DNA of 32,444 nucleotides from a virus. The notes beneath the pieces were generated by a model that was given only the letters and a program-made list of their open reading frames with translations, had not been told where the DNA came from and made no database searches. Below are positions 1 through 32,444 of the stretch, piece by piece; position 1 is the stretch's first letter, and every line of letters starts with the position of its first letter. The position numbers and the translations under genes are program-made. The DNA is taken from the IMG/VR virus record IMGVR_UViG_3300030838_000035, positions 1 to 32,444 of that record. One strand, written 5' to 3'.

Positions 1-760
1 AACCTTCGTTACCGGTGCGCAACGCTTCGGTGGTCAGCATCCCCGAGGCTTGCGCGAGGTCCCACACCCAAGGCCATTCTGCTCGGTTGTAGATAAACCC
101 GCCGATACCGGCCCAGCCACCCGGAGAGAACGCGGTAGTGGTCTCGAACACCGGACGCCCCAACGGTGTGTTGTCGTAACGACCGATGGGCCACCAGTTC
201 CCTGCGCCATCACTTCGCAGGTGCCACCAGTCTCCGGCGCCCATCAACACCAGAAAAGGGTAACCAGACGGACTCAGGTGCGTATGAAACTTGATCCTGT
301 CCGTTCCTGAGGCCTGAACAACTAAACGATTACCGCTGTTATCGGTGCGCCGGATGATGACGTCTACAACGCCTAACGCTTCGTTAGAAACGGGTAAGGT
401 CGTAGTTCGGGCAGCGGCTCTGGCGTCAATCAACACCAGCCCCATTTGATCCGCCGTCAAAGTTGCACTAGCTGATAAAGAGGTGATCCGGCTGAGGGCG
501 AGTAAGGCCGGGGGAATATGCTTGATCTTGGTCCACTCTTCGGCCTCGCCCACAAGTTTTTGAAGTGCCTGAAGCAATTGGGAGTCATTTTCAGGGTCAA
601 GTGCAATACCTAGCCCTACAATGGCATTCACCAGCTCGCGCTGAACTGCGTTCAGCCAGGTAGCCATGATAAGAGTGGCTGGAACACCCGCACCCGGTGC
701 GCCTTCCGTGAATTCTCCGCTCGCATTCGCGGTGGTAGTTGCGCTACCAATTTTCAGCAT
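1..760 (-). CDS. Tail fibre / tail collar protein, N-terminal part (cut by window edge)
   Basis: The reading frame opens with ATG at 758-760, overlapping the TAA of the gp48-like gene as TAATG, and stays open to base 1, giving 253 codons. The N-terminus (MLKIGSATTTANASGEFTEG) followed by a TWLNAVQRELVNAI segment is typical of Mu/P2-type tail fibre or collar proteins. This region attaches to the baseplate and is followed by a variable host-binding part. Residues 180-235 are rich in Trp and Gly, as in fibre shaft or tip domains. The position directly after gp48 is where Mu encodes its fibre gene S. The receptor-binding end and any fibre-assembly chaperone or invertible segment lie outside the window. 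Confidence 0.85.
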   Translation of the reverse strand, partial: MLKIGSATTTANASGEFTEGAPGAGVPATLIMATWLNAVQRELVNAIVGLGIALDPENDSQLLQALQKLVGEAEEWTKIKHIPPALLALSRITSLSASATLTADQMGLVLIDARAAARTTTLPVSNEALGVVDVIIRRTDNSGNRLVVQASGTDRIKFHTHLSPSGYPFLVLMGAGDWWHLRSDGAGNWWPIGRYDNTPLGRPVFETTTAFSPGGWAGIGGFIYNRAEWPWVWDLAQASGMLTTEALRTGNEG

Positions 761-1335
761 TAGTTTGCTCCGTAACCAAATAAAAGAATCGACTCGGCAG
801 GCTTTAACTGGCCAAACCGACACTCCAACGCTTTATTGCCCCAGGCTGCGAGGGGATCGCCTGCACTGGCCACACCAGCAACGGCAGGGACAACCGTCAC
901 CGCAGGGGCGTTGATGCGCCATGTCCAATCCCAGTCGCCACCATTGATGGGGTCGCCCGCGCTCGCAATACCTGCTCGGGCAGGTCGAAATACCGTGATG
1001 GTGATTTCGTAGCCAAGCGACTTGGCCAAAGCGATAAAGAACGGCGCACTTTGGCCCGCGTACCCCTTCCACTTGCTAACAGCGGCATTCACACGCTGTC
1101 CGACGGACTGGGTAGTACCGATCAAGCAGGGATCTGGAAGGCCCAGCACACGCTCCCAGTCGGCCAAGCCGTTACCGCTGTCAGGCAGAATGGCTGAGAG
1201 GACCTGGCCCGTTACCAATGTCGCAGCGCTCAAAGCGGCAGCTTCTGATTCGATTACCGAGGCAAGCTTCGCAGCGTGGAGGTCGTATGCTTCAGGCGGC
1301 AGTAATGCGCGGAGTTGATCACCGAGTACGGTCAT
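760..1335 (-). CDS. Baseplate/tail protein, Mu gp48-like (DUF2313, YmfQ family)
   Basis: This 191-residue protein belongs to the DUF2313/YmfQ family, which joins the baseplate to the tail fibres in Mu-like and P2-like myophages. An N-terminal helical part (DQLRALLPPEAYDLH) is followed by a conserved segment with LADWERVLGLPD around residues 55-67. The Gly/Asp/Trp-rich C-terminal half contains the family's paired AGIASAGDPI and AGVASAGDPL repeats. The length is close to Mu gp48. The start at 1335 overlaps the gp47 stop by four bases (ATGA), and the stop overlaps the fibre start (TAATG), so translation is probably coupled through the baseplate operon. Confidence 0.88.
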   Translation of the reverse strand: MTVLGDQLRALLPPEAYDLHAAKLASVIESEAAALSAATLVTGQVLSAILPDSGNGLADWERVLGLPDPCLIGTTQSVGQRVNAAVSKWKGYAGQSAPFFIALAKSLGYEITITVFRPARAGIASAGDPINGGDWDWTWRINAPAVTVVPAVAGVASAGDPLAAWGNKALECRFGQLKPAESILLFGYGAN

Positions 1336-2402
1336 TCAAGAATTCCCAGGGTGATCGTTCCGGGGCGAATCCAGCCGATCAAAGCAGCATCGTCTGACGC
1401 AGGCACGTTGGCCGTTGGCGTCAATACATCACGATCAACGACGCCTGCGAGGTTGGTAATCATCCCTTCAATCTGGGATCGCATCAGGCCGTCGGATGGG
1501 CTCAACGCACCCAGGAGACTGTTGTAGGCTTTTTGAGCGGCTACCTGCACATCAGCGAGCAGGTAGCCTTTGGCCAACTTGACTTTGGCTTCAGTGTCCA
1601 CGATGCGCTGCGTAGGGGCGAACACCGCAGCGTCAGCAATCACGCTGCAAAGACTTTGAATATGGGCCTGGCAAGCAGCAATAGTGATGTCGGACGGAAT
1701 TCCCGTGCTACCGGTGATCACCACGTCTACGGTCCCTCCGCCTCGACGCCCCGGAAGGACCAGCGCACTGGCCACACCCTCGACCTCCTTGGCCCAACGC
1801 TCATAGTCGTAGTCCGCACCACCGGCCGGGGGCTTCTGGATGAGCTCCAGCAGCCTGGCCCTCAGCGAACTGACCGTCTCCTGGTCTTCACCACCAGTCG
1901 TTTGCGATACAAAAACGGCACCGGCATCCATCCCCAAGGGTGGACTCGCCAAGGTCAGGGCGCCTGTGAGGTCATTGGCAGATGTACCAGCCGTTTGAGC
2001 CAAAACATGCGCAGTCCCGGTGCCTGCGGCGCCGAGAGTCGCATCAGCCGCAACCACGAACACGTTACCGCTGGCGATATGGGTCATGGTGGCGCCTTGG
2101 AACAGCGTGACCTCTGCGGTTCCGGACAGCGAAACAGGAGCACCTGCTGAAACGGCACCCTTACGCGATAGGCCGCGCAAGGCCGCCTCATGGATTACTT
2201 CGTCATCGTCGGATGTATCGGCAAAGATTTGGTCATAGACCCAGGCTAGTTTCTGGTAGAAGCCCTCTAGTGCTGCCGCAAAGGACGCTGAACGGACGTA
2301 ATTGTCGCTGTCAGAAGTGATATCTGCCTCAGCATCGAGGTTGCGAATATCGCGCAGAATTTTGCTGAGGATGGAGTCGAAGGTCGGTACTGAGAGCGCC
2401 AT
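1332..2402 (-). CDS. Baseplate protein, Mu gp47-like (baseplate J family)
   Basis: This 356-residue protein belongs to the baseplate J family (P2 gpJ, Mu gp47, T4 gp6-like), which builds the wedges of a contractile-tail baseplate. The N-terminus (MALSVPTFDSILSKILRDIR) and the central KPPAGGADYDYERWAKEVEG motif near residues 190-210 are the family hallmarks. After them come a VDVVITGSTGIPS strand region and a helical C-terminus. The length is nearly that of Mu gp47. The start overlaps the gp46 stop (TGATG type) and the end overlaps gp48 by four bases, consistent with stoichiometric co-translation of wedge components. Confidence 0.92.
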   Translation of the reverse strand: MALSVPTFDSILSKILRDIRNLDAEADITSDSDNYVRSASFAAALEGFYQKLAWVYDQIFADTSDDDEVIHEAALRGLSRKGAVSAGAPVSLSGTAEVTLFQGATMTHIASGNVFVVAADATLGAAGTGTAHVLAQTAGTSANDLTGALTLASPPLGMDAGAVFVSQTTGGEDQETVSSLRARLLELIQKPPAGGADYDYERWAKEVEGVASALVLPGRRGGGTVDVVITGSTGIPSDITIAACQAHIQSLCSVIADAAVFAPTQRIVDTEAKVKLAKGYLLADVQVAAQKAYNSLLGALSPSDGLMRSQIEGMITNLAGVVDRDVLTPTANVPASDDAALIGWIRPGTITLGILE

Positions 2403-2752
2403 CAGATAACCCTTACAGGATGCTGGAAAACCTGCTCGACGCCTGCGCTGTCGATCACTGTGATCAACAGGTGCAGCCAGCCAGTGTGCGGCTGTTCAAC
2501 GTCGACCGAAACGGATGCGGCTCGCCCATCATCAACCAGAGGCTGAAGCGCTTCGGTTGCGTATTGCTTGCCAAGGATGCCGACCCTGGATAAGTCCTTG
2601 GAGCGGCGGAGTAGGTACAGGCGGGAGCCCAAAACGGGATCGGCCCACCAGGAACCGAGCGGCACGGTGAGTCTGAGATAAACGGCGTTGGCAAGCGTCT
2701 TGATACGCTTGCCAGTTAAGTCGCCTGATGTTGGGTCTATGCCTGCGTCCAT
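2402..2752 (-). CDS. Baseplate wedge protein, Mu gp46-like (GPW/gp25 family)
   Basis: This 116-residue protein is a small baseplate wedge subunit of the GPW/gp25 type (lysozyme-like fold without lysozyme activity). The family pattern is visible: a GIDPTSGDLTG opening, a central VPLGSWWADPVLGSRLYLLR segment (residues 30-49), and a C-terminal beta part. The start is uncertain. The ATG at 2752 has no convincing ribosome site, and the frame stays open 14 more codons upstream, with a CTG but no ATG, GTG or TTG there. A 76-base gap separates it from gp45, unusual in this otherwise overlapping tail operon. Its role next to the J-like protein follows from family and synteny. Confidence 0.85.
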   Translation of the reverse strand: MDAGIDPTSGDLTGKRIKTLANAVYLRLTVPLGSWWADPVLGSRLYLLRRSKDLSRVGILGKQYATEALQPLVDDGRAASVSVDVEQPHTGWLHLLITVIDSAGVEQVFQHPVRVI

Positions 2753-2828
2753 GCGGGCATGATGGTGGTTGAGGTGGCCGAGCAGTCTTTCCAGACCGTT
2801 TAATTACACGTCCTGGTCAGTTCAGTCA

Positions 2829-3386
2829 TCACATGCTGATCGTGTCGCTTGAGTTGGGAGAGATGCTACCTTTGGCAAGGATAATGCCACCGACTCCGAT
2901 GCTACCGGTAGTTACGATATTGCCCCTCACTGCCAGCCCCTTTTCAATTGTTACCGTGGCGTCCGTTTCCAGCAGTGGCGTCTGGATCGAGACTTTTTTG
3001 GCGGCCTTCATGATCAGCGTGTCGGTCTCTACTTCGATCACCCGACCGCGCTTGAGATGCACCTTATCACCCTCGTCGGTGTACAGAGCGACTTCCCCTT
3101 TATCCAGCGTGAGTCGATACCGGCCATCCTCGCTGGCCACAACCACGGCATGCTGACTGCTCCCACCGACTGGGATGCAGATGTACTCGGCGCCTGGCAG
3201 CGGCGATGATGTGAACCCGTAATGCTGAAACAGCTCTCCCGGCACGGCTTCACCGGCCAAGCCCTGCATCTGCACCCCGAGCAGCTTGCCCTGAGTCGAG
3301 GCGCTGGCCACAGCTCGAAACGCCTGGCGCACGCTGCTGCGCTCGCGGGCAGCCTGCTCCCGCATCATCCGTCCTAATGTCTTCAC
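2829..3386 (-). CDS. Baseplate assembly/spike protein, Mu gp45-like (gpV family)
   Basis: This is the central tail spike/baseplate hub of the gpV-gp45 family, which pierces the outer membrane. The chosen start is GTG at 3386, overlapping the TAG of gene P as TAGTG. It is preceded by a GGGGG Shine-Dalgarno at suitable spacing and gives 185 residues, about the length of Mu gp45. Longer frames upstream translate the gene-P region out of frame and are not family-like. An OB-fold-like N-terminal half contains VPGELFQHYGFTSSPLPGAE. It is followed by repetitive beta-rich sequence (ETDTLIMKAAKKVSIQTPLL, then Gly-rich turns) typical of a triple-stranded beta-helix spike. Confidence 0.88.
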   Translation of the reverse strand: MKTLGRMMREQAARERSSVRQAFRAVASASTQGKLLGVQMQGLAGEAVPGELFQHYGFTSSPLPGAEYICIPVGGSSQHAVVVASEDGRYRLTLDKGEVALYTDEGDKVHLKRGRVIEVETDTLIMKAAKKVSIQTPLLETDATVTIEKGLAVRGNIVTTGSIGVGGIILAKGSISPNSSDTISM

Positions 3387-4501
3387 TAAAACCCCCTGAC
3401 CATTTCGATAAATGCCGCGTCCTTGTCGCCCTTTCTCCCCTTGTGTTTCTTCACCTTGGCGCCGTCGAGTACCCACATCTTGTCTTCTCGCAGACGCAGC
3501 TCTGTGATCGCACCTTGGCTTCGTGTGAGTCGCAGGGTGCGAGCCATGAGAAAGTAAATGGCGTTCAACCCATGGGGCTCGCTTCTGACCCACACGCGCT
3601 GACCAGGTGTCCATACGTCGCCATTGCCGCAGCGGTGGCCCTTAACAATCGCTCGGATTTCTAGCCCCTCCAAACGACTGTCGGCGAGCAGCTTTCGGGC
3701 ACGTGTAGTTGCCATGTCCTGGTTCTCGGTGCTGCTGTCAATCACCACCTTAGGCCGGAAAATTCCTCGCTTGGCCAAGGTCTCGTCCTGGATCACTGAC
3801 CGCAGGTGCGAGCGGCTGGTGTCGAGGCCGTCATTATCGTACTGGCCGTGCTGGCCCAGCAGAGTTATCTGGCTGTATCGGTTGGCGATGGACCGGCGAA
3901 CGCCAAGGCGCTCGACGTTGTTACCCTCACCGTTGCGGTTCATGATCAGCTCAGCCACTGGCGGGGCCTCGTAGTCAGGACCACCAACTACCAGTGTGCC
4001 GTCGGGATCAAACCATGGCCAAAGACCGTTGGCCTCGGCGACCTGCAACAGCGCCTCCCAAGCGGACTGCCCAGGCTCGATCTGCACCCGGCGGCGCGAC
4101 TTGGCGGCATCTGCCTGGATTCTGATCTTGCTGATGCCCAGTGGCTTCACGACCAGGTCGACAACTTCACGCAACGATGCTTCCCGCAGCGACACGAATG
4201 GGCATGAGCAATCAACCAGAGCAGCAGCTCCGTCCCGACCATTGATGCGGATTGCGACACCTTGACGGCTCACGTCATGCTCGAACTCATCGATCTGGCC
4301 AGTCAAGACCCGATCACGGCCGAGGTTGAGTATGCAGCTTGCCCCCTCGACCAGGACGGATGGGAGCGCGGCAGAGTCCTTGACGTAAAGCTCCAGTTCA
4401 AAGGCATCGGCCGGAGTGAGCAGGTCCGACTCTACAGACCAGCCGTCCCACGTGTCATGGGTGAGCCCGCCGATGGCCAGCGTTATAGAGTCATTTTGCA
4501 T
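3386..4501 (-). CDS. P: Baseplate hub protein, Mu gp44/P-like (gpD family)
   Basis: This 371-residue protein is the Mu P/P2 gpD-type hub that forms the ring between tube, baseplate and spike. It starts with an immunoglobulin-like module (MQNDSITLAIGGLTHDTWDG). It has the conserved DGAAALVDCSCPF segment around residue 90-105 and the GQSAWEALLQVAEANGLWPW segment around 145-165, where other members read similarly. The length is close to Mu P. The ATG at 4501 was chosen over an upstream codon because it begins the conserved N-terminus; it overlaps the end of N by 11 bases. The stop overlaps the GTG of gp45. It sits between N and gp45 exactly as in Mu. Confidence 0.9.
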   Translation of the reverse strand: MQNDSITLAIGGLTHDTWDGWSVESDLLTPADAFELELYVKDSAALPSVLVEGASCILNLGRDRVLTGQIDEFEHDVSRQGVAIRINGRDGAAALVDCSCPFVSLREASLREVVDLVVKPLGISKIRIQADAAKSRRRVQIEPGQSAWEALLQVAEANGLWPWFDPDGTLVVGGPDYEAPPVAELIMNRNGEGNNVERLGVRRSIANRYSQITLLGQHGQYDNDGLDTSRSHLRSVIQDETLAKRGIFRPKVVIDSSTENQDMATTRARKLLADSRLEGLEIRAIVKGHRCGNGDVWTPGQRVWVRSEPHGLNAIYFLMARTLRLTRSQGAITELRLREDKMWVLDGAKVKKHKGRKGDKDAAFIEMVRGF

Positions 4502-5819
4502 ACGCACGAAGCACCTCACCTGGCTGGATGTTGTAGGGAGCACTCAGGCCCGGATTCAGTCGCGCAAGCTCGATGGCCCGTGAGTGATCGCCGTACCAGC
4601 GATGGGCAAGTAGCCGCAGGTTCGCGGCTGACTCAACCGTACGCTCGACCAGTGGCGGACTCAGCAAGATTACGGTGCGGGCACGGGCCTGGATCAGCCC
4701 GGCCATGGTGCGCAATGCATCGATAACCGGCAGTGCGGCCTGCACGTCGTACAGGCGCCTATGCAGCAGAATGGCCGACTCCAAGAGCGACCTGACAAGG
4801 TTGACCAACGCCTCCACGTCGCTCGGACTCAGGGTCTGAGTGGTCGCCTCGTCCTCAATGATTACCGACACGGCCTGAGCATTTGCCAGCGCCGTCTCCG
4901 TGATGATCAGCACCACCAGTGCCAAACCTGCCGCTTCAACGGGATCGGTTGGCATGCTGTCAGGGATCACCGACGCATCCGGCTCGGTGCCTTGGCGGGC
5001 ACTGACGAGCAGTGCCGTGGCCGCTCGCGATGCTTGCGCCGTCAAACTGGTGCTGCCTGGCACCGTCGCCGGGATGCCGCTACGGGACAGCAACTCACGC
5101 GAGGTCGACGGCGTGCTGTTCTGGATGGCGCCCCGAATCTCCGTCGGCGTCCTGGTCAAGTCCACCAGCGGATCAAATGCAGACGAAGGGTCACTACTGG
5201 CCATGCTTTTAACCTGCGACACCACTCCCATGATCTGGCTACGAAGCTGCTGCAAGCGAAGGCCGATACCAGGTAACCCCAAAGCCTTTTCCAACAGACC
5301 TGTCCAACCGCCACCGATCCAACTCTGGATCTCGGCAACCAGGGAATCGATTTTCGCCAGGAGGTCAAAGAGGCCGTCCTGCCATGTAACCTCATCTTCC
5401 GCATAGCCCTTTTTCTGTAGCGTCAACGCGAGATCCCGGCCAAAGAAAGGATTGTCCGGGATGTCCTCCAGAAATTGCAGATCCACTTCTGCATAATCCG
5501 GACGCTCGGCGGTATGACGCACTCGCCACGACTGAGTGACAACAGAGACGCGGCCATAAATCGGGTGGATTAACTCACCTTGACCTGGGATGTCCAAAGC
5601 TTTGAGCAGTAACTGCAACCAAAGATCATAGTTCGGACCATTAAAAATTACCCGCATTGCAAACGCCCTGGCGCCCCGGCCTAAATCCTCAACACTATCC
5701 CCATCTTTGTAGGGAGTGCCGTGTTGGCTGGTGTAACGCTGGGCTTCTAAGTTTTCGTCTGCAACGTCTATTGGAACGCCTCGAAACGAGGCGTCCAGCA
5801 AGTTCTTTTCCCAGCTCAA
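4491..5819 (-). CDS. N: DNA circulation/tail-baseplate protein N-like (Mu gp43)
   Basis: This 442-residue protein has the DNA-circularisation N-terminal domain (DNA_circ_N, roughly residues 5-100, opening MSWEKNLLDASFRGVPIDV). That domain is characteristic of Mu gpN, which is needed for tail assembly and carries circular-form DNA binding in the family description. The middle (residues 140-300) is helical and low in similarity. The last 35 residues (SRAIELARLNPGLSAPYNIQ) resemble a LysM-like peptidoglycan-binding motif. The start is a TTG at 5819 overlapping the tape-measure stop by four bases (TTGA). This non-ATG start may lower yield relative to neighbours. It is slightly shorter than Mu N. 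Confidence 0.88.
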   Translation of the reverse strand: MSWEKNLLDASFRGVPIDVADENLEAQRYTSQHGTPYKDGDSVEDLGRGARAFAMRVIFNGPNYDLWLQLLLKALDIPGQGELIHPIYGRVSVVTQSWRVRHTAERPDYAEVDLQFLEDIPDNPFFGRDLALTLQKKGYAEDEVTWQDGLFDLLAKIDSLVAEIQSWIGGGWTGLLEKALGLPGIGLRLQQLRSQIMGVVSQVKSMASSDPSSAFDPLVDLTRTPTEIRGAIQNSTPSTSRELLSRSGIPATVPGSTSLTAQASRAATALLVSARQGTEPDASVIPDSMPTDPVEAAGLALVVLIITETALANAQAVSVIIEDEATTQTLSPSDVEALVNLVRSLLESAILLHRRLYDVQAALPVIDALRTMAGLIQARARTVILLSPPLVERTVESAANLRLLAHRWYGDHSRAIELARLNPGLSAPYNIQPGEVLRAYAK

Positions 5820-8038
5820 TTTCCGCGCCTCACTTGAATGTCTGTTCGGCGCTCAACTTCGGCTTGAACCATTTCCGAGTTAAGACGCAACTCGACAACC
5901 AATGGTTTATCCACCAATGATCGCAAGCGTTGTTCTGCCATGTTATCGGCACCTTGTTGAAGTGGGCCGACACTTGCCTGAGTCAAACGATTAGCCGCAT
6001 TCTGCGCCCAACTTACAGCTCCAGCCGCTGAGGTGCCCGCAGCTGTAAGTCCGGTTTGCTCTTGAGTTAAGCGCTGGGCCTGACTGGAAAGCCAATCACT
6101 TGTCGCATCCGGATTACTCTTGGCAAGTTCAATTCGGTTTTTATAAAAAGAAGTTTTATAAGTCTTCTGACCAGCATCATCCAACTTGGAGTTTTGCACG
6201 GCTCGCAATCGGCCTTCATCTGTATTCTCCGTTGAACCACTGGTTAGCGCGGCAATGGCGGCCAAACTTACAATCCCGAACGGCACCGCCGGAATCACCT
6301 TCGTTGACTTACCATTAAGTTCGGGGATTGAGCCTGGAGTTATTCCTTCTGACGGCCAGTTAGTAACAAACACCGAAGTAACGCCTGTTGCTTCCTCCAA
6401 TACTTTGCCAACGGCGATATTCTTTAGTGTTTCAGGGCCACCCATAAATTTATTGATAAGTGCCCCTGCACCTGCCTTGACGCCGCGACCAGCGTAATAA
6501 CCACCAACACCAACAGCAGCACTGCCAGCCAATAGCTGCTCACCCGAAAGATTCAAGTCATCGAGTAAGTAACTCCCGAAGTCCGCAAAACCCTTGTTAA
6601 GTGGTTTGGACATCCGGTCAATAGCCTCACCCAAAGTAGCTTTCATGCGTGCCCCAGCGCCGGTGGCACTTTCCACGTTGTCCTTTAAGTCGCTATCGAA
6701 TATCGGCTTAGCACCTTGAATCTCTTTGGCTTGCCTGCTGAATTTTTCGTTTTTGTCGCCGCTCAGCATAATGCGCATGCCACGAATGGTGTCCTGGTCC
6801 ATACCTTTGAACACCGTACCCATAAACTTGCCGCGCTCTTCGTCGGTCCTCATCTTGTCGTACTTGCGTTTAAGGTCCGCAAATACTTGCTCTGGGTTGC
6901 GCGATGCACCTTTCGAGTCAAAGAACTTTACGCCAGATGCTTTCGTGACCTGGTCTCGATAAGTTTTGTTGCTGAACACGCGCAGAGTCGACTCGGCAAG
7001 TGTGCCTAATCGCTCCGGTTGCATCTCAACGGTCGAGAGTGTTTCGGTAAATGCCAAAGCCTGTGCGAGCGACATGCCCGCCGCCTGCGCTGCACCACCG
7101 ATCTTAGGGAACAGGTCGGCAAGGTTCTCCAGTTCGGCGTTACCCTGGCGACCGGCCACCGTCATCTTTTGCAGCAGATCGAGCGCGACACCCGCCTTGT
7201 TAAGGTCAAGATTGAAGGCGCTGGCACCCGCGACAACGGCTTTACCCAGTACCGCCGAATCTGCCCCTGTGACCGCCGTCGCCTGGCCAATTGCATCGGA
7301 GGTTTTCTTGGACGCGCCGTAGTTCACGCCAGAAGCGATCAAGGTATTAAAGCCGCTATCAACATCGGTTCGGTCGAGGCCGTACTTCTTCGCGATTCGG
7401 AAGCCTTCGTTGCGCCATTCTTCACGCTCCGCGTTCGTCATGCCTGCGGTCTGCTGAGTTCGGATCAGCGAGCGATCCAGCTTGGCGCTACCGGTAAGCC
7501 CGGCACCGACACCGACGCCAATGCCCAGACCGGCTAACTTTCCCTGCGCGCTCTGGCCAAAGCCCTTCAAGCGGTTAAACTCGTCACGAACGCCCCCAGC
7601 CAGGCGCTTGAGCAGACGCAGGTTGCTACCGCCAGACTGAGCGAGACGCCGCATGCTGACTTCCGTCTTGTCGACGGACTGGCGGAGCTGGTCCGCGCCT
7701 TCTTTGGCGGCCTTGGCCAACTCGGTTTTGGTATCCCGCGCAGCTTGGCGCCCGGCCTGGCCCATGCCCTTCAGCTCAGCAGTGGTCTGAGTGACGCCCT
7801 GCCGGAACACACCTTGCCCCTGCGCCGTCTCCCGCATCGCCTGGCGCACGATCTTGTAACTCGTCGCGCCCGTTTGGGCGGACTTATTGAGGGCGGCCCC
7901 GGTCCTGTTCGCCTCGTCCCCTAGCGCTTTGGCACCGTCCCTGGCGGTTTTCTTCAGACTTTGCTCAAGGGCCTGGATCTCGCGGCGACTGTTACCGGAG
8001 GTCGCTTGAATCCGCAGGGCAACCCGTAAATCACTCAT
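5816..8038 (-). CDS. Tail tape measure protein
   Basis: This 740-residue protein sets tail length and passes through the tube during DNA ejection. The first 150 residues are Ala/Gln/Lys/Arg-rich helix (ALRIQATSGNSRREIQALEQ), followed by the phage tail tape-measure core (about 180-420), with a DLFPKIGGAAQAAGMSLAQA type segment. Hydrophobic glycine-rich stretches occur near residues 165-185 (GKLAGLGIGVGVGAGLTG), 510-530 and 590-610, consistent with membrane-inserting parts. The position after the tail-assembly chaperone pair and before N is the standard order. The upstream gap of 58 bases holds a terminator-like hairpin, so expression may be set separately from the sheath and tube genes. Confidence 0.93.
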   Translation of the reverse strand: MSDLRVALRIQATSGNSRREIQALEQSLKKTARDGAKALGDEANRTGAALNKSAQTGATSYKIVRQAMRETAQGQGVFRQGVTQTTAELKGMGQAGRQAARDTKTELAKAAKEGADQLRQSVDKTEVSMRRLAQSGGSNLRLLKRLAGGVRDEFNRLKGFGQSAQGKLAGLGIGVGVGAGLTGSAKLDRSLIRTQQTAGMTNAEREEWRNEGFRIAKKYGLDRTDVDSGFNTLIASGVNYGASKKTSDAIGQATAVTGADSAVLGKAVVAGASAFNLDLNKAGVALDLLQKMTVAGRQGNAELENLADLFPKIGGAAQAAGMSLAQALAFTETLSTVEMQPERLGTLAESTLRVFSNKTYRDQVTKASGVKFFDSKGASRNPEQVFADLKRKYDKMRTDEERGKFMGTVFKGMDQDTIRGMRIMLSGDKNEKFSRQAKEIQGAKPIFDSDLKDNVESATGAGARMKATLGEAIDRMSKPLNKGFADFGSYLLDDLNLSGEQLLAGSAAVGVGGYYAGRGVKAGAGALINKFMGGPETLKNIAVGKVLEEATGVTSVFVTNWPSEGITPGSIPELNGKSTKVIPAVPFGIVSLAAIAALTSGSTENTDEGRLRAVQNSKLDDAGQKTYKTSFYKNRIELAKSNPDATSDWLSSQAQRLTQEQTGLTAAGTSAAGAVSWAQNAANRLTQASVGPLQQGADNMAEQRLRSLVDKPLVVELRLNSEMVQAEVERRTDIQVRRGN

Positions 8039-8065
8039 TGCTACGACTCCAAAATGGGCTTACAT

Positions 8066-8093
8066 AAAGAAGAAAGGCCCGTCTCCGGGCCTT
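8066..8093 (-). terminator. Intrinsic terminator-like hairpin before the tape-measure gene
   Basis: A perfect 8-bp stem, AAGGCCCG paired with CGGGCCTT (8074-8081 and 8086-8093), encloses a TCTC loop. On the minus strand it is followed by TCTTCTTT, a broken U-tract. It lies 3 bases past the stop of the 87-residue gene and 27 bases before the tape-measure ATG. It is oriented to stop late transcription partway through the tail operon. The interrupted U-tract suggests partial termination or 3'-end stabilisation rather than a full stop. Confidence 0.65.
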
Positions 8094-8096
8094 GAA

Positions 8097-8360
8097 TCAG
8101 TGAATGGTTGGAGCCGGAGCCTCGACCGATTCCCAGCCCAGCTCGGCGTCGCCACCGGGGCTGAGAGTGATGATGAATCGACCGTCCCCTACAGGCTGGA
8201 AACCGAGGCGCTGAGCAGATTCCCGCATGTCCTCCTGAAAGGCCTCCATGGGGCACCTTGCTCCCACCACCAGCACCGAGGCACCGCGCCTGGCTCGCAG
8301 GTTGTTCTCCAGCGTCTGTAGCTCGATGGCGCTCAGCGGCACGGATTGATGCTGACTCAT
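8097..8360 (-). CDS. Small uncharacterised tail-operon protein
   Basis: This 87-residue protein is not recognised. It starts with ATG at 8360, overlapping the TGA that ends the frameshifted tail-chaperone product (ATGA), so it is very probably translated. An N-terminal helix (VPLSAIELQTLENNLRARRG) precedes a beta-rich segment with GRFIITLSPGGDAELGWE. It has no membrane segment, signal peptide or obvious metal site. It sits between the chaperone pair and the tape measure, where phages often keep small tail-assembly factors. It is followed directly by a terminator-like hairpin. A tail-assembly role is only inferred from position. Confidence 0.7.
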   Translation of the reverse strand: MSQHQSVPLSAIELQTLENNLRARRGASVLVVGARCPMEAFQEDMRESAQRLGFQPVGDGRFIITLSPGGDAELGWESVEAPAPTIH

Positions 8361-8853
8361 GACTTCTTCTTCCCTCTGGCGACATACCTGGACGTGTTCT
8401 TCTTGCGACCCATCAGAAGATCGATGCGGGTATCAATCTCCGACTGGGTCATGGCGCGAATCTCGTCTAGGCGGTAGCCGTGCCGGACAAGGGCGTGCTC
8501 GATCCGGCGCCAGGCAAGGGTGCTGCCCCGCTCGGCAGCGCGAGCTTTTTTTCCAGTTCCTCATCTGCCTTGGCGAGAATCGACAGATCCACTTCGGCCA
8601 ATTGCTCCAGGAGCAATTCGGTGGTCAGCGATCCAAGCGGAATGGCGCCCAGCGACAAAAGCTGGCGGCGATAGGCCTCAACCGTGATCAACTGGAGCGG
8701 GCCTTGGGGGTGGGCCTGCTGGGCACCGACCATGTCACCGGCGACCGGCACGCGGAGCGTAAACGTCTTGTGGCGGGCTCCGGCGAACAGCACGCCGACG
8801 CGCAGCTCACCGGTGGTGGTCAGGCCATCCCAAGCGTTGGAAGAATTGGTCAT
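8357..8853 (-). CDS. Tail assembly chaperone, -1 frameshift fusion (G-T type, 165 residues)
   Basis: Ribosomes that slip back one base at the A AAA AAG heptamer (8545-8551) leave the 128-residue frame after Lys103. They then read 62 more codons to the TGA at 8357-8359. The extension, beginning ARAAERGSTLAWRRIEHALV, has the Trp-Arg-Ile-Glu-His-Ala pattern and Leu-Asp-Glu-Ile helix seen in T-type extensions of tail assembly chaperones. It ends in a Lys/Arg-rich tail. This region has no plausible separate start with a ribosome site, yet it is open and ends exactly at the next gene's ATG, which supports the fusion. In lambda and related phages both forms bind the tape measure during tube assembly. 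Confidence 0.82.
8467..8853 (-). CDS. Tail assembly chaperone, unshifted form (Mu gp41-like, 128 residues)
   Basis: This is the major, unshifted product of the chaperone gene. The start at ATG 8853 has a GGAG ribosome site 7 bases upstream and lies 4 bases after the tube stop. Upstream codons in the same frame overlap the tube gene and are not needed. The protein has a beta-rich N-terminal half (GVLFAGARHKTFTLRVPVAG) and a helical part (ITVEAYRRQLLSLG, then LTTELLLEQLAEVDLSILAK), as in phage tail assembly chaperones. After the slip site the zero frame adds only a low-complexity tail rich in Ala, Gly, Pro, Ser and Thr and stops at TAG, which is typical of the short G-type form. Confidence 0.85.
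   Translation of the reverse strand: MTNSSNAWDGLTTTGELRVGVLFAGARHKTFTLRVPVAGDMVGAQQAHPQGPLQLITVEAYRRQLLSLGAIPLGSLTTELLLEQLAEVDLSILAKADEELEKKLALPSGAAPLPGAGSSTPLSGTATA
8522..8551 (-). promoter_or_regulatory. -1 programmed frameshift signal: A AAA AAG plus hairpin
   Basis: In the chaperone frame the codons GAA AAA AAG form the slippery heptamer A AAA AAG at 8545-8551, among the most efficient -1 sites known in bacteria. Five bases downstream a GCTGCC...GGCAGC 6-bp hairpin (8522-8539) can stall the ribosome. A Shine-Dalgarno-like GAGGAA lies a few bases upstream of the heptamer, as in dnaX, and may stimulate slipping. The shifted frame is open for 62 codons. The combination is complete enough to call without a database. 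Confidence 0.85.
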
Positions 8854-8857
8854 GTCA

Positions 8858-9232
8858 TTACTCCGAAGACGAATATCTGAGGGCGGAAAGGGTGAGGTCG
8901 CGGGTGGCTTCGCCTTCGAGCTGGTACTTGCTGCCCATTTCAAGCAGCGCTACACCGGTCCAGCTTTCTTTCTGGCCACCGCCGTCGACCGGCTCAATGG
9001 TGATCTTGGCGTCGAGCATTGCTCGCCAGTTCGGCTCGCCGCTTTTCGGAATGGCCACGGAGACGCGCAGGTCGTGCTCTTCCATACCAGCAGCGGTGCC
9101 CATTGGAGTGCGGGAGCGATTCATGGTCTTGACGACGGTTCGCCCGGTTTTCAGGGTGTGGTCCAGGGACTTGATCTCATAGTCCGAACCGTTGATGGTC
9201 AGGACGATCTGCCCGACGTAGTTATCCGACAT
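8858..9232 (-). CDS. M: Tail tube protein (Mu gpM-like)
   Basis: This 124-residue protein forms the inner tube of the contractile tail. The pattern (MSDNYVGQIVLTINGSDYEI, a Met/Asn/Arg-rich TVVKTMNRSRTPMG stretch, then EEHDLRVSVAIP) matches Mu-type tube proteins, with the expected all-beta character. The length is close to Mu M. It lies 15 bases after the sheath stop. This sheath-tube-chaperone order is the universal myophage arrangement and supports the assignment. Confidence 0.88.
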   Translation of the reverse strand: MSDNYVGQIVLTINGSDYEIKSLDHTLKTGRTVVKTMNRSRTPMGTAAGMEEHDLRVSVAIPKSGEPNWRAMLDAKITIEPVDGGGQKESWTGVALLEMGSKYQLEGEATRDLTLSALRYSSSE

Positions 9233-9247
9233 GGGATTGACTCCTCG

Positions 9248-10345
9248 TTACAGCAGCAGGTCGATGCGACCTGCAAACACGTGCAGGCCGTTCACGACAT
9301 CGGTTGGAATAGCGGCATTCAGCCGGCTTACGTCCTGCGCAGATCGCTCCACGACTAGACTGGTAGCGTTGGCAGCGACTTCCTCGACGATCTCCAACTG
9401 CTCCAGCTTCTCCAGCACGTCCAGCAATTCGCTGCGCACAGCGCCCGGGGTTTTTTTCGAAAGCTTGGAGCGAGGGAATCGCAGGCGAATACGGTCGCGG
9501 CAAGCCTGACGCACGTAATAGAGGGTGCGGATGGTGGTCAGGTCGAGCAACGAAACATCCGTGGCTCCGGCCGCACTTTTGGTGTACGTGGTGATTGCAC
9601 GAACGATCTGGACCAACTCACCAGGACCGACTTCAAGCGGAGTGACGCCGTTGTTGAGGCACGCCTCCTGCTCGGTGCGGCCCAGGCGACTGGCGATAGG
9701 CGGTACGGCAATGCCCGTCAGCGCCAAGGTGTTGAGCGGTCGCGCCGGATCTTCCTCGGAAGCGATCATCGCTGCATAGGCGGCCGCGACCTGGCGAGCG
9801 GTGGAGGTGGTGCCGGGCAGCAACGCGATGGAGATGGCACCACAGTTCAGAGCTGTGGCCAACGTAGTGGCCGCCGACATGGTCGAAATCACCGCCGCCA
9901 CGCCGATAATGGACTGCTGCTCAATCGAGTCGGTATAGGTGTTGATGTGAGTGCGCAACGCGGTCAGCGCGGTCTGACTGAACCAAGCAGGCACCAGGAT
10001 GGTATAGCCGCCCAGTGCCGTGGCCGCCAAAGCTGCCGAAATATCGGGCTCAGTACTGCCATTGACAGTGATGCCGACGCACGACACAGCCGCATAGCGA
10101 TAGGCCGCGATCACTGCGGCGACCATCTCTTGAGCCACGGCGCCGAATTTCTTGAGCGCTTCGGGCGCACTGAACACCTGACTTGGAATGTTCGGCAGCG
10201 CAGTCGCCTCGGCATCCAGGGGGACGATCAGGCAGATGCTCTGCGCGTTGGTGGGAAGGTTCCGTACCGCCAGCGCAAGGTTGAACTCCATATACACGCC
10301 AGGCTTGCGGATGCTGGGCGGGATGGTGTCGAGAACTACGGACAT
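9248..10345 (-). CDS. L: Contractile tail sheath protein (Mu gpL-like, short)
   Basis: This 365-residue protein is the contracting outer layer of the tail. The N-terminal segment (IPPSIRKPGVYMEFNLALAV) is the sheath family's opening linker strand. The C-terminal domain has YYVRQACRDRIRLRFPRSKL followed by an acidic helix and a hydrophobic end, as in sheath proteins that exchange strands between rings. Mu L is around 495 residues, so this version is more than 100 residues shorter, probably lacking an outer insertion domain; both conserved ends are present. The start overlaps the DUF2635 stop as TAATG. It defines the phage as a myovirus. Confidence 0.9.
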   Translation of the reverse strand: MSVVLDTIPPSIRKPGVYMEFNLALAVRNLPTNAQSICLIVPLDAEATALPNIPSQVFSAPEALKKFGAVAQEMVAAVIAAYRYAAVSCVGITVNGSTEPDISAALAATALGGYTILVPAWFSQTALTALRTHINTYTDSIEQQSIIGVAAVISTMSAATTLATALNCGAISIALLPGTTSTARQVAAAYAAMIASEEDPARPLNTLALTGIAVPPIASRLGRTEQEACLNNGVTPLEVGPGELVQIVRAITTYTKSAAGATDVSLLDLTTIRTLYYVRQACRDRIRLRFPRSKLSKKTPGAVRSELLDVLEKLEQLEIVEEVAANATSLVVERSAQDVSRLNAAIPTDVVNGLHVFAGRIDLLL

Positions 10346-10563
10346 TATTTGCTCCCCTTATCGGAGTTTTTGGCACCGCCTTTTGCGGAGGTCGTTGCCG
10401 ATTCATCGACCAACTTCAACTCGCCCGATGCGATCCGGCGCAGGTAGTAGGAGTGTTCCGGCACTTCCACCGGATCAGCCGGTTCAGGCCGGATCTTGTC
10501 CGTGTCTGACTGGCTATGGCCTGGCATCAGCGGCACGGGGTGTTCTGTCGCGATCACACGCAT
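10345..10563 (-). CDS. Small phage protein, Mu gp38-like (DUF2635)
   Basis: This 72-residue protein matches the DUF2635 family found directly upstream of the sheath gene in Mu-like phages (Mu gp38); its function is not established. It carries the family core HSYYLRRIASGELKLV around residues 37-52 and a polar Lys/Ser/Gly-rich C-terminus. The ATG at 10563 overlaps the upstream TGA (TGATG), and the stop overlaps the sheath ATG (TAATG). Tight coupling to the sheath gene suggests a tail-assembly job, which is inference. Confidence 0.8.
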   Translation of the reverse strand: MRVIATEHPVPLMPGHSQSDTDKIRPEPADPVEVPEHSYYLRRIASGELKLVDESATTSAKGGAKNSDKGSK

Positions 10564-11132
10564 CACAGGTCCCTCAATTCGATCTTGTCGGTTGCAACAC
10601 CCTCAGGGTTGTCCGACGGGGTGTGGTAAGTCAGGTCAATGCCTTCCAGGAGCGGCATTTCTTCTTCCGGAATGTCCCAATCCAGCTCGATAGCAAAGCT
10701 CTGTCCCAGCACCGAAAGGTGGCTGGTTTGAAACTTGCCATTGACCAGGTTCGAGAAATCGGTCGGCGAAACCCTGGCGCCGTTTTCCTTGTGCTGCCAT
10801 CCGGTCAGGAGTCGCAAACAGGACTCCCAGATCCAGTAGCTACCCGGATCTCTGGCGACTGAACCGCGCCGGGTCTCACGCTCACCTCGCACGGAGGCGC
10901 TGGCAACGATCAGCCGGAACACCACCGCCGCCTTGAATCGCCGACTCTGGCCAGCCTTGCGAAACACCACCTTTGGGGTGGTGATCAGCACGCTGGGTGT
11001 TAGCTTGAGCATGTCGACCATCAAGTCCGGGTCGCTCAATTCGCCGCCATAGCTGTCCAGGTGCAGCCGTGGGAGCTGTTGTTTCAGCTCCGCAAGCCGC
11101 GCCTGGATGGCGTCTTCCAATTCGCCCAGCAT
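10563..11132 (-). CDS. Tail completion/terminator-like protein, Mu gp37-like (DUF1834)
   Basis: This 189-residue protein belongs to the DUF1834 family (Mu gp37), encoded between head-tail joining and sheath genes. It opens with a helix (LGELEDAIQARLAELKQQLP). Further along are a beta segment with VLITTPKVVFRK, a conserved RGSVARDPGSYWIWESCLRL stretch around residues 90-110, and an acidic C-terminal part with IELDWDIPEEEMP. The ATG at 11132 is preferred over the adjacent GTG; it overlaps the gp36 stop as TGATG. A role at the head-tail interface or tail tip follows from position and family only. Confidence 0.82.
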   Translation of the reverse strand: MLGELEDAIQARLAELKQQLPRLHLDSYGGELSDPDLMVDMLKLTPSVLITTPKVVFRKAGQSRRFKAAVVFRLIVASASVRGERETRRGSVARDPGSYWIWESCLRLLTGWQHKENGARVSPTDFSNLVNGKFQTSHLSVLGQSFAIELDWDIPEEEMPLLEGIDLTYHTPSDNPEGVATDKIELRDL

Positions 11133-11623
11133 CACAAACCGCCCAAGGTGGAGCGGCTGAACATCCGGGGCTGCTGAGCGATCACCGGCCGGGCCGAGCC
11201 CGATTCAGATGCGCCGCGCTTCTCGTCCTCGGTGGCCAGGCTTTGCAGGCGCTTGATGATGTCCAGGTAACGCAGGCGTACTGCTGATTCAGCCCCTGCC
11301 TTTTCCCCATACAGGTGAAAGCGGGTCAGTTCCGGCAGGTCATCTGCCACCCAGTCCGGCGCTTCCTCACCGGGCTTCCGGTAGCGGAGGTAAAACTGCA
11401 CCTCGCTCCGAGCACGGGTGGCCGAATCGGCCATCCGTGCCATTGCCGCCACGGCCGCCGCAATGTCCTCGGCATCCCAGCCATCCAGCGAGTCGCCCTT
11501 TGCCGCCGCTTCCAGCAACTCAGGCTCGATTGGTCGGCTGGTGGCAGGCACTGCCAGATCGGCCATTTCCTTGGCCCCAAAACGGTTAACTAGGATCAGT
11601 GCGGAAGGCAGCGAGAGGTTCAT
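11132..11623 (-). CDS. Head-tail connector-type protein, Mu gp36-like (DUF1320)
   Basis: This 163-residue protein is of the DUF1320 family (Mu gp36), likely an adaptor that sits between the head and tail. The expected parts are visible: SALILVNRFGAKEMADLAVP at residues 7-26, an Ala-rich helical middle (EDIAAAVAAMARMADSATRA), then DLPELTRFHLYGEKA and YLDIIKRLQSLATEDEKRG. The last 20 residues are basic and Ser-rich. The start at 11623 overlaps the gp35 stop by four bases (ATGA). The adaptor role is known for comparable proteins in other tailed phages and is inferred here. Confidence 0.86.
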   Translation of the reverse strand: MNLSLPSALILVNRFGAKEMADLAVPATSRPIEPELLEAAAKGDSLDGWDAEDIAAAVAAMARMADSATRARSEVQFYLRYRKPGEEAPDWVADDLPELTRFHLYGEKAGAESAVRLRYLDIIKRLQSLATEDEKRGASESGSARPVIAQQPRMFSRSTLGGL

Positions 11624-12252
11624 TTATCGGCCTCCTTTCCCGAACCACGCTTGGCGCGACCAGCCGATTTCTCAGCGCCCTGGTTGGCGGGCACTACAGC
11701 TCCTGAGTCAGCACCCGACGGCGCAGAACTTGGCGCACCCTGCGACGTGCCCTGCGGCGCTTCAGCACTGCCGGAGTTGTTGAGCGTTGCATCGCTTTCA
11801 TCGGCTGGCGTCTCCGGGCTGGCCTGTACAGGCTGAAGGTGTGTGCTGATCAGTGAGAGCAGCGCATCCCCTGCGATGCAAATCACCCCTTCAGCCGTTG
11901 GGTCTGCTGGCTCCAGCGCTTGTGCTTCAGTGACGATCAGAGTCGGTGCGGCTTTTTGCTGCTCCAGAACCCTCACCAAATCAGCCGACGCGGTTTTCAG
12001 CCCGGCGCGAGCGTTCTCCAGCGAGTGCTCCAAGGAAGCGATGGTGTCGCCCATCTCTGCCAGCAGGGTGTCATCCAAACCGGCGCTGCTGAATGGCTCG
12101 GCCTGCTCAATCACAACCAGTTGCCGTTCCTTGCGAAATGCCTCCAGTTGCTCCTCGCTGAGTTCGCCGTCTTCGTACCAGGTGCCTTTGGCGCGGTGCG
12201 CGATGCCACCGCGACGGAAGCCGTCCGTAACAGCCTTGATGATTACGCCCAT
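11620..12252 (-). CDS. Head-region structural protein, Mu gp35-like (HI1506-related)
   Basis: This 210-residue protein resembles the Mu gp35/HI1506 family encoded just after the major capsid gene. Its first 50 residues (FRRGGIAHRAKGTWYEDGEL, then LSEEQLEAFRKERQLVVIE) are the conserved folded part. A coiled-coil stretch follows (about 65-100). The C-terminal 80 residues are low-complexity Ala/Ser/Pro/Gly ending in a basic GRAKRGSGKEADK tail. It starts 3 bases after the T gene and overlaps gp36 by four bases. The disordered basic tail could contact DNA or partner proteins; the exact role is unknown. Confidence 0.8.
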   Translation of the reverse strand: MGVIIKAVTDGFRRGGIAHRAKGTWYEDGELSEEQLEAFRKERQLVVIEQAEPFSSAGLDDTLLAEMGDTIASLEHSLENARAGLKTASADLVRVLEQQKAAPTLIVTEAQALEPADPTAEGVICIAGDALLSLISTHLQPVQASPETPADESDATLNNSGSAEAPQGTSQGAPSSAPSGADSGAVVPANQGAEKSAGRAKRGSGKEADK

Positions 12253-12255
12253 GGC

Positions 12256-13164
12256 TTAGGCCCCTGCACCGGTGGAGCCGAACGCCAGTTGCCAGAAGCC
12301 GTAGCCACCAGCGGCACGAGCCTCGGCGCCGAATTTGAACTTCTTGCGGTTGAAAACGCCGTCTGATTCAGGGTCGGTCTGCTGAACAAAATTTGGCGCC
12401 TTGCGCTCTTGGTAGATGAATGGGCGCACCGGCTTGCTGGTATCCAAGACAAACCAGGCAGTACGCGAGAGCAGACGAGGTTCAACGACGACCTCGACGA
12501 CACCCTTGTATGGGTTCTCTTCACCGTTTCCGAATTTCTCGGAGCTCACCAGTCGGCGAGCGGTATCACGCAACGCAGGAGGCACCAACAGCACGTTGGG
12601 CAGGACATTGATTGGACGACCATCCTCGTCCTTGAACTCCTGCATGGCCGTCAGAGCGGCGCCCAGGCTTGCTTCAGCAGCATCCAGCGAGGCGGCGGAC
12701 AGTGGCATCGTGCCCTTGTTGCTGACGCTATTACCCGCAACAGGATGATCGGTGTCGAAAAAATACTGACCGTCGTAGCACGGCGTAGTGAACGATTTGT
12801 TCACCAGCTCGTAAACAATCTCGTCTGGCAGTTGCTTGGCGGAATGGCCAGCCATCTGTGCCTGTGGCTGGTAGATCCCCAACTGATCGTCTTCGATATG
12901 GTTGCGGTCCACCTCGACGGTCGCTTCGAAATCTTCGTTTTCGACCGGATAGGTGTAAGCCTTCAGGTTCTTGATGTGTTTCTCGCCGACCCAGCGGCGC
13001 ATCTTCGGAAACGCTGACAGCCATGCATACAGGTTGCTTCCGGTGCTGGATGGCACCTTCATGGCAATCTTGTCCCAGGTGCTTGGCGCAGCGTCGAAGG
13101 CGTTGTTGAACAGGGTTTTCAGGGCGACGAAGGCCGCCTGGATGGAAGCTTTATTAACCAGCAT
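12256..13164 (-). CDS. T: Major capsid protein (Mu gpT-like)
   Basis: This 302-residue protein is the major head subunit of the Mu T family, very close to Mu T in length. Characteristic segments are the N-terminal helix (NKASIQAAFVALKTLFNNAF), the YAWLSAFPKMRRWVGEKHIK block (about residues 46-65), FEATVEVDRNHIEDDQLGIY, and a C-terminal FGAEARAAGGYGFWQLAFGS. An AGGAG ribosome site precedes it. The ATG at 13164 is 10 bases from that site; a TTG two codons earlier is only 4 bases away, so the ATG is chosen. It follows the protease/scaffold and decoration genes as in Mu. Confidence 0.93.
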   Translation of the reverse strand: MLVNKASIQAAFVALKTLFNNAFDAAPSTWDKIAMKVPSSTGSNLYAWLSAFPKMRRWVGEKHIKNLKAYTYPVENEDFEATVEVDRNHIEDDQLGIYQPQAQMAGHSAKQLPDEIVYELVNKSFTTPCYDGQYFFDTDHPVAGNSVSNKGTMPLSAASLDAAEASLGAALTAMQEFKDEDGRPINVLPNVLLVPPALRDTARRLVSSEKFGNGEENPYKGVVEVVVEPRLLSRTAWFVLDTSKPVRPFIYQERKAPNFVQQTDPESDGVFNRKKFKFGAEARAAGGYGFWQLAFGSTGAGA

Positions 13165-13189
13165 GCGCAATGCGCTCCTATATAGAGGG

Positions 13190-13585
13190 TTACTTGACCC
13201 AGACGCCGTCGGCGTCGATGCCCACGATCAGCCCCGAAGGGGAGCGAGTGCCGCCACCATCTGTGCCGCTGACGGTTTCGTCGTCGACGACATAGGCTGG
13301 CTTGAACAACTTGGTTTGGTTGATGGTCCCGTCATTGGCCCACTTGAAAGCCTTTTCACGGCGAATAACGACCGACTTGGCGCCATCGGCGCCGCCCCGG
13401 TTGTCCACGTACTCTTCGGCACGGCCGATGTAGGTCAGGCCGGTTGCGGTCTTGCCGGGAATTGCAAAACCGGTGGCGTTCAGTACGACTTGCGAACCGG
13501 CAAAGATCTGCACGCCAGCACCGGCACCGATAACCACGATTTCCAATGACTGCATCGAGGTGTTTCGATCAGCTGTCAAACCCAT
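13190..13585 (-). CDS. Putative head decoration (capsid cement) protein
   Basis: This 131-residue protein lies between protease/scaffold I and major capsid T, a slot that often encodes a head decoration protein. The sequence is beta-rich and Gly-rich, with ALEMENT-like features absent but a KPAYVVDDETVSGTDGGGTR stretch followed by SGLIVGIDADGVWVK at the C-terminus. That ending (property, value, Gly-Ile-Asp, Val-Trp-Val) is typical of trimeric cement proteins and tail-needle-like beta-tulip folds. The start lies 2 bases after the I stop. The assignment rests on this ending and on position; an alternative is a non-decorating minor head protein. Confidence 0.65.
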   Translation of the reverse strand: MGLTADRNTSMQSLEIVVIGAGAGVQIFAGSQVVLNATGFAIPGKTATGLTYIGRAEEYVDNRGGADGAKSVVIRREKAFKWANDGTINQTKLFKPAYVVDDETVSGTDGGGTRSPSGLIVGIDADGVWVK

Positions 13586-13587
13586 GA

Positions 13588-14571
13588 TCAGGCCTCACTC
13601 TTCAGGGTTTTGGCGAACTCGACCGGGTCCATACCGAACTGAGCACAGACAGCGGCCTCTTCGGTGTTCAGGGCGGTCGCGGTGCCAGAGTTGTTGGGTT
13701 GGATGCCGGACAGGCCGGACACATCTGCAACGATCGGCGCGGCTTGAACGTAAGAGCGGAAACGGTCCAGACCGCCTTGCTCAGCGCAGGCCGCACGGTG
13801 GTAGTCAGCGGTGGCCGGGGTGATCTTGCCCGCCTTCAATGCCGCGTCGATTTCGGTATTGATGGCGTTGTCACGCTCGGTGCGCTGATGAGTGGCCAAT
13901 GCGTTTTCAGCATTGAGAGCACGGACTTGCAGCGCGTCGAAGTCTGGACGTGGCACGAAACGATTGAGGTCCGGCTGCTCGCTGTTACGGGCGGCCGCAG
14001 CTGCTTTCAATTGAGTGGCGGCCGTGATGGCGTCGTTTTCCGTGGCGGACTCGGCAATGCCGAGCGCCGAACACAGGGCGATAGGTAGTGGCACGGGTTG
14101 CTCCTGGGCTTCATGGTTGAGGGCGGTAAGAAAGAGGTTTGGCTTGTTCGTCAGGCCGATGCTGACCATGCGGCTGATGCGCATGAAGGTCAGGTCGTAG
14201 TCGAAGACAGGGGAAAGGAAGCGATACTCGCGGTTGGCCACCTGCGCGGCGGCAGTCGGGGTCCAGGCGATGTGCCCCCAAAGAGCGCCGTCGCGGATCT
14301 CCAGCTGGTCGACCCAGCCGGAGGCGGGAGCAGGTTGCCCGGACGGTGCCAGGATCTCGCTGGCGTGCTCCCAGTCCACGGCCAGATCGATGCCGCGCGA
14401 TGTGAACGCATCGAGCACCAGGCGCTGAGCGAGGTCGTCAAACAACCAGGTGCGACCATCGCGGCCGAGCACGGTTGGACCGGCAGGGATTAGCTCGACC
14501 CATTCGGGGGCTTTTCCGTCGGTGGCGGCCGTGGCTGAAAGATCAGTGTTGAGTGCGAGTAATGTCTTCAT
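13588..14571 (-). CDS. I: Head maturation protease and scaffold (Mu gpI-like)
   Basis: This 327-residue protein matches the Mu I family: an N-terminal prohead protease joined to a C-terminal scaffold. Residues 1-160 hold the protease. DWEHAS (66-71) and YRFLSPVF (116-123) supply a His69 and Ser120 that are plausible catalytic residues. The C-terminal part (about 175-300) is Ala/Gln/Glu-rich helix, as expected of scaffold. In Mu the scaffold is also made separately from an internal start (Z); no internal Met with a ribosome site was found here. It is the first gene after the 243-bp intergenic region, so it probably has its own late promoter. Confidence 0.88.
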   Translation of the reverse strand: MKTLLALNTDLSATAATDGKAPEWVELIPAGPTVLGRDGRTWLFDDLAQRLVLDAFTSRGIDLAVDWEHASEILAPSGQPAPASGWVDQLEIRDGALWGHIAWTPTAAAQVANREYRFLSPVFDYDLTFMRISRMVSIGLTNKPNLFLTALNHEAQEQPVPLPIALCSALGIAESATENDAITAATQLKAAAAARNSEQPDLNRFVPRPDFDALQVRALNAENALATHQRTERDNAINTEIDAALKAGKITPATADYHRAACAEQGGLDRFRSYVQAAPIVADVSGLSGIQPNNSGTATALNTEEAAVCAQFGMDPVEFAKTLKSEA

Positions 14572-14814
14572 GCCGCTAGTGTCAGCGGCGACCCGTGGAG
14601 GGTGAGTTTCAGGTCGGTTTAAGGTGTCAGTGGCTGACGGGACCGAGCGGGGATTTAGTGCGGGGCGGCCATTCTATACCGCATTTCACAAACTTCGCTC
14701 CAACCATCACTCCCGAATGACGCTGAGAACAAATCTAACGCTAGTCTAACGCTGCTAACGCGCAGCACCCGCCCCGGTTGTACCGTATAAGGCCCTCAAA
14801 CGCCGCCTGGGCGC
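14572..14814 (-). promoter_or_regulatory. G-I intergenic region: candidate late promoter and central gyrase site
   Basis: This 243-bp non-coding stretch is the largest gap in the window. In Mu the equivalent G-I gap carries the strong gyrase site needed for efficient replication and the late promoter PI. Reading the minus strand, a -10-like TATAGAAT (14671-14678) lies about 100 bases before gene I. It has no acceptable -35 box, as expected for an activator-dependent promoter. Three CTAACGC repeats lie 57-83 bases upstream of that -10. The part next to G has no convincing terminator. Both functions are inferred from synteny plus these motifs. Confidence 0.5.
14735..14761. repeat. Three CTAACGC repeats, helically phased
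   Basis: CTAACGC occurs at 14735-14741, 14746-14752 and 14755-14761, with start spacings of 11 and 9 bases (20 bases in total, about two helical turns). All are in the same orientation inside the G-I gap, so they present the same DNA face. Such phasing fits binding sites of an activator, or the bendable TA-step pattern of DNA wrapped by gyrase. Confidence 0.6.
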
Positions 14815-15390
14815 TTAGATTTGATCGCCCTCAAAAGAGCCTTTCAAGTAGCTCTGAATGATCTCGGTCACCTCCAGCTCGTCTTCGGCGGACAATCCAA
14901 GGTATGGACGTGCTGTCATCTCGGTTGATCGAGCGCCATGCGTCACCCACTGGGCGAAATTGGATGCGCTCTTCTTAACAAACCGATTGCCGACACCATC
15001 CTTGCCTGCCTTGAAGTAAACCTGCTGGGATCGGGCGGCGTGATGGATGGCCCCGCCGAACTGGTGGATGGCGCCATAGGGGCGGTCGGTGCCGAAGTCC
15101 AACTCGTTGTTGGATACCTGGTGTCGGAACGAGTCCTGCAACATGCCGCTTTCGCGCAGGATCTTTTCCTTGTTGCGCTTCTTGCGGGCTAGCGTCGACG
15201 GAGCCAGTGGCGCCCAAGGCGAGCCGTCCGGCCCGACCTTGCGCCGGAACCGGTCATCGGTGGAAAGGTGCAGGTATTCGGCAACGTCATTCAGCGGGGT
15301 GGTGACATCACCCAGGCGCTCGGCCAGCTCCAGCAGCGCCGCGCTCGCCTGTTCGGTCGTGGTGGTGACGGTAAGAAATGAACCTGCCAT
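14815..15390 (-). CDS. G: Virion morphogenesis / tail completion protein (Mu gpG-like)
   Basis: This 191-residue protein belongs to the phage virion morphogenesis family (Mu gpG, P2 gpS type), needed to finish or join tails. The conserved signature is clear: YLHLSTDDRFRRKVGPDGSP followed by WAPLAPSTLARKK at residues 45-70. The next signature is LRESGMLQDSFRH, then a YGAIHQFGGAIHH core around residues 104-117 and a C-terminal TARPYLGLS. It lies 8 bases after F, and its stop borders the 243-bp gap. Mu gpG is similar in length. Confidence 0.9.
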   Translation of the reverse strand: MAGSFLTVTTTTEQASAALLELAERLGDVTTPLNDVAEYLHLSTDDRFRRKVGPDGSPWAPLAPSTLARKKRNKEKILRESGMLQDSFRHQVSNNELDFGTDRPYGAIHQFGGAIHHAARSQQVYFKAGKDGVGNRFVKKSASNFAQWVTHGARSTEMTARPYLGLSAEDELEVTEIIQSYLKGSFEGDQI

Positions 15391-15398
15391 GGGCGCTC

Positions 15399-16628
15399 CT
15401 ACTTAGACCGACGATAAAGACGAACACCCACCCGCAGACTAGCCAGTAGGTCATCCGCGCCAGATCCGTCCTCGACGGTCGACGTCCAGCCATCGCTACC
15501 CATCTCAACGACCACGGCCTCTGGCGCGGCCTGGCCAGCCACGGCGAACCGTGAGACGTAGCGCTTGCGTAGGACGGCGCGCTTCTGATCCTCCAGCCAG
15601 TCAATGCGCGCCCAGATCTCGTCGGGTTCACGGATGGCCTGAGCCAACAGCAGCAGATCACCAGGTGGAAGGCGCAACTGGCCTTCAGCTCCCTCGAACA
15701 TCCCGCGACCGATCACCAGCGGATCTCCCGCCAGATCACGGAACACGGCCGGAGCGTCGGTTTTGGCACCGAACGTCTTCAGGAATCGGTCCACCTGCGC
15801 GGCAGGCGTGAGCCCCTTTGGCATGCGCTGGACCTCAGTAACCGGCCTGGCTTCCGGCAGCGGGCGCGCTGGAGTACGGCTTGGCACGCCTGGCGTTGGC
15901 TCGATCTTCTGACCTGGCTCGCGGATCTGAGGCACCGCGCCGCTGAGCCTGGACTGACCAGGTGCATAGTCGAAGCCGGGATCAATGCCGACGGGCACCT
16001 TGACTGAGCGAGGGCCAAGCGGGCTGTTCATGCCCACCACCTTCTCTTCATATTCAATGGCAGGGGCTGGGCCGACCTTCAGGCCCTGCCGCTCCACGTC
16101 GCGCTCACTGACCATGAACTTCTTGCACTTGCAGCCCCAACCATTCTGGGGGCTATGAGTGGACCACCATGGATCATCCAGAGGCAGCACCGTGCCATTC
16201 CAGGACAAGTGCATTGGCCGTGGATGAGCGCTATCCCCGTGGCGATAGAGCCCGTAAGGCCGGGCCTTCCTCAATTCAGGGTCGGCCATCTGCGCTTCGC
16301 GGCCAGCGTTATAGCTTTGGCGCAGGTTGGTCTCGTAGATCACACGGGTACGCCAGCCCCGGCCGCCGTTGTACTGCCAGCCATGTTTGCCGACGACCTG
16401 GTCAAAGTCCTTGCGGAACTGTTCCAGGGTGCCGCCGCTGGCAATGGCCTTTTCGACCGAGCCCCGCAGGTCGGTCAGCAAGTCCCGCTTTGAGGCCCCG
16501 GCCACCACAAAAGCCCAGTCGTGCTCTTCTTTATATACATCCGCCCAAGCTCGTGTCGGGAGACTGGTCTTGCCACGAAAGAAGTCGATCTGTTCCTGGA
16601 ACGGTAGCGAGCCATGGGAGACAGCCAT
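15399..16628 (-). CDS. F: Minor head protein F (SPP1 gp7-like) with C-terminal nuclease-fold domain
   Basis: This 409-residue protein has two parts. Residues 1-190 are the Mu F/SPP1 gp7 minor head protein. They include a RVIYETNLRQSYNAGREAQM helix (residues 95-114) and the conserved NGWGCKCKKF (162-171) following the HPRPMHLSWNGTVLP strand. A Pro-rich linker (240-270) leads to residues 275-405. There the pattern FRDLAGDPLVIGRGMF ... LLLLAQAIREPDEIW ... RKRYVSRF closely resembles the PBECR2 domain (Barnase/EndoU/Colicin E5-D/RelE-like nuclease), often fused to MuF proteins. MuF proteins enter the head with DNA, so the fusion could be injected. The toxin activity is not proven; the domain call is from memory of the family. 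Confidence 0.87.
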   Translation of the reverse strand: MAVSHGSLPFQEQIDFFRGKTSLPTRAWADVYKEEHDWAFVVAGASKRDLLTDLRGSVEKAIASGGTLEQFRKDFDQVVGKHGWQYNGGRGWRTRVIYETNLRQSYNAGREAQMADPELRKARPYGLYRHGDSAHPRPMHLSWNGTVLPLDDPWWSTHSPQNGWGCKCKKFMVSERDVERQGLKVGPAPAIEYEEKVVGMNSPLGPRSVKVPVGIDPGFDYAPGQSRLSGAVPQIREPGQKIEPTPGVPSRTPARPLPEARPVTEVQRMPKGLTPAAQVDRFLKTFGAKTDAPAVFRDLAGDPLVIGRGMFEGAEGQLRLPPGDLLLLAQAIREPDEIWARIDWLEDQKRAVLRKRYVSRFAVAGQAAPEAVVVEMGSDGWTSTVEDGSGADDLLASLRVGVRLYRRSK

Positions 16629-18187
16629 TAAAGCCCCCTCAGTACGTCATAACGCCCGGCCAGATTGGCCGCGACCAGACCGTCAGCCATGGCGTCTGCC
16701 AGCTCGGAACTGTTCATGGCAGGATAGGTTTCGATCAGCCGATCCCGGAACTCTTCCAGGCTATGCGAGGCATCGAGCAGTTCCTTGATTGCGTCGACCA
16801 TGTCATCCATCCCGGCTGACGCCTGCCTCTCCAGTGTCTGTACCTGGTTGTCCACGATGTCCCGAGTGGACGGCGTGTCCGCAGCTGGTTGTTCGCGGTT
16901 GGTGGCAGTGGCCAGCGCAGGCTTCTGGTCGGCTTGGGCGGGCTTCCCCAGAATCTCGGCACCATCGGCCGGGGCCGGAAGGTTCAGCCTGTCCCTGATT
17001 ACCGACTGTTCAACGCGCAAGCCAAGCGGGACGAGATCCTTGAGCGCACTAACCAGGAGCTGGACGTTTTCCGGCTGGGGAACATCGACGATCAAACGGG
17101 GGTATGGCCGACCAGGTGCATAGTTCAGGTCGCAATACGGCCGCACCAGTTGCCGGTTAAGTGTATTGCTCAGGGCCTTCGCATCGGCCTGGAGCAAGTC
17201 CAGGCGCACTTCGTTGTGGACTTTTGCCTGCGCCATACTTGCGCCGTCGTCGGCGCTCATGGTCTGGCCGACCACAGCCTTGCTGACCTGCTTGTCCCAC
17301 CACTCGGCCAGGCCTTTGAAGAACTCGCCGGCCCCGGCGACGTTGGCCGCTGTCTGAAAGTCGATGCGCATTGAGTCGGGAATTACGGCCGCTGCATCGC
17401 TCCCAAGGTTGGCCACTGCCGACAACAGCACTCCGATATCGTCTGCGCTGGCACCAGGGCCGTAGCGACCAACGCGCATGGGGATACCGTAGATGTCAGC
17501 GAAGCCCATCCAGTCCTTCCACGTCCAGGCCTTGCACATATAGGCAACGGCTGCGAGCCTGGCTAGGCCGCCACGGATGGGCAGGCCAGAGCGGATACGG
17601 GGCAAGTGCGTGATGAACTTGTACGGCGCAAGCGCGAGCCCGTACATGGGATCGGCCTCATCGAGCAGCCGCAGCTCCCGCCCGGTGGCCTGGTCGAACT
17701 GGAAGAAACGTTGATCGCGTGGTTCGTAGCGTTCCGGCACCCATTCTTTACCGCTACGATCCCAGATGATTTCCGATACGGCGTAAGCCTTGCCCAGTGC
17801 GTCGACCAAATCCGCTTGCAGCTCGCCGAACTCGGGCTGAGTTACCAGCGTCGTGAGGGCTTCGGCCCGGCGCACGTCCTCGGCGTCGTCGCTCGCCGCT
17901 TCGATTCGGACATTCAAACCAGCAACCGCCAGCTTTCGGGTGCCCAGCACGGATGCGTAGTGCAGATCCCGTTCTTCCATCTCTTCGGCAAGAGTTAGGT
18001 AGTCATGCGCCTGACCTTCGACAGCGCCCTGCAGGATGGACGCAAGCCGACCAGGAGTGAGGCCGCTGGCCACTGACGAGTGCCAAACCTGCCGCACGCC
18101 GGTCAGCCGTGGGGCGGCCAGCTCTTGTGTGAGCTGGCCCAAGTCGATTGGGCGGCCGTGTTGATCCACGATGCGCGATTGAGCCAT
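16628..18187 (-). CDS. Portal protein (Mu gp29-like, DUF935)
   Basis: This 519-residue protein is the portal ring through which DNA enters and leaves the head. DUF935 hallmarks are present: an N-terminal MAQSRIVDQHGRPIDLGQLT, the YLTLAEEMEERDLHYASVLG segment (about 65-85), GKAYAVSEIIW, then a GLARLAAVAYMCKAWTWKDW stretch and the FADIYGIPMRVGRYGPGAS motif near residue 235. The C-terminal 130 residues are more variable and helical. The ATG at 18187 (TAATG overlap with the terminase stop) is chosen over an upstream TTG. Its stop overlaps F the same way. Confidence 0.93.
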   Translation of the reverse strand: MAQSRIVDQHGRPIDLGQLTQELAAPRLTGVRQVWHSSVASGLTPGRLASILQGAVEGQAHDYLTLAEEMEERDLHYASVLGTRKLAVAGLNVRIEAASDDAEDVRRAEALTTLVTQPEFGELQADLVDALGKAYAVSEIIWDRSGKEWVPERYEPRDQRFFQFDQATGRELRLLDEADPMYGLALAPYKFITHLPRIRSGLPIRGGLARLAAVAYMCKAWTWKDWMGFADIYGIPMRVGRYGPGASADDIGVLLSAVANLGSDAAAVIPDSMRIDFQTAANVAGAGEFFKGLAEWWDKQVSKAVVGQTMSADDGASMAQAKVHNEVRLDLLQADAKALSNTLNRQLVRPYCDLNYAPGRPYPRLIVDVPQPENVQLLVSALKDLVPLGLRVEQSVIRDRLNLPAPADGAEILGKPAQADQKPALATATNREQPAADTPSTRDIVDNQVQTLERQASAGMDDMVDAIKELLDASHSLEEFRDRLIETYPAMNSSELADAMADGLVAANLAGRYDVLRGL

Positions 18188-19746
18188 TACCAAATGCCTT
18201 TTTTATTGCGCCAGTTACCACCCGATCCGACCTTGTGGCCTGATTGGGCGCCGGGCTGGACGCGGTGGTATTCGAATATTTCGGTTTCTTGGCGAGAGGC
18301 GTAGTCGGCCAGAACGGCCGCTATACCGGCGTCACCGTGACGTTTATCGCCGCTCTTAGAGCCATCACCCTTCTCGGTGGTGCGCTTCTCCGGGATGCGT
18401 GCAACGCCTTTCACCACCCGGAAAGCCCGGATATCGCCGGTCACATCGCGGTCGGCCGGGATCTCGTCAAAGGTGCCGTCCTCAAGCGCCGCCTTGAATG
18501 GCGGCATGTTGTCGCGATACCACCCCTCACTGAGCATGACCCGCTCGATGCGGTTAAATCCGTACCGCACGGCCGCGCTCTCGGCGAGTTGTGATCCGTT
18601 GCCCCTGGCATCCGGGGCGCCCTTGAGAAAGTTGGGCAGGCGGTCAACGATATAAAATAGGATCTGCTCTTGCTGCTTGAACGGTACGTTCCGCAGCTCG
18701 ACCAGGAAGGGAGTGCGCTTGCGCAGATTCTGCTCTTTGACCAAAGGCCAGATCACTGACAGGTCGCCACTGCGGGCGAAGTCGTGACCGTAATAGCTGT
18801 ACACGTCGGCCGGGATCTTGGACAGCAGCGGCAGCAATTCGCGCTCGCACCACTCCAGCGACTCGGCCATCCTTAGATGCTCAGGGATAGTCTCGTACCC
18901 TGGCGGATACTTGAGCCGGACCACCGGCACATCTTTGCTGGTTCGCTGCTCGATGAGCGCCATGCTCAGGTACGCACCGCCACCCTGACTGGGAACACAG
19001 TCCAGCTCTTCCTCTGCCGCATCGCCGTAGAAGTCGTAAACATCCTGCACCCAGGCTTCTTCTTCCTCTGGGTTGTAGGGGATGCCTTTGCGCAGGCAGA
19101 CGCGCTTATAAAGCCCGTCCGCTACGGCCTCGCGGAAGGTGCAACGAAATAGCTCGCCCTTGCGCTTGCCCGCACGGATTTCCTCAATGAGATCATTGAA
19201 AGGGTTCTCGGCGCCGTCGTGCGTACTGATCACATGCACTTCACCGCCCCAGATCAACAGGGCGAGCGCCGCCTTCAGCAGTTGGGCAAGGTCAGCATGG
19301 AACCCGGCCTCATCAATGACAACGATGCCCTGTCTACCACGCAGGTTGCTCGGGCGGCTGGTCAGAGCAACGATCCGGTGTCCCGATGGGAACGCGATGG
19401 CGTAGGTCTTGATGTGCTTGTCGGGGTCGCTATCCGGCCAGATGCCTTCCTCGATTTCCCCGGCGGCATAGTTGAACGCCCGCGCCCAGAGTGCGCACGC
19501 CTGGATGTATTCGACCGTCATGTCCTGGTTGTATCCCAGGTAATAGACGTTCTGGCCACCGGCTGGCTTTTCGGACGCGCAGACCAGGACGTTATCCGCA
19601 GCCTCAGCCCACGTCAGGCCGATACGGCGTGACTTCTCACCGATCTTGAGCGGCGCTCTGATCCCAATCCATTCCTTCTGGTAGTCGAGAAGCACTGCGG
19701 GAGCGTCCAAGCCCGCGGTGTTGTCCAGGACAACAGGAACCTTCAT
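18187..19746 (-). CDS. Terminase large subunit (Mu gp28-like)
   Basis: This 519-residue protein is the ATP-driven packaging motor and nuclease. The ATPase half has a divergent Walker A region, IGEKSRRIGLTW (35-46), and Walker B IVVIDEAG (141-148, Asp145-Glu146). A STHDGAENPF segment (174-183) fits the coupling motif. The nuclease half begins near YYGHDFARSGDLSVIW (Asp322) with a second acidic site in GDKRHGDAGIAA near the end. The ATG at 19746 is preceded by GAAGG at a usable distance; longer frames read into the divergent plus-strand gene and are rejected. Mu packages by headful from a pac site near its left end using this subunit with gp27. Confidence 0.93.
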   Translation of the reverse strand: MKVPVVLDNTAGLDAPAVLLDYQKEWIGIRAPLKIGEKSRRIGLTWAEAADNVLVCASEKPAGGQNVYYLGYNQDMTVEYIQACALWARAFNYAAGEIEEGIWPDSDPDKHIKTYAIAFPSGHRIVALTSRPSNLRGRQGIVVIDEAGFHADLAQLLKAALALLIWGGEVHVISTHDGAENPFNDLIEEIRAGKRKGELFRCTFREAVADGLYKRVCLRKGIPYNPEEEEAWVQDVYDFYGDAAEEELDCVPSQGGGAYLSMALIEQRTSKDVPVVRLKYPPGYETIPEHLRMAESLEWCERELLPLLSKIPADVYSYYGHDFARSGDLSVIWPLVKEQNLRKRTPFLVELRNVPFKQQEQILFYIVDRLPNFLKGAPDARGNGSQLAESAAVRYGFNRIERVMLSEGWYRDNMPPFKAALEDGTFDEIPADRDVTGDIRAFRVVKGVARIPEKRTTEKGDGSKSGDKRHGDAGIAAVLADYASRQETEIFEYHRVQPGAQSGHKVGSGGNWRNKKGIW

Positions 19747-19805
19747 GCTGTTAACCTTCTTGCCTGTCCCACTTCTTGACCAACAAAACTCAAAGGGAAT
19801 GACTG

Positions 19806-20288
19806 ATGATCGACTGGGTTGCGGCCGCATTCACGAGCGCAAAAACAGCGGGAGATATCGCGAAAAGCTTGATAACCCTGCGCGATGAAGATCTTGTAAG
19901 AGGTCGACTCATGGACCTGACGGGTACTTTGATGGACCTTCAACAGCAAATGATGCAGGGCCAACTGGAACAAATGGCGCTGATCAAACAAGTGGCTGAA
20001 CTGGAGGACGAGCTTAAAAAAGTGACAGCCAAGCAAAACGTCCTTGATCGCTATGAGCTGCTGAGCGTAGGTCCGGCGAAGGTCGTGTACGCACTCAAAG
20101 CAGAGTTTGCAGCGATGGAACCAGCTCACTTGTGTTGCACCAACTGCTATGACAAAGGCCATCGCTCTGTGCTGAAAGCGCAGGGACAAGGCTCTCAATC
20201 GGATTACATGAAATTCTCCTGCCCCGCCTGTTCGTACACTTTTTACATTACCGGGCAATATCTTCCAGCGGCCCTTAGGGTGCGCTAA
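19806..20288 (+). CDS. Antisense cargo (moron-like) coiled-coil zinc-ribbon protein
   Basis: This 160-residue protein is the only complete gene on the plus strand. It sits between the gp27-like and gp28-like packaging genes. It begins at ATG 19806 with an AAGGGA ribosome site and ends 8 bases before the convergent gp27-like stop. Residues 33-80 form a Gln/Leu/Glu-rich coiled coil. Cys111-x2-Cys114 and Cys139-x2-Cys142 make a C-terminal zinc ribbon. It has no signal peptide or membrane segment. Its base composition is visibly more A-rich than its neighbours. I recall similar MIDWVAAA...KTAGDIAKSL proteins as hypothetical proteins of several gammaproteobacteria, but no function. The site and strand fit a moron expressed in the lysogen; no clear promoter was found. 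Confidence 0.85.
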   Translation: MIDWVAAAFTSAKTAGDIAKSLITLRDEDLVRGRLMDLTGTLMDLQQQMMQGQLEQMALIKQVAELEDELKKVTAKQNVLDRYELLSVGPAKVVYALKAEFAAMEPAHLCCTNCYDKGHRSVLKAQGQGSQSDYMKFSCPACSYTFYITGQYLPAALRVR

Positions 20289-20296
20289 TAGAAAAG

Positions 20297-20809
20297 TCAT
20301 GAGGCCATCCCCAGAATCTCGCGGCGGATCTCGTCGACCGTCGCGGCGTTGAGCCCACCTTTCTTGGCGATCTTCTCCACCCGAGCTGCGGCCGCTTCGG
20401 CCTTCTCGCGAAACTCGGCCTGCCATTTCTTCTGGACCACGGAGGCGCGGCCCAGCTCGGCAACGGCTTTTGCCACCTTGGGAAGGTCGATCTGGTTGCC
20501 GTCGGACATCAGCAGTTTGAACAGGTGTTCCTGGACGAGCCGCATCAGCGCTTCGTTGACTGCTCCCTCTTCATCCGGAGCGGCCTGAACCACGGCACGG
20601 GCCTGCTCGCTGGCCATCTTAAGCGCAGAAAGCTTGTCCTCAAACTCGGTGCCATACCGATGCAACGCCGATTTACCGATTGAGTAACCACGGCTTTCCA
20701 GCTCGCCGGACAGCAGCTCGTAACCTGAAAAGTTGTTTTCGACCAACGACTGATCAAGCCAAGCCTTCACTTCGGCCGGGAGTGCGGCCACCTTGCTACG
20801 GGGCGGCAT
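20297..20809 (-). CDS. Terminase small-subunit-like protein (Mu gp27-like, DUF3486)
   Basis: This 170-residue protein matches DUF3486 (Mu gp27), the DNA-recognising partner of the large terminase. The N-terminal MPPRSKVAALPAEVKAWLDQ continues into SGYELLSGELESRGYSIGKS, a helix-turn-helix-like region that includes SALHRYG (residues 14-52). It is followed by long Ala/Glu-rich helices for oligomerisation (60-150). It would normally run directly into the large subunit, but here the antisense cargo gene separates the two by 550 bases. It starts 3 bases after the gp26-like stop. Confidence 0.9.
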   Translation of the reverse strand: MPPRSKVAALPAEVKAWLDQSLVENNFSGYELLSGELESRGYSIGKSALHRYGTEFEDKLSALKMASEQARAVVQAAPDEEGAVNEALMRLVQEHLFKLLMSDGNQIDLPKVAKAVAELGRASVVQKKWQAEFREKAEAAAARVEKIAKKGGLNAATVDEIRREILGMAS

Positions 20810-20812
20810 GCG

Positions 20813-21121
20813 TCACGACCAGTATTTTTCAGGGCGAGCGATGCCCGGATTGCAGGGAATGGTGTACTCGGCGATGTCGACGCCGTAATGAGTCAGCCCG
20901 CAGATCCACACACCATTCGGCTGTTTCACCAGAGTGACCAGGGAGCGGTCGGCCAGGTAATCCAGTTCGCGGCGAAGCTCCAGAGCAGTGGAGTCTGGAT
21001 ATATGCCCTGGATGGTTGAGAGCACGACGGCTTCGTGAGGATCGACCGGGCGGCTGGTGTTCAGGGTGAGCAGGATGTACCAGCGCAGCGACTCGCGGCG
21101 GGTTTTGGCTGGGTCAATCAT
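20813..21121 (-). CDS. Mu gp26-like winged-helix protein (VpaChn25_0724 family)
   Basis: This 102-residue protein is of the VpaChn25_0724/Mu gp26 family, placed just before gp27 in Mu-like phages. The pattern VLSTIQGIYPDSTALELRRE followed by LDYLADRSLVTLV looks like a small winged-helix domain. The C-terminus GVWICGLTHYGVDIAEY then NPGIARPEKYWS corresponds to the family's 'LT..G.D...G....PGI.RP' ending. It overlaps the DUF2730-like gene by four bases (ATGA). The function is unestablished; a DNA-binding role in packaging is plausible. Confidence 0.85.
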   Translation of the reverse strand: MIDPAKTRRESLRWYILLTLNTSRPVDPHEAVVLSTIQGIYPDSTALELRRELDYLADRSLVTLVKQPNGVWICGLTHYGVDIAEYTIPCNPGIARPEKYWS

Positions 21122-21453
21122 TGACGCGCTCCTTTGAGCTGGACGTTTTCAAGCTTGAGCGCCAAGGCATCGAGCTTGGCTTCCAATACGGTTTGGTTGC
21201 GCACGTAGTCTTCCCGGCGCACGTAGTTCAGGGGCATCTCGCCGCGTAGGCGCTCGAGGCCGATCTCGACTTGACGCAACCGCTCCGAGTCCTTGGCAAC
21301 GGCGTTGAAGCGGTCATCCATGACGGCAAAGCGCTGGTCCAGGCGGCGCTCGGTCTGGGCCAACAGCAGCTTCACCAGCCCGGCGAACATGGCGAGCAAC
21401 GTGACGCCGGAGGCGAGCAGTTGCCAGGCCGGGATCTCGATTGTAGGCATCAT
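21118..21453 (-). CDS. Membrane-anchored coiled-coil protein, Mu gp25-like (DUF2730)
   Basis: This 111-residue protein starts at 21453 (or the adjacent ATG at 21450), overlapping the zinc-finger gene stop. A single membrane helix (WQLLASGVTLLAMFAGLVKL, about residues 10-30) is followed by an all-helical coiled coil with many Arg, Glu and Leu residues up to the C-terminus. This matches DUF2730 (Mu gp25). The role is unknown; its position after the spanin and zinc-finger genes could suggest a lysis accessory function. Confidence 0.8.
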   Translation of the reverse strand: MMPTIEIPAWQLLASGVTLLAMFAGLVKLLLAQTERRLDQRFAVMDDRFNAVAKDSERLRQVEIGLERLRGEMPLNYVRREDYVRNQTVLEAKLDALALKLENVQLKGARQ

Positions 21454-21662
21454 CGGCGCATCCGCTCCTGGCGTTCCTGGCATTCCACACACAACAGCAC
21501 GCCGGGGATGATCACGCGACGGGCCTCTGGAATGTCCTCACCGCAGTCCTCGCAATGCTCTGCTGACGGTCGTTGCGGTGTTTTCTTTTGTGCCAAATGC
21601 GCCGCTATAACCGCAGCGCGGTGCGCGTCTTCGCGCTCAGAGGCAATGTCAATTACGTCCAT
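21450..21662 (-). CDS. DksA/TraR-type zinc-finger protein
   Basis: This 70-residue protein has the DksA/TraR C4 zinc finger: Cys37-x2-Cys40 and Cys58-x2-Cys61, with the ARRVIIPGVLLCVECQ turn typical of TraR-like mini-DksA proteins. An N-terminal helix (MDVIDIASEREDAHRAAVIA) replaces the longer coiled coil of full DksA. It carries two acidic/Asp residues (Asp2, Asp5) near its tip, as TraR does. TraR-type proteins enter the RNA polymerase secondary channel and mimic ppGpp/DksA. The start overlaps the end of Rz by 14 bases. The location in the late operon points to late-stage control of host transcription, which is inference. Confidence 0.85.
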   Translation of the reverse strand: MDVIDIASEREDAHRAAVIAAHLAQKKTPQRPSAEHCEDCGEDIPEARRVIIPGVLLCVECQERQERMRR

Positions 21663-22290
21663 TGGTATTCCAGTCGATCAGGCTGTTGAGTTGTGCGCGG
21701 CAAGCTGCAGCGCGCTCACTGTTGCGGGTGTGGTTGAGCAGTAGGACTGCTTGGCCGAGACCGGAATCCAGGCTGTCAGCGGCTCCGGTTCCTCCGGCCG
21801 ACGCAGCAATTCCGCTGGTGCCGGTGGTGGCTTGCACTGTTGCGGCACCGGCAACTCCAAGGGCGCTGTTCCACACCCGGACAAAGCCATTGGTAAAGAC
21901 AGCAGGAGGCAACGGCTCAAGCTGCGCATCGAGCGCACGCCGGTAGTTGGTCGTGACATTGGCGATTTCCCTGTTGAGGTTGTCGGTGGTGCGGCGCAAC
22001 TCGTCCTTCTTGTCAGCCAGTTGCTTGGCCAGGTCGTTGCCTCGGTTGATCTCCGACAGGAGCTGTTGCGATGCCGACTCAGCCGCTCGTTTCGCCGCAA
22101 GGGCCTGCGCGGCCACCTCGTCGGCGTGCTTCGTCTTGAGTTCGTTGAGCGCTGAATTTCCTTCGGCTTGGGCTTTGTCGAAACCTGCGCTGTAGCCTTC
22201 CTGATAGTTCAGGTGAATCGTCCACAGGGACAAACCCACGACAGCCGCAATCAGGGCCAGCGGGGCAAATGCTTTCAAAACCGGATTCAT
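21649..22290 (-). CDS. Rz: Inner-membrane spanin (Rz-like)
   Basis: This 213-residue protein is the inner-membrane half of the spanin that fuses inner and outer membranes in the last step of lysis. One N-terminal membrane helix (APLALIAAVVGLSLWTIHLN, about residues 9-28) is followed by a long periplasmic coiled coil with Ala/Lys/Glu/Gln heptads (30-130) and a less ordered tail. The ATG at 22290 overlaps the endolysin stop (ATGA). Longer frames upstream lie inside the endolysin. It contains the Rz1 gene in another frame. Confidence 0.88.
   Translation of the reverse strand: MNPVLKAFAPLALIAAVVGLSLWTIHLNYQEGYSAGFDKAQAEGNSALNELKTKHADEVAAQALAAKRAAESASQQLLSEINRGNDLAKQLADKKDELRRTTDNLNREIANVTTNYRRALDAQLEPLPPAVFTNGFVRVWNSALGVAGAATVQATTGTSGIAASAGGTGAADSLDSGLGQAVLLLNHTRNSERAAACRAQLNSLIDWNTNGRN
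21678..21929 (-). CDS. Rz1: Outer-membrane spanin lipoprotein (Rz1-like), nested inside Rz
   Basis: This 83-residue reading frame lies wholly inside Rz in another frame. The start at ATG 21929 gives a lipoprotein signal (MRSLSRCLLLSLPMALSGC) with the lipobox ALSGC and lipidated Cys19. A proline-rich part follows (VPQQCKPPPAPAELLRRPEE), the classic Rz1 composition. Together with Rz it would span the periplasm. The nested arrangement is known for lambda Rz/Rz1. The longer upstream frame to 22100 lacks a signal sequence and is rejected. Confidence 0.88.
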   Translation of the reverse strand: MRSLSRCLLLSLPMALSGCGTAPLELPVPQQCKPPPAPAELLRRPEEPEPLTAWIPVSAKQSYCSTTPATVSALQLAAHNSTA

Positions 22291-22901
22291 GAACAGCGCC
22301 CCTTGCCCCAGCCTGCCTGGATATAAAGGGGTTCCCATCGGCGCAGAATCAGCCGTGGGTATGCCCGGTTTTCCTTGAATGCGGCTGCTGAGCGCCCCGC
22401 GTTGAAGCGCTCAATCGAATCGAACCAGGTCAGCTTGTCGGCGCCTTTTGCCGAGGCCAACTTGCGGTCGCGGATCAGCCACCCAAGGCCGCCGTTGTAG
22501 GAAGAGAGGATCATGGCCGCCTGCTCGCAGGAGTTGGCTGCGGTGATTCGGCTGGCTAACCAGTAGTCGTAACTGACGAGCGCCTGCATTGACCAGGTGG
22601 GGTTATAGGGCTCGTTCTTTCCCAAGACCTTGGGGAATGTTTCGGCCAACCAGGCGGCGGTCGAGGGCATCACCTGGCCCAAGCCTTGCGCGCCGACAGG
22701 CGAGCGCGCATCGAATTTCCAGCGACTCTCCTGGTGGATCTGGCCAGCAAACATGGCGACCGGTGCATCCAGTCCCCACTCAGCTTGCGCAATACGAGTG
22801 AGGTCGCGCTGGTATCGCTCGGCGACAACGGGGATTTCAGCCAGCGCGATGATTGGCATCAGCGCACCGAGGACCAACCCGATCAGTAAGATTCGACGCA
22901 T
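22287..22901 (-). CDS. Secreted lytic transglycosylase endolysin (SLT fold)
   Basis: This 204-residue protein is the phage endolysin. The start at ATG 22901, 2 bases after the holin stop, gives a signal-like N-terminus (MRRILLIGLVLGALMPIIAL) with probable cleavage after ALA. The SLT transglycosylase motifs are in order: catalytic Glu58 in QIHQESRW, GLGQVMPSTA (73-82) and SSYNGG (133-138). A signal sequence means it can reach the periplasm through Sec. Like signal-arrest endolysins, it may be held at the membrane until the holin depolarises it; that is inferred. Confidence 0.9.
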   Translation of the reverse strand: MRRILLIGLVLGALMPIIALAEIPVVAERYQRDLTRIAQAEWGLDAPVAMFAGQIHQESRWKFDARSPVGAQGLGQVMPSTAAWLAETFPKVLGKNEPYNPTWSMQALVSYDYWLASRITAANSCEQAAMILSSYNGGLGWLIRDRKLASAKGADKLTWFDSIERFNAGRSAAAFKENRAYPRLILRRWEPLYIQAGWGKGRCS

Positions 22902-22903
22902 CG

Positions 22904-23197
22904 TCAGAGCCCCAGAGTCAGGCCAAGGATGCAGGCCATCACGACCAGAGCGCGGCGTAGGCCAGCCCATGGTTGATGAACTCGCATCACCTGGTTAGGG
23001 CGGGCGTAGGGAAACAGTGCCCGGTCGATCCAGTAGCCCAGCACGCCGCCGCCCGTCACCAGACCGGCCTTGTACAGAACAACTGGAAGCTTGGTTGGAG
23101 CGATCATCGCCAGGACCATCAGAAGCGCCATGGTGATTACGATCCAATTGGTCATGCGCGGCGCACGGGGGCGCCCACGTCCTCTACGAAAGTTCAT
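22904..23197 (-). CDS. Holin-like membrane protein (three predicted membrane helices)
   Basis: This 97-residue protein is mostly hydrophobic. Predicted helices lie around residues 17-34 (WIVITMALLMVLAMIAP), 39-60 (VVLYKAGLVTGGGVLGYWID) and 82-97 (ALVVMACILGLTLGL), with a strongly basic N-terminus. The size and three-helix topology fit a class I holin, and it sits directly before the endolysin. The ATG at 23197 overlaps the upstream stop (ATGA); Met15 is an alternative start. A putative holin family of this type occurs in Mu-like phages of Pseudomonas, but the assignment is from topology and neighbours. Confidence 0.8.
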   Translation of the reverse strand: MNFRRGRGRPRAPRMTNWIVITMALLMVLAMIAPTKLPVVLYKAGLVTGGGVLGYWIDRALFPYARPNQVMRVHQPWAGLRRALVVMACILGLTLGL

Positions 23198-23520
23198 GCG
23201 CGAGACTCACTTGAAGGTTTGATTGATGAGCGGAGGCTTGCCAAGTGCATGGCCGCCAATTCGGGATTACTGCGAACGTGCTGGGGTTCCTGGTATGCGG
23301 CATGCGCGATGGATTTGGCTTTTGTTGCAGGCCGCCACTTCTCGCGTTGACGGACTGTCTCCGCATCACGCTCTTCGGCGATAGCAACATGCTTTAGTAC
23401 CAAGTCCCGCCAGTCCGATGGACATGCCTGGATGGCGGCGTTGCGATCCTCCTGAGATGCTGCTGCATGGATCAGGACGGCGTACGCACGGGGCGAAGTT
23501 GGCTTCGGCTGGGTAGACAT
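23194..23520 (-). CDS. Uncharacterised first protein of the late operon
   Basis: This 108-residue soluble protein is not recognised. It is helical and rich in Ala, Arg, Glu and Gln, with a SDWRDLVLKHVAIAEERDAE helix in the middle and a basic, Ser-rich C-terminus. It is the first gene after the operon-ending terminator at 23594-23621 and overlaps the holin by four bases. It is therefore probably expressed from the late promoter together with the lysis genes. Function cannot be inferred beyond a possible role in lysis or early-late coordination. Confidence 0.72.
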   Translation of the reverse strand: MSTQPKPTSPRAYAVLIHAAASQEDRNAAIQACPSDWRDLVLKHVAIAEERDAETVRQREKWRPATKAKSIAHAAYQEPQHVRSNPELAAMHLASLRSSIKPSSESRA

Positions 23521-23593
23521 GACGCGAATCCGTCTGCGAGAAGTACCCGGCTAGATTCACGTTTTGGGAAGGATTGGTGAGTTTCTTAAACGC
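23521..23593 (-). promoter_or_regulatory. Candidate activator-dependent middle/late promoter region
   Basis: This short gap between the terminator and the first late gene must hold the start of the late transcript. No good -35/-10 pair is visible, as expected if Mor or a related activator is required. An imperfect inverted repeat, CGTGAATC...GATTCGCG on the minus strand, lies directly before the ATG and could be an activator site. The placement, not the sequence, is the main evidence. Confidence 0.35.
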
Positions 23594-23621
23594 GCAAGAA
23601 AAAGCCCGCTGCTGCGGGCTT
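23594..23621 (-). terminator. Intrinsic terminator ending the early/middle operon
   Basis: On the minus strand, AAGCCCGC paired with GCGGGCTT makes a perfect 8-bp stem with a four-base loop, followed by TTTTTCTT. It overlaps the stop codon of the secreted-protein gene at 23620. This cleanly separates early/middle transcription (ner to the secreted protein) from late transcription (lysis, head, tail). Confidence 0.85.
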
Positions 23622-24144
23622 AGTTATTTCGTAGGTCCATGATGAATTTTATATCATCTTCAGAATTGCCCTCGCGCCTAAGTTGGGCGGCGATCTCTTC
23701 ATCAGTTTGAGACTCAACGGAGTCCCCGCTCCCTGAATGAGTGGCGATTTGACGCTCGCATTCGGCGCTATCGGCAATCCAATTGCGATCTGCGTAATCG
23801 GTCTCAAACTTGGTCGGCGCTTTATTAGCACATGCTCCGTTGATGTATCCAACGTCAGTGAGCATTTGACGACATGCGGAGTAACTGAGCCTGGCTTGAA
23901 ATCTTAAGTGGCTGATCGGCTGCTCGCGTATTTGGGTATCGATCATGCGCATTATTTCTGACTGCTTCACGTCATCGAGACCAAGACAGGATTTTTTTGT
24001 CTCAGGCCATAGAGCCCTAGCTAACTTTTGGTTTGCGAGAGCTTCAATTCTTGCGTCGTCATCCGAAACCGCTTTCGCGGGGGCGGCTTGCAATCCACCT
24101 TGAATGAGCAAGAGCCCCGCAAAAGCAACATACCGTTGGATCAA
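23620..24144 (-). CDS. Secreted four-cysteine protein coupled to mor (moron candidate)
   Basis: This 174-residue protein is not recognised. A signal peptide (MIQRYVAFAGLLLIQGGLQA, cleavage near residues 20-25) leads to a soluble, probably periplasmic domain with Cys53, Cys91, Cys105 and Cys129, enough for two disulfides. An acidic C-terminal helix follows (EEIAAQLRREGNSEDDIKF). The start is TTG at 24144, overlapping the mor stop as TTGA and preceded by GGGA. It is the last gene before the terminator. Mu has no secreted protein there, so this looks like added cargo. Envelope effects such as superinfection exclusion are possible but unproven. Confidence 0.78.
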   Translation of the reverse strand: MIQRYVAFAGLLLIQGGLQAAPAKAVSDDDARIEALANQKLARALWPETKKSCLGLDDVKQSEIMRMIDTQIREQPISHLRFQARLSYSACRQMLTDVGYINGACANKAPTKFETDYADRNWIADSAECERQIATHSGSGDSVESQTDEEIAAQLRREGNSEDDIKFIMDLRNN

Positions 24145-24578
24145 TGGATCGTCCCTTCATCGAACCCGAATAAATCGGGCTCGTTGCGGCGATGCAGTGC
24201 CCGTTGACGGGCGATGATGTCATAAATCGTCGGAGAGGCAAGCCGATACTTCCTGACCAATTCAGAAGGCTGGATATTGTTGTCCCTCCAGTCACGAAAT
24301 ATGGACGCATCCCGCATGGCCTTCTTCAACGCTTCACCGCGTGGCAAATAAACCACGCTACCGCCCATCACGTCGCAAATCGCAAATACCACGTAACGGG
24401 CGATCTCAGGAACATCAGTTCGCTCACCCAACTTGGCGCGCAACTCTGATTCGGCGATCTCAACCATTTCCTTGAGCGTACCCTCCCAACGCAAGAGGAC
24501 TGCCGGGTCTTCCATGTGCGCCAATACCTTGGCCGGATCCAGGCTATCCGAATCATCGGGAAACAGAGGCTCCGTCAT
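24141..24578 (-). CDS. mor: Middle operon transcriptional activator Mor
   Basis: This 145-residue protein belongs to the Mor/C family. The N-terminal dimerisation part (MTEPLFPDDSDSLDPAKVLA) leads to an ICDVMGGSVVYLPRGEALKK core (67-86), corresponding to Mor's GGGQVYIPRG turn. The C-terminal helix-turn-helix (RDWRDNNIQPSELVRKYRLA, then SPTIYDIIARQRALHRR) follows. Mor dimers bind just upstream of a promoter lacking a -35 and recruit sigma70 RNA polymerase. The start overlaps gemA (ATGA), as in Mu, where gemA and mor also share their ends. No separate C activator gene is seen in this window. Confidence 0.93.
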   Translation of the reverse strand: MTEPLFPDDSDSLDPAKVLAHMEDPAVLLRWEGTLKEMVEIAESELRAKLGERTDVPEIARYVVFAICDVMGGSVVYLPRGEALKKAMRDASIFRDWRDNNIQPSELVRKYRLASPTIYDIIARQRALHRRNEPDLFGFDEGTIH

Positions 24579-24985
24579 GATGTTTGAACTCCCCGGCGTT
24601 TGGCGTCGTACTCAAGAGCTGCAACTACGCCCTGAAGTTGCTTCGGGTTCAGCCATTCCGTCCGCTCAACTTTGTACATCCGCTTGGCCATGCCGTCGGC
24701 ATAGGCCCAACTGCGGGCAGAGTTAGTTAACAAAGCACCGATCTTGCCCATCAACTTCTCGCGCCCCTGGATTGCCTTCGGTGCAACTCGGCCGGGGTTC
24801 TTCTTCGGCTTCCAACCCAGTCGCTCAAACTCACTGAGCACTGCGGCCATTTGTGCTGGCTTCAATCCCTTGGATGACTGCGCACCAGTGACGCGCAGAA
24901 GTAATGCGCGGTAGGTTTCGTCATCAATCCCCAAGTCCTTTTTGGCGATATGGATCTTTGATAACTGCATGTTTCGTGTGTTCAT
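24575..24985 (-). CDS. gemA: GemA regulatory protein (Mu gp16-like, DUF1018)
   Basis: This 136-residue protein is of the GemA/DUF1018 family. The ATG at 24985, nine bases after a GGAGG ribosome site, is chosen over one at 24994 that touches the site. The N-terminus (IHIAKKDLGIDDETYRALLL) and GLKPAQMAAVLSEFERLGWK (residues about 39-58) are characteristic. The C-terminal part (WAYADGMAKRMYKVERTEWL) is also conserved. Mu GemA alters host gene expression and DNA supercoiling. Its end overlaps mor, as in Mu. Confidence 0.92.
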   Translation of the reverse strand: MNTRNMQLSKIHIAKKDLGIDDETYRALLLRVTGAQSSKGLKPAQMAAVLSEFERLGWKPKKNPGRVAPKAIQGREKLMGKIGALLTNSARSWAYADGMAKRMYKVERTEWLNPKQLQGVVAALEYDAKRRGVQTS

Positions 24986-25037
24986 AATGTCCATCCTCCC
25001 TGCTTGATATTGACTGCCTATCCTGACCAGGAGGCGA

Positions 25038-25448
25038 TTAGTGCAAGCGTGTGATTTCCTTGTTGTTGGCGATCAGGTGTTTTTTCAATGCAGCGAAACT
25101 TCGCCATTCCCAGTCGTACGTAAAGAACTTAGCCGCCTCCATCTTCGCAGCCTCACGCTTACCGAAGACCTTCCGATAGGCTTCAACTTCTTTCTTGCTG
25201 TGCAAACTGCGTGAGACCTTGCGCAAGAACCGCCGTGTTTCCTCATGCTCTGGCTCGCCGGTTCGGTGATTGCAGGACAGCCAAGTACCTTTGAGATATC
25301 CGTCTACATAAATGAGAGTTCCCCACGTCTTCTTGCCGGGGCTTATGGCCTGCGACAAGTTAACTTCAAACTGATCGCATTTGAGTTTCATCGAGCCGTA
25401 GGGGCTTTGCATCTGCGCCTTTAGCTCATCCCAATCTTCCTGCTCCAT
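25038..25448 (-). CDS. Uncharacterised early protein
   Basis: This 136-residue protein is not recognised. The start at ATG 25448 follows GAGGAA at a good distance; the frame can be extended to a GTG at 25499 but without a matching site. The sequence has a beta-rich first half (MKLKCDQFEVNLSQ, then KTWGTLIYVDGYLKGTWL) and a basic, Arg/Lys/Glu-rich helical second half with DWEWRSFAALKKHLIANN. It has no signal peptide and no metal site. It sits 53 bases upstream of gemA in the early operon. Basic character could mean nucleic acid binding, but nothing specific is seen. Confidence 0.7.
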   Translation of the reverse strand: MEQEDWDELKAQMQSPYGSMKLKCDQFEVNLSQAISPGKKTWGTLIYVDGYLKGTWLSCNHRTGEPEHEETRRFLRKVSRSLHSKKEVEAYRKVFGKREAAKMEAAKFFTYDWEWRSFAALKKHLIANNKEITRLH

Positions 25449-25524
25449 CGCGTTCCTCGGCTGCTCGTCAGTACCGGACAACCACGCCCGGCAGACCACC
25501 CCGGTTTCCCGAGGCGGTTTCGCT

Positions 25525-25761
25525 TTAGTGGATGGTTGGTTTGAGAATCAGCTTTTCGCGCATTGCCATGCAGACATCACAGTCGCAGCCACCGAGGTGA
25601 CGCTCAGACGTTTCCAGCGGCAGTCGGGCAATCAGCCTGGCGGTCTGCACCAATGCGGTAGCGACGCGGCCAGCTTGGCTGCCATGGATCTGTGCTTGGT
25701 TATCAACGGAGATGGAAACGCCGTCGGTGCTATCTTCTACAACGATTTGAAACTTGCTCAT
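25525..25761 (-). CDS. Small uncharacterised early protein with CxCxxC motif
   Basis: This 78-residue protein, starting at MSKFQIVVEDSTDGVSISVD, is not recognised. A beta-rich first half is followed by GCDCDVCMAMREKLI near the C-terminus, a compact Cys-x-Cys-x2-Cys cluster that could bind metal. The upstream frame reaches 25956 but overlaps the DUF3164 gene, so the internal ATG at 25761 is preferred, although its ribosome site is weak. It lies in the early operon between the DUF3164 gene and the 136-residue gene. Confidence 0.65.
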   Translation of the reverse strand: MSKFQIVVEDSTDGVSISVDNQAQIHGSQAGRVATALVQTARLIARLPLETSERHLGGCDCDVCMAMREKLILKPTIH

Positions 25762-25813
25762 TCGGGCTACTCGTTCGATTCGGATGTTGGCTGGGAGAGT
25801 GGTTATGGTCAGA

Positions 25814-26458
25814 TCAGTGCAGGGTTTGTGGCGCGGTGTCCGCCACAAAGATGCTTGCGATATCCAACGGGATCGGCGCGTATTGATCCGATTCCCCAAT
25901 ACGCTCGTAGATCCTGATGTAGCTCTTCGAGCCCACCACTTGCACAGCCTCACCAATCGCAGTCATAGCCCGCTGCCACCGCTCGTCCTGGATCTCCAGA
26001 CGACGCAGGCCGAGCACACGACCAGTGCTGATCTCACCAGCTTTGTCCGTACGAAACGCCTCATTGACCAGCACACGCACCTCGCTGCGTGCGTCCTGAG
26101 TCCACTCAGCAGCACACTCGTCGATCAGGACTCGGGCTGCTTGCAGGCGCTCATCAAACTTGATTGAGTCCTGAACGGCGTGGACGATCTTGAATTGCCC
26201 ATCAAACGAGAACAGGGTGACGTTCCCTTTCTTGCCTCCAATGGTCGCTTTGTACTGCTCGGCCGACATCTCTACGAATGCCTTGATATCGCCGAATGCA
26301 GCGACCTTGAACTTTGCCAAAGAGGTGGAGACGGCCTTGGCGCGCTCAACAAGCTCACAAACCAACTGATCGCGGGCCAGATCAATTGGCTTGATCAGCA
26401 CTTCAGGAACCAGGTGACCTTTTGCGTCCTTACGAAAACCTTCCGGGATGTTGTTCAT
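25814..26458 (-). CDS. Mu-like early protein, DUF3164 family
   Basis: This 214-residue protein matches DUF3164, common in the early region of Mu-like phages. Its N-terminus (GFRKDAKGHLVPEVLIKPID) contains the family's 'A.G.LVPE..I...D..RD..V' pattern. The middle has a YKATIGGKKGNVTLFSFDGQ segment (about 70-90) and helices with RVLIDECAAEWTQDA. It has no enzyme motif. The start overlaps the upstream stop by four bases (ATGA). The role is unestablished; the conserved early position suggests replication or host takeover. Confidence 0.88.
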   Translation of the reverse strand: MNNIPEGFRKDAKGHLVPEVLIKPIDLARDQLVCELVERAKAVSTSLAKFKVAAFGDIKAFVEMSAEQYKATIGGKKGNVTLFSFDGQFKIVHAVQDSIKFDERLQAARVLIDECAAEWTQDARSEVRVLVNEAFRTDKAGEISTGRVLGLRRLEIQDERWQRAMTAIGEAVQVVGSKSYIRIYERIGESDQYAPIPLDIASIFVADTAPQTLH

Positions 26459-26931
26459 TGATGTTGTTCCATATTCATTGGTTTTGAGGCCCTGTCTTGC
26501 AGCTCCGCAAACGCTGCCATGGCCTGTTTTTTTGACTCTTGTATCTCGATGTCCGTCTTGAGGGCCGCGCCTGGATCAGCCCGGCGCTTCATCCCCGCCA
26601 TCAGCTGATCCAACGCTTCGTTCCCCGTTCGGATCTGTTCTTCTGTGCGCTTCTGTTTGATGTAACGCTGCTCAACTGGCTGAATCGGCAACTCCCGCAG
26701 CAACAGGGCTGGAGGCGGCCAACGCTCACAGTTCGCGAACAAGGTTTCGAACGCTTTGGCGATGCGTGAGGCGTCTTGTTCTTCGTTCCATTCCCGCCCT
26801 TTGGTCATGGCTACAAGCCAGATGTCCGCCGTTTTGGTGGCGGCATCTGCTGCTGGAGCGCCATCGAGCCGCAGGGCGAGCAAGCCAGTTACACCCTTCG
26901 CGATTTCGCGCTTGAGCCAACCGTTACCCAT
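26455..26931 (-). CDS. Uncharacterised early helical protein
   Basis: This 158-residue protein, starting at ATG 26931 inside an ATGGGTAA overlap with the previous gene, begins MGNGWLKREIAKGVTGLLAL. A short folded part contains KTADIWLVAMTKGREW. It is followed by a helical segment with RWPPPALLLRELP and a long charged coiled region rich in Lys, Glu and Gln. Such proteins occur in early regions of B3- and Mu-like Pseudomonas phages; no function is known to me. Longer starts upstream overlap the previous gene in another frame and are not needed. Confidence 0.72.
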   Translation of the reverse strand: MGNGWLKREIAKGVTGLLALRLDGAPAADAATKTADIWLVAMTKGREWNEEQDASRIAKAFETLFANCERWPPPALLLRELPIQPVEQRYIKQKRTEEQIRTGNEALDQLMAGMKRRADPGAALKTDIEIQESKKQAMAAFAELQDRASKPMNMEQHQ

Positions 26932-27418
26932 TCGCCCAGTCCTCCAAGGCATTGATCGCTGCTACGGTTTGGCTTTGCTGACGCTGACGCGCTGGCAAGG
27001 TGCGGTTTTCTGGGGCCAAAACCAGCGCTGCACCAGCCGAAACAGGTTGGTACTGAGTCATGACCTGGTACAACCAGCCATGCCCCTTTAACGGAGTGGC
27101 GAGCCTGCCGGATTCACGGGCTGTCAACGTTTGATCGATGGCCCACAACCAGCAATCCGGTGGGGCTTCGAAGACCTGACCACCGCGCTCGATGCGCTGC
27201 GCCTGAACATCTGGCAGCAGCTCGCCGAGCAGTTTCGCAACGCGATCCAGCGTCAACTCGCGAGCCTCGGGACGGAACAGGCCGAGGTAACGCACCAGGG
27301 CATTCCCGAGAGGGCCGGACATCTTGAATGCGATCCCCAGCGCCTCGCGGGCGCCGTCATGTGCAATCAGCGCATCGAGCGAAAGTGTGGTTCCGCAGTT
27401 CGGGCAACGGGTGCGCAT
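26924..27418 (-). CDS. Early protein with N-terminal zinc-ribbon half-site
   Basis: This 164-residue protein begins MRTRCPNCGTTLSLDALIAH: Cys5-x2-Cys8 is a zinc-ribbon knuckle, but no second CxxC pair follows. It may therefore bind zinc with other residues or as a dimer. Residues 30-70 hold helices with GPLGNALVRYLGLFRPEARE. The rest contains an LKGHGWLYQVMTQYQPVSAG segment. I recall similar proteins from Mu-like Pseudomonas phages without a function. It overlaps both neighbours by 3-8 bases. Confidence 0.74.
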   Translation of the reverse strand: MRTRCPNCGTTLSLDALIAHDGAREALGIAFKMSGPLGNALVRYLGLFRPEARELTLDRVAKLLGELLPDVQAQRIERGGQVFEAPPDCWLWAIDQTLTARESGRLATPLKGHGWLYQVMTQYQPVSAGAALVLAPENRTLPARQRQQSQTVAAINALEDWANG

Positions 27419-27882
27419 CAGTGCACCCCCTGATAGCGAATGCGAAGTACACCGCCATAGGCCGAAACCATGGGAGCCGGATGGGTCTTAAACCAGGCGA
27501 TCTGCGCATCCGACCATTCGCCTTCCGCTTCGCTTTCAGGCATGGACAGATGGTAGGCCTCTAACTTATCGCGAAATTGCCCAGCTTCCGCCGCTGTAGG
27601 GAAGGCAGCAATTTGGAAAGCCTCACTTCCAAACTGAATATTCAGCACCTCGACGAGCCACACACCAGCCTTGTTGGAACCAAACGTTAGACTTTCAGTC
27701 GTATCACCCGCAGATACGTCCGAAATTTGAGACTCGACAGAAGAAAGGAGTCCCAACTCGCTCGCCCGCATCTGCGCAAAACCGAGCGAAGCGGCGAAGC
27801 CAATCACGCGGCCTTCGCTGCACAAGCAAAACATCCGGCCGCTCTCACGGATCTGAATCCCAGGCTTAGTGGACAGTTGCAT
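27418..27882 (-). CDS. Uncharacterised early protein
   Basis: This 154-residue protein is not recognised. The ATG at 27882 lies 8 bases after an ideal GGAGG site and overlaps the previous gene by 17 bases; GTG and ATG codons further up sit on top of the site. The sequence looks globular alpha/beta, with MFCLCSEGRVIGFAASLG near the start and a region with GVWLVEVLNIQFGSEAFQIA in the middle. The C-terminus has WSDAQIAWFKTHPAPM. It has no membrane segment and no clear motif. Translation is supported by the strong ribosome site and tight packing in the early operon. Confidence 0.7.
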   Translation of the reverse strand: MQLSTKPGIQIRESGRMFCLCSEGRVIGFAASLGFAQMRASELGLLSSVESQISDVSAGDTTESLTFGSNKAGVWLVEVLNIQFGSEAFQIAAFPTAAEAGQFRDKLEAYHLSMPESEAEGEWSDAQIAWFKTHPAPMVSAYGGVLRIRYQGVH

Positions 27883-28240
27883 AGCCATCACCTCCGCATT
27901 TTGGGTTCATTGGGCATTGCTGGCATGCCCGCCAGTGCTGCATCGCTTGCGGGTTATGAGTCGGTGGCTGACGCTCGCGATAGCTTTGGCACTGCTCGAT
28001 GGTCAGAGTTTCTTCAACAGCGACGCATTCAATACGCCCCAGCACTTCCATTACACGGCGCTCAACGCCAGCAGTGCTTGGGCTGGAGTACTTGTTCACA
28101 AGAATCAAGCTGACAGCTGTGCGACTCATTCCAATTCGCTCACCAGCCTTGGCGCGATTCGTCGCTGCTGCCTCGGCGGCAAGTAGGCGTACAAAGAGCG
28201 GCGGCTCGTCTCCCCAACACGAAATATCGATCTGTCCCAT
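27866..28240 (-). CDS. Early HTH protein with C-terminal cysteine cluster
   Basis: This 124-residue protein has a helix-turn-helix-like segment (KAGERIGMSRTAVSLILVNK, residues about 31-50) like a minimal XRE-type DNA reader. A C-terminal CQQCPMNPKC cluster, with one more upstream Cys in the EQCQSYRERQ stretch, is reminiscent of a small metal-binding knuckle. The start overlaps the upstream stop as TAATG. It directly follows the tandem winged-helix gene behind B. Comparable proteins occur in the same place in Mu-like Pseudomonas phages. A role in transposition control or early regulation is inferred. Confidence 0.74.
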   Translation of the reverse strand: MGQIDISCWGDEPPLFVRLLAAEAAATNRAKAGERIGMSRTAVSLILVNKYSSPSTAGVERRVMEVLGRIECVAVEETLTIEQCQSYRERQPPTHNPQAMQHWRACQQCPMNPKCGGDGYATVH

Positions 28241-28977
28241 TACGCCAACTCCAACTGGGCGCGCTGGAGCAGATCCTTGTTAGCGCTTTTTTGACCAGCC
28301 GCGACAAACTCCGCTAGCAGCTTTTTCAGCCTGGTGTTTTGCTCCAGCATGTCGTTGCTTGGAGTGGATTCGCTCCAAACACCTCCGGACTCAACAGAGG
28401 AGAACACGACCTTATTAAGATTCGGGTCAAATACTTGAAACGTCACTGTGCGCTGCACAACTGGATGGCGCGGGCCAGTTGAAAGCCCTGGAGCAAGTCG
28501 AAAGACTTTCGGATCAAGGGAGTCCGGGTTGCAAACGATGAGATAGCCTGCACGGCTTAATGACGTGAAGTAGTTGTGCGCATAAGCTTGTGCAACCTCA
28601 ACCCCCCCAATCGATGCCATTTCTGCGGCTTGAGCAGCGGTCATTTCTCCCATGATTCGCAAAGTGCGCCAGAGATTCTCTAGAACAACCCCATGTTTAG
28701 AGCGTTCGCCGGAAGCCGTGACCCTTGGACTCTCCGCACCTTCGTCTCGGACCAGCCGCCATCGACGGTCGGCAAATACTCCTTTGCCATCTACCAGTTC
28801 GATGTAGGCGGATTTATTGAGTGCGGTGATGTAAGTCCTGACGCTACCTTCCGGTTGACCAGACAGTTCAGCTATCAGGCGGGGAGTGAAACCTTGGCGG
28901 TTATCACGTACTGCTTCCCACATGTGTTGGCGCGGTTCTTTGCCACCTACCATGCGAAGGTGAATTGGCTTAGCCAT
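28240..28977 (-). CDS. Tandem winged-helix DNA-binding early protein
   Basis: This 245-residue protein follows B with a TAATG overlap. Residues about 17-75 (MWEAVRDNRQGFTPRLIAEL, then GSVRTYITALNKSAYIELVD) and 98-150 (VLENLWRTLRIMGEMTAAQA, then YFTSLSRAGYLIV) both read as winged helix-turn-helix units. A C-terminal coiled coil (NDMLEQNTRLKKLLAEFVAA) would allow dimerisation. The domain call is from pattern only. Because the neighbouring B lacks the N-terminal DNA-binding part of Mu B, this protein may help place the ATPase or regulate early genes; both ideas are inference. Confidence 0.78.
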   Translation of the reverse strand: MAKPIHLRMVGGKEPRQHMWEAVRDNRQGFTPRLIAELSGQPEGSVRTYITALNKSAYIELVDGKGVFADRRWRLVRDEGAESPRVTASGERSKHGVVLENLWRTLRIMGEMTAAQAAEMASIGGVEVAQAYAHNYFTSLSRAGYLIVCNPDSLDPKVFRLAPGLSTGPRHPVVQRTVTFQVFDPNLNKVVFSSVESGGVWSESTPSNDMLEQNTRLKKLLAEFVAAGQKSANKDLLQRAQLELA

Positions 28978-29699
28978 TAGCGAGTCCTCCGCGCCGGAGC
29001 CTCGCCATTATCCCAGCCACGTTTGCCCCATGCGGCGAGGTCGATATTGTCTCGCATCATCGCGCTTGCCTCAGACTGAATCCGATACAGGTTGACTGCC
29101 GCTCGGCGAAGGCAACCTTTAGTTGCGCGGTTTAGGTCTTCGAGAAGATCGTCGGCGATGGCCAGCTTCGGATAACTGGAGGTCGCCAATTGCTTGAGGT
29201 CGTCAATCGTTGCAGGCTGAGCTGGAACCCACTCCAGCACGCGGTTATGCAGTCGCTCAAGCTTCGCCAACGAAGAGGGCACACGCTCTTCACCAATGAT
29301 GACGATTGTTCCTTGACTGGCGTTGTAGATGTCCGTCAGAACGTTCGCTACAGCCTTATCCAACAGATACTGAACGTCATCAATGATCAGCGGGCGACCA
29401 GAAGCGCTAAGTTGGACGGCGATTTGATCAACCATTTCGGACATCGTCCGAGACGACTGGACAGACATTTCCAGCAGAACCGATTGGAGGAAAGCTTTCT
29501 TGCTCCAAGTGTCCCTGCATTCGACGTAATAAGCCCTGTGCATGTTGGCTGCGAACGCTGCTGCCGCGCTCTTGCCGAGACCACTCGGCCCGTACATCGC
29601 AACGAGACCCGGAAGGCCAGACGGCCGTGATTGGGCACGATTCATAGCACCCGCGAGCAGGCCGACATTTGTCAATGGAACGATTTTGGTTACACTCAT
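28977..29699 (-). CDS. B: Transposition target-selection ATPase (MuB-like, short)
   Basis: This 240-residue AAA+ ATPase delivers target DNA to the transpososome and protects the phage from self-insertion. Walker A GPSGLGKS (37-44) and Walker B PLIIDDVQ (103-110) are perfect. A sensor-like IVIIGEERVP and the C-terminal helical lid follow. Mu B has about 312 residues with an N-terminal helix-turn-helix domain; here that part is missing and the protein starts almost at the ATPase core (MSVTKIVPLTNVGLLAGAMN). The ribosome site GGGAG lies 9 bases upstream, just behind a hairpin between A and B. Confidence 0.92.
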   Translation of the reverse strand: MSVTKIVPLTNVGLLAGAMNRAQSRPSGLPGLVAMYGPSGLGKSAAAAFAANMHRAYYVECRDTWSKKAFLQSVLLEMSVQSSRTMSEMVDQIAVQLSASGRPLIIDDVQYLLDKAVANVLTDIYNASQGTIVIIGEERVPSSLAKLERLHNRVLEWVPAQPATIDDLKQLATSSYPKLAIADDLLEDLNRATKGCLRRAAVNLYRIQSEASAMMRDNIDLAAWGKRGWDNGEAPARRTR

Positions 29700-29718
29700 T
29701 GTGTTGTATCTCCCTTAC

Positions 29719-29738
29719 GACGAGCTGGCAGGCTCGTC
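29719..29738 (-). promoter_or_regulatory. Hairpin between A and B, next to the B ribosome site
   Basis: A perfect 7-bp inverted repeat, GACGAGC and GCTCGTC, with a 6-base loop lies in the 59-base A-B gap. It sits directly upstream of the GGGAG that serves gene B when read on the minus strand. There is no U-tract, so it is not a terminator. It could affect mRNA processing or B translation. Confidence 0.5.
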
Positions 29739-29758
29739 TATTGCTTAAATCGCGGGTC

Positions 29759-31792
29759 TCACCCCACGCGTTGAAACACTTCTTTCATTGCTAGGAAGTC
29801 CGGGTGTGATGGGTACAATTCCCACCACCTGGCTTCCTCAGCATTTAACTCTTCACCTGACTTGACGCGCTCATCGAGCTTCATCCAAAGCCGGTAGCGA
29901 GCTACGTCGTCACTCGGCACATCAAACTTCGGTCGTTCAGCCTCTAGCGTTTGCGCCAGCTCTTGAGCAAGTCTCAGCTCTGCATGGTTGAGCGTTGCGG
30001 ATGGGCGTTCAGTCGGCGCGATCATTTCCACCCGATGCCCCGTCAAGGTCTCAATCTTGTCTACCGAGCGCTTGAACTGACCCTGCTCGCGTTTGACGCG
30101 ACTGCGTTCCAGCAAACTCATTGGCATGTAATCCGAAGCGTTTCCGTCCAACATCGCCTCACCAATCAACTCGCCGTCTAACGCATAAGCCCAGACGCGT
30201 GCAGCATCTCTAACGTCGTAGGCCAACCGTATTTCTTGCCCATGCAAGCACCTCAAGTCATTGAGGAAATAGGTCTGGTTAAGCCACTGGATTTCGCCAC
30301 GATGCGTTTTACGGATGACCTGCGGGCGCATCAGCGACTCCACCAACTCAGGAGGCGCCACTACCGGCTCCCAGCCTTCTTCAATCGCGAGCTGCCACGC
30401 TTCATCTGGACTTGGGTGTCTTACCAAGCCGGTTTCTGGATCGCGAAACTTTTCCAACCCCCTGTGCGGGGTGCTGTTGTAGTTAGCGATTTCGTCCTCG
30501 ACACCGGCCATGAACTCTCCGAACGTCGGCATTAGTCTTGTTGCCCCAACTTCTTTCAGTTGCTTACGGCCGAGTCGATGAACCCTGGTGCCTGCATGCT
30601 TGTCCATGTCGGCACCGATGTAGCTGGTCAGCTTTTTGGCTGCACGAACCCACACCGTTTGGTGGCCCCGTTCGGACAGACCTCGGGCCTGACTGTTGTA
30701 AGGGATCGAGTGCTGCATCGTTCCGCCGAGGCGATCCACCACCTCCCGCACCATGTCGTTGTCAAAGCCTGAGCCGTTGTCGACATAGAAAATGCTGAAC
30801 ATGGATTTACCTACAGCATCCCGCAGGGCATCCAGGACACCGATGGCGGACTCAGCCTCACCGACAGAAATGCCAACTAACCGGCGTGTTGCCACATCGA
30901 GAACAGTGGTGATTTCAGGGCGGTACGGCTTGCCCGTAATCGGGTTGATGACCTCGGCGTCAAACTTGTGGCCGTCCGCTGTATACACGTCACCTGGGAA
31001 CAGGTTTTTGGTGGAGCGGCGGCGAAATGGCTGCAACGACTTCAGTTCTTGCGGACTCATGCGGCCAGCGTTCAAAGCCTCCGGCGACAGTTTTTTCAGA
31101 AACCGTTGCACTGCGTGAATGCTCGGTATCGTGCCTTCGTATTGGCGCGAAAATTCCGCATAGCTCGCAGCAACGCTGGGTTTGGTCGGGCGTTGGTAGC
31201 AACGTAAAAACGCTGTAGCCCAAGCAGGAACGGTCAGGTTCGGTCGCTGACGCAAAGGGGCAAGCCCCGTCTCTCCCTCGGAGCGATATGCAGCGATCCA
31301 CCGCTTAAGGCTGCGCTCGGATAGCGTTCTTTCCCCTGACTTTTTGTTATTGGCAAGCTCAAGCCGTTCGGTGAGGTACGGGCTCAGGGCGTTGTCGCGG
31401 GCTTGCTTGACCAAAACATCAATGGCGCGGTTTTGGGAGGTCTTGGCACTCATGCGCTCGATTTCCCGAATAAAGCAAAGCCGAGCAACCATCACGTTGC
31501 GCTGAATATCGTTCAGCTTCGCGGCGCTCTTTGTCGGGGCCGTTAAGGTTTTTGTCTCCGAAACGACGGCCGGGGCCTTTGGCACAGACGCTTCAGCTTC
31601 CGCAATGGATTGCGCCATCAATGCCGCTTGAGTCTCGGGAGGCAGGCAGGAGAATGGATATTCCACAGCCTTGCTGGCGGCTCTTTTCCGACTGTCCCAT
31701 TCCAGCCGCGCAGCAAGCTTGCGGATTCCGGGTACTGTCCCTGGAAGCCCCGGAAGGCCTGCAAGTTCCTGGGATGTATACCAGTCACGCAT
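29759..31792 (-). CDS. A: DDE transposase A (MuA-like)
   Basis: This 677-residue protein cuts and joins the phage ends to target DNA. The start at ATG 31792 (8-base ATGCGTGA overlap with ner, GGGAAG ribosome site) gives MRDWYTSQELAGLPGLPGTV, the Mu A-type enhancer-binding winged-helix domain (residues 1-70). The end-binding helix-turn-helix region (about 90-240) follows. The RNase H-like core holds the catalytic triad Asp273 (TADGHKF), Asp338 (FYVDNGSG) and Glu374 (GLSERGH), matching Mu's D269, D336, E392. A beta-barrel and basic C-terminal region that would contact B complete it. The length is close to Mu A. A longer frame to 31825 lacks family similarity. Confidence 0.95.
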   Translation of the reverse strand: MRDWYTSQELAGLPGLPGTVPGIRKLAARLEWDSRKRAASKAVEYPFSCLPPETQAALMAQSIAEAEASVPKAPAVVSETKTLTAPTKSAAKLNDIQRNVMVARLCFIREIERMSAKTSQNRAIDVLVKQARDNALSPYLTERLELANNKKSGERTLSERSLKRWIAAYRSEGETGLAPLRQRPNLTVPAWATAFLRCYQRPTKPSVAASYAEFSRQYEGTIPSIHAVQRFLKKLSPEALNAGRMSPQELKSLQPFRRRSTKNLFPGDVYTADGHKFDAEVINPITGKPYRPEITTVLDVATRRLVGISVGEAESAIGVLDALRDAVGKSMFSIFYVDNGSGFDNDMVREVVDRLGGTMQHSIPYNSQARGLSERGHQTVWVRAAKKLTSYIGADMDKHAGTRVHRLGRKQLKEVGATRLMPTFGEFMAGVEDEIANYNSTPHRGLEKFRDPETGLVRHPSPDEAWQLAIEEGWEPVVAPPELVESLMRPQVIRKTHRGEIQWLNQTYFLNDLRCLHGQEIRLAYDVRDAARVWAYALDGELIGEAMLDGNASDYMPMSLLERSRVKREQGQFKRSVDKIETLTGHRVEMIAPTERPSATLNHAELRLAQELAQTLEAERPKFDVPSDDVARYRLWMKLDERVKSGEELNAEEARWWELYPSHPDFLAMKEVFQRVG

Positions 31793-32129
31793 CGCCGTCT
31801 TCCCGCTGGGTTTTACTGTGACCAACCGGACTATTTTCGGTATGCTTCAGGTATACCGAATTCGTCTCAGCACGATTCGGGCGCTGGCGAAGTGGAGAGC
31901 CATCTGTATTCCACCGCTCGGGCCAAAGTTGCACTGGCTTAAGGTCTAGAGCCTTCGCTATCACACGCTCAACCCTCGGGTACGCCCGATGCTTGGCGTT
32001 GCGGATGGCACGCTCGTTCAGATCATTGTTTTTGGCCAGCTCCGCAAGGTTGGTGCCGCGCACTCGGAGTTGGAATTTGATCCATTCCCAGCGTCGTTCT
32101 AAATCGAGCGGTATGTCGTAGGTTTCCAT
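31785..32129 (-). CDS. ner: Ner-like early transcription regulator
   Basis: This 114-residue protein is of the Ner/Nlp family. The conserved part (LDLERRWEWIKFQLRVRG to VIAKALDLKPVQLWPERW, residues 8-73) is a small helix-turn-helix like Mu Ner, ending in the family's 'ALDLKP..LWPERW'. A C-terminal tail of about 40 residues is extra compared with Mu Ner (75 residues). In Mu, Ner represses both early and repressor transcription. It is the first gene of the early operon; the stop overlaps the A start by 8 bases. The ribosome site is weak. Confidence 0.88.
   Translation of the reverse strand: METYDIPLDLERRWEWIKFQLRVRGTNLAELAKNNDLNERAIRNAKHRAYPRVERVIAKALDLKPVQLWPERWNTDGSPLRQRPNRAETNSVYLKHTENSPVGHSKTQREDGDA
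31836..31860. repeat. Inverted repeat with GTATAC core near the ner/A junction
   Basis: TTCGGTAT (31836-31843) and ATACCGAA (31853-31860) form an 8-bp perfect inverted repeat with a 9-base spacer. The right arm overlaps the palindrome GGTATACC (31850-31857), which shares the GTATAC core of the main operator at 32192-32203. It lies inside the end of ner, 44 bases upstream of the A start. A second operator or a transposase/Ner site is possible. Confidence 0.45.
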
Positions 32130-32184
32130 TTTTTAACCATCGTCTAGGTGGTTTTTTTCGGCTTTCTAACGGCCGGTTTAGGAC

Positions 32185-32213
32185 AATATATCCCGTATAC
32201 GGGACTCGGTAAA
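32185..32213 (-). promoter_or_regulatory. Early promoter (Pe-like) driving ner-A-B operon
   Basis: On the minus strand, TTTACC (-35, 32208-32213), a 17-base spacer and TATATT (-10, 32185-32190) form a good sigma70 promoter 55 bases before the ner ATG. The spacer is filled by the operator palindrome, so a bound repressor would block polymerase directly. Confidence 0.7.
32192..32203. promoter_or_regulatory. Operator palindrome CCCGTATACGGG in the early-promoter spacer
   Basis: A perfect 12-bp palindrome sits exactly between the -35 and -10 of the early promoter. A related half-site (CCCGTATA) recurs at 32357-32364 inside the repressor gene. The location is right for the C repressor or Ner; which one binds is not shown by sequence. 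Confidence 0.65.
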
Positions 32214-32276
32214 CCGGATTCGAGAGTTTTTATTCTCGTTTTCGGGTTAAGCAACAGCAATATTGGGAAAAGCCAA

Positions 32277-32444
32277 TTGAAATCAGTGACTTACACGGAA
32301 AAGAAACACGCGCCAGTGGGCGAGAATGCAGTTTCTTTTCCGAATTCGGGAATAGAAACCCGTATAGCCACGGTTGCTAGCTTGTTCGAATCCCGAAAAC
32401 AGGCTGCCGAAGCTGCACAGGTCGCGCTGTCGTCACTGCAACGG
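32277..32444 (+). CDS. C-type lysogeny repressor, N-terminal part (cut by window edge)
   Basis: This is a plus-strand open frame of 56 codons to the window end, divergent from ner. The likely start is TTG at 32277, eight bases after GGGA; a GTG at 32286 is the alternative. The translation includes RIATVASLFESRKQAAEAAQ and then VALSSLQR, a helix-turn-helix reading 'qAAeaAqValssLqR'. It is typical of the XRE/S24 repressors of Pseudomonas Mu-like phages. Its position matches Mu's c gene. The rest, including any C-terminal peptidase domain, is outside. A short intergenic region of 147 bases with several inverted repeats separates it from ner. Confidence 0.75.
   Translation, partial: MKSVTYTEKKHAPVGENAVSFPNSGIETRIATVASLFESRKQAAEAAQVALSSLQR

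What the first reader, a model, noticed from the sequence alone, without database searches (positions are those of the whole stretch)
19806..20288. Antisense cargo gene wedged between the two terminase genes
A complete gene with its own ribosome site is on the opposite strand to everything else in the lytic region. It separates gp27-like and gp28-like genes that are normally adjacent. Its product has a coiled coil plus a Cys4 zinc ribbon. It looks acquired (more A-rich) and could act in the lysogen, for example against other phages or host stress. Transcription on the plus strand would also run antisense into the gp27-like gene, since no terminator follows, so it might tune packaging genes. 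The function is unknown.
Basis: partly seen in the sequence, partly recalled or inferred. Interest (0 to 1): 0.65.

Follow-up and report, generated by a model that had tools for sequence, protein, structure and literature searches.

The report
Rip1-family phage-defence gene, antisense in terminase slot
The odd backward gene is a real cargo gene, a distant relative of Rip1 (a prophage protein that caps the small-terminase ring of an attacking phage), and in its home between the two DNA-packaging genes it almost never uses the codons that would put a stop in the overlapping frame on the other strand, so the packaging operon can be read straight through it.

Summary
Window 19806-20288 (+) is a genuine 160-aa gene, the only + strand gene recognised in the lytic region, between terS and terL of a Mu-like Pseudomonas phage. 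It belongs to phrog_1244. Its only significant sequence match and its best fold match in the PDB are 9oox, phage HK446 Rip1 bound to the T6 small terminase (23% identical overall). In 81 TerS relatives the TerS|TerL junction is a cargo slot: Rip in 25 (always antisense), sense genes in 21, nothing in 35. Rip was gained or lost at least 13 times and swaps between phages with unrelated terminases. Published JBD26 tab, another prophage defence gene, occupies the same slot in the same orientation. A prophage-expressed Rip1-like defence is the best reading; activity is untested.

The unexpected result: 22 divergent slot Rips contain 1 TTA/CTA/TCA codon where about 38 are expected. This keeps a roughly 185-codon 'bridge' frame open on the late strand, joined to terS and terL by 4-nt ATGA overlaps. 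It held in every further slot gene checked, six of them divergent. The bridge peptide shows no conservation. I infer selection for continuous translation of the late mRNA. TerL probably starts at 19746, not 19830, so it does not overlap rip.

The parts
19806..20288 (+). rip: Rip1-family protein, 160 aa (stop included in the coordinates)
   Evidence: phrog_1244 6e-34; PDB 9oox by sequence 6e-12 and by fold 6e-7; Ka/Ks 0.07-0.13
19792..19798 (+). Shine-Dalgarno AAAGGGA of rip
   Evidence: sequence; AAAGG/CAAGG kept upstream of rip in sister loci
19747..19805 (.). 59-bp divergent gap between the terL and rip starts; must hold or adjoin the rip promoter
   Evidence: TerL start set by rip-less relatives. 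Weak extended -10 candidate TGTTAACCT at 19749-19757, not kept in sister loci
19809..19871 (+). N-terminal amphipathic helix, residues 2-22 (possible membrane/pore segment, inferred)
   Evidence: low model confidence here
19887..20045 (+). long helix, residues 28-80 (coiled-coil part)
   Evidence: AF2 model, pLDDT about 78-93
20136..20231 (+). Cys4 zinc ribbon, C111-C114 and C139-C142
   Evidence: invariant columns
19743..20300 (-). bridge ORF, 185 codons, codon-aligned antisense to rip; ATGA overlap with the terS stop and with the terL start
   Evidence: kept open by absence of TTA/CTA/TCA codons in rip
20297..20809 (-). terS-like gene (small terminase)
   Evidence: phrog_426 1e-48
18187..19746 (-). 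terL-like gene (large terminase), start corrected from 19830
   Evidence: phrog_2; start by comparison with rip-less relatives
16628..18193 (-). portal gene (context)
   Evidence: phrog_113 9e-151

Best explanation
The gene is a Rip1-family prophage defence gene carried as cargo in the TerS|TerL slot. In the lysogen it would be expressed from its own promoter on the strand opposite to the silent late operon (inferred). When another phage infects and its small-terminase ring assembles late, Rip subunits would dock on that ring (known for HK446 Rip1 with T6 TerS) and assemble a capping ring. That would block packaging and probably open a membrane pore through the N-terminal amphipathic helix (inferred from the protein's name and a meeting report), so the infected cell makes no phage. 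On induction of the resident prophage the late operon runs through rip in the opposite direction. Ribosomes leaving terS would re-initiate at the overlapping ATGA, translate the stop-free bridge frame across rip, and reach the terL ATGA. This would keep terL translated and protect the late mRNA from polarity, and antisense transcription would at the same time damp rip. Shown: homology, fold match, cargo turnover, orientation, stop-free bridge with ATGA at both ends. Inferred: expression timing, target, pore, coupling, silencing.
For: Sequence and fold match to HK446 Rip1 bound to T6 TerS; meeting report that Rip1 blocks incoming phage and that 12 Rip1 cap an 11-mer terminase ring (PMC12908700); invariant Cys4; cargo turnover with near-unchanged TerS; allele swap between unrelated terminases; always antisense in the slot and opposite to the surrounding lytic genes in other phage groups; conserved extended -10 element upstream in 13 of 24 relatives; JBD26 tab precedent in the same slot and orientation (PMC10884400). 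Bridge: 1 TTA/CTA/TCA in 22 genes against 38 expected, 12 of 12 further genes, ATGA chaining in 23 of 24, no peptide conservation.
Against: Only 23% identity to HK446 Rip1 overall. No activity, expression or target data for this gene. No recognisable promoter in the window itself. A model of the window's own TerS matches no solved TerS, so nothing is known about which rings it would bind. One slot Rip (L043) has a stop in the bridge, and JBD26 tab has no open bridge. VW-6B keeps rip near terL with stops in the bridge frame.
Confidence: 0.72

Rival explanations
1. The bridge frame encodes a functional peptide, a counter-defence (anti-Rip) made only in lytic growth, in the position that anti-Tab has in JBD26.
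For: Starts at the terS stop and ends at the terL start like the real sense cargo genes; JBD26 anti-tab has the same position relative to terS; the frame is open in 21 of 22 genes.
Against: Rip third positions, which are bridge first positions, are less conserved than in neighbouring genes (40% against 50%); no excess peptide similarity in pairs near saturation; no family match.
Confidence: 0.1
2. The open bridge frame is only a by-product of Pseudomonas codon bias (TTA, CTA and TCA are rare) and means nothing.
For: The frame is codon-aligned antisense, where stops arise only from these three codons, which are uncommon in such genomes.
Against: Neighbouring genes use these codons; redrawing Rip codons from the neighbours' usage gives 38 stops (never below 17 in 2000 draws) and about 4 of 22 open genes (at most 11), against 1 stop and 21 open genes observed. 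Rip is richer in A-ending codons elsewhere (20%) yet has 0 of 366 in CTN/TCN. Both ends meet ATGA overlaps. Most family members outside the slot carry such codons.
Confidence: 0.05
3. The protein serves its own phage: it binds its own TerS ring to time or tune packaging, and is not a defence.
For: It sits between the terminase genes, and its homologue binds a TerS ring.
Against: Absent from relatives whose TerS differs by 1-3 residues; the same allele group occurs beside unrelated TerS; found far from the terminase genes in other phage groups.
Confidence: 0.08
4. The locus works mainly as antisense RNA that represses terS in the lysogen; the protein is secondary.
For: Rip and terS converge with 8 bp between them and no + strand terminator is seen.
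Against: Strong purifying selection on the protein, and the family exists at sites where it does not face terS.
Confidence: 0.05

Closest known systems
Rip1 of Escherichia phage HK446 (gp37; PDB 9oox with T6 small terminase)
   Same: Homologous over the whole length, same predicted fold and Cys4, small single gene in a prophage, opposite to the surrounding lytic genes
   Different: 23% identity; different N-terminus; lies between cIII and N of a lambdoid phage rather than between terS and terL; no stop-free bridge (2 TCA codons)
Tab / anti-Tab of P. aeruginosa phage JBD26 (PMC10884400)
   Same: Same TerS|TerL slot, opposite strand, prophage-expressed defence against virion assembly
   Different: A different annotated protein that targets the tape measure protein; has a separate sense anti-tab gene; no open bridge
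HK620 hkaP, annotated 'putative superinfection exclusion protein'
   Same: Same family, antisense between N and cIII
   Different: Function not shown in the record; different site; carries TTA/CTA/TCA codons
D3112 orf25, DMS3-25, MP38 ORF25 (hypothetical proteins)
   Same: Same family (about 30% identical to the window protein), same slot and strand, stop-free bridge
   Different: Terminases only 24-26% identical to the window's; a terL overlap of 11 nt rather than 4 in D3112
TerI of a Listeria prophage (meeting report, PMC12908700)
   Same: Prophage-encoded protein proposed to disable the small terminase of phages
   Different: Only a meeting summary is available; no sequence compared here; has two separate self-immunity genes

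Membership tests
Rip1 (ring-interacting pore 1) | Sequence homology to HK446 Rip1 | tested here: met
   phmmer 6e-12 over residues 12-146
Rip1 (ring-interacting pore 1) | Same fold, long helix plus Cys4 C-terminal domain | tested here: met
   Foldseek 6e-7, TM 0.47-0.61; Cys4 invariant
Rip1 (ring-interacting pore 1) | Binds small-terminase (ring) oligomers | not testable with these tools
   Known only for HK446 Rip1 with T6 TerS (title of 9oox)
Rip1 (ring-interacting pore 1) | Membrane pore formation | tested here: inconclusive
   N-terminal amphipathic helix similar in kind to HK446, no strong transmembrane segment; no assay
Rip1 (ring-interacting pore 1) | Protects the lysogen against other phages | not testable with these tools
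   Needs plating experiments
Tab | Antisense gene in the TerS|TerL slot with its own promoter | tested here: inconclusive
   Slot and strand met; the promoter element is clear in relatives, not in the window
Tab | A separate sense anti-tab gene beside the defence gene | tested here: not met
   No separate sense gene in the slot, only the bridge frame over rip; JBD26 has gp30 there
Moron (cargo) gene | Present or absent between the same neighbours in close relatives, different base composition | tested here: met
   GC 52% against 60%

The most novel reading that the evidence does not exclude
The bridge frame is a functional second gene: its peptide, made only when the late operon runs, is the anti-Rip that protects the resident phage, so that defence and counter-defence are written codon-for-codon on the two strands of one piece of DNA. 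The milder version, which I favour and count in the best explanation, is that only the openness is selected: a defence gene evolving under a stop-free constraint on its opposite strand.
Probability: 0.1. Interest if true: 0.88.

Novelty: new variant of a known kind. Interest (0 to 1): 0.66.

Why it matters
It extends the very recent Rip1 ring-binding defence to Mu-like phages, including laboratory phages such as DMS3 and D3112 in which the gene is annotated only as hypothetical, and shows the TerS|TerL junction to be a shared slot for different prophage defences (Rip, Tab). It also suggests a rule that can be tested directly: an antisense gene is tolerated inside a translationally coupled operon if its opposite strand stays stop-free. 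How a prophage carrying a terminase-ring binder avoids harming its own lytic cycle then becomes a direct experiment.

Tried and rejected
Pfam, NCBIfam and PADLOC gave no usable match. Looked for a TerS residue that distinguishes Rip carriers (self-immunity by target change): nothing significant after correction, and near-identical TerS with and without Rip. Tested the bridge peptide for sequence constraint: none found. Apparent excess peptide identity in close pairs is explained by unsaturated ancestry; pairs near saturation show none. Folded the window's TerS to compare with solved TerS: no useful match. Sigma-70 scan around the gene: no promoter. The 'Rip1' of PMC12557735 is an unrelated random protein. 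The exclusion genes of Fc02 (PMC9936078) lie in its lysis-lysogeny region, not here. A wide alignment was too diverse for a pattern search. The first chain script missed the TerL start in several loci and was corrected. The primary Rip1 paper is not in the library.

Full report
What is there. The ORF at 19806-20288 (+) is real: 160 codons, ATG, Shine-Dalgarno AAAGGGA, Ka/Ks 0.07-0.13 against homologues, and a known protein family, phrog_1244 at 6e-34. It separates terS (20297-20809 -, phrog_426) from terL (phrog_2) in a Mu-like phage with transposase, late activator, portal, major head, baseplate wedge and hub genes, all on the minus strand. The bacterial genomes found to carry relatives of this locus are Pseudomonas. 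In the closest rip-less relatives TerL begins at the position that corresponds to 19746 in the window, so the listed start at 19830 is too long; rip and terL are divergent with a 59-bp gap, and rip and terS converge 8 bp apart.

What the protein is. The only significant sequence match in the PDB is 9oox, 'ring interacting pore 1 (Rip1)', 6e-12 over residues 12-146; the aligned 9oox sequence is that of gp37 of Escherichia phage HK446. An AlphaFold2 model from 22 sequences (pLDDT 79.7; N-terminus poor) finds two 9oox chains as the top PDB matches, E about 6e-7, with nothing else below 0.4. That entry is titled as HK446 Rip1 in complex with the Enterobacteria phage T6 small terminase. [quoted passage not shown] I recall a primary paper on pore formation triggered by phage ring proteins, but it is not in the library and I could not check it. 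The four cysteines are invariant across the family, HK446 included. The N-terminal region is amphipathic and near neutral in window, D3112 and HK446 proteins. The C-terminal half evolves faster than the N-terminal half in the more distant pairs, as a recognition domain might.

Cargo slot. Among 80 viral contigs with TerS 70-100% identical, plus the window, 25 carry Rip in the TerS|TerL junction, 21 carry one or two sense genes (small membrane proteins, a Lar-like protein, a DUF3850 protein, a PAPS-reductase-like protein, others), and 35 have no gene there. The closest rip-less relatives differ from the window in TerS by 1-3 residues, and the first three leave the window's sequence at the terS stop and rejoin it near the terL start. 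Rip presence changes at least 13 times on the TerS tree (17-25 with shuffled labels), with 7 independent contrasts on well-supported branches. Alleles 56-65% identical to D3112 Rip sit beside TerS that is 80-88% identical to the window's but only 24-30% to D3112's, so the cassette moves between phages with unrelated terminases and lands at the same junction. D3112, DMS3, MP38, H70, LPB1 and Gregale have the same arrangement; P. fluorescens phage VW-6B has it with one extra gene. JBD18, JBD25 and B23 have terS and terL adjacent. No TerS residue marks Rip carriers after correction for multiple testing.

Precedent for function at this place. In P. aeruginosa phage JBD26 the defence gene tab lies between the terminase genes on the opposite strand with its own promoter and is expressed from the prophage, while anti-tab lies on the late strand overlapping the terS stop (PMC10884400). 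Rip shares slot, orientation and probably logic with this tested defence. In other phage groups the Rip family is also opposite to the lytic genes beside it: between cIII and N in HK446, HK620 (annotated 'putative superinfection exclusion protein') and HK630, in the early operons of transposable phages of Rhodobacter and Pelagibaca, and next to the leftward genes of PhiR29 and EcoM-611R5. In the TerS|TerL slot Rip is antisense in 25/25 and other cargo in 0/21 (related sequences, so the p-value is only indicative).

Promoter. An extended -10 element, TGNTANNNT, lies 60 to 29 bases before the Rip start in 13 of 24 distinct upstream regions, mostly at -42 to -44, against 0.5 expected, D3112 included. 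In the window's own clade it is not recognisable; the single match at -57 (19749-19757) is not kept in the more distant sister loci.

The unexpected constraint. The codon-aligned frame on the strand opposite rip has no stop in the window, and none in 21 of 22 slot Rips that are less than 80% identical. In that frame stops come only from Rip codons TTA, CTA and TCA. There is 1 in 3450 codons; redrawing Leu and Ser codons from neighbouring genes' usage gives 38.1 on average (minimum 17 in 2000 draws) and about 4 open genes (maximum 11), Poisson P about 1e-15. Synonymous sites between these genes are close to saturated, so shared ancestry alone should not keep the frame open. Rip genes are richer in A-ending codons elsewhere (20%) but have 0 of 366 in CTN/TCN. 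The other two opposite frames carry about 8 stops each. Twelve further slot Rips, six of them divergent (45-76% identical to the first set), have none. Family members outside the slot, or in VW-6B's altered slot, have 18 in 8 distinct genes, two of them having none. The frame is an ORF of 169-188 codons that, in 23 of 24 loci tested, starts at or overlapping the terS stop and ends at the terL start, with a 4-nt overlap there in 22; empty and sense-cargo loci are chained by similar overlaps (34/35 and 21/21). In the window it runs from 20300 to 19743 (-), ATGACT...GCATGA.

What it means. If the peptide mattered, Rip third positions (bridge first positions) should be more conserved than in neighbours; they are less so (40% against 50%), pairs near saturation show no excess peptide similarity, and no family matches it. 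So openness, not sequence, appears to be selected. The simplest reading is translational coupling: terS and terL are joined by ATGA in most relatives, and an insert must let ribosomes through, both to feed terL and to prevent Rho-type polarity in a 550-nt stretch. This is inference. An anti-Rip peptide cannot be excluded, since the bridge occupies the position of anti-Tab. Late transcription through rip would also be expected to damp rip when the prophage induces, a candidate self-immunity mechanism that needs no change in TerS.

Confidence. Family membership by sequence and fold is well supported; function in this phage is inferred from a 23%-identical homologue and a same-slot precedent. The stop-avoidance is a strong statistical observation with controls; its cause is inferred.

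Noticed in passing
L019 2959-3480 (Pseudomonas phage Forsyth, PQ571159): The annotators called the late-strand (bridge) ORF as the gene and missed rip on the other strand; such records would hide the Rip family.
   Followed up: partly
TerS|TerL slot of L022-L024, L034, L047, L067, L077, L085: Sense cargo families in the same slot: 49-104 aa small membrane proteins, an 84-aa family near phrog_13471, a Lar-like protein, a DUF3850 protein, a PAPS-reductase-like protein, all ATGA-coupled to terS. Some could be defence or counter-defence genes.
   Followed up: partly
L124 2498-2992 (HK620 hkaP) and L128 (HK630): hkaP, long annotated as a putative superinfection exclusion protein, belongs to the Rip family.
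   Followed up: partly
window 760-4543 (-): Baseplate wedge and hub genes point to a contractile-tail Mu-like phage, whereas Rip is shared with D3112/DMS3-type phages, whose terminases are only distantly related.
   Followed up: no
window 23501-24250 and 5501-7000: Two other stretches of lower GC (about 50%) besides rip; the first includes a gene of unknown family, phrog_32567.
   Followed up: no
L043 (slot Rip): The only slot Rip with a stop in the bridge frame (one TTA codon); whether this phage is defective or has another way to couple terL was not examined.
   Followed up: no
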